This document shows positions 1-64,000 of a DNA stretch of 64,000 nucleotides, piece after piece (the first letter of the stretch is position 1; the number at the start of each line of letters is the position of its first letter). Below the pieces are notes generated by a model. The model saw only the letters and a program-made list of their open reading frames with translations. It was not told the origin of the DNA and did no database searches. Position numbers and translations under genes: made by a program. This DNA is from Acidobacteriota bacterium (GTDB lineage Bacteria; Acidobacteriota; Thermoanaerobaculia; Gp7-AA8): positions 372,001-436,000 of the forward strand of contig QHVT01000005.1 in assembly GCA_003223645.1 (NCBI GenBank), written 5' to 3'.

Positions 1-412
1 CGAACTCGAGCACGGCCTCGCGGCTGCGCGTCGGGTAGACGCGCGCGGAGAGCGTGATGCCGGGCGGCAACTTCGCGCCGGACGAATCGAAGATCAGTTC
101 CGTCGGAGGGCCGAGGGGCTGTTCGGCGGGATCGATGCCGGAGAGATTGCGCACGCGGTCTTTGAACCACGCGGCGAAATGCTCGGTCGTCTGCGCGTAG
201 TCGCGCGCGGCCTGCTCGAGCGGCTCGGCGATATCGGTGACGCCGATGAGCAGCGCGCCGTCCGGCCGCTCCTGATAGAACCACGACTCGCGTCGAACGC
301 CGAAGCCGGTGTAGAAGCGCCGCGCGTCGGCGCCGCGCATCCGCACCTCCTCCGCAAACTCTTCGACTTCACGGCGACCGCACCGGACGGGAAACGCCCG
401 CACGAGCAGCAT
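1..412 (-). CDS. DUF6176-like protein, C-terminus cut by window edge
   Basis: The minus-strand frame opens with ATG at 412 after a clear AGGAG ribosome site 7 bases upstream, and it stays open to the left edge, so the C-terminus is missing. The product begins MLLVRAFPVRCGRREVEEF and later has a GIDPAEQPLGPPTELIFD stretch that resembles small uncharacterised DUF6176 proteins, in which a conserved W/F...DRV...GID...GPP pattern recurs. No signal peptide or membrane segment is visible. It is divergent from selB with 45 bases between the two starts. The family name is from memory of the pattern; the function is unknown. Confidence 0.6.
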   Translation of the reverse strand, partial: MLLVRAFPVRCGRREVEEFAEEVRMRGADARRFYTGFGVRRESWFYQERPDGALLIGVTDIAEPLEQAARDYAQTTEHFAAWFKDRVRNLSGIDPAEQPLGPPTELIFDSSGAKLPPGITLSARVYPTRSREAVLEF

Positions 413-457
413 CAACGTTCTCCTTTGTGTTTGACGACAACGATACGATTCGCGCGC

Positions 458-2332
458 ATGTCGCGCAAGAAACGAGTGGTCGGGACCGCCGGACACATCG
501 ACCACGGCAAAACGTCGCTGGTGCGGGCGCTGACCGGCGTGGACACCGACCGGCTCCCCGAGGAGAAGCGGCGCGGCATCACGATCGACCTCGGATTCGC
601 GAGCTGGTTCACCAGCGAATACCAGATCGGATTCATCGACGTCCCCGGCCACGAGCGATTCGTGAAGAACATGCTGGCCGGCGTCGGCGGGATCGACAGC
701 GCGCTGCTCGTCGTCGCCGCGGACGAGTCCATCAAGCCGCAGACGCGCGAGCATTTCGCCATCTGCCGGCTGTTGGGCATTCCGACGGGACTCGTCGCGA
801 TCACCAAAAGCGATCTCGTGGACCGGGACATCATCGAATTAGTGAGACTCGAAATCGAAGATCTCGTTTCGGGAAGCTTTTTGGAAGGAAAATCGATCGT
901 GCCGGTGAGCAGCACGACCGGCGCGGGGCTCGACGAGTTGCGCGAGGCGATTCTGCAGTCGGTGGCCAGCGTCCAGGACCGCGACGCGACGACACGCGTC
1001 TTTCGACTGCCGATCGATCGCGTGTTCACGATGAAGGGCTTCGGCTCGGTGATCACCGGCACGACGTACTCGGGGAGCGTGCGCGTCGAGGACGAAGTCG
1101 AAGTGCTGCCGGTAGGAAGGCGAAGCCGCGCGCGCGGAGTGCAGGTGCACGGTGAGCCGCGCGAGGAAGCGTCGGCGGGCGAGCGGACGTCGATGAATCT
1201 CGCCGACATTGCACTCGAGGATTTGCGTCGCGGGCAGCAGGTGCTGCATCCGAACACGCTGCGACCGTCGCAGATCATCACCGCGCGGCTGGAGCTGCTC
1301 GCCGACGCAAAGCCTTTGAAAGAACAAATCAGAATCCGTTTCCACCATTTGTCCGCCGAGCTCCTGGGCACGATCCGATTCGTCGACGACACGGAAGGCG
1401 AACTGCGCGCGGGACAGGCGTACGTGCAGATTCGATTGGAAGCGCCGGTCATCGCGGTGGTGGGCGACCGGTTCGTGATCCGCCGTTATTCACCGGCGTT
1501 CACGATCGGCGGCGGGGTGATTCTCGACGCGCATCTGCCGAAGCTGAGCCGCGGCACGCGTCCGGAAATTCTGGAGACGCTCGCGAGCGGCTCGCTGCCG
1601 GAGCGCGTCGAGCTGATGTCGAAGCTCGAAGGCTTGCGCGGACTGCCGCTCGACGAGATCCAGTCGCGCACCGGCATCCGTCGCGAGAAGCTCGCGAAGG
1701 ATTTGAAGCGCGTGCCGAACGTCGTCGTCACCGGCAACACGTACCTGCACCACGATGTCCTCGGCATATTTCGCAAGCGCGCGATGGAGCTCCTCGATCG
1801 CTATTTCAAGGACAACAAGATGGCGATGAACGTGCCGAAAGGGGAGTTCATCCAGAAACTGATTCCCGCCGGCGCGCCGGTGAACTTTCTGCTCGCCGAT
1901 CTCGCGAATCAGAAGATCGCCGTCGTGCAGGGCGACGCGCTGGACATCCCCGGCCGATCGAAAACATTGGGCGGAGCCGAAGGCGAGCTCGCGCGCATGA
2001 TCGAGTCGCGTTTCCTCGATGCCGCCCTGCAGACGCCGGCGGTGTCGGAGATCATCAGGGCGATTCCGCAGAAACCGAAGGTGATCGAAGGCGTGATCGC
2101 GTATCTCGTGAAGCAGGGGACGCTGGTGCGGCTCGCGGAAGGCGTGTACGTGCATCGCGACGCGATCGCGGCCGCGCGCGCGAAGCTCGCCGCGAAAAAA
2201 GGGCAGACCATCGACGTCGCGCAGTTCAAGGATTTGTTCGGCATCTCGCGCAAAGTCGCGATTCCGCTGCTCGAGCATTTCGATCGCGAAGGCGCGACGA
2301 AGCGCATCGGCGACGCGCGGCTCGTGCTGTAG
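458..2332 (+). CDS. selB: Selenocysteine-specific elongation factor SelB
   Basis: A 624-residue translation GTPase that would deliver selenocysteinyl-tRNA to ribosomes stalled at UGA codons marked by a SECIS hairpin. Near the N-terminus the G1 motif [10 protein letters not shown], the switch motif [10 protein letters not shown], the G3 motif DVPGHERF and the G4 motif TKSD are all intact. The middle holds EF-Tu-like beta-barrel domains, and the last ~250 residues form the winged-helix SECIS-binding part, giving the usual full length. ATG at 458 is chosen because the conserved N-terminus starts there; the open frame upstream is antisense to the neighbouring gene. SelA, SelD and tRNA-Sec are not in this window. 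Confidence 0.93.
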
Positions 2333-2339
2333 GAGTGGT

Positions 2340-2356
2340 GCGCGCCTCAGGCGCGC
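2340..2356. terminator. Convergent hairpin between selB and lipoprotein gene
   Basis: Perfect 7-bp stem (GCGCGCC, loop TCA, GGCGCGC) lying between two converging stop codons. A longer outer pairing exists between 2334-2344 (AGTGGTGCGCG) and its complement near 2382-2392. No T-run follows, so it is terminator-like rather than a classical intrinsic terminator. Confidence 0.45.
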
Positions 2357-2357
2357 C

Positions 2358-3050
2358 TCAGGGCGGGGCCGCGCCGGAGACGCGCACCACTCGGTATCCG
2401 TCCGGCGCGCGCAGCATCGACGCCGGCACGTTGCGCTGCGCGACCGAGATCACGGCATGGTCCACGACGCGCTTCTTGTCGCCGTACGGCATCTCGCTGT
2501 GATCGAGCATCGGAAACGCGCGCGTGCGCGTGAGCGCGTCGTCGGCCGCGCGCATCATCGGCGCGAGCGGAGACGATGCGGAGTCGCTGGCGATCATCAT
2601 CGCGAACAGCTCCCCCGGGATCGCGCGATGCTCCGTGAGCTTCAACTCACGGCGATAGTTGCCGACTTCGATCACGAGTCCCGTAGCGTCGCGGGTGACG
2701 CGTGCACGCGGATAGTGCGACGGGATCGATTCCGCAAGTTTTGCGCGATGACTCTTCAGCAGCGACTCGAACGATTCCGTGCGTGTGGTCTTCGCGATGT
2801 CGTCGACGAACGTGACGGATTTCGACTTCGTGTCGAAGAGCCGCCACTGATCGAGCTCGCTCGTACTTCGCGCGACGCCGTTGGCGATGACGATCGAGTG
2901 CGTGTACGTCTTTTTGTCGGGCTCGATGGTCGTGCGGATCGTCACGACCATCGCGTTGATCTGCGGTCCCGCGGCCGGCGCCGCTGTTTGCGGCGGCGGC
3001 TGTTTACACGTGATGCAAACGAGAACGAGGAGAAGTACAAGACGTTTCAT
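2358..3050 (-). CDS. Predicted lipoprotein of unknown function
   Basis: 230 residues starting MKRLVLLLVLVCITC, a typical lipoprotein signal ending in a cysteine acylation site, followed by a Pro/Ala-rich linker. The mature part looks like a single soluble domain of mixed alpha/beta character with no motif I can name. A GTG six bases upstream (3056) would add two residues; the ATG gives the cleaner signal peptide. It lies downstream of polA on the same strand, separated by a short dispersed repeat, and converges on selB. Predicted location is the periplasmic face of a membrane; the function is not recognised. Confidence 0.7.
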   Translation of the reverse strand: MKRLVLLLVLVCITCKQPPPQTAAPAAGPQINAMVVTIRTTIEPDKKTYTHSIVIANGVARSTSELDQWRLFDTKSKSVTFVDDIAKTTRTESFESLLKSHRAKLAESIPSHYPRARVTRDATGLVIEVGNYRRELKLTEHRAIPGELFAMMIASDSASSPLAPMMRAADDALTRTRAFPMLDHSEMPYGDKKRVVDHAVISVAQRNVPASMLRAPDGYRVVRVSGAAPP

Positions 3051-3079
3051 CAGCACGAGAATCGTGAAGGAGCCTTGGG

Positions 3080-3108
3080 CAACCAGCGCTTGCCGGCCGT
3101 GCCGGCCG
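3080..3108. repeat. Short dispersed repeat with GC hairpin
   Basis: Contains CAACCAGCGCTTGCCGGCC followed by a hairpin (GCCGGC, loop CGT, GCCGGC). Nearly the same word string occurs at 10107-10133 upstream of argF, so it is a dispersed element rather than unique spacer. Here it sits directly behind the polA stop. Confidence 0.6.
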
Positions 3109-3113
3109 GCGCA

Positions 3114-5771
3114 TTACTCTTTCGCGTCGTACCAGCTCCTCCCCCAGTGCGCGTCGACGGCCAGCGGGACGGCCAGCGGGTAGATCCTCTCCATCGTTTC
3201 TTTCACGATCCCCGCCACCTCGGCCGCGCTCGACTCCGGCGCCTCGATCACGATCTCGTCGTGCACGGTCAGCAGCATGCGCGCGGTGTCGCCTGGGTTG
3301 TTGCCCGCAAGGGCACCTAATCTACGGTCGAGTGCGATCATCGCCATCTTCAGAAGATCGGCGGCCGTGCCCTGGATCGGCGCGTTCGTCGCCATCCGCT
3401 CCGCGTTGCCGCGCACGGTGAACGACTTGTTGTGGATCTCGGGGATGTAGCGCACGCGCCCGAACAGCGTCGTGACCTTGCCGGTCTTGCGCGCCTCCTC
3501 GAGCGTGCGGTCGAGGTACTCCTGAATTTTCGGATAGCGCGAGAAATACGCGTCGATCCACGCCTTCGCCTCACCGGTCGAGATGTTCAGCTCGTTCGAC
3601 AGACGAAACGCCGACATGCCGTACAGCACGCCGAAGTTGATCGTCTTCGCCGCGCGGCGCTGTTCCGCGCTCAGCTCTTCCGGCGCGATGTTGAACATGC
3701 CGGAAGCAGTCGCGCGGTGGATGTCCGCGCCGCTGCGGAACGTCTCGATCAGCGCCTCGTCCTGCGAGATGTGCGCAAGGATGCGCAGCTCGACCTGCGA
3801 GTAGTCGGCGGAGAGCAGCACCCATCCTTCGTCGGCGACGAAGGCCTTGCGAATCTCGCGTCCGGTCTGCGTGCGGATCGGAATGTTCTGCAGGTTCGGA
3901 TCGGAAGATGACAAGCGTCCCGTCGCGGCAACCGCCTGGTTGAACGTCGTGTGCACGCGGCCGTCTTTTGCGACGAGCTGCGGCAATGCATCGATGTATG
4001 TCCCTTTCAACTTCGACAGTTCACGATGCCTGAGAATCAGCTGCGGCACCGCGAAGCCGTGCGTCGCCAGCTCTTCGAGCACGTCGACGCTCGTCGAGTA
4101 GCCCTTCGTCTTCGTCTTCTTGACGACCGGGTAGTTCAGCTTCTCGAAGAGGACGTGGCCGAGCTGCTGCGGCGAGTTGATGTTGAACTCCGTGCCGGCC
4201 TCTTTGTAGATGCTCTTCTCGAGGTCGGCGAGCTGCGCGCCCATCGTCGACGACATCTGGCGCAGCAAATCGGCGTCGACGCGGATGCCGCGCTCCTCCA
4301 TCCGCGCGAGCACGGGGAAGAGCGGCATCTCGATGCGTCCGTAGATGTCGACGAGCGCGGCGTCGCGGCGCAGCTCGGGCTCGAGCACTTCGTGCAGCGC
4401 GATCGTGACGTCGGATTTGTCGCCGAGGTAGTCCTGATACGGCGCAAGCCGCGAGGAGCCGACTTCGTGATCGAGCTCGAAGAGCGGCGCCGTTTTCTGA
4501 ATTTCCTTGCGCACGAGGATGTCGCGCTTGAGGCGATCACGGGAGATGTTGCCGAGGGCGTGGCTGGGGAGGCCGGGGTTGATGACGTAGGACATCAGCA
4601 TCACGTCGGCCCAGCGCTTCGGCACGGGATAGCCGCCCGCGCGCAGCCGGCGCTCCTGCGCTTTGGCGTCGTAGGCGATGAACACGCGATCGCTTTGCAG
4701 CAACTCGCGCAGCGCGGGCTCGAACGGCGCTTCGTTCGGAACGATGAGCGACTCCGCCGCGCGCAGCGTCAGCGACACGGCCATCGGCGCATCGAAGCCT
4801 TCGTTCGTGGTGGGCTCGACCCAGATCGCGAGCGGCGCGTCGCCTTTCACGAGCTCGCGTACTTCGTCTGCCGACGCGGCAATGCGGTACTCGGTCGCGA
4901 CCGGCGGCGGCGCCGGCAGATACTCCTGCATCAGCGACGCGAACTCGAGACGCGAGAAAAGCTCGTGCAGCTTCGGGCGATCGGGCTCGCTGCGCTTGAG
5001 CGCATCGAAGTCGACGGCGACGTCGAGATCGCACTTGATGCGCGCGAGCTCGCGCGAGAGAAACGCCTTGTCGCGATTGTCCTCGAGCGATTTTTTCTGC
5101 GACGCGCGTTTGATCTGATCGAGGTTCTCGTACACGCCTTCCAGCGAGCCGAACTCGCGGATGAGCGTCTTCGCGCCCTTCTCGCCGATGCCGGGAACGC
5201 CGGGGATGTTGTCGATCGCATCGCCCCAGATCGCCATCACGTCGACGACTTTCTCCGGCGGCAAACCGAACACTTCGACGACGCTGTTCGCGTCGTACAG
5301 CGTCTCGCGGCCGGTGTGATAAAGGCGAATGCCGTCGCCGACGAGCTGGAAAAAATCCTTGTCGCTCGTCGCGATCACGACGTCGTAGCCGCGATCGCGC
5401 GCCGTGCAGGCGAGCGAGCCGATGAAATCGTCCGCCTCCCATTCCGCCGAACGGATCACCGGAATGCCAAAGCCCTCGAGCACCTCGTAAACGAACGGTA
5501 TCTGCACGACCAGATCGTCCGGCATCGGCCGGCGATCTTTCTTGTAGTCCGCATACTGCGCCGTGCGCACCGTCTCCCGCCCCTCATCGAACGCAACGGC
5601 GATGCAATCGGGATCGAAGTCCTTCAGCAGCATCCGCAGCGTGGTGGTGAAGCCGTAGACCGCGTTGGTGGAAAGACCCGCGGAGTTGGTCAGATTGCGG
5701 ATGGCGAAGTAGGAGCGATAGACGTTGTTGGAGCCGTCGATGATGAAGAGACTGGGGCGTTTCTTGGGCAC
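3114..5771 (-). CDS. polA: DNA polymerase I
   Basis: 885 residues with the full three-part layout. The N-terminal 5' nuclease (about 1-290) has IDGSNNVYRSYF and EWEADDFIG. The central 3'-5' exonuclease region is present but degenerate: where E. coli has DTET this protein reads WVEPT, so the two Exo I acidic ligands are gone. The polymerase domain has motif A DYSQVELR (from about 656), motif B RRAAKTINFGVLYG (about 705) and motif C VHDE (about 837). It fills gaps and removes RNA primers, probably without proofreading, as in Taq polymerase. The start is GTG at 5771, directly preceding the conserved KRPSLFIIDG. Confidence 0.96.
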   Translation of the reverse strand: MPKKRPSLFIIDGSNNVYRSYFAIRNLTNSAGLSTNAVYGFTTTLRMLLKDFDPDCIAVAFDEGRETVRTAQYADYKKDRRPMPDDLVVQIPFVYEVLEGFGIPVIRSAEWEADDFIGSLACTARDRGYDVVIATSDKDFFQLVGDGIRLYHTGRETLYDANSVVEVFGLPPEKVVDVMAIWGDAIDNIPGVPGIGEKGAKTLIREFGSLEGVYENLDQIKRASQKKSLEDNRDKAFLSRELARIKCDLDVAVDFDALKRSEPDRPKLHELFSRLEFASLMQEYLPAPPPVATEYRIAASADEVRELVKGDAPLAIWVEPTTNEGFDAPMAVSLTLRAAESLIVPNEAPFEPALRELLQSDRVFIAYDAKAQERRLRAGGYPVPKRWADVMLMSYVINPGLPSHALGNISRDRLKRDILVRKEIQKTAPLFELDHEVGSSRLAPYQDYLGDKSDVTIALHEVLEPELRRDAALVDIYGRIEMPLFPVLARMEERGIRVDADLLRQMSSTMGAQLADLEKSIYKEAGTEFNINSPQQLGHVLFEKLNYPVVKKTKTKGYSTSVDVLEELATHGFAVPQLILRHRELSKLKGTYIDALPQLVAKDGRVHTTFNQAVAATGRLSSSDPNLQNIPIRTQTGREIRKAFVADEGWVLLSADYSQVELRILAHISQDEALIETFRSGADIHRATASGMFNIAPEELSAEQRRAAKTINFGVLYGMSAFRLSNELNISTGEAKAWIDAYFSRYPKIQEYLDRTLEEARKTGKVTTLFGRVRYIPEIHNKSFTVRGNAERMATNAPIQGTAADLLKMAMIALDRRLGALAGNNPGDTARMLLTVHDEIVIEAPESSAAEVAGIVKETMERIYPLAVPLAVDAHWGRSWYDAKE

Positions 5772-5779
5772 GGGGGCGG

Positions 5780-5785
5780 ATTATA
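5780..5785 (-). promoter_or_regulatory. -10 box upstream of polA
   Basis: A perfect TATAAT on the minus strand ends 8 bases before the polA GTG. Transcription would start almost at the start codon, implying a leaderless or near-leaderless mRNA, and no Shine-Dalgarno is present between. The -35 region is weak, so this is a moderate call. Confidence 0.4.
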
Positions 5786-6491
5786 GGGAAGAAGGGAACG
5801 AGCACGCGTTTGGGCTCGTGGCGGGCGCGGGTCATTGCATGATCGTTCGCGCACGGGCCGGGAATGCAGAAGGCAGAGCGCAGAAGGAAGAATTGAGAAT
5901 CACGACCAGCCGATGACGACCAATTCAGCGAGCGATGCGCATCTCGCGGTATGTGCTTCTCACTTCTTCCTTCTGCGCTCTGCCTTCTGCATTCCCGGGC
6001 CGTGCGCGCAACTCACGCCATCAACCCTGCGCAAACACGAGCCCGGAAGCGCAGGTTCCCCTTAAAGCACTAACGGAGCCTTTCGGCTCCGTTCGTGGTA
6101 CTTCGGGCTGGACCGCTGCGGCCAGTTGGTGGGGTTCAAGGAAGCTAAGTGAGTAATCGTCCAAAATCGGTCCAATAGTCAAGGAGGGAGCCCGCAGCGG
6201 CCACTTTGCGCAGGCGAGTGAGATGGGACCCGCGCTCAAGCGGTTTCAAACTCCATGTCGAAACCTGATTCATACGTGCTCCGACTCTCTGCTAGAAGCA
6301 GGCCAATATGGGCGGCAGCGGTGAAAAACGGTGCCCTAACAGAACATTGGAGCGGCCGCAACCGCAGAAACCTCAGTAATCAAGGCACATCCGCCGTTGC
6401 TTGTGAAAAAAAGCGCAACCTCCGACCGGACGTTTTTCGACGGAAACTTTTTCCATTGCTGGCTCCGAGGTTGCAATTCTGACCAGCCGGC
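5786..6491. other. Gene-poor spacer between polA and barrel protein
   Basis: About 700 bases without a supported gene. It contains a very long inverted repeat (5849-6007), a 9-bp hairpin with TTTC loop (6072-6093, AACGGAGCC/GGCTCCGTT) and a 9-base complementary pair CCGCTGCGG/CCGCAGCGG near 6115 and 6194. Short open frames exist but have no signal peptide, ribosome site or family pattern. It may hold a remnant of an insertion, but nothing identifies one. Confidence 0.6.
5849..6007. repeat. Long inverted repeat, iterated GCAGAAGG words
   Basis: Left arm 5849-5892 and right arm 5964-6007 are complementary over 44 bases with one mismatch; the loop is about 71 bases. The arms are built from short iterated words (GCAGAAGGCAGAGCGCAGAA and relatives) and are capped by the GC palindrome-like GCACGGGCCGGGAAT. 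RNA from either strand would fold into one long hairpin. Related GCAGAAA-type arms occur at 7709-7790, 18533-18620 and 25424-25515. Confidence 0.85.
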
Positions 6492-7157
6492 ATGAAGAAA
6501 AAACTGACCATGGCGGCTGTTCTGCTCGCCGCCCTCCCTCTCTCCGCCCAATCCTGGTCCATCGGCGCAGGCAGCGGCGCGTTCGTGTTCGGCGACTTCG
6601 TCGAGCGCAAGCTGCGCGGTCCCGGCTCTCCCGACCAGCCCTCCCGGACCGTCACCAACACGCTCACGGCCGCCACGCGCGCCGGTCTCGCCGTCGACAT
6701 CCAGCGCGAGCTTGCCGACCGCTGGGCGATCCGCGTCGAAGGCGCATTCACCCGAGCGCCTCTCAGGATCGAAGACAGCGGCGGCGGACAGTCCGTCAGC
6801 GCCGGCGACCTCGACGTCACGACGTTCATGACGCCGCTCGTGTTTCGCATCAACCGCAACGGCGCGCTGCGCTTTCACATCCTGTTCGGTCCCGCCTATG
6901 CCGTTTATCGCCCGTCGGGTCCGCAGAATGCGGACGCGAGCATTCGCGTCTTCAAAGGCTCGCGCACGGAGTGGGGCGGCGCGGCGGGATTCGGTGCGGC
7001 GTGGCATCTGAGCAATCGCTTCGCACTCGAAGGCGAGATCACGGACATCGTGACGGCGTCGCCGTTTCATCGCGACGATTTTCCCGACACGCCGGGCCTG
7101 AACATTCCGAAGCCGCACAACGTGCACACGAAAGCCGGCGTGCGTTATCGATTCTGA
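6492..7157 (+). CDS. Small outer-membrane beta-barrel protein
   Basis: 221 residues with a signal peptide (MKKKLTMAAVLLAALPLSAQ) and alternating hydrophobic strands such as AGLAVDIQREL and RFHILFGPAYAV, ending in ...GVRYRF. A terminal aromatic after a strand is the usual C-terminal signal of outer-membrane barrels. Size and strand pattern fit an 8-strand OmpA/OmpX-type barrel. No obvious Shine-Dalgarno precedes the ATG. The gene is isolated, facing the DUF1858-like gene across a perfect palindrome. The specific role is unknown. Confidence 0.75.
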   Translation: MKKKLTMAAVLLAALPLSAQSWSIGAGSGAFVFGDFVERKLRGPGSPDQPSRTVTNTLTAATRAGLAVDIQRELADRWAIRVEGAFTRAPLRIEDSGGGQSVSAGDLDVTTFMTPLVFRINRNGALRFHILFGPAYAVYRPSGPQNADASIRVFKGSRTEWGGAAGFGAAWHLSNRFALEGEITDIVTASPFHRDDFPDTPGLNIPKPHNVHTKAGVRYRF

Positions 7158-7185
7158 TGTGGAGCGGCGGCCGCCGCTCCACATC
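7156..7185. terminator. 30-base perfect palindrome between convergent genes
   Basis: GATGTGGAGCGGCGG followed by its exact complement, with no loop spacer. It begins inside one stop codon and ends in the facing one, so it can act on transcripts from both sides. The GTGGAGCGGCGG core is shared with the elements at 36657-36733 (inside a gene) and 45691-45754. Confidence 0.7.
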
Positions 7186-7382
7186 TAACTCGCGAGGAGC
7201 GAGTTGAGATCATCGAGGAGACGCTGCAGCGGCAGCGCGTATCCTTCCGCGACCTGCGCCAGCGTCTCGTCGCTCGCGCGCTCGCAGCTGTTGCAGCCGC
7301 CGATGTGATACGCGGCGAACACCCATCGCGCTTTCGGATGAGTGCGCAGCGCTTCGTCGACGCGTGTTTCCGGTGAGAACAT
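7185..7382 (-). CDS. DUF1858-like small CxxC protein
   Basis: 65 residues. The segment GGCNSCERASDETLAQVAEG followed by a leucine-rich helix matches DUF1858/ScdA N-terminal-like small proteins, in which a conserved CxxC lies between an N-terminal helix and the family's terminal helix. It is usually found near or fused to hybrid-cluster and iron-sulfur repair proteins. Length is complete for a stand-alone member. Neighbours (moaD, moaE on the other strand) do not specify a role. A cofactor or redox function is inference from the cysteine pair only. Confidence 0.75.
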   Translation of the reverse strand: MFSPETRVDEALRTHPKARWVFAAYHIGGCNSCERASDETLAQVAEGYALPLQRLLDDLNSLLAS

Positions 7383-7390
7383 CGCGTATT

Positions 7391-7440
7391 AGTTTATCCC
7401 GGTGCAACCGGAGATCCCGCGTCTACGCGCGGGATAAACT
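7391..7440. repeat. AGTTTATCCC inverted repeat, short form
   Basis: AGTTTATCCC at 7391-7400 and its complement GGGATAAACT at 7431-7440 frame a 30-base middle with GATCCCGCGTCTACGCGCGGGA. The same termini frame longer elements at 23789-23926 and 33291-33426, so this is one family with variable interior. Confidence 0.8.
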
Positions 7441-7449
7441 GAAAATAGA

Positions 7450-7704
7450 ATGCGAACGATGAAGGTGCGGCTCCTCTTCTTCGCCGTGCTGCGCGACATC
7501 GCCGGCACCGGCGCGCGCGAGCTCGCGCTCGCCGACGGCGCAACCGCGCGCGACGTCTGGCAGTGGATGCGTGAGTCGTACGCGCCGCTCGCCGATTACG
7601 CGCAGCCGCCGCTGATCGCCGTCAACGAAGCGTACGCCGCGCCGGAGACCGTGTTGCGCGACGGCGACGAGGTCGCGTTCATCCCTCCGGTCGCAGGCGG
7701 ATGA
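7450..7704 (+). CDS. moaD: Molybdopterin synthase sulfur carrier subunit MoaD
   Basis: 84 residues with the ubiquitin-like beta-grasp pattern: an N-terminal strand VRLLFFAVLRDIAG, a central VNEAYA segment, and the C-terminal FIPPVAGG. The terminal Gly-Gly is adenylated and thiocarboxylated to carry sulfur for converting precursor Z (cPMP) to molybdopterin. Two in-frame ATGs (7450 and 7459) are possible; neither has a strong ribosome site. moaE follows after a repeat of about 85 bases, so both synthase subunits are together, though no other molybdenum-cofactor gene is in the window. Confidence 0.9.
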   Translation: MRTMKVRLLFFAVLRDIAGTGARELALADGATARDVWQWMRESYAPLADYAQPPLIAVNEAYAAPETVLRDGDEVAFIPPVAGG

Positions 7705-7708
7705 TGTG

Positions 7709-7790
7709 AAAAGCAGAAATCAAAAAGCAGAAAGCAGAAATCCTCGCGCTGCACATTTCTGCTTTTTGCTTTCTGATTTCTGATTTCTGC
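7709..7790. repeat. Inverted repeat of AGCAGAAATC words
   Basis: Left arm about 7709-7741 repeats AAGCAGAAA/ATCAAA words; right arm about 7755-7790 is the complementary TTTCTGCTTTTTGCTTTCTG series. The loop is about 13 bases. It fills the moaD-moaE gap and would fold in the joint transcript. Confidence 0.8.
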
Positions 7791-7791
7791 T

Positions 7792-8208
7792 ATGCCTTAC
7801 CTCACCGACGATCCGATCGATTCAGACGCGCTCGTTCGCAGCGTGCTGCGCAACTCCGACGGCGCGTATGTGCTCTTCGAAGGTGTCGTGCGCAATCATC
7901 ACGAAGGCAAACGCGTCGAGTCGATCTTCTACGATTGCTACCGGCCGATGGCGGAGAAAGAGATCGGCGCGATCGTGCGGGAAGTGGAATCGCAATTCCC
8001 CGACGTCGCACTCGCGGTCCTGCATCGACTCGGACAGCTCGTCGTCGGCGACGCATCGATCGCGATCGTCGCCTCGTCGCCGCATCGCGCGGAATCGTTC
8101 AGCGCGTGCCGCATGACCATCGATCGCATCAAAGAGACCGTTCCGATCTGGAAGAAAGAGCGCGGACCGGACGGCGAGGAGTGGGTCGGATGGCAGGGGA
8201 AGTGTTGA
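7792..8208 (+). CDS. moaE: Molybdopterin synthase catalytic subunit MoaE
   Basis: 138 residues, normal family length. Diagnostic segments are FEGVVRNHHEGKRV, the CYRPMAEKEI motif, HRLGQLVVGDASIAI, SSPHRAESFSACR and the catalytic lysine region KETVPIWKKE. It uses the MoaD thiocarboxylate to put two sulfurs on cPMP. Placed just behind moaD and overlapping the start of the downstream Nudix gene by about 19 bases, so at least moaE-Nudix-MBL are one transcript. Confidence 0.93.
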   Translation: MPYLTDDPIDSDALVRSVLRNSDGAYVLFEGVVRNHHEGKRVESIFYDCYRPMAEKEIGAIVREVESQFPDVALAVLHRLGQLVVGDASIAIVASSPHRAESFSACRMTIDRIKETVPIWKKERGPDGEEWVGWQGKC

Positions 8209-8741
8209 CGCCGATACCCGCCGCGAGCGTAATCGTGCTGCGCGACGCGGAGCCTGCCCTGAGCGGAGCCGAAGGGCTCGAAGTGCTGCTGCTCAAGCGC
8301 AACGACAAGAGCTCGTTCGTGCCGGGCGCGTGGGTGTTTCCCGGCGGCGCGATCGAGGCGGACGAGGATATGCGCGACGCCGCGGTGCGCGAGACGCTCG
8401 AAGAATGCGCGATCGCGCTCGATCCGAACACGCTCGTCGTGACCTCGCGCTGGATCACGCCGGTCGGGATTCCGAAGCGATTCGACACCTGGTTCTTCGT
8501 CGCCAAGGTCTCGCACGAAACGAAGGCGACGATCGACGGTGGTGAGATCGTCGACGAGATGTGGATCGCGCCGGCGGATGCGCTCGCGCGCCGCGATCTG
8601 CGACTCGTCTTTCCCACGATCAAGAATCTCGAAGCGGTCGCGCAGTTCGACAGCGCCGACGCCTTCATCGACTCGCGGCGCGGCGCGGTCATCGAGCCGA
8701 TTCAACCGGTGCTCGTCGACGGAAAGCCGGTGCTGCGATGA
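8190..8741 (+). CDS. Nudix hydrolase with in-frame repeat-derived segment
   Basis: 183 residues. The Nudix box reads as GGAIEADEDMRDAAVRETLE followed by ECAI, with the REXXEE-type core close to RETLEE. The protein hydrolyses some nucleoside-diphosphate-linked substrate; the long C-terminal part and the FPGGAIE context resemble CoA/NUDT-type members but the substrate cannot be read. ATG 8190 overlaps moaE; a GTG at 8202 is an alternative. Residues EPALSGAEGLE (8248-8283) come from a dispersed repeat word (CCTGAGC...GCCGAAGG) inserted in frame between the first two strands. Stop overlaps the next start (ATGA). Confidence 0.85.
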   Translation: MAGEVLTPIPAASVIVLRDAEPALSGAEGLEVLLLKRNDKSSFVPGAWVFPGGAIEADEDMRDAAVRETLEECAIALDPNTLVVTSRWITPVGIPKRFDTWFFVAKVSHETKATIDGGEIVDEMWIAPADALARRDLRLVFPTIKNLEAVAQFDSADAFIDSRRGAVIEPIQPVLVDGKPVLR

Positions 8742-9475
8742 ACATCCGCTCGATTACCGCGCCGAATCCCGGCCCGTTCACGCTCGACGGCACGCGCACG
8801 TATCTCCTCGACGATCACGCCGTCATCGATCCCGGCCCCGCGATCGACTCGCACATCGACGCGATCCGCGCGGCAATGCCGAACCTCCGCACGATCTTCA
8901 TCACCCACCGCCACGCTGATCACGCGCCGGCCGCGATTCCGCTCAAGCGCGCCACGAACGCGCAAATCGTCGCGCCGCGCGGTGTGCTGGACGAAACCGA
9001 TCGCATCGTCAACGACGGCGACGTCGTTGACGCGCTCGAAGTCATTGCCACGCCGGGCCACACCAGCGAGCACGTCTGCTTCCTCACAAACGACGGAGAT
9101 CTCTTCACCGGCGACACGATCCTCGGCTTCGGCACGACCGCGATCTTTCCGCCCGACGGCAACATGGCCGACTACCTCCGCTCGCTGCACAAGCTCCGCG
9201 CGCGCAACCCGAAGCGTATCCATCCCGCGCACGGTCCCACGCGCGACGACGCCGTCGCGCTGATCGACGAGTACATCGCGCATCGACTGGAGCGCGAGCG
9301 ACAGGTCCTCGATGCGCTCGCGCGCGGCGCAACGACGATTTCCGACATGCGCACTCTCATCTATCCCGATCTCGACGAGCGCCTGCACCGCGCAGCGGAA
9401 GTGCAACTGCGCGCGCATCTCATCAAGTTGCAGGACGAAGGACGCGTGCCGCTCGCCTTCGGCTCGTGGGATTGA
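8738..9475 (+). CDS. Metallo-beta-lactamase-fold hydrolase (LACTB2-like)
   Basis: 245 residues. Zinc-ligand motifs are in order: THRHADHAP (HxHxDH), TPGHTSEHVC, LFTGDTILGF and a late HPAHGP. The C-terminal ~60 residues form a winged-helix-like tail (TISDMRTLIYPDL...LRAHLIKLQDEGRV) as in LACTB2 and related RNase/thioesterase-like enzymes. Substrate unknown. It starts at ATG overlapping the Nudix stop by four bases, so it is translationally coupled to it. Confidence 0.88.
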   Translation: MNIRSITAPNPGPFTLDGTRTYLLDDHAVIDPGPAIDSHIDAIRAAMPNLRTIFITHRHADHAPAAIPLKRATNAQIVAPRGVLDETDRIVNDGDVVDALEVIATPGHTSEHVCFLTNDGDLFTGDTILGFGTTAIFPPDGNMADYLRSLHKLRARNPKRIHPAHGPTRDDAVALIDEYIAHRLERERQVLDALARGATTISDMRTLIYPDLDERLHRAAEVQLRAHLIKLQDEGRVPLAFGSWD

Positions 9476-9562
9476 GGATTGAGAATTGAGGATTGAGGAA
9501 AAGCCTAGCCGAAGACCTTCCTCAATTCTCAATCCTCAATCCTCAATCCTCAATCCTCAATT
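9471..9562. repeat. Inverted repeat of GATTGAGG/GAATTGAGG words
   Basis: Left arm 9471-9500 is ATTGAGGATTGAGAATTGAG-type words, right arm about 9519-9562 the complementary CCTCAATTCTCAATCCTCAA series. The left arm starts in the stop codon of the MBL gene. The same word family recurs at 31335-31432. Confidence 0.85.
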
Positions 9563-9579
9563 TAGCGAGCGCCAGCGAG

Positions 9580-10035
9580 CTACCGCGGGATGATCGTGCG
9601 CACGAACGACTTGTTGATGTAGTACGTGTCGGTCTCGTCGTCGATGCGGAAGAAGAACTCGCGTGCGTCGTTGAGGACGTCGGAGACGCGCGAGTGCTCG
9701 CGCGGGCGGTCGCCGATCGGGATGACGCCTTCGATGCGCGTGCTGTCGATCAGTTCCACGATCGTCAGCTTGTCGACGATCGTGTTTTCGACGTCGACGA
9801 CATCCGGCAGCTTCTCGTAGCGCATCCAGAGGATCTGATCGCGGTTCAGCATCTTCGCCGCGCCGGCCGCCATCATCGGAAAGAAACGACGCCGGCCGTT
9901 GACGTAGTCGGCGACCGTTTCCGGCCCGTCGCGGCGATCGGAGTACGGCGCGAGGTAGAGGAAATACTCCTCCGGCTCGAGGCCCGCGACCGCCACAGTC
10001 ACGGCCACTTCGATCATCGGCACCTGAAACGTCAC
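9580..10035 (-). CDS. Conserved-looking hypothetical protein
   Basis: 151 residues from GTG 10035; an ATG at 10017, preceded by AGGTG four bases upstream, would give 145 residues and is as likely. The sequence is well-formed (balanced composition, VELIDSTRIEGVIPIGDRP, FRIDDETDTYYINKSFVRTI) and shows no signal peptide or membrane segment. I do not recognise the family. It is alone on the minus strand between two plus-strand units and is flanked by repeats on both sides. Confidence 0.65.
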   Translation of the reverse strand: MTFQVPMIEVAVTVAVAGLEPEEYFLYLAPYSDRRDGPETVADYVNGRRRFFPMMAAGAAKMLNRDQILWMRYEKLPDVVDVENTIVDKLTIVELIDSTRIEGVIPIGDRPREHSRVSDVLNDAREFFFRIDDETDTYYINKSFVRTIIPR

Positions 10036-10106
10036 GCTGAAATGATAAGGGGAACGGGTCGACGAAAATCATGCCTGCTCGCGAAAGGGTGACAAGAAGG
10101 CCAGGC

Positions 10107-10133
10107 CAACCAACGCTACCGGCCGTGCCGGTA
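10107..10133. repeat. Dispersed short repeat with TACCGGC hairpin
   Basis: CAACCAACGCTACCGGCC with a 7-bp hairpin (TACCGGC, loop CGT, GCCGGTA), closely similar to 3080-3108. It ends 14 bases before the argF ATG, so it lies in the 5' leader and replaces a normal ribosome site context. Confidence 0.6.
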
Positions 10134-10147
10134 GAATGCGCGCCGAG

Positions 10148-11068
10148 ATGCGTCACAAGGACTTCATTGAGCTCCACGACTACACCGCCGACGAAGTGCA
10201 CGAGCTGTTCGAGCTCGCGCGCGACATGAAAAAAGACCCCAAGAAATTCGCGAATGCGCTGCAGGGACAGACGCTGGCGATGATCTTCGAGAAGTCGTCG
10301 ACGCGCACGCGCGTCTCCTTCGAAGCCGGCATGTTCCAGATGGGCGGGCACGCGCTGTTCCTCTCAGCGCGCGACATCCAGCTCGGCCGCGGGGAGCCGA
10401 TCAACGACACCGCGCGCGTGCTCTCGCGCTACGTCAACGGCATCATGGCGCGCACGTTCGCGCACAAGACCGTCACCGACCTCGCGCAATTCGCGAGCGT
10501 CCCGGTCATCAACGGCCTCACCGATCTCTCGCACCCCTGCCAGGTGATGGCCGACTACTTCACGGCGTGGGAGCGCTTCGGCGATTTGAAAGGCCGCAAG
10601 ATCGCGTACATCGGCGACGGCAACAACATGGCGCACTCGCTGCTTTTCGGCGCGCCGAAGGTCGGACTGGACATCGCCATCGCGACGCCTGCCGACTACG
10701 CGCCGGATGCGAATGTCGTCGCGCAAGCCAAAGAAGACGCGAAAGCCGCGGGCACGCAGATGCTGATCACGACGTCGATCGACGAAGCCGTGCGCAACGC
10801 CGACATCATCGAGACCGACGTCTGGGCATCGATGGGACAGGAAGCGGAGGCGGACAAGCGGCATCGCGACTTCGAAGGTTGGATCGTCGATCCACGCGTC
10901 ATGTCGCTCGCGACGAAAGACGCGATCTTCCTGCACTGCCTGCCCGCGCATCGCGGTGAAGAGGTCGCCGCCGAAGTCATCGACGGACCGCAGTCCGTGA
11001 TCTATGACGAGGCGGAGAACCGCTTGCACGTGCAGAAGGCGATCATGTACGCGCTGATGAAGCAATGA
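10148..11068 (+). CDS. argF: Ornithine carbamoyltransferase
   Basis: 306 residues from ATG 10148 (an ATG at 10136 would add four). The carbamoyl-phosphate motif SSTRTRVSFE, the HPCQ motif (LSHPCQVMADY), the ornithine-binding stretch DVWASMGQE and the catalytic HCLPAHRG are all present, which distinguishes it from aspartate carbamoyltransferase. It makes citrulline from ornithine and carbamoyl phosphate in arginine synthesis. No other arg gene is nearby. The stop overlaps the next gene (ATGA), suggesting co-translation. Confidence 0.95.
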   Translation: MRHKDFIELHDYTADEVHELFELARDMKKDPKKFANALQGQTLAMIFEKSSTRTRVSFEAGMFQMGGHALFLSARDIQLGRGEPINDTARVLSRYVNGIMARTFAHKTVTDLAQFASVPVINGLTDLSHPCQVMADYFTAWERFGDLKGRKIAYIGDGNNMAHSLLFGAPKVGLDIAIATPADYAPDANVVAQAKEDAKAAGTQMLITTSIDEAVRNADIIETDVWASMGQEAEADKRHRDFEGWIVDPRVMSLATKDAIFLHCLPAHRGEEVAAEVIDGPQSVIYDEAENRLHVQKAIMYALMKQ

Positions 11069-12066
11069 CCGACGCTCCGACTCGACGCGGCCGCGGCCTC
11101 GCCGTGGTGATCGCGCTCGCGCTGCTGTTCTTCGCGCTGCTCGCGCTGATTATCCTGAAAACGGGCGGCAAGCCCGAGCCGCAAACCGCGCCGGTCAGCG
11201 AGACCCTCACCGTCCTTCCCGCGCGAATCCGCATTCGCACGGAGCCGAAGGCGAGCGCGCCGGTGGTAGCGCAGGCGAAGAGCGGCGAGCAGGTGAAGTT
11301 GCTCGAAGATCGCGGCGCGTGGGTGCGCGTCGAAACGGGCGAAGGATTATCGGGATGGGCCGAGCGCGCGTATCTCGAGCGCACGGCCGAGCGCGAGCGG
11401 CGACTCGCGCGCTACAAAGCGATCCGCGCGCTGCCGCCGCTGAAAGGCGTCTCCGGCGATCGCACGCCGCTCTACGCCGGTCCCGGCATTTTCTATCCGC
11501 TCGTCGGCGAGCTCGGCGGCGACAGCACAGTGCTCGTGTTCACGCGCGATCACGATTTCTACGCGATCGATCACGACGGCTCGGTCGCGTACGCGAGCGT
11601 CGACGCGATCGACGTCAGCTCGACCGGCACGCGCCAGCTCGACGTCGCGCAGACGTCGACGACCGAGACGACCGACACCGCGCCGCCCGTTCCCGACACG
11701 ATGGCAACGATGCCGCTCCCAGTGCCGGCACCTGTCGTTCCGGAAACGCCGCAGCAGGCCGAGCCGAGCGGCGGCGTCTACGCGGCCGTTCCTCCCGGCG
11801 GAACGCAACCGGAAGAAGTCGATCGCGTGATTCCCGCCTATCCCCCCGCCGCGCGACGCGCCGGCATTGCCGGACCGGTCGTCGTGCGCGGTATCGTGCG
11901 CCGCGACGGCACGATCGACAACGTCGAGATCATTCGCGATCTCCCCTACGGCCTCGGCGAGTCCGCCCGCCGCGCCGTCAGCCGCTGGCGCTTCCGTCCG
12001 GCAACCTTCGCGGGCGAGCCGATCGACGTCTATTACACCGTCACCGTGAATTTCAAACTGCAGTGA
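11065..12066 (+). CDS. Membrane-anchored SH3b and TonB C-terminal domain protein
   Basis: 333 residues. A single N-terminal membrane segment (LAVVIALALLFFALLALIIL) is followed by an SH3b domain (LPARIRIRTEPKASAPVVAQ...GEGLSGWAERAYL), a second weaker SH3-like region, a Thr/Pro-rich linker and a C-terminal TonB domain (PAYPPAARRAGIAGPVVVRG...RWRFRPA...YYTVTVNF). The layout fits an inner-membrane protein reaching the cell wall or outer membrane, but a true energy-coupling role needs ExbBD, which are not here. The last ~60 bases of the gene are duplicated at 12385-12445. Confidence 0.8.
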   Translation: MTDAPTRRGRGLAVVIALALLFFALLALIILKTGGKPEPQTAPVSETLTVLPARIRIRTEPKASAPVVAQAKSGEQVKLLEDRGAWVRVETGEGLSGWAERAYLERTAERERRLARYKAIRALPPLKGVSGDRTPLYAGPGIFYPLVGELGGDSTVLVFTRDHDFYAIDHDGSVAYASVDAIDVSSTGTRQLDVAQTSTTETTDTAPPVPDTMATMPLPVPAPVVPETPQQAEPSGGVYAAVPPGGTQPEEVDRVIPAYPPAARRAGIAGPVVVRGIVRRDGTIDNVEIIRDLPYGLGESARRAVSRWRFRPATFAGEPIDVYYTVTVNFKLQ

Positions 12067-12560
12067 TGTCATCCCGAGCGTGAGCGAGGGACCTGGGGCT
12101 CGGGTGGCGGCACGAGGCACGCGCCTCGTAGCCCCGCCCGCCCAGGTCCCTCGCTGAACGCTCGGGATGACGGAGCTCGGGTGGCGGCACGAAGCACGCG
12201 CCTCGTAGCCCCGCCCGCCCAAGTCCCTCGCTGAACGCTCGGGATGACGGAGCGTGGGCGAGGGACCTGGGGCTCGGGTGGCGGCACGAGGTACGCGCCT
12301 CGTAGCCCCGCCCGCCCAGGTCCCTCGCTGAACGCTCGGGATGACGGAGCGTGAGCGACCTGGGCTCGGGTGCGGCACGAGGTACGCGGGCGAGCCGATC
12401 GACGTCTTCTATTACACCGTCACCGTGAATTTCAAACTGCAGTGATGTCATCCCGAGCGTGAGCGAGGGACCTGGGGCTCGGGTCGCGGCACGAGGTACG
12501 CGCCTCGTAGCCCCGCCCGCCCGGGTCCCTCGCTGAACGCTCGGGATGACGGAGCGCACC
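12060..12560. repeat. Array of GTCATCCCGAGC hairpin elements with duplicated gene tail
   Basis: Four to five tandem units, each with CGAGGGACCTGG-type left part, a middle GGCTCGGGTGGCGGCACGAG and a right part CCAGGTCCCTCGCTGAACGC. Outer arms GTCATCCCGAGCGT and ACGCTCGGGATGAC pair repeatedly. Between units, 12385-12445 repeats the 3' end of the upstream gene (from CGCGGGCGAGCC through its stop) with a 3-base insertion, then re-enters the element. No gene is supported in this 517-base gap. Confidence 0.9.
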
Positions 12561-12583
12561 GTACGCGTTCTCACGCGCGTCCA

Positions 12584-13534
12584 ATGTCCCGCTTCACTTT
12601 CCCCGACGCACCCGGCGATCTCATCGGCGCGCATCTCTCGACGAGAGGCGGCCTGCACACGGTGTTCGACCGCGCGGACGAGGTCAGCGCGTCGTCTGCC
12701 GCGATCTTCGCGAAGAACGGCAATCAGTGGAAAGGGAAGGAGCTGACCGACGCGGACTGCGCGCTGTTTGCGGAGAAGCGCAGCGTCGGTCCGATGCTCA
12801 CGCACGCGTCGTACTTGATCAATCTTTCGACGACGAACAAAGAGTTTCACCGCAAGTCGATCGCCGCGATGATCGACGAGCTCGATCGCGCCGAGCGCCT
12901 CGGCATTCACGCCGTCGTGCTTCATCCCGGCGCGCACATGGGCGCGGGCAGCAACGCCGCAACCGATCAGATCGCGCGGTCGCTCGACGAGATCCACGCG
13001 GCGATTCCGAATCATCGCGTCGTCACGCTCCTCGAGACCTCCGCCGGCCAAGGCTCGTGCGTCGGCTGCACGTTCGAAGAATTGGGACGCATGATCGCCG
13101 CGGTCGATGACAAGCAGCGCGTCGGCATCTGCTTCGACACCTGTCACGTCTTCGCCGCCGGATACGAGATCCGCACGCGCGACGGCTATGCGCGCACGAT
13201 CGACGAGATGGAGAAGTTCGTCGGCCTCGAAAACGTCGGCGCGTTTCATCTCAACGACTCGAAGAAGCCACTCGGCTCGCGCGTCGATCGCCACGAGCAC
13301 ATCGGCAAAGGCGAGATCGGTCTCGAAGCGTTTCGTTTCCTGCTCAACGATCCGCGCTTCACGCGCATCCCGAAAGTGATCGAGACGCCGAAGACGATCG
13401 ACGTCGTATCCGACCGCAGGAATCTCACGAAGCTGCGGTCGCTCATCGGCCGGGACACTACAATGCGCCGATGGCCTCGGCGCTCCTCATCAGCACGCTC
13501 CTCACGATTGCAGGCCTCATCGTCACCGTCGTGA
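12584..13534 (+). CDS. nfo: Endonuclease IV (AP endonuclease)
   Basis: 316 residues. Zinc and active-site motifs are complete: LTHASYLINL, VLHPGAHMGAG, LLETSAGQGS, CFDTCHVFAAGY, FHLNDSK, DRHEHIGKGEIG and a final IETPK. The enzyme cuts DNA 5' of abasic sites in base-excision repair. The usual family end is near residue 285; here the frame runs ~25 residues further as an Arg/Ser-rich tail (GRDTTMRRWPRRSSSARSS) that overlaps the next gene by 64 bases, so the tail is probably a by-product of that overlap. Confidence 0.94.
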   Translation: MSRFTFPDAPGDLIGAHLSTRGGLHTVFDRADEVSASSAAIFAKNGNQWKGKELTDADCALFAEKRSVGPMLTHASYLINLSTTNKEFHRKSIAAMIDELDRAERLGIHAVVLHPGAHMGAGSNAATDQIARSLDEIHAAIPNHRVVTLLETSAGQGSCVGCTFEELGRMIAAVDDKQRVGICFDTCHVFAAGYEIRTRDGYARTIDEMEKFVGLENVGAFHLNDSKKPLGSRVDRHEHIGKGEIGLEAFRFLLNDPRFTRIPKVIETPKTIDVVSDRRNLTKLRSLIGRDTTMRRWPRRSSSARSSRLQASSSPS

Positions 13535-13926
13535 TGGGCTTCCGCGCGACGCCCGCGCATCAGGCCGACCACATCATGGTCGCGATCGTGACGGTCGTGA
13601 TCGGGCTCTTCTCGCAGTCGATGACGATGTTCTTCTTCATCGGCACGGGCAAGGAACTGAAAGACAAGTCGGATCAAAACACCGACGTCGTGCAACGCAC
13701 GAAAGTGTTCAAGTCGAAAGTCTTTCCCGCGGCGACGTACTCGATGGCCGCGATCATGATCACCTTCATCATGGGCGGCGGCGTGGGCTCAGGAAAGACG
13801 CCGGTGTGGTTGCACAACGCGCTCGCCGCGATATCGCTGCTGCTCTTCGCGCGCGCGTACTGGGTGGAGATTCACGCGATGCAGGAGAACGCGTCGCTCA
13901 TGGAGCGCTACCTGAAAGACGAATGA
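13471..13926 (+). CDS. Four-helix membrane protein of unknown function
   Basis: 151 residues with four hydrophobic segments (LLISTLLTIAGLIVTVVMGF, MVAIVTVVIGLFSQSMTMFF, YSMAAIMITFIMGGGVG, LHNALAAISLLLFARAYWV). A short charged loop KELKDKSDQNTDVVQRTKVFKS lies between helices 2 and 3. No known family is recognised. It overlaps the 3' end of nfo and converges with a small secreted-protein gene whose end it overlaps. Confidence 0.7.
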   Translation: MASALLISTLLTIAGLIVTVVMGFRATPAHQADHIMVAIVTVVIGLFSQSMTMFFFIGTGKELKDKSDQNTDVVQRTKVFKSKVFPAATYSMAAIMITFIMGGGVGSGKTPVWLHNALAAISLLLFARAYWVEIHAMQENASLMERYLKDE

Positions 13927-14116
13927 CGCCGGCCGAGGCGAGCGCGGCGAGGTATTTCTCGACGTCTTTCAATTCGACCGGCTGGTAGATCGCCGACAGC
14001 GCGTCGCGGATCTCGCTCGTGATCGCGGTGATTTCTTTGTCGGTGAGGAAGGGAAGGGTGTCCGCTTGCGCGGTAGTCGCGACGGCGAGGGCGATGAGGA
14101 TTGCACGAAGGCGCAT
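13898..14116 (-). CDS. Small secreted protein, hypothetical
   Basis: 72 residues with a plausible signal peptide MRLRAILIALAVATTAQA and a short helical remainder (EITAITSEIRDALSAIY...VEKYLAALASAGVIRL). The 3' end overlaps the convergent membrane-protein gene by 29 bases. The upstream side is an inverted repeat, and no ribosome site is visible. Real small gene is the better reading because of the signal peptide, but the call is moderate. Confidence 0.5.
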   Translation of the reverse strand: MRLRAILIALAVATTAQADTLPFLTDKEITAITSEIRDALSAIYQPVELKDVEKYLAALASAGVIRLSGSAP

Positions 14117-14177
14117 AGGCTCAGAGGCTCATGGGCTCACAGTGCTATGAACCTATGAGCCTGTGCGCCTATGAGCC
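14110..14177. repeat. Inverted repeat of CTATGAGCC words
   Basis: GGCGCATAGGCTCAGAGGCT on the left pairs with AGCCTGTGCGCCTATGAGCC on the right; internal words CTCATGGGCTCA and CTATGAACCTATGAGC repeat the theme. It overlaps the start of the small secreted gene and the end of the KAS III gene. Confidence 0.7.
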
Positions 14178-15229
14178 TACGTCCTGTACAACGCGGCTCC
14201 CCAGTGAAGACCCGATCCGAGGGCGGTGAAACAGATCAGCATGCCGGGCTGGATGCGGCCGTCGGTGAGGCATTCGTGGAAGAGGATCGGGAGCGTGCCC
14301 GAAGTCGTGTTGCCGTAGCGCTCGATGTTGTGCGGCACTTTCTCCGGCGGGAGTCCGAGCTGTTTCTGGACTGCTTCGACGATTCGTAAATTCGCCTGGT
14401 GGCTGAGAACCAGATCGACTTCCTCGAGTTGCACGCCCGCTTCGCTGCACACCGTGCGCACGGCTCCGGGCATGCGCGACACCGCCTCCTTGAATACGCC
14501 GCGGCCTTCCATGATCGGGATCAGATCGCCGTTGACGAGCTGCTCCGGCTCGATCCACGGACGCGTCCGCGATCCCCCTTTCATGTACAGCGCCTCGATG
14601 TTCGAGCCGTTCGTGAAGAGGCGCGAGTGCAGGAATCCGCGCTCGCCGTTCTCGCTGCGCTCGATCACCATCGCACCCGCTCCGTCGCCGAACAACACGG
14701 TAAGGTGGCGAAAGCGCGTGTTGAACTCGTACTCCTCGGGCGTGATCTCGCGGTCGTGGCCGAACGTGATCTCCCAGCCGCGATGCCACGGCATCAGCGG
14801 CGTGTGCGAGTCGGCGCCGATCAGCAGGATGCGATTGAACTTGCCGCTCTTGAGCAGCGAGTCGGCGAGATCGAGACCGTAGAGAAATCCGGAGCATTGC
14901 TGGCGAATGTCGAACGTCGGGATCTCCGGGAATCCCATCTTCGCCTGCACGATCGGGCCGTTGCCGGGGAAGTAATACGCCGGCGTCATCGTCGCGAAGA
15001 TCACGGCGTCGATGTCGGCCGTCGTCTTGTTCGCCGCGGTGAGCGCGTCCTGCGCGGCGAGCATGCCGAGGTCGGCGGAGCTCTGGCCGGCTTCCGCGTA
15101 GTGACGCTCCTGCACGCCGCTGCGCTGCTGGATCCATTCGTCCGACGTGTCCATGAGCTTCGTCAGCATGTCGTTGCGGACGACGTTCTTCGGGATGCCG
15201 ATGCCGCTGCCGGTGATGACGGACTTCAT
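14177..15229 (-). CDS. fabH: 3-oxoacyl-ACP synthase III family protein
   Basis: 350 residues with the thiolase fold of FabH. The catalytic triad is visible: cysteine in RQQCSGFLYG, histidine in LSHQANLRIVEA and asparagine in YGNTTSGTLP. N-terminal SGIGIPKNVV...TSDEWIQQRSG is characteristic. It would condense a starter acyl-CoA with malonyl-ACP. It stands alone without acpP, fabD or plsX, and is slightly longer than E. coli FabH (317), so a paralogue acting on another starter or in a specialised pathway is possible. Confidence 0.9.
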   Translation of the reverse strand: MKSVITGSGIGIPKNVVRNDMLTKLMDTSDEWIQQRSGVQERHYAEAGQSSADLGMLAAQDALTAANKTTADIDAVIFATMTPAYYFPGNGPIVQAKMGFPEIPTFDIRQQCSGFLYGLDLADSLLKSGKFNRILLIGADSHTPLMPWHRGWEITFGHDREITPEEYEFNTRFRHLTVLFGDGAGAMVIERSENGERGFLHSRLFTNGSNIEALYMKGGSRTRPWIEPEQLVNGDLIPIMEGRGVFKEAVSRMPGAVRTVCSEAGVQLEEVDLVLSHQANLRIVEAVQKQLGLPPEKVPHNIERYGNTTSGTLPILFHECLTDGRIQPGMLICFTALGSGLHWGAALYRT

Positions 15230-15249
15230 TTAGCGCGAGAGCTTAACTC

Positions 15250-15446
15250 CTGAGCCTCCCGGCCTCCTAGCCGCCACGGGCGGCTGCGTGGACTGCTCCG
15301 CCTTGCGGCCTGCTTGCCGTCACGTCACGAATGCGGCTTCGAGCGGCGCAACGCGCCTGACATCGTCGTTTCTGCCGCGCAGGCTCCCAGCCTCCCGGCC
15401 TCCGAGGAGTTCCTGGGAGGCTGAGAGGCCAGGAGACTGGGAGGCC
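15250..15446. repeat. GC-rich inverted repeat of GGCTCCCAGCCTCC words
   Basis: The core 15388-15445 pairs GGCTCCCAGCCTCCCGGCCTC with CTGGGAGGCTGAGAGGCC and ACTGGGAGGCC; an outer copy of CCTCCCGGCCTCCTAGCC begins at 15256. Word relatives occur at 52272-52346. It fills the gap between hslO and fabH. Confidence 0.65.
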
Positions 15447-15451
15447 CCGCA

Positions 15452-16333
15452 TCACGCATCGTGTTTCGCGGTGAGCGCAAGCAGATCGTGCGCGCTGAAC
15501 GAGTACTTGCGGCCGCAGAACTGGCAGACCACTTCCGTGCCGCCTTCCTCGATCATCTCGCGGATGTCCGCCTCGCCGAAGAGCGCGATCGGCGCGAGCG
15601 CGCGCTCGCGGCTGCACGGACAGCTATAGCTCACCGGCACGCTGTAGCCGGCGTCGATCTGTTTGTAATGCACGCCGTGCAGCACGGTCGCGACGACGTC
15701 TTCGATGTCGAGCTTGTCGATGAGTGTCGAGAGCGGCGGCGCGTCTTTGACGCGCTGCTCGATCGCCGCGATCGCTTCTTCCGTCGCGTGCGGAAACGCC
15801 TGGATGACGATGCCTCCCGCGGCGGCAACGCCGTCGCGTCGATTGAGCACGCCGAGCAACACCGCGGACGCGATCTGTTCCGAGCGCATCAGGTAACGAG
15901 TGAGATCGGTGGAGATGCCTTTGCCGCCGAGGAGAATCTGCGATGTGTATGGCTTGCCGGCCGGCGGCGTGCCGCGGACCACGGTGAGCATGCCGGTGCC
16001 GATCGCCTTCTCGACGTCCAGCAACGGATCCTCGGGGACCGGATTCGCGACGAACCCACGCACGCCGCCTTTCACCGTGGCGTCGGCGATGACGGTGCCG
16101 AGCGGACCGTTGCCCTGGAACCGGAGCGTCACGTATTGATTGCGCACGTCTTTGTCGAGCAGGCGCGCGAGGAGAAGCGAGCCGGTCATGGCGCGGCCGA
16201 GGGCGTCGGCGGCGACGGGAGACAAATCGAGGATCTCACGAGCGGTCTCGACCGCGACCGTCGTTTGCGCGGCGATCACGCGAAAGTCGCCGTCGCCCGC
16301 CATCCCCTGAATGATGCGATCGTGATTTTCCAT
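15452..16333 (-). CDS. hslO: Redox-regulated chaperonin Hsp33
   Basis: 293 residues. N-terminal chaperone domain with VTLRFQGNGPLGTVIADA and VRGFVANP, and the C-terminal zinc switch with four cysteines in YSCPCSRER and EVVCQFCGRKY. Oxidation releases zinc and activates holdase function under peroxide or bleach stress. ATG at 16333 is preceded by divergent spacing of only 47 bases from a small lipoprotein gene. Followed by repeat and fabH on the same strand. Confidence 0.95.
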   Translation of the reverse strand: MENHDRIIQGMAGDGDFRVIAAQTTVAVETAREILDLSPVAADALGRAMTGSLLLARLLDKDVRNQYVTLRFQGNGPLGTVIADATVKGGVRGFVANPVPEDPLLDVEKAIGTGMLTVVRGTPPAGKPYTSQILLGGKGISTDLTRYLMRSEQIASAVLLGVLNRRDGVAAAGGIVIQAFPHATEEAIAAIEQRVKDAPPLSTLIDKLDIEDVVATVLHGVHYKQIDAGYSVPVSYSCPCSRERALAPIALFGEADIREMIEEGGTEVVCQFCGRKYSFSAHDLLALTAKHDA

Positions 16334-16380
16334 GAGCGAGTAAGAAACGAACGGGTGCGTGATTTGCTTCCGCCGCTCTC

Positions 16381-16749
16381 ATGCGAAAAACCAGCAGCAT
16401 CATTCTTCTCGCGGCGGCCCTCCTTTTCGCGTGCGAAGGCAAGATCGAGCCGAGCGCCGAAACCAAGAACAACCTCATCGACCAGCAAAAGAAGGCGAAG
16501 CAGACCATCGACGAAGCGCAAAAGAAAATCGATCAGGCTACGTCTGATGCGAGAGAAGCGCTGAGCGAGACCGCGGAACAGATCAAGCAGTCCGAGGCCG
16601 CGCAGCGCATCGCCAACGGCGCGAAAGAGGCCGGCAAGGGCGTGCAACAAGGCACGGGCGAAGCGGTCGAAAACGCAGGCGAGGCGATGGCGCAAAAAGG
16701 ACGCGAGCTGCAGCAGAACGCGAAGAAGCCGCCGGCGAAGAAGCAGTAG
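16381..16749 (+). CDS. Small helical lipoprotein
   Basis: 122 residues. The signal MRKTSSIILLAAALLFAC ends in a lipoprotein cysteine. The mature chain is almost entirely amphipathic helix rich in Gln, Lys, Glu and Ala (QQKKAKQTIDEAQKKIDQAT), coiled-coil like, with a basic proline tail. Resembles small structural lipoproteins such as Lpp/OsmE-like or YtxH-like helices in character only. Divergent from hslO. Downstream lies the 43-base tandem array. Confidence 0.75.
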   Translation: MRKTSSIILLAAALLFACEGKIEPSAETKNNLIDQQKKAKQTIDEAQKKIDQATSDAREALSETAEQIKQSEAAQRIANGAKEAGKGVQQGTGEAVENAGEAMAQKGRELQQNAKKPPAKKQ

Positions 16750-17213
16750 AAATTTTCGATTTCTTCGACGTCTCGCGTCTCAGAACGGCCAGAGCCGCGA
16801 CCTTTCCGCTAAGTCAATTTGACTTCCAGCGTAGTCAATTTGATCTCGGAACAAGTCAACCGTGACTTCCGGCGTAGTCAATTTGACTTCGGAGCAAGTC
16901 AACCGTGACTGCCGGCGTAGTCAATTTGACTTCGGAGCAAGTCAACCGTGACTTCCGGCTTACTCAATTTGATCTCGGAGCAAGTCAACGTGACTTCCGG
17001 CGTAGTCAATTTGACTTCGGAGCAAGTCAACGGTGACTTCCGGCGTGGTCAATTTGACCTCGGAGCAAGTCAACCGTGACTTCCGGCGTAGTCAATTTGA
17101 CCCGGAGCAAGTCAACGGTGACTTCCGCGTAGTCGACGTCGAGGTCTGGGGAGCTCGTCGATGCTTTCCCGGATAGGAACGTCCATCCTGCCACGACGTA
17201 AGCCGAAGAAGGC
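16750..17213. repeat. Tandem array of 43-base units with phased AGTCA/TGACT dyads
   Basis: From 16811 to 17128 there is one partial and seven near-identical units (starts 16831, 16874, 16917, 16960, 17002, 17045, 17088). Each unit carries AGTCAATTTGACT and AGTCAACCGTGACT, both imperfect dyads, whose centres are about 21.5 bases apart within and between units. So about 15 dyads recur at two helical turns. Units of 43 bases are not a multiple of three and no spacers vary, so it is neither coding nor CRISPR. The rest of this 464-base gap (16750-16810, 17129-17213) has no gene I can support. Confidence 0.92.
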
Positions 17214-18098
17214 TTACGCTTCGCTCGGTCGCCACGCAAGGAACCACGGCTCGCGCCTGCCGAACTTCGTTGCCAGGGCAGTGCCGATCGCAAACACGCT
17301 TGCGAGTCCCCATACGATCGGTCCGATGATGGGAATCAGCCGGATCGCGCCGAGAATCAGCGCGCCGATGACGACCATCGCGAGATCGCCGCGCAGCCAT
17401 GTGCGCGACGCGAGTTGTTGGCGCGATCGCGAGCCCGCAACGATCGTTCCCGCGGCGTGGAACACCGCGATCATGCCGTAGACCTTCGTGAGAATTGCGA
17501 AGACCGCAAGCGCGGCGAGGAGTGGCACGCCGATGACGTACGGGATGAGATAGCTGAACGCGATCGCGGTGAGGACGAAGCTCGTGAATGCGACGAGGCC
17601 GAGAACGAAGCAGTGCAGGCCGCTGGCGCGCACTTCGATCGACGACAGGCGAATCTCGCGTCCGCTCATCAGCGTCACGACGATGGCGGTGATGAGCCAT
17701 ACCAGGAGCAGCGAAGCGACGATCGCGTTCTTCGTCATCGACGCGGTCGCGCCTTCGACGGACGCCAGCGGATAAACGTGACCGCGCACGCGATTGTCCG
17801 CGTTCGTCACCTTGCTCGCGGCGTAAATGAGATTTCCTTCGACGCGTCCCGCGCCGGTGAACACGACGGCGCCGCCGAGGACGAGGAGATCGCCGGCGAT
17901 GACATTCGCGACCGTGACGTTGCCGCGATAGACCTGCACGCTCCCCGCGACCGGTTTGTTGATCGTCGCGGACTTGCCGATGACGTAGAGGTCTTTCGAG
18001 AACGCGTGGCGCTCGTTCGCGCTGGTCGGCGCGACGACCATGCACAGCGTGACGATCGCTGCGATCGACGTCAGCGGAACGACCAGCCGTTTAAACAT
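17214..18098 (-). CDS. Bactofilin-like polymer-forming domain fused to membrane helices
   Basis: 294 residues. After an N-terminal hydrophobic signal/anchor come short beta-repeats typical of bactofilin-like right-handed helices (DLYVIGKSATINKPVAGSVQ, NVTVANVIAGDLLVLGGAV, GAGRVEGNLIYAA). The second half has about four membrane segments (NAIVASLLLVWLITAIVVTL; FVLGLVAFTSFVLTAIAFSY and others). Such fusions are common next to ECF sigma/anti-sigma pairs and are thought to act in envelope structure; the role here is inferred. It overlaps the anti-sigma gene by eight bases, so it is co-translated with it. Confidence 0.8.
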   Translation of the reverse strand: MFKRLVVPLTSIAAIVTLCMVVAPTSANERHAFSKDLYVIGKSATINKPVAGSVQVYRGNVTVANVIAGDLLVLGGAVVFTGAGRVEGNLIYAASKVTNADNRVRGHVYPLASVEGATASMTKNAIVASLLLVWLITAIVVTLMSGREIRLSSIEVRASGLHCFVLGLVAFTSFVLTAIAFSYLIPYVIGVPLLAALAVFAILTKVYGMIAVFHAAGTIVAGSRSRQQLASRTWLRGDLAMVVIGALILGAIRLIPIIGPIVWGLASVFAIGTALATKFGRREPWFLAWRPSEA

Positions 18099-18522
18099 CG
18101 ATCCCCTTCGGCGATCGCCGCAGCAGCAAGAACAGGATCGAGTTGATCGCGACGAACAGCAGCGCGATCACCGGAACGCCGATCGCGTGACTGGTCAACT
18201 GCAGCACGCGCACGACCGGCTGCACCGGCGGAATCGCGGACATCACCGCACTCGCGATTCCGTTCAGCGACGACACACCCGAGGCGAAGAAGAGCGCGAT
18301 CGCGAGAATGAGCACCGCCGCGAGACCCGCGGCCACGAGAGGCCACGTCCGATGCGACGCGCCTTCCCACGGCGCGAGCGGAAGCGCGTCGAGGCTGATC
18401 GCTCGATGCCGCACGTCGACGATGTCGTCGAGCTCCTCGATGAGCGCGCGACACGTCTCGCACGACGCGACGTGAGCCGCGTGCTCCTCGGGATCCTGCA
18501 GGTATTCGTCGCAAGTCATCAT
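18091..18522 (-). CDS. Zinc-finger anti-sigma factor
   Basis: 143 residues. N-terminal HAAHVASCETCRALI is the HxxxCxxC zinc anti-sigma motif (zf-HC2), preceded by CDEYLQDPEEH. Two or three membrane segments follow (WPLVAAGLAAVLILAIALFF; IGVPVIALLFVAINSILFLL). It should hold the sigma factor encoded just upstream at the inner membrane until a signal releases it. The sigma gene is separated by a repeat of about 90 bases, and the bactofilin-like gene overlaps downstream. Confidence 0.85.
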   Translation of the reverse strand: MMTCDEYLQDPEEHAAHVASCETCRALIEELDDIVDVRHRAISLDALPLAPWEGASHRTWPLVAAGLAAVLILAIALFFASGVSSLNGIASAVMSAIPPVQPVVRVLQLTSHAIGVPVIALLFVAINSILFLLLRRSPKGIDV

Positions 18523-18532
18523 GACGATTCTA

Positions 18533-18620
18533 AAAATCAGAGAGCAAAAAGCAGAAAGCAGAAATGCTTGTCGTACCTGTGTGCGATTTCTGCTTTCTGC
18601 TTTCTGATTTCTGCTTTCTC
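18533..18620. repeat. Inverted repeat of GCAGAAA words between sigma and anti-sigma genes
   Basis: Left arm about 18533-18564 (AAAATCAGAGAGCAAAAAGC...) pairs with right arm about 18586-18620 (TTTCTGCTTTCTGCTTTCTG...). It lies inside a sigma/anti-sigma operon, where an RNA hairpin could change the ratio of the two products. Confidence 0.75.
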
Positions 18621-19206
18621 ATAGCGGTTCCACGAACGATCCGAGCGCGTCTTTCAGCAAGTTTCGCGCACGGAACAATTTGTTCTTCACGGTGCCGAGG
18701 GGAAGCTTCTTCATCGAAGCGATCTCCTCGTACGACATCTCCGCGAAATGGCGGAGTTGAATGAGCTCGCGATAGTCGGCAGGAAGCTGGTCCACCGCCG
18801 AGTCGATCGCCGCGCTGAGCTGCTTGTTCTTGAGCGCGCGATACGGCGAGATGCCGCCGTCCGCAAACTCGCGCTCTTTCGTTCCCGGCTCGTCGTCGAC
18901 GGGACGCGCCAGCGGCACCTCGATGATCGCCTTCTTCCGCAACGCATCGATGGCGCTGTTCTGCGCGATCCGAAAGAGCCAGGTTGAAAACTGGTACTTC
19001 GGGTCGTAGCGATCGAGGGCGAGGTAGACCTTCACGAAGATGTCCTGCGCCAGATCGTGAGCCTCTTCATAACGATGCGTGATCCGGTAAACGTAGTTGA
19101 TGACCCGCTTCTCGTAGCGCGACACCAGTAAGGTAAAAAGATCTCGATCGCCCCCGATGATCCGCGAGACCAGCGTGCGGTCGTCGAGCTGCTCACGTTC
19201 TGCCAT
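18619..19206 (-). CDS. ECF-type RNA polymerase sigma factor
   Basis: 195 residues. Region 2 has YEEAHDLAQDIFVKVYLAL and STWLFRIAQNSAIDALRK; region 4 has LPADYRELIQLRHFAEMSYE and the helix-turn-helix MKKLPLGTVKNKLFRARNLL. Full ECF length (RpoE-like). Paired with the zinc anti-sigma gene downstream, so envelope or redox stress control is likely. The operon probably autoregulates, but I cannot assign a promoter motif. Confidence 0.92.
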   Translation of the reverse strand: MAEREQLDDRTLVSRIIGGDRDLFTLLVSRYEKRVINYVYRITHRYEEAHDLAQDIFVKVYLALDRYDPKYQFSTWLFRIAQNSAIDALRKKAIIEVPLARPVDDEPGTKEREFADGGISPYRALKNKQLSAAIDSAVDQLPADYRELIQLRHFAEMSYEEIASMKKLPLGTVKNKLFRARNLLKDALGSFVEPL

Positions 19207-19235
19207 TGGTGTGTACGGTTCGAGCCTCTGAAGGT

Positions 19236-19333
19236 TTATTGCGAGCGGAGTCGAGGGATCCGACCGGGCGGGAGGCGCGATTCACGTGCCGACCCACCCA
19301 CCCGGGTCCCTCGCTCCCGCTCGGGATGACAGG
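19236..19333. repeat. GTCATCCCGAGC-family inverted repeat
   Basis: GCGAGCGGAGTCGAGGGATCC on the left arm and GGGTCCCTCGCTCCCGCTCG then GGATGAC on the right. Same family as the 12060-12560 array and the elements at 30326-30410 and 35447-35548. Confidence 0.75.
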
Positions 19334-19353
19334 CGAATGATAACCTGAGGGCG

Positions 19354-20064
19354 ATGATCGCAATTCACGATCTGACAAAGAAATACGGCGATTTCACTGC
19401 CGTTGATTGCCTCTCGCTCACGGCTCAGTACGGCGAGATTTTCGGCTTCCTCGGACCGAACGGAGCCGGCAAAACGACCACCATCCGCATCATCGCCGGC
19501 CTCTCTTTGCCGACCGCCGGAACCGTGCGCGTCGACGGAATCGACGTCGTCGAAGAGCCCGTCAAGTCGAAAGCGATCCTCGGCTACGTTCCCGATCGTC
19601 CTTACCTCTACGAGAAATTGACCGGCCGGGAGCTCTTACATTTCGTGGCCGATCTGTATCGAAAAAACTGGAGCGACTGCGAGCCGCGCGCGGTCGAGCT
19701 GCTGCGGTACTTCGGACTCGGCGATTGGATCGACGCGCGTATCGAGAACCTCTCGCACGGCATGAAGCAGAAGCTCGTCATCGTGTCGGCGCTCGTGCAT
19801 GATCCGGCGGTGCTGGTGATCGACGAGCCGATGGTCGGCCTCGACGCGCTCGCGCAGCGGCAGGTGAAACTGTTGTTCCGGCGACTGGCGAACGAAGGGA
19901 AATGCGTGTTCCTCACGACGCACACGCTGTCGATTGCGGAGGCGGTGTGCGATCGCATCGCGATCATCAATCACGGCAGGATCATCGCGGAAGGAACGAC
20001 CGCGGAGTTGAAGAAGGAGAGCGCGCTGGAGGATGTGTTCCTCGAGTTGACGTATGGCGACTGA
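19354..20064 (+). CDS. ABC transporter ATP-binding protein
   Basis: 236 residues. Walker A GPNGAGKTTTIRI, Q-loop region GYVPDRPYLYEKLTG, signature LSHGMKQKLVI, Walker B VLVIDEPMVGLD and H-loop TTHTLS are intact. It belongs to the class of ATPases that drive export of drugs, polysaccharides or gliding components (NatA/CcmA-like). No permease gene is adjacent, which is unusual; the gene is instead overlapped by prmC (11 bases). Substrate not predictable. Confidence 0.9.
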   Translation: MIAIHDLTKKYGDFTAVDCLSLTAQYGEIFGFLGPNGAGKTTTIRIIAGLSLPTAGTVRVDGIDVVEEPVKSKAILGYVPDRPYLYEKLTGRELLHFVADLYRKNWSDCEPRAVELLRYFGLGDWIDARIENLSHGMKQKLVIVSALVHDPAVLVIDEPMVGLDALAQRQVKLLFRRLANEGKCVFLTTHTLSIAEAVCDRIAIINHGRIIAEGTTAELKKESALEDVFLELTYGD

Positions 20065-20884
20065 GCGGCTCGACGACGTCCGGGCGCGCCTGCGCCAGGA
20101 TGCACTGGCGCGCGGCATCAATCCGCGCGACGTCGATCTCTTGCTTGCCGACTTGCTCTCCCTGTCGCTGGCGTCGCTCTACGCACGCGGCGAGATCGAG
20201 CTCGACCCGGCACGCATCGATGCGTATTTACAACGCCGCTACACGGGCGAGCCGCTGCAGTACATCCGCGGACACACGGAGTTTTACTCGCGCGATTTTC
20301 TCGTCGACGATCGCGTGCTCATTCCGCGTCCGGAAACGGAGCTCATCGTCGAGACCGCGATCGAGCGCGCGCCGCGCGGCGCGCGTGTGATCGACATCGG
20401 CACCGGCAGCGGCTGCATCGCGATCTCGATCGAATGCGAGCGGACGGATCTGCGGGTCACCGGCATCGATCGCTCGTTCGACGCGCTCGCCGTCGCGGAA
20501 ACGAATCGCAAGCGACTCGACTCGCGCGTGTCGTTGGCCGCCTCCGATCTCTTCGAGTCGATCAGCGGCACGTTCGACCTCATCGTGTCGAATCCGCCGT
20601 ACGTGCCGCGCGCGGAGTACGAACAGCTCGCGACGGAAGTGCGCGTGCACGAGCCGCGGATGGCGCTGACGCCGGGGCCGCAGGGAACGGAAGTGATCGA
20701 GCGCCTGCTCGATCAGGCGCACGCGCGGCTCGCGGCGGACGGACTCGTGATCATGGAAGTCGGATACGGGCAGGAAGACGCGATCCGCGAGATCGCGGAG
20801 ACGAAGCGCTATGCGGTGGACGCGTTTCTGCCCGACCTCGCCGGCATTCCGCGCGTCGTCGTATTATCGGCGCATGGCTGGTAA
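20054..20884 (+). CDS. prmC: Peptide chain release factor N5-glutamine methyltransferase
   Basis: 276 residues. SAM-binding IDIGTGSGCIAI, the catalytic NPPYVPRAEYE and the substrate-pocket LIPRPETE motifs are all characteristic of PrmC/HemK, which methylates the GGQ glutamine of RF1 and RF2. N-terminal helical domain present; length matches the family. ATG lies within the ABC ATPase 3' end, and the HIT gene overlaps its stop, so the three form a tightly packed operon. Confidence 0.93.
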   Translation: MATERLDDVRARLRQDALARGINPRDVDLLLADLLSLSLASLYARGEIELDPARIDAYLQRRYTGEPLQYIRGHTEFYSRDFLVDDRVLIPRPETELIVETAIERAPRGARVIDIGTGSGCIAISIECERTDLRVTGIDRSFDALAVAETNRKRLDSRVSLAASDLFESISGTFDLIVSNPPYVPRAEYEQLATEVRVHEPRMALTPGPQGTEVIERLLDQAHARLAADGLVIMEVGYGQEDAIREIAETKRYAVDAFLPDLAGIPRVVVLSAHGW

Positions 20885-21227
20885 CGCACAGTGTCTCTTC
20901 TGCCGCATCGCCAGCGGCGAGATCCCCGCGAAGAAAGTGCACGAAGACGCCGACGTCGTGGCCTTTCACGACATCAACCCGCAAGCGCCGACGCACGTGC
21001 TGGTCATCCCGCGCAAGCACATCCCGATGCTCAACGACCTGACCGACGCCGACGCCGCAACGATCGGCACCACGATCGTCCGCGCGTCAGAAATCGCGCG
21101 CGAGCTGCGATTGCACGAAGACGGCTATCGCCTCGTCGTCAACAACGGCGAAGGCGCCGGCCAGACCGTGTTCCACATCCACGTGCACGTGCTGGGCGGG
21201 CGGGGTTTTCGCTGGCCGCCGGGATAG
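20874..21227 (+). CDS. HIT-family hydrolase (HinT-like)
   Basis: 117 residues from ATG 20874, overlapping prmC by 11 bases. N-terminal CLFCRIASGEIPAKKVHED, the VIPRKHIPMLNDL segment and the histidine triad HIHVHVLGGR identify the HinT branch (purine nucleoside phosphoramidase). Ends with the WPPG tail typical of the branch. Housekeeping role; no regulatory feature is visible. Confidence 0.93.
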   Translation: MAGNAQCLFCRIASGEIPAKKVHEDADVVAFHDINPQAPTHVLVIPRKHIPMLNDLTDADAATIGTTIVRASEIARELRLHEDGYRLVVNNGEGAGQTVFHIHVHVLGGRGFRWPPG

Positions 21228-21242
21228 GTGCTTGCGCGCTCG

Positions 21243-21665
21243 TTATTTCCTGCGAAACGGATTTCGAACGACGACGCCGTCATAGTCACGGCCGTGCGCA
21301 AGGTCTTCTGACAGCACGGTCTTACACCCGAGACTTCGCGCTGCCTCCAGAACCGCCGCGTCCCAGTAGGAGATGCGGAATCGCGCCGATGATGCGAAAG
21401 CCGCAGTCATGAGAGAGACTGTGTTTTCTTGAACCGGGAAGCGAAGGAACGCCTCGACCAGCTGAGAGGCCTGCGTGGTAGTCAGCGCATCGGGACGCGA
21501 CTTGCGCGTCGCCTGAACGAAGAACTCCTGCAGCACCTGTACGGACAGCGCGAGATCGTCGCCCTCCAGCAATCTTCGCGCTTCGCGCGACTTCTGCGCC
21601 TCGTCTGCCGCGTTGCTGATGGCGTAGAGGAGAATGTTCGTATCAACGAACTGCGGCGCGGTCAT
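21243..21665 (-). CDS. PIN-domain toxin, VapC type
   Basis: 140 residues. N-terminal FVDTNILLYAIS holds the first PIN acidic residue; later QEFFVQATRK and SYWDAAVLEAARSLGCKTVLSEDL carry the remaining acidic positions of the nuclease site. Such toxins usually cleave tRNA or rRNA. It overlaps the upstream antitoxin gene by 23 bases, the normal arrangement of a type II toxin-antitoxin operon, and converges on the HIT gene. Confidence 0.9.
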   Translation of the reverse strand: MTAPQFVDTNILLYAISNAADEAQKSREARRLLEGDDLALSVQVLQEFFVQATRKSRPDALTTTQASQLVEAFLRFPVQENTVSLMTAAFASSARFRISYWDAAVLEAARSLGCKTVLSEDLAHGRDYDGVVVRNPFRRK

Positions 21666-21885
21666 GAGCTTCCTCGCGAGTCAATCGATCGCCGGCCCGG
21701 AAGCTGCGAATGGAAGCGAGCACCTCGTCCTGAAGCCGTTTGCGCTGCTCGAAGTCGCTTTCTTCGTCAGCAAATTCGGTAAGGAGATCGCGAACCAGAG
21801 CGCTCACGGATGTATCCCGCTCGGCGGCTTTTATGCGAGCCTTTCGGTAGACGTCATCAGGCAGTGATATCGTGAGATTCTTCAC
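21643..21885 (-). CDS. VapB-like ribbon-helix-helix antitoxin
   Basis: 80 residues starting MKNLTISLPDDVYRKARIKA, a classic RHH DNA-binding strand and helix, with a C-terminal acidic/basic part (EESDFEQRKRLQDEVLASIR) that would wrap the PIN toxin. First gene of the two-gene operon; expected to repress its own promoter. The 27-base gap to the AI-2E gene upstream contains a TTTCACAGTATCACAGT pair of short repeats. Confidence 0.87.
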   Translation of the reverse strand: MKNLTISLPDDVYRKARIKAAERDTSVSALVRDLLTEFADEESDFEQRKRLQDEVLASIRSFRAGDRLTREEAHDRAAVR

Positions 21886-21912
21886 AATTTCACAGTATCA
21901 CAGTCGGAATGA

Positions 21913-23778
21913 TCACGCCGGCGGCGGCACTCGGAATCGCGTTCCGCTGAACGTCAGGCGGTTGCTCTTCCGGCGTGCGCCTTTGCGCTGGGCCATGAAG
22001 TCTTCTTTCGCTTCTTTCAGCGTCGACGGCACGTAGGTCGCTCCTGCTGCCAGCGTGCGTGCGCGGTCGCGTGAGAAGGCAGAGCCGCCGGCGATGATCG
22101 CGAGCTCGGGGAAGTTCGTGGAGAGGAGTTGCAGGAGCGCGTAACCCTGATCGATGTGGTCCGTGTTCGCGCAACTCACGAACACGGCCTCCGGTTTCAC
22201 TTCGTTGATGAACGCGACGAGCTCCTGGTCCGGAAGGTCGGTGAAGTAATCCGCGCTGTAGCTTTCGCTGCGGAGGAGCTGCGTGAGCATGAGCGTGCCG
22301 AGCGAGAGGCGCTCGCCGGCGACAGAGACGGCGACGATGTGGCGCTCGGGATCGGGAGTGCCGGAGTTGCGGTCGCCGAAGCGGATGATGAGCTCGCGCA
22401 CGACGTCCTTGATGAAGTGATCGTGCGCGGGCGTGATGCGTTTGCGGTCGAGCTCTTCCTGCGCGAAGGTCAGCGTCGGGATGAAGAGGTCGGTGAACAT
22501 CTCCTCCATCGTGGCCGATTCAGCGTAGCGGTCGGCGATCGCGATCGCGCCGGTGCGGTCGCGCAAGAGCAGCCGGTTGTAGAAACTGAGATAACCCTCG
22601 AGCGGGTCTTCGCTGCCGAACAGGATCGAGAAGACGCGCAGCGCGGGGATGAACTCGCCGCCGACGGTGAGGCAGACGGTGATCGGCGTCGCGAGGAGAA
22701 GTCCGACCGGTCCCCACAGCCAGCCCCAGAAAATCGCGGCGAGGAGCAACGCGATCGGCGAGACGCCGACGCGATGTCCGACGACGATCGGCTCCACGAA
22801 TCCGCCGATGAGCTGATCGCTGAACACGAACAACCCGAGTACGGCGAGCGCGGTGTACCAGTTCGGAAAGATCGCGAGCGCGAGGAAGGTCGGCGCGGCG
22901 GCGCTGAGGACGGCGCCGATGTAGGGAACGAAGCGCAGGAGGCCGGCGAGCACGCCCCACAGCGCAGCGTGGGGAACGCGGAGCAGCGCGAGTCCGACGC
23001 CGATGAGGACTCCGAAGCCGATGTTGAGCAATGCGATCGTGAGCAGGTAACGGCTGATGCGCTGCGAGGTCTCGCCGATCGCCTGCGTGGTGACGGTGAG
23101 GTGGGCGCGTCCTGCGAGACGCAGGAATTTGTCGCGCAACGACTCGCGGTCGCGCATCAAAAAGAAGACCACGACCACCACGAGGAAGATCGCGGCGACG
23201 CCTTCGACCGTCGGAGCTACGTCCGAGTATTGCTCGCCGATCCGCTTGCGCTCGGGGATCACGCGCACTTTCAGGTCGGCGACCGCCTCGGGCCCTTCGC
23301 GCGCCGCCTGGACCTTTTGCAGCGCGTTTTCCAACTTTTCGATCGCGCCGCCGCCGGTGCGGCGCAGCGACTGAAGCTTCCGTTCGATGTTCTTGCTCGT
23401 CGCCGCGCCTGCGAGCTCCTTCGCCACGGAGTTTAACTGCTGATAGATCCACCACCCGCCCACGCCGAGGGCCGCGGTAGTGAGTCCGAGGGAGAGAATG
23501 ATCGCGCCGGTGCGGCGGATGAACGTGCGCTCGAGACGGACGACGATCGGCGTGAGGAGAAACGCGAAGAGAATCGCCAGCGCGATCGGAACGATGACCG
23601 GCCGCGCGAGATGCAGCACCGCGATCGTGATGATCGTGCCGATCAGGATGCGCGAGCTGGACTGGCGGCGATCGACGACGCGCTGGTCCGACTGCGTCGT
23701 CGACGCGATCTTCGGCACGCGACGGACGGAAAGCGTCCGATCGAACCGGTCGGTGTCTTCATCGTCGAAGTAGGACAT
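21913..23778 (-). CDS. AI-2E family transporter with extra B12-binding-fold-like domain
   Basis: 621 residues. Residues ~40-400 show the AI-2E/PerM pattern: about eight membrane segments (IVPIALAILFAFLLTPIVV; VAAIFLVVVVVFFLMRDRE; PHAALWGVLAGLLRFVPYIG; QLIGGFVEPIVVGHRVGVSP). Typical members stop near 370. Here a ~200-residue soluble tail follows, with AVSVAGERLSLGTLMLTQLL, EAVFVSCANTDHIDQGYALL and LAIIAGGSAFSRDRARTLAAG, the alternating beta-alpha order of a B12-binding Rossmann domain. The DxHxxG cobalamin motif is replaced (GERLSLG), so cofactor binding looks lost. Confidence 0.82.
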   Translation of the reverse strand: MSYFDDEDTDRFDRTLSVRRVPKIASTTQSDQRVVDRRQSSSRILIGTIITIAVLHLARPVIVPIALAILFAFLLTPIVVRLERTFIRRTGAIILSLGLTTAALGVGGWWIYQQLNSVAKELAGAATSKNIERKLQSLRRTGGGAIEKLENALQKVQAAREGPEAVADLKVRVIPERKRIGEQYSDVAPTVEGVAAIFLVVVVVFFLMRDRESLRDKFLRLAGRAHLTVTTQAIGETSQRISRYLLTIALLNIGFGVLIGVGLALLRVPHAALWGVLAGLLRFVPYIGAVLSAAAPTFLALAIFPNWYTALAVLGLFVFSDQLIGGFVEPIVVGHRVGVSPIALLLAAIFWGWLWGPVGLLLATPITVCLTVGGEFIPALRVFSILFGSEDPLEGYLSFYNRLLLRDRTGAIAIADRYAESATMEEMFTDLFIPTLTFAQEELDRKRITPAHDHFIKDVVRELIIRFGDRNSGTPDPERHIVAVSVAGERLSLGTLMLTQLLRSESYSADYFTDLPDQELVAFINEVKPEAVFVSCANTDHIDQGYALLQLLSTNFPELAIIAGGSAFSRDRARTLAAGATYVPSTLKEAKEDFMAQRKGARRKSNRLTFSGTRFRVPPPA

Positions 23779-23788
23779 GGCTCTGTTC

Positions 23789-23926
23789 TAGTTTATCCCG
23801 CGCGAAGACGCGGGATCTCAGCTTACACCGGCAGGATCTGGACCAACGACGTCGCACGTGCCCCGCTCATGGGCACGATCGTGGCGGTGTAACCGGAGAT
23901 GCCGCGTCTGCGCGCGGCATAAACTA
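23789..23926. repeat. AGTTTATCCC inverted repeat, long form
   Basis: TAGTTTATCCCGCGCG at the left and CGCGCGGCATAAACTA at the right, with GACGCGGGATCT and AGATGCCGCGTC inside, and a unique interior containing GGCACGATCGTGGCGGTGTA. Overlaps the stop codon of gcvPB. Same termini as 7391-7440 and 33291-33426. Confidence 0.85.
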
Positions 23927-25420
23927 AACAGACCGGCGCCAGCGCAAAACCGGCTGCCGCGCGGCTCGCGCCTCGTCCAATCGCCGCACGGGTGTCGTGT
24001 GCGGCGCGCTGCGCACCAGCTCGGGACGTTCTTCGCATTCTCGCGCGATGGCGATCATTGCGTCGCAGAAGGCGTCGAGCTCTTCTTTCGGCTCGCTCTC
24101 GGTCGGCTCGATCATGAGCGCGCCGGAGACGATGAGCGGGAAGTAGATCGTTGGCGGGTGGAAGCCGTAGTCCATCAACCGCTTGGCGATGTCGAGCGTG
24201 TGCACGTCTTTCGGCGCCTGAAGCTTGTCGCTGAAGACGACTTCGTGCAGCGACGGACCGTCGTAGGGGAGGTGATAGTGCTTGCGCAGCCGGGCGCGAA
24301 TGTAGTTCGCGTTGAGCACCGCGAGCTGCGCGATGCGGCGCAAGCCGGTCGGACCCATCGAGCGCATGTACGTCAGCGCGCGCACGAGCACGTTGAAGTT
24401 GCCGTGGAACGCGCGCATGCGTCCGATCGAGTCGGGATGATTGAAGTCGAGATAGAACGTACCGTCTTCACGCTTTTCGACGGTCGGAGTCGGCACGAAC
24501 GGCGCGAGCTTGTCGCTCACACCGACCGGTCCCGCACCGGGACCGCCGCCGCCGTGCGGCGTGGAAAACGTCTTGTGCAGATTGGAGTGAATGACGTCGA
24601 TGCCCATGTCGCCGGGGCGCGCGACGCCGACGTAGGAGTTGAGATTCGCGCCGTCGCAGTAGAGATACGCGCCCTTTGCGTGGAGGATGTCCGCCATTTT
24701 GCGGATGTCGGATTCGAAGAGACCGAGGGTGTTGGGGACGGTGATCATCAGCGCGGCCACGTCTTCGTCGACGGCTGCTTCGAGTACAGCGAGATCGACG
24801 GTGCCGCGGTTGTTCGATTTCAGTTCCTTGATCTGATAGCCGGCGAATGCTGCCGACGCGGGATTGGTCCCGTGCGCGGAGTCGGGGATGAGGATGTACT
24901 TGCGCGCGTTGCCGCTCTTCGCGAGCGCCTTGTGCACCATCAGGATGCCGGTCAGCTCGCCATGTGCGCCGGCCACCGGCTGCAGCGTCACGCGCGGCAT
25001 GCCGAAGATTTCCTTCAGCGTCTGCTCGAGCGTCCACAGCAGCTCGAGATTCCCCTGCACCTGATGCTCCGCCTGGAACGGATGCGACTGCGCGAATCCC
25101 CACGTGCGCGCGATCTCTTCGTTGATGCGCGGGTTGTGTTTCATCGTGCAGGAGCCGAGGGGATACAGGCCCTGATCGATCGAGAAGTTGAGCTTCGACA
25201 AGCGTGTGAAGTGGCGGATGACGTCGACTTCCGAGACTTCGACTTCTTCCGCGATCTCGCCGCGCATGAGCGACTGCGGCAGCACGTCGCTCTGCTCAGG
25301 CACGTCGAGCGCCGGCAGTTGATAACCGCGCCGTCCCGCTTTCGAGCGCTCGAAGATCAGCGGCTCAGTCAACTTCTGCGCAGCCTCGCGCTCGGTGATT
25401 TCAGGCTCGATGGTCGTCAT
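23924..25420 (-). CDS. gcvPB: Glycine dehydrogenase (decarboxylating) subunit 2
   Basis: 498 residues. PLP-lysine motif [41 protein letters not shown] and [14 protein letters not shown] are diagnostic of the C-terminal half of P-protein in split form. With GcvPA it decarboxylates glycine and passes the aminomethyl group to lipoyl-GcvH. Last gene of the gcvT-H-PA-PB operon, separated from gcvPA by an inverted repeat of about 90 bases. The last ~20 residues are Arg-rich and overlap the next repeat. Confidence 0.95.
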
Positions 25421-25423
25421 AAC

Positions 25424-25515
25424 GAAATCAGAAAGCAGAAATCAGAAAGCAGAAGGGAGCGAATGTCGCCGGCTTTGTCTTTCTGCTTTCTGATTTCTGC
25501 TTTTTGCTTTTCCTT
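25424..25515. repeat. Inverted repeat of GAAATCAGAAAGCAG words within gcv operon
   Basis: Left arm 25424-25455 and right arm 25478-25510 are complementary word series (GAAATCAGAAAGCAGAAATC against TTTCTGATTTCTGCTTTTTG). It occupies the whole gap between the gcvPA stop and gcvPB start, so it is transcribed with the operon. Confidence 0.8.
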
Positions 25516-26907
25516 TCATCTCCGCTCCCTCGCGAGCGCCGCGCTCAGCGCGGATGCGTAGCCGTCGAGTTGTTCGCGCGAGTGCAGCTCGGTGACCGCG
25601 ACGAGGAAGTCGCGCTCGTGTCCGTCGAAGAACATCCCGATCGGGATTCCGCCGAGAAACTTCTCGTGCTCGAGATCGCGCAGGATCTCTTCCGCCGGGA
25701 ACGGCGTGCGCACGACGAACTCGTTGTACACCGGACCCGCGAACGGCAGCTCGACGCCGCTGATCGATTTCAATCGTCCGCGCAGATACGCGGCCTTCTG
25801 CAAGCACTGCGTCGCAACTTCACGCAGTCCCTGTTTGCCCATCAGCGACAGGTAAATGTTCGCGGCGAGCGCGATGAGCGCCTGATTGGTGCAGATGTTC
25901 GACGTCGCCTTTCCGCGGCGAATGTGCTGCTCGCGCGTCGCGAGCGTGAGGACGTACGCGCGCTTGCCGTCGACGTCGACGGTCTCGCCGACGAGGCGTC
26001 CCGGCATTTGCCGTTTCAACGCGTCGCGCACGACCATGAAGCCGACGTACGGTCCGCCGAACTGCGTCGGGACGCCCCACGCCTGCCCTTCGCCGCAGCA
26101 GATGTCGAAGCCGTGCTCTCCCGGAGGCGCGAGGATGCCGAACGACGTCGCCTCGGCGACGACCGCGATCTTAGTGACGCCTTCCGTCGCTTTCGCGATC
26201 GCGTCGTAGTCTTCGATGACGCCGAGGAAGTTCGGTGACTGGATGGCGAGTGCGAATGCGCCGTCACATGCAGCGCGCAGTGCATCCATGTCGACGCGTC
26301 CGTCGTCGGACCACGGCACTTCGACGATCTCGATGCCGAGGTTTTGAATGTATGTACGAACGGTTTGCCGATAGTGCGGATGGATCGACTTCGCGAGCAC
26401 GACTTTTTTCTTGCCCTTGACCAGCCGCTCCGCCATCAGCACCGCTTCGCAAAGCGCGGTCGATCCGTCGTACATCGACGCGTTGGCGACGTCGAGTCCC
26501 GTCAGCAGACACTGATGCGTCTGATACTCGAAGATCGACTGCAGCGTTCCCTGCGAGATCTCCGGCTGATACGGCGTGTACGCGGTCAGAAACTCCGCGC
26601 GCTGGATCAGGTGATCGACGCATGACGGCTGATAGTGCGCGTACGCGCCGCCGCCGAGGAACGAGACGTGATCGGCGGAGGTCTTGTTGCGCGATGCGAG
26701 CGCGCGGAACCACTGCCGCGTCTCGACCTCCGACCACGGGCCGGGGATGTTCAGCAGGTCGTCGAGCTTGACGTCGGCGGGGATCGAGTCGAACAGACGA
26801 TCGATCGAGTCGATGCCGATCGTCGCGAGCATTTCGCGGATGTCTTCACCCGCGTTGGAGATGTACCGATGGGAAGAACCGGGATCGATGGGATCAGGAA
26901 GGTTCAC
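25516..26907 (-). CDS. gcvPA: Glycine dehydrogenase (decarboxylating) subunit 1
   Basis: 463 residues. Characteristic segments are SFLGGGAYAHYQPSCVDHLI, YTPYQPEISQGTLQSIFEYQ, ASMYDGSTALCEA and GKATSNICTNQALIA, which mark the N-terminal half of glycine decarboxylase in organisms with split P-protein. The start is GTG at 26907, overlapping the gcvH stop in a GTGA junction, so translation is coupled. Works as a heterotetramer with GcvPB. Confidence 0.95.
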   Translation of the reverse strand: MNLPDPIDPGSSHRYISNAGEDIREMLATIGIDSIDRLFDSIPADVKLDDLLNIPGPWSEVETRQWFRALASRNKTSADHVSFLGGGAYAHYQPSCVDHLIQRAEFLTAYTPYQPEISQGTLQSIFEYQTHQCLLTGLDVANASMYDGSTALCEAVLMAERLVKGKKKVVLAKSIHPHYRQTVRTYIQNLGIEIVEVPWSDDGRVDMDALRAACDGAFALAIQSPNFLGVIEDYDAIAKATEGVTKIAVVAEATSFGILAPPGEHGFDICCGEGQAWGVPTQFGGPYVGFMVVRDALKRQMPGRLVGETVDVDGKRAYVLTLATREQHIRRGKATSNICTNQALIALAANIYLSLMGKQGLREVATQCLQKAAYLRGRLKSISGVELPFAGPVYNEFVVRTPFPAEEILRDLEHEKFLGGIPIGMFFDGHERDFLVAVTELHSREQLDGYASALSAALARERR

Positions 26908-27302
26908 TTCGCGCTCTCAGCCTCGATGTACTCGTCGTATTCATCCGCCCCCATCAGCTCGTCCAGTTCGCTCGGATCGCTCATGCGAATCTTCACGAGC
27001 CAGCCGTCGCCGTACGGGTCGGTGTTGACCAGGTCGGGCTTTTCGGTGAGCGCTTCGTTGATCTCGATCACTTCGCCGGACACCGGCGCGAAGAGATCGG
27101 AGACGGCTTTGACCGACTCGATCGTGCCCATCTCTTCGTTCGCATCGATCTGCGTGCCAACCGCGGGCAGCTCGACCATCACGACGTCGCCGAGCTCTTT
27201 CTGCGCGTACTCGGTGATGCCGACCATCGCGACGTCGCCTTCGGCGTGCGCGTACTCGTGGCTCTTGGCATAGCGGTTGTCTTCGGGAATCGAGCTGGAC
27301 AT
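26904..27302 (-). CDS. gcvH: Glycine cleavage system H protein
   Basis: 132 residues. The lipoylation site is the lysine in GTIESVKAVSDLFAPVSG; VGITEYAQKELGDVVMVELP precedes it as in all H proteins. ATG 27302 is preceded by AAGGAG eight bases upstream. It shuttles the aminomethyl group from P to T protein on its lipoyl arm. Lies 23 bases after gcvT and overlaps gcvPA. Confidence 0.96.
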   Translation of the reverse strand: MSSSIPEDNRYAKSHEYAHAEGDVAMVGITEYAQKELGDVVMVELPAVGTQIDANEEMGTIESVKAVSDLFAPVSGEVIEINEALTEKPDLVNTDPYGDGWLVKIRMSDPSELDELMGADEYDEYIEAESAK

Positions 27303-27325
27303 CTGCGGTACTCCTTGACCGCGCG

Positions 27326-28423
27326 TCATTTCGCGCGTTTGTAGAAAGGCGTTGGGACGACCCGGGCCCGGGCTTCTTTGCCGCGAATGTCGATCGTGAA
27401 TTCGCTGCCTTGGGCTGATTTGTCGAGCGGAAGATACGCGAGACCGATCGATTTTTTCAACGTCGGCGAATGCGTGCCGCTGGTGACGACCCCGATCTCT
27501 TTGCCGCCCTCGACGATCTTGAATCCGTGGCGGGCGATGCCGCGGTCGAGCAGCTCGAATCCGACGAGCTTGCGCGGCGGCCCGTCCGCCTTTTCCTTCG
27601 CCAGCACGTCGTGTCCGTTGAACGCGCCCTTGTCGAGCTTCACGATCCACGCGAGATCGGCCTGGATCGGGGTCGTGGTGTCGTCGATGTCGTTGCCGTA
27701 CAGCGCCATCTTCGCCTCGAGGCGCAGCGTGTCGCGCGCGCCGAGGCCGCACGGCTTGACGCCTTCGTGCACGAGCTTCTTCATCAGCTTCGGCGCGTGA
27801 TCGGGCGCGATGTAGACCTCGAATCCGTCCTCGCCGGTGTAGCCGGTGCGCGAGACGATCGCCGGCGCGTGATCGACGTTGCCGCGCTCGAAGCGGTAGT
27901 ACTTGATCTTCGAGAGATGAATGTCGGTCAGCGGCTGCAGTTTCTTCTCCGCGTCCGGACCCTGGATCGCGAGCTGCGCCCAGTTCGCGCTCTCGTTCAC
28001 GACCGCGACGTCGAGGATTTCCTGCTGCGAGCGGAACCAGGCGAGGTCTTTGTCGGCGTTGGATGCGTTGACGACGATGAAGTACTCGTGCTCGGCGATG
28101 CGGTAGATGATGATGTCGTCGACGAACGTGCCGTTCGGATAAAGCAGGCCGGTGTACTGCGCGCGTCCGTCGGTCAGCTGCGAAACGTCGTTCGACGTCG
28201 TCTTCTGCAAAAACTCGAGCGCCTGCGGGCCTTTGACCGTGATCTCGCCCATGTGCGAGACGTCGAACACGCCGGCCTTCGTGCGCACGGCCTCGTGCTC
28301 CTCGAGGATGCCGCTGTACTGGACGGGAAGCTCCCATCCGCCGAAGTCGACCATCTTGCCGCCGAGCTCCTTCTCGACTGCGTTCAGCGGGGTCTTTTTC
28401 AACGGTCCGTGGGACTCTGACAT
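27326..28423 (-). CDS. gcvT: Glycine cleavage system T protein (aminomethyltransferase)
   Basis: 365 residues from ATG 28423, chosen because GGAGG stands five bases upstream and the family begins at KKTPLNAVEKELGGKMVDFGG. GVFDVSHMGEI, LARDTLRLEAKMALYG-like (ARDTLRLEAKMALYGND) and SRTGYTGEDGFEVYI are diagnostic. It transfers the methylene group to tetrahydrofolate. First gene of the operon. The 123-base divergent gap to the sigma gene contains no recognisable glycine riboswitch core. Confidence 0.95.
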   Translation of the reverse strand: MSESHGPLKKTPLNAVEKELGGKMVDFGGWELPVQYSGILEEHEAVRTKAGVFDVSHMGEITVKGPQALEFLQKTTSNDVSQLTDGRAQYTGLLYPNGTFVDDIIIYRIAEHEYFIVVNASNADKDLAWFRSQQEILDVAVVNESANWAQLAIQGPDAEKKLQPLTDIHLSKIKYYRFERGNVDHAPAIVSRTGYTGEDGFEVYIAPDHAPKLMKKLVHEGVKPCGLGARDTLRLEAKMALYGNDIDDTTTPIQADLAWIVKLDKGAFNGHDVLAKEKADGPPRKLVGFELLDRGIARHGFKIVEGGKEIGVVTSGTHSPTLKKSIGLAYLPLDKSAQGSEFTIDIRGKEARARVVPTPFYKRAK

Positions 28424-28546
28424 GCAGCCTCCGAGAGAGGACGCGTACCGTAACACAGAACGGCAGCCGCTCACCGCGCGTCGAAACGTGCGGTGCGAGT
28501 AAGCGTTTTTGCGGGTGCATCGGTACATGAGGGTGAGACGGCAGAA

Positions 28547-29122
28547 ATGACCGCCGAGACCTTAGTGATCGATGAACCGGAAACCACAGCAAATACGCCG
28601 GCGCTGTTGCAAACGATCCGAGCCGCACGCTCGGGCGACGGCACGGCCTTCGAGGAAATCATGGTGCTGACGGAGCGGCGCGTCGCCCAGATCGCGTGGC
28701 GGATCCTCGGCGACGCCGAGGAAGTGAAAGACGCGATGCAGGAAACGTTCTTGCGCCTCTTCCGCTACCTCGGCAAATTCGACGAGAAGAAAGACTTCGT
28801 CGCGTGGCTCTCACGCATCACCGTCAACGCCTGCATCGATCTACGGCGGCGCCGGCGTCCGACTGCTCCGCTTCCCGAACTTACGTTCGACGCGGCGTCG
28901 ATCGAAGACGTGCTCATTCAACGCAGCAACCGCGCGCTGCTGACGCAGGCGATCGACACGCTCGCGCCGCGCGAGCGCGCGGCGATCCTGCTGCGCGACG
29001 TCGAAGGATTGCCGACCGACGAAGTCGCCGCCGCGATGGGCAACAACATCGCGACCGTGCGCGTGCAGCTGAGCCGCGCGCGCGCCAAGCTGCGCAAGAT
29101 CATCGAAGGGATGCAGCGATGA
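28547..29122 (+). CDS. ECF-type RNA polymerase sigma factor
   Basis: 191 residues from ATG 28547. Region 2: AQIAWRILGDAEEVKDAMQE and DFVAWLSRITVNACIDLRRR. Region 4: LAPRERAAILLRDVEGLPTD then AAAMGNNIATVRVQLSRARA. First gene of a three-gene unit with overlapping stops and starts (sigma, membrane-anchored anti-sigma-like protein, secretin-like protein). It differs from the sigma factor at 18619-19206 in its neighbours and its linker, so it answers a different signal. Confidence 0.92.
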   Translation: MTAETLVIDEPETTANTPALLQTIRAARSGDGTAFEEIMVLTERRVAQIAWRILGDAEEVKDAMQETFLRLFRYLGKFDEKKDFVAWLSRITVNACIDLRRRRRPTAPLPELTFDAASIEDVLIQRSNRALLTQAIDTLAPRERAAILLRDVEGLPTDEVAAAMGNNIATVRVQLSRARAKLRKIIEGMQR

Positions 29123-29547
29123 ACCTGCAACATCTGCGCGACGACTGCCCGCTGACCGAATTCGACTTCGCCGCCGTGCGTGCACGCGTGCGGTCGGAGA
29201 TTGCGCGCCGTCAGCAGCGAAGGGCGTGGGTGTTCCGGTTTGCGAGCGCGTTCGTCGCCGCGGCGCTCGCGGTGCTCGCGTTGATTCCTTCGCAACCACC
29301 ACAGGCGCCTTCCGGTGTTACGCGCGCTGCCTTTGTGGTGACCGCTGCCCCCAGCGGTTACACGGTGCGTAGCACCGTTGCCGCCGCCACGAGCGGCGGC
29401 GTGACCGCTGGGGGCAGCGGTCACCACAAAGTCCATCGGCATCATGTCAAGGAATTGACACCCCAAGTCGCCGTCTCCCGCATCGAAATCCACACTGCCG
29501 ATCCCGATGTCCGCATCATCTGGATCGTTCCGAAGGAGAATTCATGA
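29119..29547 (+). CDS. Putative anti-sigma factor with palindrome-encoded segment
   Basis: 142 residues starting at ATG overlapping the sigma stop. A short basic N-terminal region ([18 protein letters not shown]) precedes one membrane segment ([16 protein letters not shown]) and a periplasmic tail. No zinc motif is present. Position and single membrane pass suggest it anchors or regulates the sigma factor; this is inference. About 34 residues ([20 protein letters not shown]... to ...GGSGHHK) are encoded by a 101-base inverted repeat. The true anti-sigma surface may therefore be only the N-terminal 70 residues. Stop overlaps the next ATG. Confidence 0.65.
29331..29431. repeat. In-frame long hairpin inside anti-sigma-like gene
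   Basis: Arms 29331-29361 and 29401-29431 pair over 31 bases with a single T/C difference (CTTTGTGGTGACCGCTGCCC... and complement). Two inner hairpins occupy the loop (GGTGC/GCACC and GCCGCCGC/GCGGCGGC). The element leaves the reading frame open. Confidence 0.95.
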
Positions 29548-30314
29548 AACGCATTGCATTGATCGTCTTTCTCTCGTTCGCGGCCTTCGCGCAAAACCAG
29601 AAACCGGCCGAGGACGAGTTCAACAACATCAAGGAGTACAAGAACAAGATCTTCACGATCCAGAACGGCGACGTGCGCTCGATCGCCGGCGCGATCAAGC
29701 TGCTCGGCAGCGGATTCAAAGGCGCGGAAATCAGCATCAACGAAGAGCTGCGCACGATCACCGCGCGCGACTTTCCGGAAAATCTCGCGGCGATGGAAGA
29801 CGCGATCAAGCGTCTCGACAAGCCCGCACCGAAAAGCGCGGACATCGAGATGAAGATCTCGGTGCTCATCGCATCGAAGACGCCGCTGGCGAACGCTGCG
29901 CTGCCCGACGAGCTCGCGCCGGTTGTCAAACAGCTGCAGTCGACGCTGCGCTACAGCTACTACGGGCTCATGACGTCGATGGTGAATCGCACGACGCTCG
30001 GCAACGGCATCCGCGGCTCCGGCGTCGCCGAGCCGACGCTCCTCGGCATGACCGCCTCGCAGGACCGTCCGGTTTTCTACGAGTACAGCCTGCGCAAGAT
30101 CACGTCCGCGGACCCGACGCATTCGACGATCGACATCGACGACTTCAACTTCTCGATGCGCGTGCCGATCGACGTCGGCACGAACAACATTCAGTACCAG
30201 TCGGTCGGCTTCAACACGCCGGTGTCGATCCGTCAGGGTGAAAAGGTCGTCATCGGAACGACGACGATGCGCGACAAAGCATTGGTGGTTGTGGTGACGG
30301 CGAGCGTAAACTGA
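29544..30314 (+). CDS. Secreted secretin-N-domain-like protein
   Basis: 256 residues with signal peptide [17 protein letters not shown]. Residues ~35-95 ([20 protein letters not shown]...[14 protein letters not shown]...[13 protein letters not shown]) resemble the N1/STN ring-building module of type II/III secretins: a strand, helix, strand, then INEELRTI-type and a closing helix. The rest ([40 protein letters not shown]) resembles the start of the secretin gate but is too short for a pore. Third gene of the sigma operon, overlapping start (ATGA). Likely periplasmic or outer-membrane accessory; the exact role is unknown. Confidence 0.7.
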
Positions 30315-30325
30315 CGTGCGGAGCA

Positions 30326-30410
30326 GGTCATCCTGAGGCCCGCAGAGGCCGAAGGATCTCACGTTACGTAGACTGAGATCCTTCGCCGCGCTTCGCCGGC
30401 TCAGGATGAC
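30326..30410. repeat. GGTCATCCTGAGG-family inverted repeat
   Basis: GGTCATCCTGAGGCCCGCAG... at 30326-30361 pairs with ...GGCTCAGGATGAC ending 30410; the loop is about 12 bases. Contains the GCCGAAGGATCT word typical of this dispersed family. Lies between the secretin-like gene and xerD. Confidence 0.85.
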
Positions 30411-30430
30411 GGAAGTAGCGGAGGGCGGGT

Positions 30431-31333
30431 GTGACGAACGAAATCGGCAGCTTTCTCGATTACCTCACGTACGAGCGGAATGTCTCGCCGAACACCGTCA
30501 CCGCCTACCGCGACGACCTCGAGTCGCTCACCGCGTTTCTCTGCAACGACTACTTCACGATGGCGCGCGAGGAGCTCGACCTGCGCCGTGTCGATCACCT
30601 CGCGGTGCGCTCGTACCTCGCGCATCTCTCGCGCCGTAAACTGAGCCGCGCCTCCATGGCGCGGCATCTTTCCGCGATGCGCACGTTTTTCAAGTGGCTC
30701 GTGCGCGAGGGAATCGTCGAGGCGAATCCCGCGCGCATGGTCGCGACTCCGAAACGCGAGAAACATCTCCCCGCGGTCATGCAGACGTCCGACGTCGCGC
30801 TGCTCATCGAACAACCCGACCGCGAGTCGACGCTCGGCGTTCGCGACGCGGCGTGGATGGAGCTGATGTACGCGTCCGGCCTGCGCATCAGCGAAGTCGT
30901 GGGGATCGACATCGACGATCTGGAGCTGCGCTCGCGCCTCGTGAAAGTGCACGGCAAGGGATCGAAGGAGCGCATCGTGCCGTTCGGATCGAAGGCGGAA
31001 GCCGCGTTGCGCGCGTATCTCGCGAAGCGCGGCGAGCTGACCGACGATCCCGAAGAGCAGGCGCTGTTCGTCAACTACCGCGGCGGCCGCATCACGACGC
31101 GCAGCGTGCACCGCCTTTTCGACGGCTACCTTCGTAAAGCCGCGCTGCGCTCCGGAATCTCGCCGCATACCATGCGCCATTCATTCGCCACCCACCTCCT
31201 CACCGCCGGCGCCGACCTCCGCGCGATCCAGGAGCTCCTCGGCCACGCGTCGCTCTCGACGACGCAGAAGTACACGCACCTGAATGACTGGCAGCTGATC
31301 GCGGTGTACAAGAAGGCGCATCCACGCGCGTGA
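30431..31333 (+). CDS. xerD: Tyrosine site-specific recombinase XerC/XerD
   Basis: 300 residues, standard chromosomal Xer length. Catalytic residues are present: Arg in ASGLRISEVVG, Lys in HGKGSKERIVP, His-x-x-Arg in SPHTMRHSFATHLL, His in LGHASLSTTQ and the nucleophile Tyr in KYTHLN. It would resolve chromosome dimers at dif. Whether it is XerC or XerD by ancestry cannot be decided here. GTG start at 30431. It sits far from the tRNA-Pro island, so it is unlikely to be that island's integrase. Confidence 0.9.
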   Translation: MTNEIGSFLDYLTYERNVSPNTVTAYRDDLESLTAFLCNDYFTMAREELDLRRVDHLAVRSYLAHLSRRKLSRASMARHLSAMRTFFKWLVREGIVEANPARMVATPKREKHLPAVMQTSDVALLIEQPDRESTLGVRDAAWMELMYASGLRISEVVGIDIDDLELRSRLVKVHGKGSKERIVPFGSKAEAALRAYLAKRGELTDDPEEQALFVNYRGGRITTRSVHRLFDGYLRKAALRSGISPHTMRHSFATHLLTAGADLRAIQELLGHASLSTTQKYTHLNDWQLIAVYKKAHPRA

Positions 31334-31334
31334 C

Positions 31335-31432
31335 GGCGCGAATTGAGGATTGAGAATTGAGGATTGAGAATTGAGGATTGAGGCTAGGCCGGAACGACTT
31401 CCTCAATCCTCAATCCACAATCCTCAATCCCG
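31335..31432. repeat. Inverted repeat of GATTGAGAATTGAG words
   Basis: Left arm about 31335-31384 iterates AATTGAGGATTGAG; right arm about 31400-31432 gives CCTCAATCCTCAATCCACAA words. Same family as 9471-9562. The centre GGCTAGGCCGGAACGAC resembles the AAGCCTAGCCGAAGAC centre of the other copy in opposite orientation. Confidence 0.8.
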
Positions 31433-31450
31433 ATTCTCTAGAATCGGCCT

Positions 31451-33280
31451 GTGATCCGCGCGATCGTCCATCACGGCTTTCTCGGAACGACCATCGAATA
31501 CTTCGCCGTCGTCGCGGGTCTCGACGTCGAAAAGCGTTTCTTCTTCGAGCAGATCGCGAGCAAGCGCGGCGACGTCGTGCGCTACTTCGGCGGCACGTCG
31601 GAGATCGTGCTCAACCCCGAGGGCGTGCGGTTCCGCGGGAACGGCGGGATCTTCGGCGAGTACATGTTCGGCGGACATCTGCCCGTCGGCGATCTCCTGA
31701 ACGACGAAGTCGTGAATCGCCTCGTTCTGTTCGGAACGATGGTCGACTCGCGTCACGAGCTGCACTTCACGACCAACACCGAAGGCTTCGAGCGCTGGGA
31801 CAACCTGTTCCTGCAAGGCAACGCCGTCGCGAACTACTTGTTCTTTCTCGACGATCGCAAGAAATACGCGGACGTCGGCGACCGGCAGGAAGCGACGCTG
31901 AAATCGATCGGCAAGCTGCTCAAGCGCTCGAAGAAAGTCGCGAATGGAAACTTTCTCGCGCTCGCGCAGGAGATCCTGGAGGCGCTCAACGAGCCGCAGA
32001 CGACGATCGTGGTCGTACGCGCGGTCCATCGCGCGAACCAGAAGTTCGCGGAGATTTGCGAGAAGGCATACGCGTCGACGCGCTCGCTCGATGACGTCTC
32101 GTCCGCGCTCGGAGAGCTGCCGATCGAGCCGTATCAGCGCGAGCGCATCCAGATCGACGTCATCTATCACCATCCCGACAATCAGGAACTGATCGACGAA
32201 TACAAGCGCATCCTTGCGTCGTGCGCCGGCTCGACGATCGACTCCTCGGCGCGCGCGCGCCTGATGCGCCTGCGCACGCTGTCGCTGCGCAACGATGTGC
32301 CGCTCTCGATTTTCGACACGCTCGAAGAGATCGTGCTGCAGGAGCCGCGCGCCGTCGCACACAAAATCGACGAGCCCGATTACATCCGCTCCACGCGCGA
32401 GATCCTCGGCGGCTTCCTGTTGGGCCGCAACATCACGCGCAAGCTGTCGTCGCTCGATCTCGTGCAGCTGATGGACAACAAGCAGAAAGCGGCCGCGAAT
32501 CGCGATCAGACCTTCGAGGAACTGCTGCTCGAAACGGGACGCCTGATCGACGAGATCGGACGCGAGGAAGAAGACTACGAGCGGCTCGAATCATTCGGCG
32601 AGCTGGTCACGCTCTTCGACCGCATCGATCACACGACGACGCTCGTCAACAAGCTCGCGTTCATGGACGACGTCGAGCTGACGCCGGAACAGGTCCGCTC
32701 TCTTCTCGGCAACATGCAGGTCTTCGAGAAGATGCAGCGCGGCTTGTTCCAGCAGCTCTTCATCGATCCGGTCGTCAACAACGAATACGCGCTCGCGTAC
32801 GGAAAGAAAAAACTCTACGCGCTCACCCTCGGCCTCATCTCGATCGAGAACAACGAGGCATCGATCGCCGACGTCGTGACGTCGATCGCGCGGCTCAACC
32901 TGCACGAGCGCGCGTACTTTGCCGCGTACAACCTCGCGCGGCGGCGGATGGCGAATTTCTATCTCGAGCTCAATACCGCCGAGGGACGCGAGACGTTCCG
33001 AAGAGAAATCCGGGGAGAGATCGCGCACGACCGCCAGCTGCATGATCTCGTGACGGACACGCTGCTCGAAGAAGTGATCACCAAGATCCGCCTCGAGGCG
33101 TTCTACATCAACCAGCTTCTGCCGCGCATCGTCGACGAACAGGACGCGCGCCTGCGCAACGACTTTCTCTCGAACTCCGGCCTCGACCGCTTCCAGGTCG
33201 AAGAGCTGGAGAGCGAATACTTCGAGATGCGTGCGTTTCCGGCCGCTCTTCTGGAGGTGATCCAGCGGCCCGCTGTGTAG
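31451..33280 (+). CDS. Large conserved-type protein of unknown function (TIGR04442-like?)
   Basis: 609 residues from GTG 31451. The first ~170 residues are mixed alpha/beta (VIRAIVHHGFLGTTIEYFAV, RYFGGTSEIVLNPEGVRFRG); the rest is helical and highly charged (ILGGFLLGRNITRKLSSLDL, QKAAANRDQTFEELLLETGR). No signal peptide, membrane segment or catalytic motif is evident. Size and beginning recall an uncharacterised family I know as TIGR04442 from deltaproteobacteria, but I could not check this. No operon partner is evident; repeats flank both sides. Confidence 0.75.
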   Translation: MIRAIVHHGFLGTTIEYFAVVAGLDVEKRFFFEQIASKRGDVVRYFGGTSEIVLNPEGVRFRGNGGIFGEYMFGGHLPVGDLLNDEVVNRLVLFGTMVDSRHELHFTTNTEGFERWDNLFLQGNAVANYLFFLDDRKKYADVGDRQEATLKSIGKLLKRSKKVANGNFLALAQEILEALNEPQTTIVVVRAVHRANQKFAEICEKAYASTRSLDDVSSALGELPIEPYQRERIQIDVIYHHPDNQELIDEYKRILASCAGSTIDSSARARLMRLRTLSLRNDVPLSIFDTLEEIVLQEPRAVAHKIDEPDYIRSTREILGGFLLGRNITRKLSSLDLVQLMDNKQKAAANRDQTFEELLLETGRLIDEIGREEEDYERLESFGELVTLFDRIDHTTTLVNKLAFMDDVELTPEQVRSLLGNMQVFEKMQRGLFQQLFIDPVVNNEYALAYGKKKLYALTLGLISIENNEASIADVVTSIARLNLHERAYFAAYNLARRRMANFYLELNTAEGRETFRREIRGEIAHDRQLHDLVTDTLLEEVITKIRLEAFYINQLLPRIVDEQDARLRNDFLSNSGLDRFQVEELESEYFEMRAFPAALLEVIQRPAV

Positions 33281-33290
33281 TCGCTTTTCA

Positions 33291-33426
33291 AGTTTATCCC
33301 GCGCGCAGACGCGGGATCTCCGGTTACACCGCGCTGCCGGGTGCCACTGGCGCCGCACGTGCACCGACATTGGTAATTCTCGTCGCGGTATAACCAGAGA
33401 TCCCGCGTCTGCGCGCGGGATAAACT
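33291..33426. repeat. AGTTTATCCC inverted repeat, long form
   Basis: AGTTTATCCCGCGCGCAGAC at the left and TCTGCGCGCGGGATAAACT at the right, inner GGGATCTCCGGTTACACCGC against GCGGTATAACCAGAGATCCC. Interior ~50 bases is unique. Third copy of this family in the window. Confidence 0.88.
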
Positions 33427-33450
33427 CAGAGAGAAACCAAAACCAAACAA

Positions 33451-35457
33451 ATGAACCGTCTCGCCAACGAAACCTCGCCCTATCTGCTGCAGCACGCGCA
33501 CAACCCCGTCGACTGGTTTCCGTGGGGCGAGGAGGCGTTCGCCAAGGCGCGCGCGGAAGACAAGCCGCTGTTTCTCTCGATCGGCTACTCGGCGTGTCAC
33601 TGGTGCCACGTGATGGAGCGCGAGTCGTTCGAGAACGACGACACCGCGGCGATTCTCAATCGCGAGTTCGTGTCGATCAAAGTCGATCGCGAGGAGCGGC
33701 CGGACATCGACTCGATCTACATGCAGGCCGTGCAGATGATGACGGGACACGGTGGCTGGCCGATGTCGATGTTTCTCACGCCGTCGGCCGTCCCGTTTTT
33801 CGGGGGTACGTATTTTCCGCCGGAGGACCGGCACGGCATGCCGGGATTCTCGCGCGTGCTCGAGCACGTGGCCGGCGCGTTTCGCGAGCGGCGACAGGAA
33901 GTCGAGGCGGCGTCGGACGAAGTGCGGCAGGCGATCAGCAGCTCGATGCGCACGCCGAAAGCCGCGCAGCCGATCGATCGCGACGGACTCGATCGCGCGG
34001 CCGCGCGCATCGCAGCGAGTTACGACTCCGAGAACGGCGGATTCGGCGGCGCGCCGAAGTTCCCGCCGTCGATGTCGCTCGATTTTCTGATGCAGGTGGG
34101 GGACAGGCGATCCCACCTGTCCGGTCAGGCAGGATTGCCTGACCTCCACGAGATCGTCACGCACACGCTGACGAAGATGGCGCGCGGCGGCATGTACGAC
34201 CAGATCGGCGGCGGCTTTCATCGCTACTCCGTCGACGCGCGCTGGCTCGTGCCGCACTTCGAGAAGATGCTGTACGACAACGCGCTGCTCGCGCGCCTCT
34301 ACACGCGCGCGTGGCAGTGGACGAAGGACCCCTTCTTCGCGCAGATCGCGAACGAGATCCTCGGCTACGTGCAGCGCGAGATGACGTCGCCCGACGGCGG
34401 CTTCTATTCGACGATGGACGCGGACTCGGAAGGGGAAGAAGGGAAGTTTTACGTCTGGTCGCGCGCCGAGGTGATGGAGATTCTCGGGGAGGAAGAAGGG
34501 CGCGTGTTCTGCGCGCTGTACGACGTCACGGAGCACGGCAATTGGGAAGGACACAACATCCTCAACCTGCAGGGCGATCCCGGTCCACACGCGGACCTCG
34601 TCGCGCGCGCAAAGTGCAAGTTGTACGGCGTGCGTGCGCAGCGCGTACCGCCTGCGCGCGACGAGAAGATTCTGTCGGGCTGGAACGGCTGGATGCTCGC
34701 CGCGTTCGCGGAAGCGGCGCTCGCGTTCGGAAAATACGATGACGTCGTGCGCAAGAACGCCGACTTTTTGATGAGGAGAGCGGGCGTCCCGCCCGCCTCC
34801 CCGGGGGCGGGCGGGACGCCCGCTCTCCTTCGTACGGGAAGGATCCCGGCGCTCCTCGAGGACTACTCCGGCGTCGCGTGGGGGCTGACGCTCGCGTACG
34901 AGGCGACGCACGAGCGACGCTACCTCGATCACGCACGCGGTCTCGTCGATGAAATGCTCGCGCGTTTCCGCGACGACGAGAACGGCGGATTCTTCGACAC
35001 GCCGAGCGACGGCGAACAGTTGATCACGCGTCCGAAAGATCTCTTCGACAACGCAACGCCCGGCGGCACCTCGGTCGCGTGCGACGTGCTGCTGCGCCAC
35101 GCGCTGTTGTTCGCGAACGAAGAGTACGCGCGCGTCGCGACCGAAGCGCTCGAGTCGATCTGGCCGCTCGCGGAGAAATATCCGTCCGGCTTCGGGTTCC
35201 TGTCAGGCGTCGCGGAGTGGCGCGCGGGACAGCCGAAAGAAATCGCGATCACCGGCGACGACATCGCTGCGCTGCAACGCGTGGTCGGCGAAACGTTCCT
35301 TCCGCATCGCGTGCTCGTCGCGGGATCGTCGTCCGCCGATCTGCCGCTCATGCACGAGCGTCCGCAGGATCGCGTGATGGCGTACGTTTGTTTCGGCTAC
35401 GCCTGCGAAGAGCCGACGGGCGATCCCGAGAGATTGCGCGCGCTCGTGTCATCCTGA
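33451..35457 (+). CDS. DUF255 thioredoxin-like/glycan-toroid protein (YyaL/SPATA20 type)
   Basis: 668 residues. N-terminal [20 protein letters not shown] and [18 protein letters not shown] (CxxC) are diagnostic of DUF255; the rest is an (alpha/alpha)6 toroid with [20 protein letters not shown] and [17 protein letters not shown]. Function is not established in bacteria; a thiol-redox or glycan-related role is guessed in the family. Two places where family members have variable loops are here encoded by palindromic elements (34093-34144, giving [16 protein letters not shown]; 34774-34829, giving [17 protein letters not shown]). The 3' end lies in a third repeat. Confidence 0.9.
34093..34144. 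repeat. In-frame double hairpin inside DUF255 gene
   Basis: First hairpin CAGGTGGG/CCCACCTG (34093-34100 with 34112-34119), alternative pairing GGACAGG/CCTGTCC, then a second perfect 9-bp stem GGTCAGGCA/TGCCTGACC with loop GGAT (34123-34144). Frame preserved. Confidence 0.8.
34774..34829. repeat. In-frame long palindrome inside DUF255 gene
   Basis: AGGAGAGCGGGCGTCCCGCC and its exact complement form arms of about 22 bases around a short GC loop. The frame stays open and adds an Ala/Gly/Pro-rich peptide. Confidence 0.93.
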
Positions 35458-35548
35458 GCCGCGAAGACGGCGAAGGATCCCCCGCCGACGGGGCGTGAAG
35501 CGTTCTTGCGCCGGGGATTCCTCGCCGTCTGCGCGGCTCGGAATGACA
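35447..35548. repeat. TGTCATCCTGAGC-family inverted repeat at gene end
   Basis: TGTCATCCTGAGCCGCGAAG on the left pairs with GCGGCTCGGAATGACA on the right; internal GGCGAAGGATCCCC pairs with GGGGATTCCTCGCC. The left arm encodes the last residues and stop (TGA at 35455-35457) of the DUF255 gene. Confidence 0.85.
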
Positions 35549-35550
35549 CG

Positions 35551-37254
35551 TTATCGACCGGTGACCCGCGCGCGGAACTCGTCGCCGCGCATCACTCTTC
35601 GCACAAACTCGATGCGCGTCGTCCGCACGAGATCGAGCTCGCCCGGCTCGCGAGCGAGAAGCACGTGACACGCGTAGCGGACGAACGCCGCGTCATCCAT
35701 GCAGTCGCTGCCGTAGGCGACGCTCTCGCCGAAGTCTTCGAGATGCAGCTTGCCGTTGCGCAATCGCGGCCACGCGTACTTTGGATCAAAGCCGAGTTGC
35801 TCGAGCAGCGGAACGACTTTCGACTCGCGCAGCTCGTCGGGCTTGAAGCGCGTTTTCGAAAATCGCCACGTCGCGTTTTCTTCGAGGAACGGCGGGGACG
35901 TGATGCGCATCGGTGCCGCGTAGTGCATACGAAAGTTTTCGAGCGGACTCGCGAGGACGAGCGGATACCTGCACATCCAGTTGCGTACCGAGGTGTCGTC
36001 CGACAACCCGGCGGTCACGAGCCATGACGGATGCGCGTTCGCAAAAAGCTGCGCGAGCGGCGCCGTTTCCATCGCGGCGTGCTGCACGTTCGGGATCTTG
36101 TACCAGTCGATCATGATCGTCGACCACGGCTCCGCCGTGAGCACGAGATCGCCCGGCCGTGCGTTCACGCGAATCTTCTCGGCGATCAAACGCCAGTTCA
36201 ACTTCTGCCACGGCTCCGTCCGCGCCGCGTGCCACGTCTGCGTCATGAACAGCGCGACGATGACGAGTGCGATGACGTGAAGTCGTCGCGCGACGAACGC
36301 GATGCCCGCCCCGGCAAGCAAGAGATACGCGGGCAGCACCGGCGTGACATAACGAATCGCGTACCAGCGCTTGAACACGACGAGCGCGACGAGCGCGATG
36401 ACGAGCGGCAGGATCGCCATCCCGATCACGATGATCGCGGTGCGGCGATCGCGCTTCGCCAACGCGACCGCGCCGATGATCGCGAGCGCGAACAGCGCGA
36501 TCGCCGCGCGCCCGCCGAAGTGCGACGAGAGCGCCGTGACGGAGAAGTTGCGCAGCAGCGAGTCGAAGAACGCGAGATCGAGATGCAGCGGAGCGCTGTT
36601 GCCGGCCGGTTGGGCGGCGCCGCGATACAACAACGGAAGCGCGCCGATTGCGAGAACCAGTGGAGCGGCGGCCGCCCTCGGCCGCCGATTCGTCGCGAGA
36701 GCTCGGCGGCCGAGGCGGCCGCCGCTCCACTGGTTTGCGACGACAACGACGAGCGCAGCAACCAACACCGGCGCGACCGCCGCCGCCGTGTAAACCATCG
36801 CCAGCGCGATCGCGACCACCGGCCACCCGCGCAACAGCGCAACCATCAGCGCCGCGGTCAACATCATCATCAGCGCATACGGCCTCGCCTCGCGGCTGTA
36901 GTAAATCGCGAGCGGCGAGATCGCGAGCAGCGCTGCGCCGATGCCGTGATCTTTGGTGTGTTTGCCCGCGAGCCAGAGCAGCGCGACAGCGATCAGGCCG
37001 AACAGCGCGGCGGGAAAACGTCCCGCGAATTCACTTGAGCCGAAAGCGCGCATCAAAGCCTGCGACGCATAATAGAGCGGCCCGTTCTCCGGCTCGAATC
37101 CCACGAGCCAGCGCCACCACGATTGCGAGAGCGCGGTCGCCGTGACGCGCTGGTGCAGTACTTCATCGAGCCAGTAGCTCGGCTCGCCGAGTCCGTCGAA
37201 TCGCAGGAACGCCGCGAGCGCAAGCGCACCCGCGAGCCAGAGCACACGCTTCAT
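35551..37254 (-). CDS. GT39-type membrane glycosyltransferase-like protein
   Basis: 567 residues from ATG 37254, 11 bases after the upstream stop. N-terminal FLRFDGLGEPSYWLDEVLHQ matches the DE motif loop of the ArnT/PMT (GT39/GT83) superfamily, followed by about ten membrane segments (GGRAAIALFALAIIGAVAL and others) and a C-terminal periplasmic domain. Transfers sugar from a polyprenyl phosphate to an unknown acceptor. Between two helices, residues around NQWSGGRLGRRALATNRRPR are encoded by the 77-base palindromic element 36657-36733. Confidence 0.82.
   Translation of the reverse strand: MKRVLWLAGALALAAFLRFDGLGEPSYWLDEVLHQRVTATALSQSWWRWLVGFEPENGPLYYASQALMRAFGSSEFAGRFPAALFGLIAVALLWLAGKHTKDHGIGAALLAISPLAIYYSREARPYALMMMLTAALMVALLRGWPVVAIALAMVYTAAAVAPVLVAALVVVVANQWSGGRLGRRALATNRRPRAAAAPLVLAIGALPLLYRGAAQPAGNSAPLHLDLAFFDSLLRNFSVTALSSHFGGRAAIALFALAIIGAVALAKRDRRTAIIVIGMAILPLVIALVALVVFKRWYAIRYVTPVLPAYLLLAGAGIAFVARRLHVIALVIVALFMTQTWHAARTEPWQKLNWRLIAEKIRVNARPGDLVLTAEPWSTIMIDWYKIPNVQHAAMETAPLAQLFANAHPSWLVTAGLSDDTSVRNWMCRYPLVLASPLENFRMHYAAPMRITSPPFLEENATWRFSKTRFKPDELRESKVVPLLEQLGFDPKYAWPRLRNGKLHLEDFGESVAYGSDCMDDAAFVRYACHVLLAREPGELDLVRTTRIEFVRRVMRGDEFRARVTGR
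36657..36733. repeat. In-frame GTGGAGCGGC palindromic element inside GT39 gene
   Basis: Arms CCAGTGGAGCGGCGGCCGCC and complement continue into CTCGGCCGCCG/CGGCGGCCGAG, about 30 bp with a single bulged C, around a 16-base loop. Core shared with 7156-7185 and 45691-45754. Confidence 0.93.
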
Positions 37255-37265
37255 CAATGCTTTGC

Positions 37266-38453
37266 CTAGGGCGTCTTCGGAATCACGATCCAATCCGTCC
37301 AGACGCGTGCGCTCTCGTTGTTCGACTTGTCGACCGCGACGACTGCGTACTTGAACGCGATGCCGAGCGCCGGATGATCGGTGTACTGCGTCTCCTTGAT
37401 CTCACCCGCGAACACATTCACGGTCCCGACTTCCTTGCGATTCGCATCATGTCCGGCCGCCTCGGTGCGATACAGGCGATATCCCGCGAGGTCCGTCGCT
37501 TCGACCGCGTCCCAGATCAGACGCACGCCGTTCTCTTCGATGAGCGGCGTGATGCTCGCCGGCGCGGGAGGCGGCGCGAAGTCTTTGAACCGCACTTTTG
37601 CCGGCTCCGACAATTCGCCCTGCAACAGCGGCGGTCCCGTCGACGCAACCGAGGCGACGCGATACTCGTGATCGCCGTACGGCGGCGTGTCGACGTAGAT
37701 CGTTCCCTTCGACGGCGCAGTGTTGAGCGGCGGCGTGAGCTCCGTCGGCGCGGTGTCGAGCGGCATGCGATAGATGAAGTAGCCGCTGATCACCGGCGCG
37801 CCCTGATTCCCCACCGATTGCGCCGGCTCTTTCCACGTGATCTTCACGCCCTTCTCATCCGCGGTCGCTTTCACGTCCGTCGGCGGCAAACCCACGGGGA
37901 GCGGAACGACGATGGCGAGATTCGAGGGCGCGCTGCGCGCGAGCGCGCCTTCGGTGACGACCGCGTACGTGAGACGCACCGGACGTCCGTCCGAGGAGCG
38001 AAGCGGCGGCGAGTCGGTAAAGAGCAGACGCGCGCCGGCGGTCGCGCTTCCGAGGTTGGCCTTTTCTATGCTGTCTACTTTGGTAGCGAGCTTGGCAAAT
38101 TGCGCGGCGGCGATGGTCGGCACTTTCGCAAAGAGCGCAATGGGCAGCGGCTCGGTCGTATCGATGTCGCCCGGGACAATCGACTTCGGATCGCGGCCGC
38201 CGGGCACGACCGGAAGATCCTCGACGTAACGAAGCACCGTGATGCGCCGGATGTCCGTCAGGCTCTTGCCGGCGGTCGTCAGCGCCGGATAACTCCAAGT
38301 GAGGAGCACTTTGTCGGCACGCTGTGTTACAACCAGGTCGGTGGTCGCCTGCGGGATGACCGGCACCGGCGGCTTCGGATCGCCGCGCTTGCCGCAAGCG
38401 CACAACGAGATGACAACCAGCGCCGCCAGAACTTTTCTCAGCTGTTGTTTCAA
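37266..38453 (-). CDS. Lipoprotein with fibronectin type III-like domains
   Basis: 395 residues. The only possible start is TTG at 38453, because an in-frame stop (TAG) directly precedes it. MKQQLRKVLAALVVISLCACG is a lipoprotein signal; GKRGDPKPP after the cysteine is typical of small LptM-like lipoprotein linkers. The mature chain has three FN3-like beta-sandwich units (ITWKEPAQS...YFIYR; RLIWDAVEATDLAGYRLYRT...FKYAVVAVDKSNN). Probably outer-membrane anchored in the periplasm. Co-directional with the GT39 gene. Only 30 bases separate it from divergent glmS. Confidence 0.8.
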   Translation of the reverse strand: MKQQLRKVLAALVVISLCACGKRGDPKPPVPVIPQATTDLVVTQRADKVLLTWSYPALTTAGKSLTDIRRITVLRYVEDLPVVPGGRDPKSIVPGDIDTTEPLPIALFAKVPTIAAAQFAKLATKVDSIEKANLGSATAGARLLFTDSPPLRSSDGRPVRLTYAVVTEGALARSAPSNLAIVVPLPVGLPPTDVKATADEKGVKITWKEPAQSVGNQGAPVISGYFIYRMPLDTAPTELTPPLNTAPSKGTIYVDTPPYGDHEYRVASVASTGPPLLQGELSEPAKVRFKDFAPPPAPASITPLIEENGVRLIWDAVEATDLAGYRLYRTEAAGHDANRKEVGTVNVFAGEIKETQYTDHPALGIAFKYAVVAVDKSNNESARVWTDWIVIPKTP

Positions 38454-38483
38454 CTAGGGCGGATTCTAAAGGAACAAGCAAGC

Positions 38484-40319
38484 ATGTGCGGAATCATTGG
38501 ATACGTCGGCACGCGTGACGTCGTGCCGGTTTTGATCGGCGGTTTGAAAAAGCTGGAGTATCGCGGCTACGACTCCGCGGGCATTGCGGTCGTCAACGGC
38601 AACGGTGTCGACGTGGTGCGCGCGGAAGGAAAGCTTTCGAATCTCGAGTCGAAGCTCCACGAGAAAACGCTGCACGGCACGTTCGGGATGGGACACACGC
38701 GCTGGGCGACGCACGGGAAGCCGAACGAGAACAACGCCCATCCGCATCGCGACTGCACGGGCAACGTCGTCGTCATCCACAACGGCATCATCGAAAACTT
38801 TCTCGCGCTCAAGCAGCGACTGAAATCGCAGGGACACGAGTTCAAGAGCGAGACCGACACCGAAGTCGTCGCGCATCTCATCGAGGAGCACCGCAAAGGC
38901 GGCGTGCCGTTCGTCGACGCGGTGAAGAAAACGCTCAAGGAACTGGAAGGCCACTACGCGCTGGTAATGATCGCGGCCGACGAGCCGGGAACGATCGTCG
39001 CCGCGAAGCACGGACCGCCGCTCGTCGTCGGCCTGGGCGAAGGCGAGAACATCATCGCCTCCGACGTCGCGCCGCTCCTCGCCTACACGCGCAACATCAT
39101 CTATCTCGAAGACGGCGAGTACGTCGTCGCGGACGACAAGAAGGTCGAGCTGTTCGGCGAGAGCGATCAGAAGATCGAGCGCGAGCCGCGCAGGATCACG
39201 TGGGATGCCGTGACCGCCGAGAAAGAAGGCTACCGGCATTACATGCTCAAGGAGATCCACGAGCAGCCGCGCGCCGTGCGCGACACATTCAACGGCCGCA
39301 TGTTCGAGGAGTCGGGCGAGGTCTTCTTCAACGACCTCCACCTCGACGCGGACGAGTGGGCAAAGTTCAAACGTGTGCACGTCGTCGCCTGCGGCACGTC
39401 GTGGCACGCGGGACTCGTCGGCAAGTTCATGATCGAGAACGCCGCGCGCATCCCGGTCGAAGTCGACTACGGCTCCGAGTACCGCTACCGCGATCCGATC
39501 ATCGACGAGTCGACGCTCGTCATCGGCGTGACGCAGTCGGGCGAGACCGCCGACACGATCGCCGGCATGCAGGAGGCGAAGTCGAAGGGCGCGAAGCTGA
39601 TCACGATCTGCAACGTGTTGGGCGCAGCCGCGACGCGCATGTCCGACGGCGTGATCTACACGAACGCCGGACCCGAGATCGGCGTCGCGTCGACGAAAGC
39701 ATTCACCACGCAACTCACGGCGTTCTACCTGCTGTCGCTCTACATCCGCATGCTGCGCGGCGAGGACAAAGACGACCTCCGCTACGCGATGCACGAGATG
39801 TCGGTGATCCCGCACAAGATCGAGCATCTCCTGAAGACGCAGGAGAAGCACATCGAGCAGCTCGCCCACAAATATCACCGCGCCCAGGATTTCCTTTTCC
39901 TCGGACGCGGCGTCCACTACCCGATCGCACTCGAAGGTGCACTGAAGCTGAAGGAGATCTCGTACATCCACGCCGAGGGCTATCCGGCGGGCGAGATGAA
40001 ACACGGACCGATCGCGCTCATCGACGAGAACATGCCGGTCGTCGCGATCGCCACGCACACACCGGTCTACGACAAGATCGCCTCGAACCTGCAGGAAGCA
40101 AAAGCGCGCGACGGCAAACTGATCGTGATCTGCGACGAAGGCGACGACGAGATGAAGAAGATGGCCGACGACTACATTGAAGTGCCGTGGTCGATCGAGC
40201 CATTGCAGCCGATCCTCACCGTCGTGCCGACGCAACTCCTCGCGTACTACATCGCGTTGCGGCGCGGCTGCGATGTGGACCAGCCGCGCAATCTGGCGAA
40301 GAGTGTGACGGTGGAATAG
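38484..40319 (+). CDS. glmS: Glutamine-fructose-6-phosphate aminotransferase
   Basis: 611 residues starting MCGIIGYVGTRDVVPVLIGG, where Cys2 is the glutaminase nucleophile. GHTRWATHGKPNENNAHP and HNGIIENF complete the glutaminase; SIS domains have ACGTSWHAGLVGKFMIE, GVTQSGETADTIAGMQEAK and the C-terminal PRNLAKSVTVE. It makes glucosamine-6-phosphate for peptidoglycan and LPS. AAAGGAA lies ahead of the ATG. The 30-base divergent gap is too short to hold two promoters and a glmS ribozyme; none is seen. Confidence 0.97.
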   Translation: MCGIIGYVGTRDVVPVLIGGLKKLEYRGYDSAGIAVVNGNGVDVVRAEGKLSNLESKLHEKTLHGTFGMGHTRWATHGKPNENNAHPHRDCTGNVVVIHNGIIENFLALKQRLKSQGHEFKSETDTEVVAHLIEEHRKGGVPFVDAVKKTLKELEGHYALVMIAADEPGTIVAAKHGPPLVVGLGEGENIIASDVAPLLAYTRNIIYLEDGEYVVADDKKVELFGESDQKIEREPRRITWDAVTAEKEGYRHYMLKEIHEQPRAVRDTFNGRMFEESGEVFFNDLHLDADEWAKFKRVHVVACGTSWHAGLVGKFMIENAARIPVEVDYGSEYRYRDPIIDESTLVIGVTQSGETADTIAGMQEAKSKGAKLITICNVLGAAATRMSDGVIYTNAGPEIGVASTKAFTTQLTAFYLLSLYIRMLRGEDKDDLRYAMHEMSVIPHKIEHLLKTQEKHIEQLAHKYHRAQDFLFLGRGVHYPIALEGALKLKEISYIHAEGYPAGEMKHGPIALIDENMPVVAIATHTPVYDKIASNLQEAKARDGKLIVICDEGDDEMKKMADDYIEVPWSIEPLQPILTVVPTQLLAYYIALRRGCDVDQPRNLAKSVTVE

Positions 40320-40323
40320 CGGA

Positions 40324-40348
40324 AGTGCCGCGTTAACATTGCGGCACT
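40324..40348 (+). terminator. Hairpin between glmS and rhomboid gene
   Basis: 8-bp stem AGTGCCGC/GCGGCACT with loop GTTAACATT immediately after the glmS stop and four bases before the next ATG. It could attenuate read-through or sequester the rhomboid ribosome site. Confidence 0.5.
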
Positions 40349-40351
40349 CCC

Positions 40352-41779
40352 ATGTTTCTCCTCATCCCCATCGGCCGCGATGACGCGGAGATTCGCCGCC
40401 ATGCCTGGGTGTCGTACGCGATCATCGCGATGAACGTGCTGGCGTTCGCCTTCACGTTTTTCGGCGAGCAGTCGACGACGGCAAGCCAGGTCAATCTCGA
40501 GTGGCAGAAGACGCTCGAGTACTACTTCCGGCATCCGTATCTGCAGACGCCGGCGCCGATGACGGATCTCGTGCGCGCCGATGTGATCCGCTACATCGAG
40601 TCGAATCGCACGAACGTTGCGGCGCCCGCGGCGGACGTCGCGAAGCGCGAGCAGCGGGAGCTCGAGGCGCTGACCGCGAATGCCGTTGCGATGTACAAGC
40701 AGCTGCCGACGATACGCTTCGGCTACGTTCCCGCCGACGGCGGCGTGATGCGGCTCGTGACCTCGATGTTCATTCACGCGGGCCTGCTGCATCTCCTCGG
40801 CAATCTGCTGTTCTTCTACCTCTCCGGTCCGTTCGTCGAGGACGTGTTCGGGCGGCCGCTCTTCGGCTTCCTTTACTTCAGCGGCGGAATCGTCGCGTCG
40901 CTGACCTATTCACTGCGCCATCCGCAATCGACGATCGCTCTCGTTGGCGCGTCGGGCGCGATCGCGGCGGTGATGGGCGCGTATCTGGTGCGCTTCTTTC
41001 ACTCCAAAGTCGAGTTCCTGCTGGTCTCGCTCTTTTACCGCACGAAGTTCCTGGCGCCTGCGTTCGTCGTCCTGCCGCTGTGGCTCATGCAGCAAATGTG
41101 GGAGCTGCAGACCGAGGCGGGCGGCGGTGGCGTTGCGTTCTCCGCGCACATCGGCGGATTTCTCTACGGAGCCGTTGTCGCGCTGCTGGTGAAGGCCACG
41201 TCATTCGAAGAGAAGTACGTGAATCCGGCCGTCGAGAAAGAGACGACGTGGGCGATGGACGAGCGGGTGGTGCGGGCGATGAGCGCGCGCAACCACGAAG
41301 ACTACGCGACGGCGAAACGCGAGCTCGCGGCGGCGCTGCGCGCCGATCCGCGCAACATCGACGCGCTGCAGACCGCGGCGGACGTCGCGCGGGCGAGCGG
41401 TGACGCGGCGATGTACGACGGCGCCGCGACGCGGCTCCTCACGCGCTATCTCGAGGAGAAGCAGGACGATTCCGCCGCGACGCTGATTCACGAAGTGACG
41501 TCCGACCCTGCGATCGCATTGCCGAAATTCTTCGCCCGCGCGGCGGCATTCGCCGAGCGTAAGGGCGACCGCGATTGGGCGCTGACGCTGTACGAGCGGA
41601 CGTTCGCATCCGATCCGGGAGGAATCGGCTCTCTCGTCAAGATCGGCACGCTGCTACGGCTCAAAGGCGACACGCACGGAGCGCGCGCGACCTTCGAAAA
41701 AGCGCGCGCTCATCCGGCGTGTACGGCGGAATGGGCCCCCGCGATCGACGCGAAGATCGCGCAGTGCGACGAACGCTAA
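40352..41779 (+). CDS. Rhomboid family intramembrane protease with TPR tail
   Basis: 475 residues. Six membrane segments with MFIHAGLLHLLGNLLFFYL, the catalytic serine in VGASGAIAAVMGAYL and the catalytic histidine in AHIGGFLYGAVV. A long cytoplasmic or periplasmic loop precedes the active core (TM1-TM2, about 70 residues). From ~300 on there are TPR-like helical pairs (KRELAAALRADPRNIDALQT; WALTLYERTFASDPGGIGSL). The enzyme cleaves membrane-embedded substrates; the TPR part may recruit them. Overlaps the mnmA stop by four bases (convergent). Confidence 0.88.
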   Translation: MFLLIPIGRDDAEIRRHAWVSYAIIAMNVLAFAFTFFGEQSTTASQVNLEWQKTLEYYFRHPYLQTPAPMTDLVRADVIRYIESNRTNVAAPAADVAKREQRELEALTANAVAMYKQLPTIRFGYVPADGGVMRLVTSMFIHAGLLHLLGNLLFFYLSGPFVEDVFGRPLFGFLYFSGGIVASLTYSLRHPQSTIALVGASGAIAAVMGAYLVRFFHSKVEFLLVSLFYRTKFLAPAFVVLPLWLMQQMWELQTEAGGGGVAFSAHIGGFLYGAVVALLVKATSFEEKYVNPAVEKETTWAMDERVVRAMSARNHEDYATAKRELAAALRADPRNIDALQTAADVARASGDAAMYDGAATRLLTRYLEEKQDDSAATLIHEVTSDPAIALPKFFARAAAFAERKGDRDWALTLYERTFASDPGGIGSLVKIGTLLRLKGDTHGARATFEKARAHPACTAEWAPAIDAKIAQCDER

Positions 41780-42858
41780 CGCGCGATCCACGCGCCGCCG
41801 AGGCAGAGATCGTCCTGATAGAAGACGACGGCCTGTCCCGGTGCGACGGCGCGGAGCTTCTGCGCGAAGGTGACGCGCGAGCGATCGTTGGCGAGCGGAG
41901 TGACGGTAGCCGCGACGTCGGCCATGCGCGAGCGGACGCGCGCCTGCACTTCGATCGGGCCGCTCGGCGGCGTGCCGGCGATCCAGTGCACGCGCTCGGC
42001 GATCAGCTCGTCCTTCTCCAGCGCGGACGCGGGACCGACGACCACGCGCTTCGTGAACGGATTCACGTCGACGACGTAGGTCCGCTCCGCGCTTCCGCCG
42101 ATCGAGAGTCCGCGGCGCTGTCCGATCGTGAAGTGGTAGTAGCCGTCGTGCTGCGCGACGACGTTGCCGTCGGTGTCGACGATCTCGCCCGCGCCTTCGC
42201 CCGGCGTCAGCGCCGCTTCACGCTCGACGATCTTCGCGTAGCCGTCTTTCTGCGGAACGAAGCAGATCTCGTACGACTCCTTTTTCCGCGCGACGGAGAG
42301 TCCCGCCTCCTCGGCGATGTCACGCACCTCCGGCTTCGTCAGCTCGCCGAGGGGGAAGAGCGCCTCCGCGAGTTGCGCCTGCGAGAGCTCGAAGAGAAAG
42401 TAGGTCTGGTCTTTCGCGAGATCGCGCGCCTTGCGCAGCTCGAGCGTGCCGTTCGTGCGCGTGATGCGCGCATAGTGGCCGGTAGCGATTTTCTCCGCGC
42501 CGATGGCGATCGCCTTCTGATGAAAGAGATCGAACTTCACGTGCGTGTTGCACAGCACGCAGGGACTCGGCGTCGTGCCGCTGAGATAGCCGGCGACGAA
42601 CGGCTTGATCACTTTGTCGTGGAAGTTCGACTCGAGGTTGAGCGTGAAGTGCGGGATCTCCAGCCGCCATGCGACGCGGCGCGCGTCGGCGAGATCGTCG
42701 ATCGTGCAGCATCCGCCATACGTGGAGTCGAGCGGAGCGTTGCTGAGATTGTCGTACATCTGCATCGACAGTCCGACCACCTCATGTCCCTGAGACTTGA
42801 GGAGATACGCGGCCGTCGAGGAGTCGACGCCGCCGGACATCGCGACTGCAACCTTCAC
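41776..42858 (-). CDS. mnmA: tRNA-specific 2-thiouridylase MnmA
   Basis: 360 residues. PP-loop VAVAMSGGVDSSTAAYLL; catalytic cysteines in PCVLCNTHVKF and YEICFVPQKDGY; STYGGCCTIDDLADARRVAW also typical. It makes s2U34 in tRNA-Lys, Glu and Gln. The start is placed at GTG 42858 (AAGG upstream) which gives the normal V/M-KVAVAMSGG opening; an upstream ATG at 42912 would add 18 residues and overlap the response regulator start. Sulfur donor genes are not nearby. Confidence 0.94.
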   Translation of the reverse strand: MKVAVAMSGGVDSSTAAYLLKSQGHEVVGLSMQMYDNLSNAPLDSTYGGCCTIDDLADARRVAWRLEIPHFTLNLESNFHDKVIKPFVAGYLSGTTPSPCVLCNTHVKFDLFHQKAIAIGAEKIATGHYARITRTNGTLELRKARDLAKDQTYFLFELSQAQLAEALFPLGELTKPEVRDIAEEAGLSVARKKESYEICFVPQKDGYAKIVEREAALTPGEGAGEIVDTDGNVVAQHDGYYHFTIGQRRGLSIGGSAERTYVVDVNPFTKRVVVGPASALEKDELIAERVHWIAGTPPSGPIEVQARVRSRMADVAATVTPLANDRSRVTFAQKLRAVAPGQAVVFYQDDLCLGGAWIAR

Positions 42859-42902
42859 GTTGCCTTGCTCAACGACCTTCTTGATGCATAATTCCCCCGG
42901 TA

Positions 42903-43328
42903 GTGGATGCAACCAATCACAACGTCGTGCTCGTCGTAGACGATGATCCCAACATCCGGCGGATGATCTGCGCAGCGCTGAAGCGGGATGGCTACGCGTT
43001 TCTCGAGGCGCCGAACGGACGGGACGCGCTCGACCTGATGCGCAACGAGCACCCCGACGTCGTGGTGCTCGACCTGATGATGCCGGTCCTCTCCGGATGG
43101 GACGTATTACGCGAGCGGATGAGCGACGCGGTGCTGCGCCGCATCCCGGTGATCATCGTCAGCGCGAATCGCGACCCCGAAGTGGCCCACGCGGTGAGCC
43201 AGGGCATCTGCGCGTTCCTGCCAAAGCCGTTCGACATCGGCGCGCTGTCCGCGCTGGTACGCAGCTGCATGCCGCCGCCCGCGCCGTTTGGCACGGTGTC
43301 GGAGGTTCCGTCGGCTCCGGCGCGCTGA
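42903..43328 (+). CDS. Single-domain response regulator
   Basis: 141 residues. Receiver domain with acidic pocket VVDDDPNIRR, phosphoacceptor aspartate in VVVLDLMMP, threonine/serine position VIIVSAN and lysine in FLPKPFD. No output domain; ends in a Pro/Ala tail. Divergent from mnmA with a GTG start. No histidine kinase is adjacent, so it is an orphan that would work through another kinase or phosphorelay. Confidence 0.9.
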   Translation: MDATNHNVVLVVDDDPNIRRMICAALKRDGYAFLEAPNGRDALDLMRNEHPDVVVLDLMMPVLSGWDVLRERMSDAVLRRIPVIIVSANRDPEVAHAVSQGICAFLPKPFDIGALSALVRSCMPPPAPFGTVSEVPSAPAR

Positions 43329-43334
43329 TTGCGG

Positions 43335-43416
43335 TTGCGCAGTTACGCGGTCGCGCAGTTACGCGGCGCGACACAGAACATTCGCCGCGAAACTGAGTAA
43401 CCGCGCAACTGCGCAA
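43335..43416. repeat. Inverted repeat of GCGCAGTTACGCGG words
   Basis: TTGCGCAGTTACGCGGTCGC and a second AGTTACGCGG on the left; CCGCGCAACTGCGCAAGCG on the right, centre CACAGAACATTCGCCGCGAA. Sits between the response regulator and maeB ends (convergent). Confidence 0.75.
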
Positions 43417-43419
43417 GCG

Positions 43420-45675
43420 TCACCCTAAATCCTGCGCGTCCAGCACCGCGATCGCGGCCATGTTGACGATGTCGTTGACGTCGACGCCGCGCTGCAGCAC
43501 GTGCACCGGCTTCGAGAGTCCCTGCAGGATCGGGCCGATGACTTCGGCGCCGCCGAGGCGCCACATGAGTTTGTAGGCGGCATTCGCGGCGTCGAGATTG
43601 GGGAAAATGAGCACGTTCGCATCTCCCTGGAGCGCGCTCCACGGATAGTCGCTCGACGCGATCTCGGGCACGACCGCGGTGTCGGCCTGCATCTCGCCTT
43701 CGACGATGAGGTCGGGCCGGCGCAACTTGAGAATCTGCACGGCGTCGCGCACTTTTTCGGCGAGCGGATGTTTCGTCGAGCCGAAATTCGAGAACGAGAT
43801 GAAGGCGATGCGCGGCTCGATGTTGAAGCGTCGCGCGGTCTCCGCGGTTTGCTCCGCGATCTCGGCGAGCGTCTGGCTGTCGGGATCGATGTTCACGGTC
43901 GTGTCGGCGAAGATCATCGTACGGTTCTTGAACATCAGCAGATACGCGCCGGATGCGTGGCGCACGCCGGGACGCGTCTGCAGGATCTGCAGCGCGGGAC
44001 GGATCGTCGCGGGGTAGTACGCACGCAGGCCCGCGATCACGCCGTCGGCGTCGCCGGCTTCGAGCATCATCATCGCGAAGTAGTTGCGGCTGTTGAGAAT
44101 CTTCTGCGCGTCGAGGAGCGTCACGCCGTGGCGCTTGCGCAGCTCGTGCAATCGCTCCGCATACTGCGGCGCTTTGTCGCAGGAGTTGATGTCGATGATC
44201 GTGACCTTCGACTCTTCGATGTTGTACTTCTCGATCAGCGACACGACGTCGTCGCGGCGCACGAGCAGGATCGGATGCGCGAGCTTCTCGTCGATGAGGA
44301 TCTTCGCCGCGCGCCAGATCTTTTCCTGCTCGCCTTCCGGGAACACGATCCGCTTCGGCGCCTGACGCGCGCGTCCGTAGATGTCGTGCATGAGACCGCG
44401 CGAGCGGCCCAACATGTTCTCGAGCCGCCGCCGGTACGCGTTGTAGTCCTCGATCGGCTGCTGCGCGACGCCCGTCTCCGCGGCCGCGCGCGCGACCGCG
44501 ACCGGCACGTTGAGCAACACGCGATAATCGAACGGCTTCGGGATCAGATACTCACGCCCGAACGTGATGCGGTTCTGCGAGTACGCGCGCAACACGGAGT
44601 CGGGCACGTCTTCTTTCGCGAGATCGGCCAGAGCGCGCGACGCGGCGAGCTTCATCTCGTCGTTGATCGTCGTCGCACGGCAGTCGAGCGCGCCGCGGAA
44701 GATGAAGGGAAATCCGAGGACGTTGTTGACCTGGTTCGGGTAATCGCTGCGGCCCGTGGCCATGATGATATCGGGACGCGCGGCGGTCGCCTCGGTGTAG
44801 CCGATCTCCGGATCGGGATTCGCCATCGCGAACACGATCGGGTTCTTCGCCATCGCGCGGATCATGTCCTGCGTGACGATGCCGCCGACGGACAGTCCGA
44901 CGAACACGTCGGCGCCTTTGAACGCATCGGCGAGCGTGCGCGCTTTCGTGTCCGCCGCGAACTCTTCTTTGTACGGCGTCATGTCCTCGGCGCGCCCCTT
45001 CCAGATCACGCCGTGGCGATCGGTGAGGATCGCGTTTTCTTTTTTCAGGCCTAGCCTGATGTAGAGCCGCAGGCACGCCATCGCCGCCGCGCCCGCGCCG
45101 GAGATGACGAGTTTTACTTTCCCGATTTTCTTGTTCGCGACTTCGAGCGCGTTGATCAGCGCGGCGGCGGAGATGATCGCCGTTCCATGCTGGTCGTCAT
45201 GAAACACCGGGATCTTCATTTCTTTTTTCAGCCGCTCTTCGATCTCGAAGCATTCCGGCGCGGCGATGTCTTCGAGGTTGATGCCGCCAAACGTCGGCTC
45301 CAGCAGTTTCACGCAGCGAATGAACTCCTCGGTGTCGCGCGTATCGAGCTCGAGATCGAACACGTCGATATCGGCGAAGCGCTTGAAGAGAACGCCTTTC
45401 CCTTCCATCACCGGCTTGCCGGCAGCGGCGCCGATGTTGCCCAGGCCCAGGACCGCGGTGCCGTTGGTGATGACCGCGACGAGATTGCCTTTCGCGGTGT
45501 ATTTGTAGACGTCGGACGGCTCGGCGGCAATGGCGAGGCACGGCTTGGCGACGCCGGGCGTGTAAGCGAGCGAGAGATCGCGCTGCGTCGCCGTCGGCTT
45601 CGACGGAATGACCTCGATCTTCCCCGGCCGCCCGCCGGAGTGGTACTCCAGCGCCTCGTCGCTGTCGTTGGCCAT
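43420..45675 (-). CDS. maeB: NADP-dependent malic enzyme, MaeB type
   Basis: 751 residues with malic-enzyme half ([69 protein letters not shown]) followed by a phosphotransacetylase-like half ([40 protein letters not shown]), the standard MaeB fusion. Decarboxylates malate to pyruvate with NADP; the PTA-like part is regulatory in known members. The AGGAGGAG just before ATG 45675 is an excellent ribosome site. Confidence 0.96.
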
Positions 45676-45690
45676 GCTCTCTCCTCCTGA

Positions 45691-45754
45691 GTGGAGCGGC
45701 GCCCGCCCTCGGGCGCCGGAGCGTTTCGGCGGCCGAGGGCGGACGCCGCTCCAC
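45691..45754. repeat. GTGGAGCGGC palindromic element upstream of maeB
   Basis: Arms of 28 bases, GTGGAGCGGCGCCCGCCCTC against GAGGGCGGACGCCGCTCCAC, with a few mismatches and an 8-base loop. It lies directly upstream of the maeB ribosome site. Third member of the family with 7156-7185 and 36657-36733. Confidence 0.85.
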
Positions 45755-45780
45755 AGGCGCGGAGTCTATATGAAGGCGTT

Positions 45781-45930
45781 GTTTGCAGCTGCGCTGATGG
45801 CAGATAGCGGCTTCGCTGATGGCGGATGGCAGATGGCGGATGGCAGATGGCGGATGGCGGATGGCGGATGGCGGATGGCAGTAGACGCCATCTGGCGAAG
45901 CCGCTATCCTGCCGTCAGCGCAGCCGCAAA
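45781..45930. repeat. Long inverted repeat with internal GATGGCG tandem
   Basis: Outer arms 45781-45816 and 45895-45930 (GTTTGCAGCTGCGCTGATGG and complement, with GATAGCGGCTTCGC/GCGAAGCCGCTATC). The loop is a tandem of about nine 7-base words GATGGCG/GATGGCA. Together with 45691-45754 it fills the 267-base gap between maeB and the small barrel gene; no gene is seen. Confidence 0.9.
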
Positions 45931-45942
45931 CGGCGAAGCGAA

Positions 45943-46359
45943 TCAGAACCGCACGCCGAACGACGCCGTGAGGAAGCTGTTGTCGCTCGAGGCGATCGTG
46001 TACTTCAGCTGCGTGTAGAAGATTCGCGGCGCCTGGCGGACGGCGAGACCGCCGATGACGTTCACGCCGGCATCGAGATCGCCTCCATCGGGATTCACGA
46101 ACGCGGCGCCCGCACCGATCCAGTACGCGGTGTCGCGGCTGAGGCTGATGTCGTAGTGAAAATCGGCGTTCGTCGAAATGAGCCTGCGCGACAGCTCGAT
46201 GTTGGGATTGAAGTAGAAGCCGTTGCCGAGGGGGAGGACGACGTCGCCGCCGACCATTCCGCTTCCGTCGGTCACGCCGACGTGCATGCCCCATTTCATC
46301 TGCGCGAACGACGGCAGCGCGAACAGCAGAGAAAGAAAAACGGGCATGAATCGCTTCAT
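45943..46359 (-). CDS. Small outer-membrane barrel-like secreted protein
   Basis: 138 residues with signal peptide MKRFMPVFLSLLFALPSFAQ and alternating strands (MKWGMHVGVTDGSGMVGGDV; FYFNPNIELSRRLISTNADF; TAYWIGAGAAFVNPD), ending SFGVRF with a C-terminal aromatic. Fits an eight-strand outer-membrane barrel. Similar in design to 6492-7157. Separate from secF by 38 bases, possibly transcribed from the sec operon. Confidence 0.75.
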   Translation of the reverse strand: MKRFMPVFLSLLFALPSFAQMKWGMHVGVTDGSGMVGGDVVLPLGNGFYFNPNIELSRRLISTNADFHYDISLSRDTAYWIGAGAAFVNPDGGDLDAGVNVIGGLAVRQAPRIFYTQLKYTIASSDNSFLTASFGVRF

Positions 46360-46397
46360 GCCCGTCGATTATGCCGCGCGGTGCGGTGAACGTGTCG

Positions 46398-47597
46398 TTA
46401 CGAAGCCTTGCGCTTGCGCGCGGGCGTCTCACTGCGCTGCGGCTCGATGCGCGCGGGCGCGGCGGTCGTTGTCTTCGAGGTCCAGCGATCGAACGCCAGC
46501 GCGACGGCCGGCACGATCATCAGCGTCGAGTACGTTCCGGAGATGACGCCGATCATCAGGATCCAGGCGAAGCCGCGGATCACGTCGCCGCCGAAGGCGA
46601 TCAGTGCGACGAGAACGAGGAACACGGAGCCGCTGGTGAGGATCGTTCGCGACAGCGTCTGGTTGATGGCGAGGTCGAGGTGCTCGGCCAGCGACAGGCC
46701 CTTCTTGATCTTGCGCCTGTTCTCGCGCACGCGGTCGTACATGACGACCGTGTCGTTGATCGAGTAGCCGACGATCGTGAGCAAGGCCGCGACGATGTTC
46801 AGCGAGAACTCGAGCTTCATGATCAACATGAACGCCAGCGAGATCGCGACGTCGTGCACGATGCAGGCGACCGCGCCCATGCCGAACGTGAAGTCGCGGA
46901 AGCGGAACCAGATGTAGAGGCCCATCGCCAGCGAGGAGAGGATGATCGCGAAAAGCGCTTTGCGCTGCAGCTCGGCGCCGACCTGCGGTCCGACGTTTTC
47001 CTGGCTGAGCGGATTGAAGCGTCCGAGGTACGTCTTCTCGTTGAGAAGGCGCGCGGCGTTCGCCGACACGCCCTCGGTGCTCGTCACCTGCTGCATGCTG
47101 GTGAAGATGCCGACCTTCGAGCGCTGATCGATGATCTTCTTCGAGAGATCGTCGTAGTGCTGGATCGCCTGCGGGTTCGTGCCGCGATTGTCGGGATCAT
47201 TCTGCTTGAGCAGCGACGCCAGCTTGTCACGGCCGTCGTAGTTGAGATCGTGCTTACCGGTCTGGCCGGGATTGAGCCTCTCGTGCAGCTGCCCGACGAC
47301 CTGGCCGGCGTAATCGCTCTCTCGCTTCTGTTCCGGAAGGCGGATGTAGATGTTGCGCTCTTCCGCCTTGCCATACTGCTGGATCGTCGCATCGGGAAGA
47401 TCGCGGCGCAGCTCGGTGAGAGGAACCGCGTCTCGGAACTTGAGCGTGATCGCTGCGCCGCCGGCGAAGTCGATGCCCCAGTTGATGCCGTTGGCGAAGT
47501 AGGCGGCGATGCCCGCGATGACGAAGATCATCGAGATGGCGATGCCCTTCCAGCGGTGCTTGACGAACTTGTAATCGGGATTGACGAAAATCTGCAT
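46398..47597 (-). CDS. secF: Protein translocase subunit SecF
   Basis: 399 residues. INWGIDFAGGAAITLKF and the membrane bundle FTFGMGAVACIVHDVAISLAF, TIVGYSINDTVVMYDRVREN mark SecF. The first periplasmic domain is enlarged (about residues 95-205 with a Lys/Asp/Gln-rich insertion) compared with the ~320-residue E. coli protein. With SecD and YajC it uses proton motive force to help late export. Lies 18 bases after secD; ATG preceded by GGAG-like GGAGACCACC. Confidence 0.95.
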   Translation of the reverse strand: MQIFVNPDYKFVKHRWKGIAISMIFVIAGIAAYFANGINWGIDFAGGAAITLKFRDAVPLTELRRDLPDATIQQYGKAEERNIYIRLPEQKRESDYAGQVVGQLHERLNPGQTGKHDLNYDGRDKLASLLKQNDPDNRGTNPQAIQHYDDLSKKIIDQRSKVGIFTSMQQVTSTEGVSANAARLLNEKTYLGRFNPLSQENVGPQVGAELQRKALFAIILSSLAMGLYIWFRFRDFTFGMGAVACIVHDVAISLAFMLIMKLEFSLNIVAALLTIVGYSINDTVVMYDRVRENRRKIKKGLSLAEHLDLAINQTLSRTILTSGSVFLVLVALIAFGGDVIRGFAWILMIGVISGTYSTLMIVPAVALAFDRWTSKTTTAAPARIEPQRSETPARKRKAS

Positions 47598-47615
47598 GGT
47601 GGTCTCCTCGCCCGC

Positions 47616-49181
47616 TTAGATGCTGAGCTCCTTCGGGCGATCGGTCGGCTTGTAGACGATGTCGAAAATCATTCGCGATACGAAAAACGCGGTGAACACC
47701 GACGCGCCGAGACCGATCAGCAGCGTGACGGCGAATCCTTTGATCGGGCCGGTGCCGAACTGAAACAGGAACAGCGCCGAGATGATCGTGGTGAGGTGCG
47801 TATCGATGATCGTGGCGAACGCGCGGGAGAAGCCCTGCTCGATCGCCGCGCGCACGGTTTTCTTCTCGCGCAGCTCTTCGCGGATGCGCTCGAATACCAG
47901 TACGTTCGTGTCGACGGCCATCCCCAGCGTGAGGATGATGCCGGCGAGGCCGGGCAGCGTGAGCGTGGCGTGGAAGTACGCCATCATGCCGAGCAGGATG
48001 ACGAGGTTCAGGAGGAGCGCGACGACAGCGTTGATGCCGGCGCCCTTGTAGTACACGATCAGCGCCGCGACAAGGATCAGGAATCCGATCACCGACGCGG
48101 TCACGCCTTGGCGAATGGAGTCGCGTCCGAGCGACGGACCGACCGTACGCTCTTCGAGCTGCGTGAGCGACGCCGGAAGCGATCCGCTGCGCAGCACGAG
48201 CGAGAGGTCGTTGGCCTGCTGCGTCGTGAAGCTGCCTTCGATGACGCCCTCGCCGGTGATCTCACTCTTGATGACCGGATACGAGACGACTTTGTTGTCG
48301 AGGACGATCGCCATGTAGCGGCCGATGTTGTTTTTCGTCAACGCGGCGAACTTCGGCGTTCCGTCCGGCGTGAACGAGAACCCGATGACCGGCTCGCCGA
48401 CGCGGCCCTTCTGCACGCGCGCGTTCTTGAGATCGCGTCCGCTGACCGGCACATTCTTCTGGACCGCGACATACTTGACGCCGACAACGCGTCCCATGTC
48501 ATCTTCCTCGTTCGCGGGGAGAATGTCGGTCGCCGCGCGCTGTGCGGGCGTGAGCGAGTCGAACACCGCCTGCGCCGTCGACGCGCTGTTGCCTTCGACG
48601 AGGCGGAACTGCAGCTGCGCGGTCGTCTTGATGATGTCCTTCACGCGCGCCGGGTCGTCGACGCCCGGGAGCTGGATGACGATACGGTCGTTCGATTCCG
48701 GAACGATGATCGGCTCCGTGACGCCCAGCGCGTTGACGCGGCGATCGATCGCCTCGACGGCCTGCGTCACCGTGTCGCGCTGGAGCTGCGACTGCGCCTG
48801 CGGCTTCATGTGGAAGCGGAGGCCGTCGCTGATCGGCGTGATCTCGAACGCCGGGAGGAAGTCTCTGGCAATGCGCTCGTAGTTCGACGTCGGAACGCCC
48901 GCGGGCGGATTGGCGACGAACGTCAGGTCGTCGATGCGGCGAACGGACGGCACCGGCAGGTTCTGCGCCTGTGCCTGCGTGCGCAGCGAGTTCATGCCCT
49001 GATCGGTCTCGAGGCGCACGGCCTCGTTGACGTTCACGCGCATCACCAGATGCACGCCGCCTTTGAGGTCGAGTCCGCGCTTGATCGGCTCGGGATTGCT
49101 CGACGTCGGAATGATGGCGATGGTGAAGATCGCCAGCACGCCGAGGATCAACACGATTTTCCAAATGACATTGCGATTCAA
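47616..49181 (-). CDS. secD: Protein translocase subunit SecD
   Basis: 521 residues. GLDLKGGVHLVMRVNV, GTPKFAALTKNNIGRYMAIV, the periplasmic base LVLRSGSLPASLTQLEERTV, and FHATLTLPGLAGIILTLGMA with DTNVLVFERIREEL are SecD signatures. The start is TTG at 49181 because GGAGGA stands just upstream and the conserved NRNVIWKIVLILGV begins there; the longer frame overlaps yajC. Operon tgt-yajC-secD-secF. Confidence 0.95.
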   Translation of the reverse strand: MNRNVIWKIVLILGVLAIFTIAIIPTSSNPEPIKRGLDLKGGVHLVMRVNVNEAVRLETDQGMNSLRTQAQAQNLPVPSVRRIDDLTFVANPPAGVPTSNYERIARDFLPAFEITPISDGLRFHMKPQAQSQLQRDTVTQAVEAIDRRVNALGVTEPIIVPESNDRIVIQLPGVDDPARVKDIIKTTAQLQFRLVEGNSASTAQAVFDSLTPAQRAATDILPANEEDDMGRVVGVKYVAVQKNVPVSGRDLKNARVQKGRVGEPVIGFSFTPDGTPKFAALTKNNIGRYMAIVLDNKVVSYPVIKSEITGEGVIEGSFTTQQANDLSLVLRSGSLPASLTQLEERTVGPSLGRDSIRQGVTASVIGFLILVAALIVYYKGAGINAVVALLLNLVILLGMMAYFHATLTLPGLAGIILTLGMAVDTNVLVFERIREELREKKTVRAAIEQGFSRAFATIIDTHLTTIISALFLFQFGTGPIKGFAVTLLIGLGASVFTAFFVSRMIFDIVYKPTDRPKELSI

Positions 49182-49209
49182 AGGATTCCTCCGGAACGAA
49201 ACCGCCGCA

Positions 49210-51390
<2,181 letters not shown>

Positions 51391-51429
51391 GCGCTGCCCA
51401 ACCGCTGCAAAGATCATGAAAATTTCCCG

Positions 51430-51437
51430 TGTATACT
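51430..51437. promoter_or_regulatory. Shared -10 region of divergent lolA and secreted-protein promoters
   Basis: The GTATAC core reads TATACT toward the right and TATACA toward the left, giving candidate -10 boxes for both directions 25 to 40 bases from the two starts. The -35 elements are weak on both sides. Confidence 0.35.
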
Positions 51438-51462
51438 GAGATATCGGCCGAGGTTATTGACA

Positions 51463-52272
51463 ATGAGAAGAACATTGCTCGGGCTCGCATTGACGCTGAT
51501 CGCTCTTCCCTCGATCGCGGCCATCCAGTACGACTACACCCAGAAAAGCGTTACCGAAGACGCCGTCGTCCCAACGACCGATCTCGTGGCGCGCGCAACC
51601 GTGGACGGCACGAGGACGCGTGTCGAATTCATCGGCGGCAATCTCTATCCGCCCGGCACGTACGTCATCAGCAACGACGGCTCGCACCTCGTCTTCGTCG
51701 ACCCGGGGAAGCGGTGGTACACCGAGTTCAACGCCGCGGGCGCGGTCTCGGCGATCGGCGCGAACAACATCAAGATCGACAATATCCGCTCCGACACGAA
51801 AGACCTCGGCGACGGCCCGCTGATCGCCAATACGCCGACGCATCACTATCAGCTCACCGTCGACTACGAGGTCACGCTCACCATGCGCCAGATCCCGCTC
51901 AAGCAGAGCGTGCACACCGTGATCGACAACTGGATGACGACCAAGTACGGCGACCTCACGCCCAACGAATTCGCCAGCGGCATGAGCACCGGCAACACCG
52001 AAGTCGATCGCCTCCTCGATCTCGAGACGACGAAGGCCGTCGGCTTCCCGCTGCGGCAAACCGTTACCATCCGCCTCACGCCCATCTCCTCCGCGGTCAA
52101 CTCGCAGTTGCGAATGAGCCAGCGCACCGTCATTCGCGAGATGCAGGTGAGCGCGATCCGCGAGCTCGAGCCGAAGGCAACCGACTTCGCGATCCCCGCC
52201 GGCTTCACCCGGGCCGACGTCGGCGAGCGCCCGAAGACGCAGACGCAGGTCCTCACGTTCGACGGAAAATAG
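51463..52272 (+). CDS. Secreted DUF4412-like protein
   Basis: 269 residues with signal peptide MRRTLLGLALTLIALPSIAA. GAG G lies nine bases before ATG 51463. The chain is beta-rich (TRVEFIGGNLYPPGTYVISN; GSHLVFVDPGKRWYTEF; TPTHHYQLTVDYEVTLTM) and resembles DUF4412-type lipid- or metal-binding-like periplasmic beta-sandwiches. Divergent from lolA, so a related envelope role is possible. Function unknown. Confidence 0.65.
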   Translation: MRRTLLGLALTLIALPSIAAIQYDYTQKSVTEDAVVPTTDLVARATVDGTRTRVEFIGGNLYPPGTYVISNDGSHLVFVDPGKRWYTEFNAAGAVSAIGANNIKIDNIRSDTKDLGDGPLIANTPTHHYQLTVDYEVTLTMRQIPLKQSVHTVIDNWMTTKYGDLTPNEFASGMSTGNTEVDRLLDLETTKAVGFPLRQTVTIRLTPISSAVNSQLRMSQRTVIREMQVSAIRELEPKATDFAIPAGFTRADVGERPKTQTQVLTFDGK

Positions 52273-52346
52273 GCCTTCCAGCCGCCCGGCCTCCCAAGGC
52301 TCCCAGGTTCCAGGAGGCCGGGAAGCTAGGAGACTCGGCGGCTCGT
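52272..52346. repeat. Inverted repeat of GGCCTCCCAAGGCTCCC words
   Basis: CCTTCCAGCCGCCCGGCCTC on the left pairs with GAGGCCGGGAAGC and CGGCGGCT on the right. Related to 15250-15446. Lies after the secreted-protein stop. Confidence 0.65.
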
Positions 52347-52404
52347 CTGCTACCATCGCCCGCGTCGGCAGTACCTAGTCCCCGGTTCACCTTTCGATTT
52401 ACTG

Positions 52405-53709
52405 ATGAAGACACGTCGCGCCTTGGGCGAGCGTCTGGGTGGGGTGGTGAAGCGGCCGCGGGCTTACCTCGCGCTTGCGCTTCCCCTCGCCGTTCCGATC
52501 ATCCTCGCCGCCGTTCGGTCGCAACCCGACTTCGGCGCGCCGATGATTCTCGCCTCGCCGCTCGTTCGCTACGACGCTCTGGCGCGTCCCGCGCAGGCCG
52601 ATCTTCCCGAACACTCGCTGCTGCTCACGATCGAAAAAGACGACACGCTCGATGCCGTCCTCGTCGCCGGCGGCTTGTCGCGCGGCGACAGCGCGCTCCT
52701 CACGCGCGAGCTCGCGAAGTCGATCGATGTGCGGCGCCTCCGTCCCGGTCACTTGCTTCGCTTCCACTACGACAATCTCGGCAGCGTCGACGCCGTGCAG
52801 ATGAAAGTCATCGGCTGGGGCGATATCGGCGCAGTGCGCGACGGCGCAGCGTTCGACATCACCGCGACGCCGGCCGCGCAGCGCAGCGTCGAGACGGCGA
52901 TCTCCGCGACGATCAACAGCTCGCTCTACGAAGCGATGCGCGAGCGCGGCGAAGGTCCGCAGCTCGTGCAGCAGCTCGTCGACGTCTTCCAGTGGGACGT
53001 CGATTTCTTCGAGCTGCAAAAAGGCGACTCCTTCAGCGTCGTCACGTCGAAGCACTTCTCCGGCAACGATCTCACCGGCTACGGACCGGTCACCGCCGCG
53101 CGCTTCACACACAAAGGCGTCACCTACGAAGCGTTCCGTGGGCAGCTCGGCTACTACGGGCGCAACGGCGCTCCGCTGCGCAAGCAGTTCCTCAAAGCGC
53201 CGCTCAAGTTCACGCGCATCACCTCCGGCTTCTCGCAGAGCCGCTTTCACCCGGTGCTCAAATACTTCCGCCCGCATCATGGCGTCGACTACGGCGCGCC
53301 GATCGGCACGCCGGTGATGACGACCGCGGACGGCGTCGTCGTCGAGGCGCGCTACAGCGCCGGCGAAGGCAACTTCATCCGCGTCCGCCACTCCTCGCGC
53401 GTCGAAACCTATTACCTCCACCTCTCGCGCTTCGCGAAAGGGATTGCGCGCGGCGCGAAAGTGAAGCAGGGTGACGTCATCGGATACGTGGGCATGACCG
53501 GACTGGCCACGGGACCGCATCTCGACTATCGCGTGACCGAGGACGGCAATTGGCTCAATCCCCTCAAGCTCAAATCCATCACACCCGATCCGCTGCGCGG
53601 CGAGTCACTCCGGCAGTTCCTAGCCGAGGTCGAGCGTCATGGCAGGCAGCTCTCCATCGCGCCGAACGTGGTTGCATCCGACGCAATACAACCGCGCGCG
53701 CTTTTCTGA
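52405..53709 (+). CDS. M23 family metallopeptidase (cell-wall endopeptidase)
   Basis: 434 residues. N-terminal membrane anchor LALALPLAVPIILAA, then OapA/LysM-like domain (TIEKDDTLDAVLVAGGLSRG), a middle domain (LQKGDSFSVVTSKHFSGNDL) and the C-terminal M23 fold: HHGVDYGAPIGTPV (HxxxD zinc site), TYYLHLSRF and GPHLDYRV. MepM/YebA type: cuts peptide cross-links during growth or division. Plus-strand, between repeat and GHMP gene. Confidence 0.92.
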   Translation: MKTRRALGERLGGVVKRPRAYLALALPLAVPIILAAVRSQPDFGAPMILASPLVRYDALARPAQADLPEHSLLLTIEKDDTLDAVLVAGGLSRGDSALLTRELAKSIDVRRLRPGHLLRFHYDNLGSVDAVQMKVIGWGDIGAVRDGAAFDITATPAAQRSVETAISATINSSLYEAMRERGEGPQLVQQLVDVFQWDVDFFELQKGDSFSVVTSKHFSGNDLTGYGPVTAARFTHKGVTYEAFRGQLGYYGRNGAPLRKQFLKAPLKFTRITSGFSQSRFHPVLKYFRPHHGVDYGAPIGTPVMTTADGVVVEARYSAGEGNFIRVRHSSRVETYYLHLSRFAKGIARGAKVKQGDVIGYVGMTGLATGPHLDYRVTEDGNWLNPLKLKSITPDPLRGESLRQFLAEVERHGRQLSIAPNVVASDAIQPRALF

Positions 53710-53733
53710 CAGAATCTCCCTCCGGAAACCCAC

Positions 53734-55602
53734 ATGAATAAGGTCATCGTCCGCGCGCCGGTGCGCGCAGATCTCGCCGGCGGTACTCTCGATCTCTGGC
53801 CCATTTACCTCTTCCACCCCGGCTCGCGCACGGTCAACGTCGCGATCTCGTACTACGCCGAATCCGAAGTCACGGAAACGGGCAACGGCGCGATCGAGAT
53901 TCATCTCACCGATCAGCAATATCGCCAGCGCTACGAGTCGATGCAGGAGATGTCGTCCGATCCGAAGGCGGCGCTGCTGCATCGCGCGATCGAGCACTTC
54001 AAGCTCACCGGCCTGCAGATCACGACGCGCACCGACGCCCCGCGCGGCTCCGGCCTCGGCGGTTCGTCCGCGCTCGCGATCACACTCGTCCGCGCGCTGT
54101 CCCAGGTCGCGGGACACCCTCTCGAAGGCGAAGACCTGATCTTCCTCGTCCGCGATCTCGAGACCCGTCTCCTCGGCGTCCCCGCCGGCATTCAGGATTA
54201 CTACCCGCCCGTCTTCGGCGGACTCGGCTCGCTGCATCTCAATCCCGGAAAACCGGCGCGCCATGCGCTGCAAACGTCGGTGTCCGAGCTCGCATCACAC
54301 ATGGTCCTGCATCACACCGGCGTCGCGCATTTCTCTGGGACGAACAACTGGCAGCTGTACAAGCGTCAGATCGAGAAAAAGAAAAAGGTGATGAAAGGCT
54401 TCGAGCGCATCGCCGAGACCTCGATCGAGATGGAACGCGCGCTCGACGCGGGCAACTTCGCAGCCGCGGGCGCCGCGCTGCGCAAAGAGTGGGAAGAGCG
54501 AAAGGCGCTGATCGAAGGCATCTCGACGCCGGAGATCGACGCCGCGATCGACGCCGCGCGCGCGGCGGGAGCGTGGGGTGGAAAAGTGTGCGGGGCGGGC
54601 GGAGGCGGATGCGTCGTGTTCCTGCTGCCCCCGGACAAACGCGCGGAGGTCGTGCGCGCGCTGTCGACCGTGCCGGGACGCGTGCTCGACGTGGCACCGG
54701 TCGCACACGGAATGACCGTGAATCAGGATCGCGACGCGCACGCAGCGCCGCCGACACGCAGCCGCAGCGCGCGTCGCGACGCAACGTCGATCGAACAGCT
54801 CTACGTCTACGGCGGCTTCGGCAACTATCGACCGTTCGTCCTCGCCGAAGGAATCGTCACGCTGTCCGAAGGACGCAGCGGATTGAGACACGCCGTCGCG
54901 CGCACCTACATTGCGCCGATGTCCTCGCACGACGGGCACGTGTTGTGGGAGCAGGCATCACAGATCAATGCCGAAGCGCTCAACATCGCCGCCGTTCCCG
55001 AGCCGCATCGCAAACTCGAGTCGGCGATCACACCCGAGGCGCTCGTGCAGAACGCATCGCAGTCCGAAGAAGGATTCACCACGCTGCTCGAAGAGAGCGA
55101 GCGGATGCACATCTTTCACAACCCGTCATTCGGCTTCTACTCCGACGCCAATGAGACGCGCGCGTCGTTCCTCGAGCGCTGCATGGAAGAAGCGAACCGC
55201 CAGCTCGAAGACCAGCAGGAGCGATTGGAGAGCACGTTCCGCCGGCGCTTCGACCAGCTCCGCGAACGCTCCCAACGTGAACAGCGCGAGATCGACTCCA
55301 AAGAAGAAGAAAGCGGAATCCGCGAGAGCAACCAGGAAGTGAACGTCGCCTGGGGCCAGGCCCTCTACAACATCACCAGCGGCCGCCCCGCCGCCGTCGC
55401 GGATGAAAAGGTGAGCGTGCGCGAGATCGACTACCTCGAAAACATCGCCCAGATCCAGCGCGCATGGGACAAAGAGCTCGAAGCCCTCCGCGACGAACTG
55501 ACGGGAAAAGCGCAGGAAATCGAAGAGCTCACCATCGTCCCGGCGAGAAAAAACATCGAGGTCACCCGCTACCTCATCCTCTGGGCCGCCAACGTCCCGT
55601 AG
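53734..55602 (+). CDS. GHMP sugar kinase fused to HerA-ATPase-type C-terminal module
   Basis: 622 residues. Residues 1-330 are a GHMP kinase: APVRADLAGGTLDLWPIYLF, the P-loop-like APRGSGLGGSSALAITL and GGKVCGAGGGGCVVFLL (HddA-like). After an Arg/Ser-rich linker (PPTRSRSARRD) the C-terminal ~250 residues do not match kinases: FGFYSDANETRASFLERCME, a long coiled coil (RQLEDQQERLESTFRRRFDQ), and the ending IEELTIVPARKNIEVTRYLI. This order resembles the non-ATPase C-terminal part of HerA/DUF87-type ATPases. Stops 40 bases before tRNA-Pro. Confidence 0.8.
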   Translation: MNKVIVRAPVRADLAGGTLDLWPIYLFHPGSRTVNVAISYYAESEVTETGNGAIEIHLTDQQYRQRYESMQEMSSDPKAALLHRAIEHFKLTGLQITTRTDAPRGSGLGGSSALAITLVRALSQVAGHPLEGEDLIFLVRDLETRLLGVPAGIQDYYPPVFGGLGSLHLNPGKPARHALQTSVSELASHMVLHHTGVAHFSGTNNWQLYKRQIEKKKKVMKGFERIAETSIEMERALDAGNFAAAGAALRKEWEERKALIEGISTPEIDAAIDAARAAGAWGGKVCGAGGGGCVVFLLPPDKRAEVVRALSTVPGRVLDVAPVAHGMTVNQDRDAHAAPPTRSRSARRDATSIEQLYVYGGFGNYRPFVLAEGIVTLSEGRSGLRHAVARTYIAPMSSHDGHVLWEQASQINAEALNIAAVPEPHRKLESAITPEALVQNASQSEEGFTTLLEESERMHIFHNPSFGFYSDANETRASFLERCMEEANRQLEDQQERLESTFRRRFDQLRERSQREQREIDSKEEESGIRESNQEVNVAWGQALYNITSGRPAAVADEKVSVREIDYLENIAQIQRAWDKELEALRDELTGKAQEIEELTIVPARKNIEVTRYLILWAANVP

Positions 55603-55642
55603 GAATTTTCAACGCGCCGCGCGTGATACGATCGCCCGGAGT

Positions 55643-55719
55643 CGGGCAGTAGCGCAGCCTGGTAGCGTACCTGAATGGGGTTCAGGTGGTCGGGGGTTCA
55701 AATCCCCCCTGCCCGACCA
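55643..55719 (+). tRNA. tRNA-Pro(GGG)
   Basis: Acceptor stem CGGGCAG/CTGCCCG with discriminator A and encoded CCA; D arm GCGC...GCGT; anticodon stem CCTGA/TCAGG around ATGGGGT, anticodon GGG; T arm GGGGG/CCCCC with TTCAAAT. Length 77. C1:G72 and A73 are the proline identity features. Its 3' part is the integration site of the following island. Confidence 0.95.
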
Positions 55720-55721
55720 AA
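55675..55721 (+). repeat. attL: 3' part of tRNA-Pro
   Basis: 47 bases from ATGGGGTTCAGG through GCCCGACCAAA, identical to 59909-59955. The repeat begins in the anticodon loop and ends two As past the CCA, so insertion leaves the tRNA intact. Confidence 0.95.
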
Positions 55722-55858
55722 ACCTACCCCAATTCCACCAACAACTTAGGCGAACAGGCCAAATCTCGGGAAAAGCCGAAAACTGCTCGCGAGCCTAGTT
55801 GCCTAGTGCGGCGGTGTGGCTGAACGCGCGCGCCGCTCGCCATGTTATCTCCTCACCG

Positions 55859-57829
55859 TTACGGAAGACGCACGCGACTTCTCTGCTCAACAGAGATGTC
55901 GTGCCACGTTTTGGTCGAATCCTCGGTCACGACGTGCGGCATCTGCAGCGTCGAGCGCGCATGCTGCGCCGCGAGTATTTTCAACGCGTCGTCGGCGGAT
56001 GCTGCGCGCAGCTTTGGCTCGATCAGTTTGAACTCCTCATATGTCAGACCTTCAATGTGCTCCTCGACAAAATCGCGCGGTATCTTTAGGTCGTTCAACA
56101 GGTGATCACGGGTTGCCGTCCAGTGCGCGAGTTTGGCTTCGGCCGTCGGCGGCATGATCTGAAGGATCAAATCGAACCTGCCAGGGCGGCTAATCGCAAT
56201 ATCGAACGTTTCAATGTGATTCGTTGCAATAATGAAGACGATCCTGCGTCGCTTACGGATCGTCGCAAGTTTGGGTAGCATCGCCGTAGTGAGGAATCGT
56301 GACAGCACCTCAGAGGACACGCCACGCTCCCGTACCAGTTCATCAAATTCATCGAGCAGAACGACGATCTCCTCCGCGACTGAGAGCATTCCGAAGAGCT
56401 TGTTTGCCTCCGTTTGCACCAGATCGAGTCCGTTCCGCACGATGTGAGAAGGATCGACGGTGAGGCGCGGCCAGCCGATATATTTCGCGATTTTGTCTGA
56501 CAACTCCGTTTTCGAGGTGCCCGGGGGACCAAAAAAGATCGCGGAGGTAGCGACCGTTTCGGGGATTTGACCGCCCGAGCGAACCTCACGGACATGGTCC
56601 GCGAGCGGTCGCACGAAACTGTCGAAGACCGTACCTTTCAGGGGTAGCGCTGTCTTGTCGTCAGTCCAAACTTTTCCGTCGAGGAAATCAGGAGCAAACG
56701 TCGCTGGATCTAGCGATGGCTCGGTCGGCGGCGCGTAGACAATATCTAAGTATTCGAAGATGTTCTTACGGATAGCCTCCGCAAGCAGTCGATCTAATGC
56801 GTGCGCAAAGTGAAAGACAGAAGCTGTGGACCATGATTCAGGTCCAGCGAGTTGCGGGTGGTGGCCAGACGACCAACCGTTGGAGTGCTGGTCAAGTCGG
56901 AAAGCTATGCGTGGCAACTCATCCGCCGATCGACGTAGATGACCGAGGAAAGGCAAAAGCCGCTCCGGTTCACGTCGCTCCTGGAATGTCTGCAGAAGTT
57001 GCACGAGCATCTCGTATTCGTAGCAGTACGCACTTCCTATTCCGGGATAGTGAAACAGCGGTTGGCTACGTGGCCATGAGCCGTCCTTCAGCTGCTTCGC
57101 AAAGAGCGCTTCGAGCGCTACTCGAATGAGCCGTGCATCGTCAGGTGTCATTGCCGGCGCATCAGTGAGCTTCGCTACCAGCATCGTGGCGTAGGCGAGC
57201 TGGAAAATGTCGGACGCGGCGCTTTCAGCAGCAAGGAGCGTGATTTGGTTTGCGATCTCGTATCTGGCCCATTTTCGGACGCGCTCTCGAGTGGGGTCCT
57301 CTAACGCGCCCCGCTTGGCAAGTGTTCGAACCACCAACTGCGTGACGTACGCTGTTGCCGGATACCCCTGAATCGAGGCACTCCCGTCGGCCACACCCTT
57401 CTGTAAAATGTCAGTTGCTGCCGCGACCTTAGTGGCGCAGGTCGCATCTGCTTCGATCGTGTTCGGTGGAAGAGTCGTTCCGAGATCCGTGACGCATTCG
57501 AGGACAAACGCTGTCGTGAAGACGTTGTCCAGCGGCAATTCTGAACTCTTCCAATCCGACGTGAGAAGCAACCTCGCGAGTTCGAATGCGGTGCCCGCCC
57601 ACGGTGGCGGGCTGGATGTCGGATGATCCCACCTGCGAGTCGCGAGCAGCGAGCCGACACACGTTGCGGTGCTGGCTTTCGACAACTTCTTCTTGTTGAG
57701 CTTGTGAGCAAAGCCCTTGACGGAAGCGTCGTAGTACTTCGAGAGTGACGCCACTTGCATGTCCCGAATCGCGACGAGCACGCGCCGGAGGCGCTCAAGG
57801 TCGGGAAATCCGAGCTCGTTCGGTGTCAC
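55859..57829 (-). CDS. AAA+ ATPase with N-terminal helical (toroid-like) domain
   Basis: 656 residues from GTG 57829, overlapping the upstream stop (GTGA). C-terminal AAA+ module: Walker A FFGPPGTSKTEL (about 434-441), Walker B VVLLDEFDEL (about 490), sensor 1 FIIATN, arginine-finger region RPGRFD, and a lid helix. The N-terminal ~400 residues are helical; KQLKDGSWPRSQPLFHYPGI and repeated LVVRTL/VLECV patterns recall alpha/alpha-toroid (QW-type) repeats. Likely a sensor or remodeller working with the enzyme encoded just upstream. No known family name fits. Confidence 0.85.
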   Translation of the reverse strand: MTPNELGFPDLERLRRVLVAIRDMQVASLSKYYDASVKGFAHKLNKKKLSKASTATCVGSLLATRRWDHPTSSPPPWAGTAFELARLLLTSDWKSSELPLDNVFTTAFVLECVTDLGTTLPPNTIEADATCATKVAAATDILQKGVADGSASIQGYPATAYVTQLVVRTLAKRGALEDPTRERVRKWARYEIANQITLLAAESAASDIFQLAYATMLVAKLTDAPAMTPDDARLIRVALEALFAKQLKDGSWPRSQPLFHYPGIGSAYCYEYEMLVQLLQTFQERREPERLLPFLGHLRRSADELPRIAFRLDQHSNGWSSGHHPQLAGPESWSTASVFHFAHALDRLLAEAIRKNIFEYLDIVYAPPTEPSLDPATFAPDFLDGKVWTDDKTALPLKGTVFDSFVRPLADHVREVRSGGQIPETVATSAIFFGPPGTSKTELSDKIAKYIGWPRLTVDPSHIVRNGLDLVQTEANKLFGMLSVAEEIVVLLDEFDELVRERGVSSEVLSRFLTTAMLPKLATIRKRRRIVFIIATNHIETFDIAISRPGRFDLILQIMPPTAEAKLAHWTATRDHLLNDLKIPRDFVEEHIEGLTYEEFKLIEPKLRAASADDALKILAAQHARSTLQMPHVVTEDSTKTWHDISVEQRSRVRLP

Positions 57830-58422
57830 AGCGTCTGGTCGCCCAGCAATTCACGCACGCGCGACCGATCGCGGTTGACGGCAGTCGCCGCCGCGTCGTC
57901 AATTTTCGATGCCGGGTTGAGAAGCAATGACCGCATCCGCTCGAGCACGTCATGCGCTTCTCCGATTGATGCGAGTGGATCGACGAGGAAGCCCGGAAGG
58001 GCGCGGTGCTCTTGAATGGTCGCCGAATCCATGATGGCGGCACGAACGTGCGGCACTTGCCGAACGTACTGTCGGAGTGTCAGATCCGACGGAAGCGTCG
58101 TGCTGTAGACAGCGACGCCCCGCGCGACGGCGTAACCGACCTCCATCGAGGCTGACTGCCCAACGTATCCATCCGGCGTCACCAACCAAAGAAACGCAGA
58201 TGCCGTGATGCTCTCCAAATGTCGATCTTGAACAAGCCGAACGGATCGCGTCTTGTCGCTCGCGACGAAGAAGAAGTCATGATGTGCGGCTACGATGCGT
58301 GGATCCGCCGGCGAGAGCACATGGACACCGAGATCGGTGAGCTGTGCGACGGCCTCGGCGATTGCAGGCATGTGCCGGTGGAAACTTCCTGAAACGGTCG
58401 CAAGTATCATCGGCGTGGTCAT
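57826..58422 (-). CDS. Nucleoside 2-deoxyribosyltransferase-like enzyme
   Basis: 198 residues. TVSGSFHRHMPAIAEAVAQL, LGVHVLSPADPRI, VQDRHLESITASAFLWLVTP, and YVGQSASMEVGYAVARGVAV follow the nucleoside deoxyribosyltransferase/DRTBL fold; Glu94 in SMEVGYA corresponds to the catalytic glutamate, and the aspartate of QDRHLE to the active-site acid. Relatives cleave N-glycosidic bonds of nucleosides or nucleotides. Sandwiched between regulator and AAA+ genes with 4- and 4-base overlaps. A nucleotide-depleting effector is a hypothesis. Confidence 0.78.
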   Translation of the reverse strand: MTTPMILATVSGSFHRHMPAIAEAVAQLTDLGVHVLSPADPRIVAAHHDFFFVASDKTRSVRLVQDRHLESITASAFLWLVTPDGYVGQSASMEVGYAVARGVAVYSTTLPSDLTLRQYVRQVPHVRAAIMDSATIQEHRALPGFLVDPLASIGEAHDVLERMRSLLLNPASKIDDAAATAVNRDRSRVRELLGDQTL

Positions 58423-58703
58423 ACACTTTCCTTCTCGGGACGGAGGACGTGGAGCTTGGATCCGGTCGCGGTCTCTGCCGCGATCTCCGCTAAGATTTTG
58501 TGCTTGGCTGCGGCGAAGCGTTGGTTGAGCTGCCGATCCTTTTTCAGCTCTTCTTTGATGTACGTGTCGATAGCTAGGCGCATGATGGTCACGCGAGGTG
58601 CGCCGCGGTTCGCGTGGCAGAATGCGTCCAGATCAACGCTGAGTTCAGGCTCGACGACCAGCTTGTATGTGTTCGTTCGACCAGGATTAGAATGACGCGG
58701 CAC
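58419..58703 (-). CDS. Small DNA-binding regulator-like protein
   Basis: 94 residues from GTG 58703, placed by AGGAGA five bases upstream. TNTYKLVVEPELSVDLDAFC followed by GAPRVTIMRLAIDTYIKEEL has the strand-helix-helix order of ribbon-helix-helix proteins; the rest is basic/acidic helix. First gene of the three-gene operon and the natural candidate to bind the palindrome in its promoter. Function inferred; without structure prediction RHH is a moderate call. Confidence 0.65.
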   Translation of the reverse strand: MPRHSNPGRTNTYKLVVEPELSVDLDAFCHANRGAPRVTIMRLAIDTYIKEELKKDRQLNQRFAAAKHKILAEIAAETATGSKLHVLRPEKESV

Positions 58704-58719
58704 GGTATCTCCTCTTATG

Positions 58720-58752
58720 CCTGAATATATATTCAGGTATACCAAGATGCAA
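58720..58752 (-). promoter_or_regulatory. Promoter with perfect palindromic operator over the -10 box
   Basis: On the minus strand: -35 TTGCAT (58747-58752), exactly 17 bases, -10 TATATT (58724-58729). The 18-base palindrome CCTGAATATATATTCAGG (58720-58737) covers the -10, so a bound dimer would block polymerase. It lies 17 bases before the regulator GTG. Confidence 0.75.
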
Positions 58753-58761
58753 GGTGAATGG

Positions 58762-59583
58762 CTAAAAGAGCGAAGACGCAACATGTCGCGGCAACTGGTC
58801 GGCACGGCGAAGCGTCCGAACGCCACGGATGAGAATACGCCTCGTCGCGGCATCGATGCTGGGCGACGACATCCATGTCGCCGCAAGCCCTAGAACCCAA
58901 TCGGGGCGCGTCTTGCTCGCATCGTTGAGCCAGTTTGCTACAGCGTTCTGGACATACTTCGACCTGTCCGCCTTCGTAGCGTCGAGAAGTTCACGAGCCT
59001 GCTCTGGTTCGGCCTTCAGCGAACGCAAGTGTTCGCCCCAGACGCTTCGCGGCCGCGTGACCTCGATCGCGAATCGACGTACGTTCGGATCGCGATCGAC
59101 CGTGAGAGGTCGAAGTTGCGCGAGTGCTTCCAAAACCTCCTTTGCCACGTACGGTCGGAACGTCATCCATGCGACTTCGCGAACACTCATGTTCCGATCC
59201 GCTGCGAATGTATGCGTGAGTTGCAATCGCTCGTGAAGCGACAGCGATGTATCAGCCATGAGCGCGTAGGCTGCCCACTGCCGAACCACATCAGAATCAT
59301 GGCCAGCGACGCGTCGGAAAAGCGTCGTCCCAGGTGCCACACCGGTCGAACGCAGGTATAGCCCGATACGTGCGAGCCGCTTCGTGACACCGACACCGCG
59401 GAACGCTTCCGATGTGATCTCGTCTGGGATAGGTGATCGGAGGCGTAACTGAGGGGCGGTGGCGACAAGGAGCGCACCCATATCGACGCTCAACCACTCG
59501 AGGAGGTGAGCTGTCTCGGCGATCCCGCCGTTCAGCTGTTTTCGCCGCGCGGCGGGAACGGTCGCGAGTGTCAGGCGAGGCAC
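58762..59583 (-). CDS. HEAT-repeat DNA-alkylation-repair-like protein
   Basis: 273 residues. Helical repeats with DRDPNVRRFAIEVTRPRSVW and ADRSKYVQNAVANWLNDASK, the hallmark sequence of AlkC/AlkD-like DNA glycosylase families (RRLxSEGTRP, YVRNSVANxLNDxSK). Would bind alkylated DNA or, in diverged members, only fold as a scaffold. Start GTG 59583 lacks a good ribosome site. Ends 24 bases upstream of the operon promoter's start codon side, so it is transcribed separately or reads through into it. Confidence 0.75.
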   Translation of the reverse strand: MPRLTLATVPAARRKQLNGGIAETAHLLEWLSVDMGALLVATAPQLRLRSPIPDEITSEAFRGVGVTKRLARIGLYLRSTGVAPGTTLFRRVAGHDSDVVRQWAAYALMADTSLSLHERLQLTHTFAADRNMSVREVAWMTFRPYVAKEVLEALAQLRPLTVDRDPNVRRFAIEVTRPRSVWGEHLRSLKAEPEQARELLDATKADRSKYVQNAVANWLNDASKTRPDWVLGLAATWMSSPSIDAATRRILIRGVRTLRRADQLPRHVASSLF

Positions 59584-59767
59584 ATTCGAGAGGTTATCAT
59601 TGGGGTTACTCCACCTACCAGCGTGAGCGTCGATCGATGAGTACAGGCGAGCCTGATCGCATCGCTGGATGAGCCATCTCGGGTGCGCCGCGTCTCAGGG
59701 CACGGAGAGTGCACCGCGCCGCTGAGCGCATTTCCGAGGGGTCATCACGGGGCCGTTTTCGCTTGTG

Positions 59768-59805
59768 GAAACCCGCGTCTAGTACGCGCCCTAGTGACGC
59801 GGGTT
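59768..59805. terminator. Strong hairpin in island right part
   Basis: 11-bp stem AAACCCGCGTC/GACGCGGGTTT with a 16-base loop and flanking GTGG/CAC pairs. No T-run. Lies between the AlkC-like gene and the att copy, on the side where a lost gene may have been. Confidence 0.5.
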
Positions 59806-59856
59806 TCACGCTGTATGCCGAGATGTCCCGAAATGATCGCCACTCGTAAACGCTGA

Positions 59857-59908
59857 TACAATAGGACTGCGACAAAGGAGGTCCCATGACATCTCGACAT
59901 GGGGCTTC
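59857..59908 (+). pseudogene. Promoter, ribosome site and start codon of a gene cut by attR
   Basis: TACAAT (59857-59862), then AAAGGAGGTCCC and ATG at 59886, reading MTSRHGAS directly into the tRNA-derived repeat. This looks like the 5' end of a gene, plausibly the integrase whose body was separated when the element integrated or was deleted. The frame continues past 59955 only as an Arg-rich run antisense-like to the next gene. Confidence 0.5.
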
Positions 59909-59955
59909 ATGGGGTTCAGGTGGTCGGGGGTTCAAATCCCCCCTGCCCGACCAAA
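59909..59955 (+). repeat. attR: direct repeat of tRNA-Pro 3' part
   Basis: 47 bases identical to 55675-55721. Only the 3' half of the tRNA is here, without acceptor 5' strand or D arm, so it is not a functional tRNA gene. Confidence 0.95.
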
Positions 59956-59985
59956 CAAGTTTCCCTTCGCAGAGGATCGGCGGCG

Positions 59986-61173
59986 ATGAAACGGATCCTG
60001 ATCGCGTTTCTTCTGATCACGCTTCCCGCATTCGCACAGGAACGCCGATTCGTCCTCGAACGCATCGAAGTGCGGAATACGGCTCGCGTGTCGCCGCAGG
60101 TGCTCGTCGCGGAAACGACGCTTCGAGAGGGACGCGCGTATTCGGAGGACGACATCCGCAACGCGGTCGCCCGCCTGGAGCGGCTGCCGTTCGTGTTCAA
60201 AGCCGGCTACACGATCGAGAACAACGTTCTCGTCATCAGCGTGACGGAGATGAAGCCGCTGTCGTTTCTGCTCGATGCGCGCGGGATCGCGGTGGAGAAT
60301 CCGACGACGGCCAACGATTTCGACTACGACTTCACCGATCCGGCGACGCCGTGGCCGGACGTGGCGGCAGGCGTTCGCTGGGTGGTGGGCGGCAGCGGCG
60401 TCGCGCACTTCGGCATGCCCGTTCTGCGAAGACGGCAGGGCTTCGGCAACAACTACACCGCGTACGAGCTCGGATATACGCAATATCGCCTCCTCGGCAC
60501 GCGCCTGTTCGCAACGGCAATCGTCCGCTCGCCAAGCGATTCGCTCTCCGAAGGAACTTTCACGCCCGAATTCATCGCTGGCCTTCCGCTCACGCCGGCG
60601 CAGACCGTGACCGTCGACTTCGAAGACACCCTTTTCCGCGACGCTGAACTCAACATCTTCGGCACGACGTTCCGCGACCTGCACGCCGAGAGAACGATCA
60701 CCGTCGCCTGGACCTACGACACCACGAACGAGCCGTACGCGCCGTCGCGTGGTACGTTCGTCGAGATCGCGCCGGTGTATTGGATGCGCGACGATGCATC
60801 GTTCCGTTTCAGCGGGTTGCCGCAGCAATTCGTGCCGACGGCGACACATCTGAGAGCGAAGGGCGTGGACCTCGCCACGCTGCATCATTGGGAGCTCTCC
60901 GACGTCAGTTCCGTCTTTGGCGGCCTTCTTGCCGGATGGGACGACATCGACAGCCGCCAGCAGCAGGGCCGCCGCACGTCCTACCAAATCGTGAAGGCGG
61001 GCTATTCGCGCGCCCTCGGCGGCGGGCGCGTCGCCCTCGAGGCGCGCGCGGTGCTGGATCACCGGGGCCGCGACATCGAAGATCAACAGTCCTTCGAAGC
61101 GATGGCGACGTGGGTGTGGCGATCGCCGTGGGGAACGTTCCGCCTCGGCGCCGGCGTCTCTACTGCCGACTGA
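59986..61173 (+). CDS. Single-POTRA outer-membrane barrel protein (Omp85-like)
   Basis: 395 residues. Signal peptide MKRILIAFLLITLPAFAQ; one POTRA domain (FVLERIEVRNTARVSPQVLV...RNAVARLERLPFVFKAGYTI); then barrel strands (LGTRLFATAIVRSP; VFGGLLAGWDDIDSRQQQGR). Much shorter than BamA (which has five POTRAs). Ends ...FRLGAGVSTAD without the usual terminal aromatic. AGAGGA precedes ATG 59986. It directly follows attR, so it is likely the original chromosomal neighbour of the tRNA. Confidence 0.8.
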   Translation: MKRILIAFLLITLPAFAQERRFVLERIEVRNTARVSPQVLVAETTLREGRAYSEDDIRNAVARLERLPFVFKAGYTIENNVLVISVTEMKPLSFLLDARGIAVENPTTANDFDYDFTDPATPWPDVAAGVRWVVGGSGVAHFGMPVLRRRQGFGNNYTAYELGYTQYRLLGTRLFATAIVRSPSDSLSEGTFTPEFIAGLPLTPAQTVTVDFEDTLFRDAELNIFGTTFRDLHAERTITVAWTYDTTNEPYAPSRGTFVEIAPVYWMRDDASFRFSGLPQQFVPTATHLRAKGVDLATLHHWELSDVSSVFGGLLAGWDDIDSRQQQGRRTSYQIVKAGYSRALGGGRVALEARAVLDHRGRDIEDQQSFEAMATWVWRSPWGTFRLGAGVSTAD

Positions 61174-61339
61174 GACGGCGAGTGCCGCTGATTTAGGCAG
61201 CAGCCTCGGCCTCGGGGGTGCTTTTCAGGCGACGTCTTCCTGCCGCGTCCCCAGCGCACGGAGTCTCCAGAACCTGAACGATAAGTCCCCAAAGGCAGGC
61301 ATCGTGAGCTTCCCAGCAAGTGAGCGATGAGTCTTGGGA

Positions 61340-61379
61340 TTTCAGGTGGTTGGCGTTCAAATCCTCCTGCCCGACCAAA
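61340..61379 (+). repeat. Degenerate third copy of tRNA-Pro 3' end
   Basis: TTTCAGGTGGTTGGCGTTCA and AATCCTCCTGCCCGACCAAA match the att repeat except for a few substitutions and one- or two-base gaps. It marks an older integration or excision event. The remaining 61174-61339 and 61380-61447 have no supported gene. Confidence 0.8.
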
Positions 61380-61447
61380 TCCACCGCCTGATTTTTACCT
61401 CCGCCGCAGGTATGGAAATGTGACTCTGTGGCACTCCTATCAATGAG

Positions 61448-64000
61448 GTGGAACGACCAGCTTCCTGGTTCGCCGTCGCGCTGGTTGCGCTCATCGGCTG
61501 TCGCGCAGAGAACACGCTTCAGCGCGCGATGCGGGACATGCCGTGCCGTTCGGTCGCCGGACGCATTGACGGCGTGTCGTACGCAGCACCAAACACCAGA
61601 CCCAGCGATGCCACACGCAAGATTTGGCTGGGTGTATGCGCCTCGAAGGAACCGGATGACGTGCGAGCCCGCGCCGCTCTGTGGTCCGGCAACGTGCACA
61701 TGGCGAAGGAGTTGCTCGAACGCGTCGCATCGCGTGGCAACGCAACCGCGGCGGCTTGGAGCGATTACTCGGCTGCGCTCTATGCTGATGCCTTGCCGGA
61801 TGATGCGTTCCAGTTGGCATCGGCGCTCGCCGCGGCCGATCATGCGCTCGATCTCCATCCGGATCTGCCGGAGGCGCTCTTCAATCGGGCGCTCGCGCTG
61901 GAGGCGTTGTCGCTGCGGACCGCGGCAGTCGACGCGTACCAAAAGTATCTCGAGGTCGATGGGTCGTCGCCGTGGGGACTGGAGGTGCAGGCGCGACTCG
62001 ATAAGCTCGAGTCACCGTCGCGAAATGCGCATAAAGCGCGGGATGCTCTCGCGCGAGTTGCTAATACCAATGACGAGCTTTTCATCAACGATACTGCAAT
62101 CGCGTTTCCGCACGAGTCGCAACAATGGGCTCAGAAGCAGTGTCTCGCAACCTGGGGTCAGCGCGTTCTTTGGAAGGATGTTGTGGATGCTGCGTCGATG
62201 CTCGAGCGTTGCCGCATCATCGGTCGTGCATTGGAGACGCACGTCGGAGACAGCTTCGTAGCGGACTGCGTGCGAGCGATCGATCGAGCAGCGGACCCAA
62301 GAGATCTTGCGAAAGCGCACGTCGCTTACGGGCATGGATACTCGAGCTCGTTCTTCTCCGACGGGCACTGGATTACGTTCGACGAAGCAGGGCGATTGTT
62401 TGAAGCGAATGGCAGTCCGATGGCGCTTGCCGTAAGGCATTTGCAGATTACGCTGGGGTTCCTCAAGTCCGGGCGTGGTCGATCGGCCATTTCCGATCTC
62501 GTACGCCAAACGCCCGAACGTTACCGCGCACTCCATGCACAAATGCAGTGGTCGAATGCTCTGGTCGCGTCGGTGAGCGGAAAGGGCGATGCCGCTCTCA
62601 GGCTATATCGATCCGCCGGCGCCGCATTCACCGGTGTCGGGGACAAAAGCAGCGCTGCGCGGATTCTTGAGATGCAATCATCGCTTTTAACAGAGGCCGG
62701 ACGAACGGACGAAGCGTGGCATCTGCGAAGCGCAGCTCTGGTAATAGCAGACGAAGTTGGTAATGTCATCACGTTCTTGCCCAGTCTGTCCGGAGCAGCA
62801 CGTGATGCAATCATGGCGGGCCGCTGGGACGTCGCTCATGGACTGTTGAACGCGATAATTACGACGCTGCAGCCAACGGAATGGAGTCCGGGCGATGCGT
62901 TCGCTTGGCGCGCGTTCACCGCGCAACGCGCCGGCATGAATCGCACTGCGGCGGCCAATCTCCTAGCAGCACGGCAGTCCCGATCACAGGGAGACGATTT
63001 GGCTCTCGTCGAAGCGCTCCTTGCGAGAACGCCCGAAGAGGCGTTGATGTTGTTGAACAAACCTTTGAAGGCCGCTGAACAGCAAGGGGACAAGAGAGCA
63101 CTGGCTCAACTACTCGTTGAACGCGCGCGGCTGCTCCGCGCAACGGGACAGCTATCCCGCGCTCACGATGACTTGGGACGTGCGGCGGTGCTCGAGCAAA
63201 CTCCTCGCCGCAACTCGACCTTGACCATTCGTGATGCAGTCTTGGGAACGCCTGGCGGAGCGTATTGCATGCTCGCCGATTCTCTCGACGCTCGCGGCCA
63301 GACGGAACAGGCATTGAACGCGCTCGAACGCTCACCATTCAGCGATTACAAAAAAATTCCGCCGCGCACGCTCGTCATCACCTATGGCGTATTCGACGAT
63401 CGGCTTGCGGTCTTCACGCGCAATTCGGACGGATTTACTCGAACGACAGTCGCCGCTACGCGCCCGCAAATCGAGCGCCTCGTTTCGGCCTTCAATCAGG
63501 CAATCGTGCAGAACGATCGTTCGGCCTTCCAAAACACCGGGCGCTCGCTGGAACAGATTCTCTTTGCACCAATCGCGAACCTCACGGTAAATGCGGACAC
63601 ACTCGTGATCGTGTCCGATCCGGTCTTCACCAACTTGCCATTCGGCGCGCTGATGCGCAACGACAACCGGTACATCATCCAAGATCACGCCGTCGTCGTG
63701 ACGCCGAGCACCTCCGCCTATCTGCGCGCGTCGCACACGAGCACAACCACGCCGCGCGCACTTCTTTCCGTCGGGAACTCCCTCGGCAGCGAGCCATCGC
63801 CTCTCCCCGCAGCCGAGTCCGAAGCCGAAGAAATCGCAGCCATGTATCCGTCGCATGCGCTCCTCGTCGAAGGCGACGCAACAAAGGACCGAGTCGTAGG
63901 CGCGCTTCCGCTTTGCGACGCCGCACATTTTGCCGTGCACGCCAATGCGGGTCTGGGTGCAGTAGTGCCGCCGCACCTGATTCTGACGAAAACGGCAGAC
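61448..64000 (+). CDS. Lipoprotein TPR-CHAT protease, C-terminus beyond window
   Basis: 851 codons open from GTG 61448 to the right edge. MERPASWFAVALVALIGC is a lipoprotein signal. Helical TPR-type repeats follow (AAADHALDLHPDLPEALFNR; AAVDAYQKYLEVDGSSPWGL; RARLLRATGQLSRAHDDLGR). Near the end comes the CHAT caspase-like fold: VITYGVFDDRLAVFTRN, DTLVIVSDPVFTNLPFGAL, LLVEGDATKDRVV, and the catalytic-histidine segment AHFAVHANAG. The catalytic cysteine lies beyond the window. A periplasmic or surface CHAT protease triggered by TPR-bound partners is the likely type; target unknown. Confidence 0.85.
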   Translation, partial: MERPASWFAVALVALIGCRAENTLQRAMRDMPCRSVAGRIDGVSYAAPNTRPSDATRKIWLGVCASKEPDDVRARAALWSGNVHMAKELLERVASRGNATAAAWSDYSAALYADALPDDAFQLASALAAADHALDLHPDLPEALFNRALALEALSLRTAAVDAYQKYLEVDGSSPWGLEVQARLDKLESPSRNAHKARDALARVANTNDELFINDTAIAFPHESQQWAQKQCLATWGQRVLWKDVVDAASMLERCRIIGRALETHVGDSFVADCVRAIDRAADPRDLAKAHVAYGHGYSSSFFSDGHWITFDEAGRLFEANGSPMALAVRHLQITLGFLKSGRGRSAISDLVRQTPERYRALHAQMQWSNALVASVSGKGDAALRLYRSAGAAFTGVGDKSSAARILEMQSSLLTEAGRTDEAWHLRSAALVIADEVGNVITFLPSLSGAARDAIMAGRWDVAHGLLNAIITTLQPTEWSPGDAFAWRAFTAQRAGMNRTAAANLLAARQSRSQGDDLALVEALLARTPEEALMLLNKPLKAAEQQGDKRALAQLLVERARLLRATGQLSRAHDDLGRAAVLEQTPRRNSTLTIRDAVLGTPGGAYCMLADSLDARGQTEQALNALERSPFSDYKKIPPRTLVITYGVFDDRLAVFTRNSDGFTRTTVAATRPQIERLVSAFNQAIVQNDRSAFQNTGRSLEQILFAPIANLTVNADTLVIVSDPVFTNLPFGALMRNDNRYIIQDHAVVVTPSTSAYLRASHTSTTTPRALLSVGNSLGSEPSPLPAAESEAEEIAAMYPSHALLVEGDATKDRVVGALPLCDAAHFAVHANAGLGAVVPPHLILTKTAD

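Follow-up and report, generated by a model that had tools for sequence, protein, structure and literature searches.

A tandem dyad array between convergent genes

The window, a stretch of 64,000 nucleotides from the genome here termed G000, contains a tandem array of short dyads that fills the gap between two convergent genes. The "bactofilin" label that the initial annotation gave to the gene at 17214-18098 is not supported by Pfam, in which no family came near its cut-off. The features of the locus are:

16381..16749, + strand: lipoprotein-like gene, 3´ end towards the array, no Pfam family above cut-off (context only)
17214..18098, - strand: gene earlier labelled bactofilin, 3´ end towards the array, no Pfam family near cut-off (context only)
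16811..17134, no strand: solo dyad array of two alternating dyad types (TRF, dyad scan and sequence)
16812..16824, no strand: type-1 dyad AGTCAATTTGACT, with exact copies at 16876-16888, 16919-16931 and 17004-17016
Centres 16839, 16968, 17053 and 17096: inexact type-1 dyads (dyad scan)
16854..16867, no strand: type-2 dyad AGTCAACCGTGACT (dyad scan)
Centres 16903.5, 16946.5, 16989.0 (one base shorter), 17031.5, 17074.5 and 17116.5: other type-2 dyads

TRF reported 43 bp x 7.4 copies (91% match, 16820-17134), extended to 16811-17134 by looser scoring, and a dyad scan placed 15 non-overlapping AGTCA..TGACT-type dyads across the array. Twelve of these had at most one mismatch to AGTCA..TGACT, whereas 200 shuffles gave 0.04 on average and never more than 1, and the palindromy of the array gave a column-shuffle z of 3.3. 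The 43-base unit is made of two dyad types in alternation, type 1 being AGTCAATTTGACT and type 2 AGTCAAC(C/G)GTGACT, with one copy of the latter one base shorter. Dyad centres run from 16818.0 to 17116.5 in steps of 20.5-21.5 bases (mean 21.36, rms residual 0.27). These results confirm what had first been described, about 15 such dyads in a 43-base tandem array with a regular step of ~21.5 bases. The further proposal that the dyads lie on one face of the DNA holds only approximately, since the phasing depends on the twist assumed: the helical coherence of the centres was 0.60 at 10.5 bp per turn and 0.93 at 10.75. Variation, first described as falling mostly outside the AGTCA/TGACT halves, also reaches into them; four of the 15 dyads have 1-3 half mismatches, and in one of the four, GGTCAATTTGACC, pairing is kept by changes on both sides.

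We agree with the earlier view that the array is neither coding (its period is 43 bp and it lies in a convergent intergenic gap) nor CRISPR, because the sequences between dyads are themselves repeated and there are no unique spacers. When Rfam was applied to the whole window at gathering thresholds, the only match was a tRNA at 55643-55716, and the array had no family match. Elsewhere in the window, inverted pairs of heptad tandem repeats (e.g. AAAGCAG..TTTCTGC) were noted at 7710-7791, 9469-9561, 18534-18619, 25424-25510 and 31340-31430. These would form long hairpins, one of them between anti-sigma-like and sigma-like genes. A GC-rich 77/97-base repeat at 12095-12556 is unrelated to the 21-base class described below.

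The orthologous place in related genomes

In the congeneric genome G001, no tandem array was found next to the orthologue of the 17214-18098 gene; a 73-base inverted repeat lies there (L104 2400-2562), and an isocitrate-dehydrogenase-like gene (labelled by eye) replaces the lipoprotein gene. Absence from sister strains, named at the outset as an argument against a functional array, is thus only partly borne out, given the inverted repeat and the different neighbour. The window array may coincide with a break in synteny. In G010, which belongs to another genus, a 29-base repeat x 4.2 with a hairpin-like core stands beside the orthologous gene (L105 1340-1462).

These two repeats, together with the position of the window array between convergent genes, would suit a bidirectional 3´-end element, either a terminator or an mRNA stabiliser. 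We regard this as very unlikely, however. The window dyads have no following T-tract, and other arrays of the same family are flanked, according to our own gene caller, by divergent (L083, L089) or tandem (L084, L085) genes; the arrays linked to gene family X (below) are on its 5´ side.

Related arrays in the home genome

The home genome, of 6.38 Mb, contains 17 exact copies of the 13-base dyad, which fall within five array regions. BLAST with the window array gave 13 matches, all in G000, which fall in nine array regions including the window (best E of another same-family array, 1e-51), and no match in the 39 other genomes of that search. The two-dyad pattern was present in one of 148 genomes of the class. 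G000 therefore holds at least eight further arrays of this sequence family. Units of 41-43 bases made of two modules characterise eight of the nine arrays; the array at C4 has mostly 21-22-base units, and part of the one at C41:251k has a 20-base unit. Each array is internally homogeneous and different from the others. Related arrays are dispersed, but each keeps the ~21-base step, which sets them apart from the randomly spaced, non-phased repeat that had been raised as a contrary outcome.

The flanks of these arrays share nothing general, the exceptions being the paralogous C46 and C29, a 36-54-base flank repeat common to four arrays, and X genes beside those of C21 and C40. Since sister arrays have unrelated neighbours, the local context of lipoprotein-like and putative sigma/anti-sigma genes does not seem to bear on the meaning of the window array.

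A wider class of arrays with a ~21-base step

The survey used a fixed criterion, a ~21n period in any TRF row, and covered 964 kb of G000 with the window among them, 520 kb of G001 and, for G005, G009, G011 and G018, 83-100 kb apiece. The G000 sample had 26 strong non-coding arrays, 19 of which were flagged; one (L199) was discounted as a heptad repeat, leaving 18 of 26, two of them neighbours in L135 (binomial p = 8e-5, with 31% of the period range allowed). Elsewhere, strong non-coding arrays of this type numbered one of two in G001, three of three in G005, none of none in G009 and none of two in G011, while two of two in G018 were flagged but left uncounted; these resemble 56-base and heptad repeats. 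A 71-kb sample of G014 had further ~21n arrays (L247-L249), and 100-kb samples of G022, G028 and G035 had none with at least 72% match, coding and non-coding repeats being taken together there.

The ~21-base step is thus common to G000 arrays of differing sequence. Palindromy is less specific. Column-shuffle z was positive for 30 of 30 arrays and above 2 for 21, and for X-linked arrays the corresponding counts were 37 and 25 of 40, but coding tandem repeats were also positive in 28 of 32 cases (above 2 in 11 of 32), and palindromy was downgraded as a property of the class. The dyad excess of X-linked arrays was modestly above that of coding repeats (Mann-Whitney p = 0.019). For the array class, the step is the stronger feature.

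Arrays lie upstream of gene family X

Listing the neighbours of arrays revealed a recurrent protein, X, mostly of ~170-205 amino acids with a Lys/Ala/Pro-rich tail. Members of X had no confident match in Pfam, NCBIfam, PHROG or PDB, the best being that of one member to an unnamed PHROG (9e-4), and no transposase family matched. In the sampled sequence, tblastn (E <= 1e-4) found X in seven stretches, all seven with an array; four of these had been fetched for their array and three (L092, L094, L122) independently of it. At E <= 0.01 there were 24 matches in G000, 38 in G005, one in G001 and none in 15 further relatives. An X profile (E <= 1e-5, eight candidates scored per genome) picked out three of 396 genomes of the phylum, G000, G005 and G014, and X was also found in G017 when this genome was searched with G000 alone. 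A plasmid or phage origin was rejected, the window array having no match among 72,556 plasmid records and the X protein of L251 no match in phages or plasmids and no relative in viral contigs. Judged by eye from translations, some X genes precede a lipoprotein-like gene with a patatin-like one further on, and others a protealysin-like gene (L274, L276 and L278, L253).

We then compared 52 X places: 22 in G000 (from 31 matches, some being pieces of one gene and five lacking a fetched locus), 14 in G005 (from 38 matches), the eight reported in G014, seven of nine in G017 (L313, a fragment at a contig end, and L314, a second match next to L305, being omitted) and the one in G001. Among the 46 copies with at least 1.4 kb of upstream sequence, 39, from five genomes, had a ~21-base-step array within 1.5 kb upstream, and none of 51 had one downstream. 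For ordinary G000 genes under the same TRF settings, arrays were found upstream of 21 and downstream of 26 of 614 (under other settings, upstream of 21 of 663). Fisher tests gave p = 1e-41 against 21/663 and 3e-20 for upstream versus downstream, values that are inflated by the relatedness of the X copies. In the G014 set, which was retrieved once the idea was in place, seven of eight X genes had an upstream array. Two of the upstream arrays were weak, the one in G001 (score 125) and one in G017 (121), and seven X genes had none (L315, L317, L318, L322, L265, L302, L309); L265 has a weak, sub-threshold repeat downstream. Of the six places with shorter flanks, one had an upstream array and L259 another that was weak and sub-threshold. 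In G005, the contigs of L269, L271 and L273 stop ~190-220 bases upstream of X, where the array is expected; repeats may have broken the assembly there.

Across the 40 X-linked arrays (the 39 and one with a short flank), the module measured 21.13 +/- 0.31 bases (range 20.5-22.0), and 64-1265 bases separate the end of the array from the X match. Arrays of the window's own family were among those upstream of X genes elsewhere. In the window itself, profile and tblastn searches found no X and neither of the partner genes described next (Y and HTH-Z), and we therefore call its array solo.

Leaders and neighbours of X

An Arg-rich gene, Y, is present at 16 of the 52 X places and lies between array and X where positions were read. 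HTH-Z, an XRE-type gene, is present at five; at L266 and L270 it is divergent from X with the array in between. Another small XRE-type HTH gene, seen in genus g5, directly adjoins 42-43-base arrays (L205 16303-16948, L226 1501-2124, L227 1502-2257). With three arrays in g5 and HTH-Z at five of 52 X places, an XRE-type HTH was rejected as the general partner of arrays.

A promoter-like motif, AC[ACT]TT-N12-17-CGT[CA]T[AC], was detected in nine of 40 leaders, 63-109 (once 265) bases past the array, compared with a mean of 0.11 (maximum 2) in shuffles, none in reverse complements and seven in the 964-kb G000 sample. The pattern, which we take to resemble extracytoplasmic-sigma promoters, was the second that we used and was chosen after viewing the leaders, so these figures are partly post hoc; the first pattern was unconvincing (8 of 40 leaders, shuffle mean 3.57, maximum 8). 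The motif was absent from 31 of 40 X leaders and from the vicinity of all 19 solo arrays, window included.

Array turnover and solo arrays

Arrays change faster than the genes that they precede. Between C8 and C51, the Y-X DNA is 91% identical and the arrays 76%; between C21 and C8, the values are 92% and 73% (gaps left out in both comparisons). For L289 and L292 of G014, X is 91% and leader-Y 89% identical, but the two arrays are no more similar than column-shuffled ones can be, with a local score of 30 against a control mean of 15.9 and maximum of 37. Some arrays are alike where X is more distant. The suggestion that arrays are cognate sites of individual X proteins is weakened by arrays that differ where X is 91% identical. 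In 12 paralogue pairs, homology starts 9-136 bases past the array in four, runs through the array in three and, in L253/L306, forms one block over the array and a separate one over the gene; in the remaining four, which are more distant, its start is within Y or X. In eight of the 12, it ends 27-121 bases after the X match. We dropped the idea of a dispersed cassette whose 5´ edge is exactly the array, since this was seen in only part of these pairs.

In the survey, most arrays are solo. X lay within 1.5 kb of three of the 18 arrays there (L092, L094, L122), and solo arrays outnumber X-linked ones by ~5:1. When 19 solo arrays were compared with X-linked ones, 14 fell into a sequence family that also contains an X-linked array; because five of the 19 came from similarity searches, the fair figure is nine of 14, window included. 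Column-shuffled arrays gave 0-2 pairs of 1369 in 20 runs. The window array belongs to the largest family and is 75% identical over 279 bases to the array of the C21 X gene. At C46 and C29, arrays of this family are found next to X copies that are broken, and solo arrays could plausibly arise in this way. Solo arrays had no fixed gene neighbour in the neighbour listing, and when 25 G000 arrays were compared with the G001 sample for synteny, we obtained five block hits at four arrays, each one-sided.

Much of this would also fit a non-functional bacterial satellite that arises by slippage or unequal exchange, is homogenised within each array and persists as a relic after gene loss, with the two-turn step a product of expansion. 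The faster divergence of arrays than of linked genes, the confinement of the window family by pattern to a single genome of the class, the lack of an array at the orthologous place in G001, the survival of arrays beside broken X copies and the variable neighbours of solo arrays are all in keeping with it, and the linkage could in part reflect joint duplication of array and gene, with rapid change of the array thereafter. A neutral process does not, however, predict arrays upstream of 39 of 46 and downstream of none of 51 X genes, nor so narrow a module range across different sequences. We consider a satellite a serious possibility, if a somewhat doubtful one.

Interpretation

A multi-site DNA array of regular dyads, as originally proposed, remains the best reading, although the absence of the array from the orthologous place in G001 counts against it. 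From sequence comparison, we tentatively view the window array as a solo, gene-less member of a lineage-restricted group of cis-acting arrays whose ~21-base modules would be read about every two turns. A dimeric DNA-binding factor could load on the modules at this interval to give a nucleoprotein patch. At X loci, such a patch upstream of the X (sometimes Y-X) promoter would control or mark the genes, and solo arrays such as that of the window would be outlying sites or remnants of X loci whose genes were lost. Because X is conserved and the arrays before it are replaced, spacing and dyad form probably weigh more in recognition by the factor than the letters do.

The window array is probably part of a repeat-and-gene system rather than a one-spot curiosity. 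In its fullest version, the system would comprise a basic X, joined in some cases by an Arg-rich Y. A genome would carry tens of copies, every one preceded by a separate array of ~21-base modules; the letters of the arrays would be replaced repeatedly while step and position are kept, recognition would be by spacing and dyad form, and solo arrays of the window's type would be its spread-out sites. Under this version, some process must make new arrays of the same step, since sequence is replaced and step retained. Taken with all of its parts, we think it unlikely to be correct.

Comparison with known systems

Iteron plasmid origins have direct repeats next to a gene, at intervals of about two helical turns. 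The arrays are similar in having such repeats beside a gene, but differ in their many chromosomal copies, and no replication-initiator family was found among the X and Y proteins scanned.

According to the cited part of PMC5016525, the type II plasmid centromere parC/ParR (pSK41, R1) consists of dimer-bound tandem repeats at one locus upstream of the operon. X-linked arrays likewise hold the same place relative to X (39/46), and the window array does not. Unlike parC/ParR, the arrays are chromosomal, number in the tens and differ in sequence, the one in the window lacking an operon, and Pfam detected no ParM-like motor or ribbon-helix-helix protein among five Y proteins, three X proteins and 18 members of A1.

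REP/BIME elements, as presented in the cited parts of PMC2817692 and PMC3733652, are short palindromes in alternating pairs, extragenic, numerous in a genome and species-specific. Our arrays share the short palindromes, alternating pairs, extragenic place and many copies, but have no constant GT(A/G)G head: GTAG precedes several type-1 dyads of the window and no type-2 dyad, and is only sporadic in other arrays of the family. One gene for a Y1-transposase (PF01797, RAYT-like) was found in G000 (G000:C4:53122, L091 4623-5322). It is followed by 124-bp repeats with GC-rich GTGGAG..CTCCAC palindromes, not AGTCA/TGACT dyads (its upstream side was read for ~120 bases only), and this pair is probably the true REP system of G000. 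Spread of the arrays as REP by a transposase was rejected, since the sole Y1-transposase gene found adjoins different palindromes.

In type III toxin-antitoxin loci such as ToxIN, repeats lie upstream of a ~200-codon gene and differ between loci, and they are preceded by a promoter and followed by a terminator (PMC8860590, in the part cited). X-linked arrays match this in their tandem repeats upstream of a ~200-codon gene and in differing between loci. Such loci offer a model for a quite different role, in which the array would act as RNA, a chain of hairpins transcribed as a non-coding or antitoxin-like transcript. Folded as RNA, the window array outperforms all of 100 dinucleotide shuffles (z -5.98), but any palindromic repeat would fold well, whatever its role. 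The modules here are of ~21 bases, the promoter-like motif comes after the array, between it and the gene, at nine of 40 X loci, unlike the type III order, and the window array has no linked gene. A type III toxin-antitoxin identity is therefore disfavoured, and we judge action as RNA to be quite unlikely in general.

A search of the open-access literature, subscription papers being outside its scope, found no description of an array-X system. We rate this system, as predicted from sequence, as a new kind, because no compared known kind fits. Alone, the array is an ordinary tandem palindromic repeat; it is the linkage to X that makes it matter. If arrays are read by spacing rather than by sequence, this would be an unusual mode of DNA recognition. 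X, a family with no known relatives, mostly sits behind modules spaced by two turns, in many copies and with differing array sequences, an arrangement that sets it apart from REP/RAYT, CRISPR and parC and probably from type III toxin-antitoxin loci.
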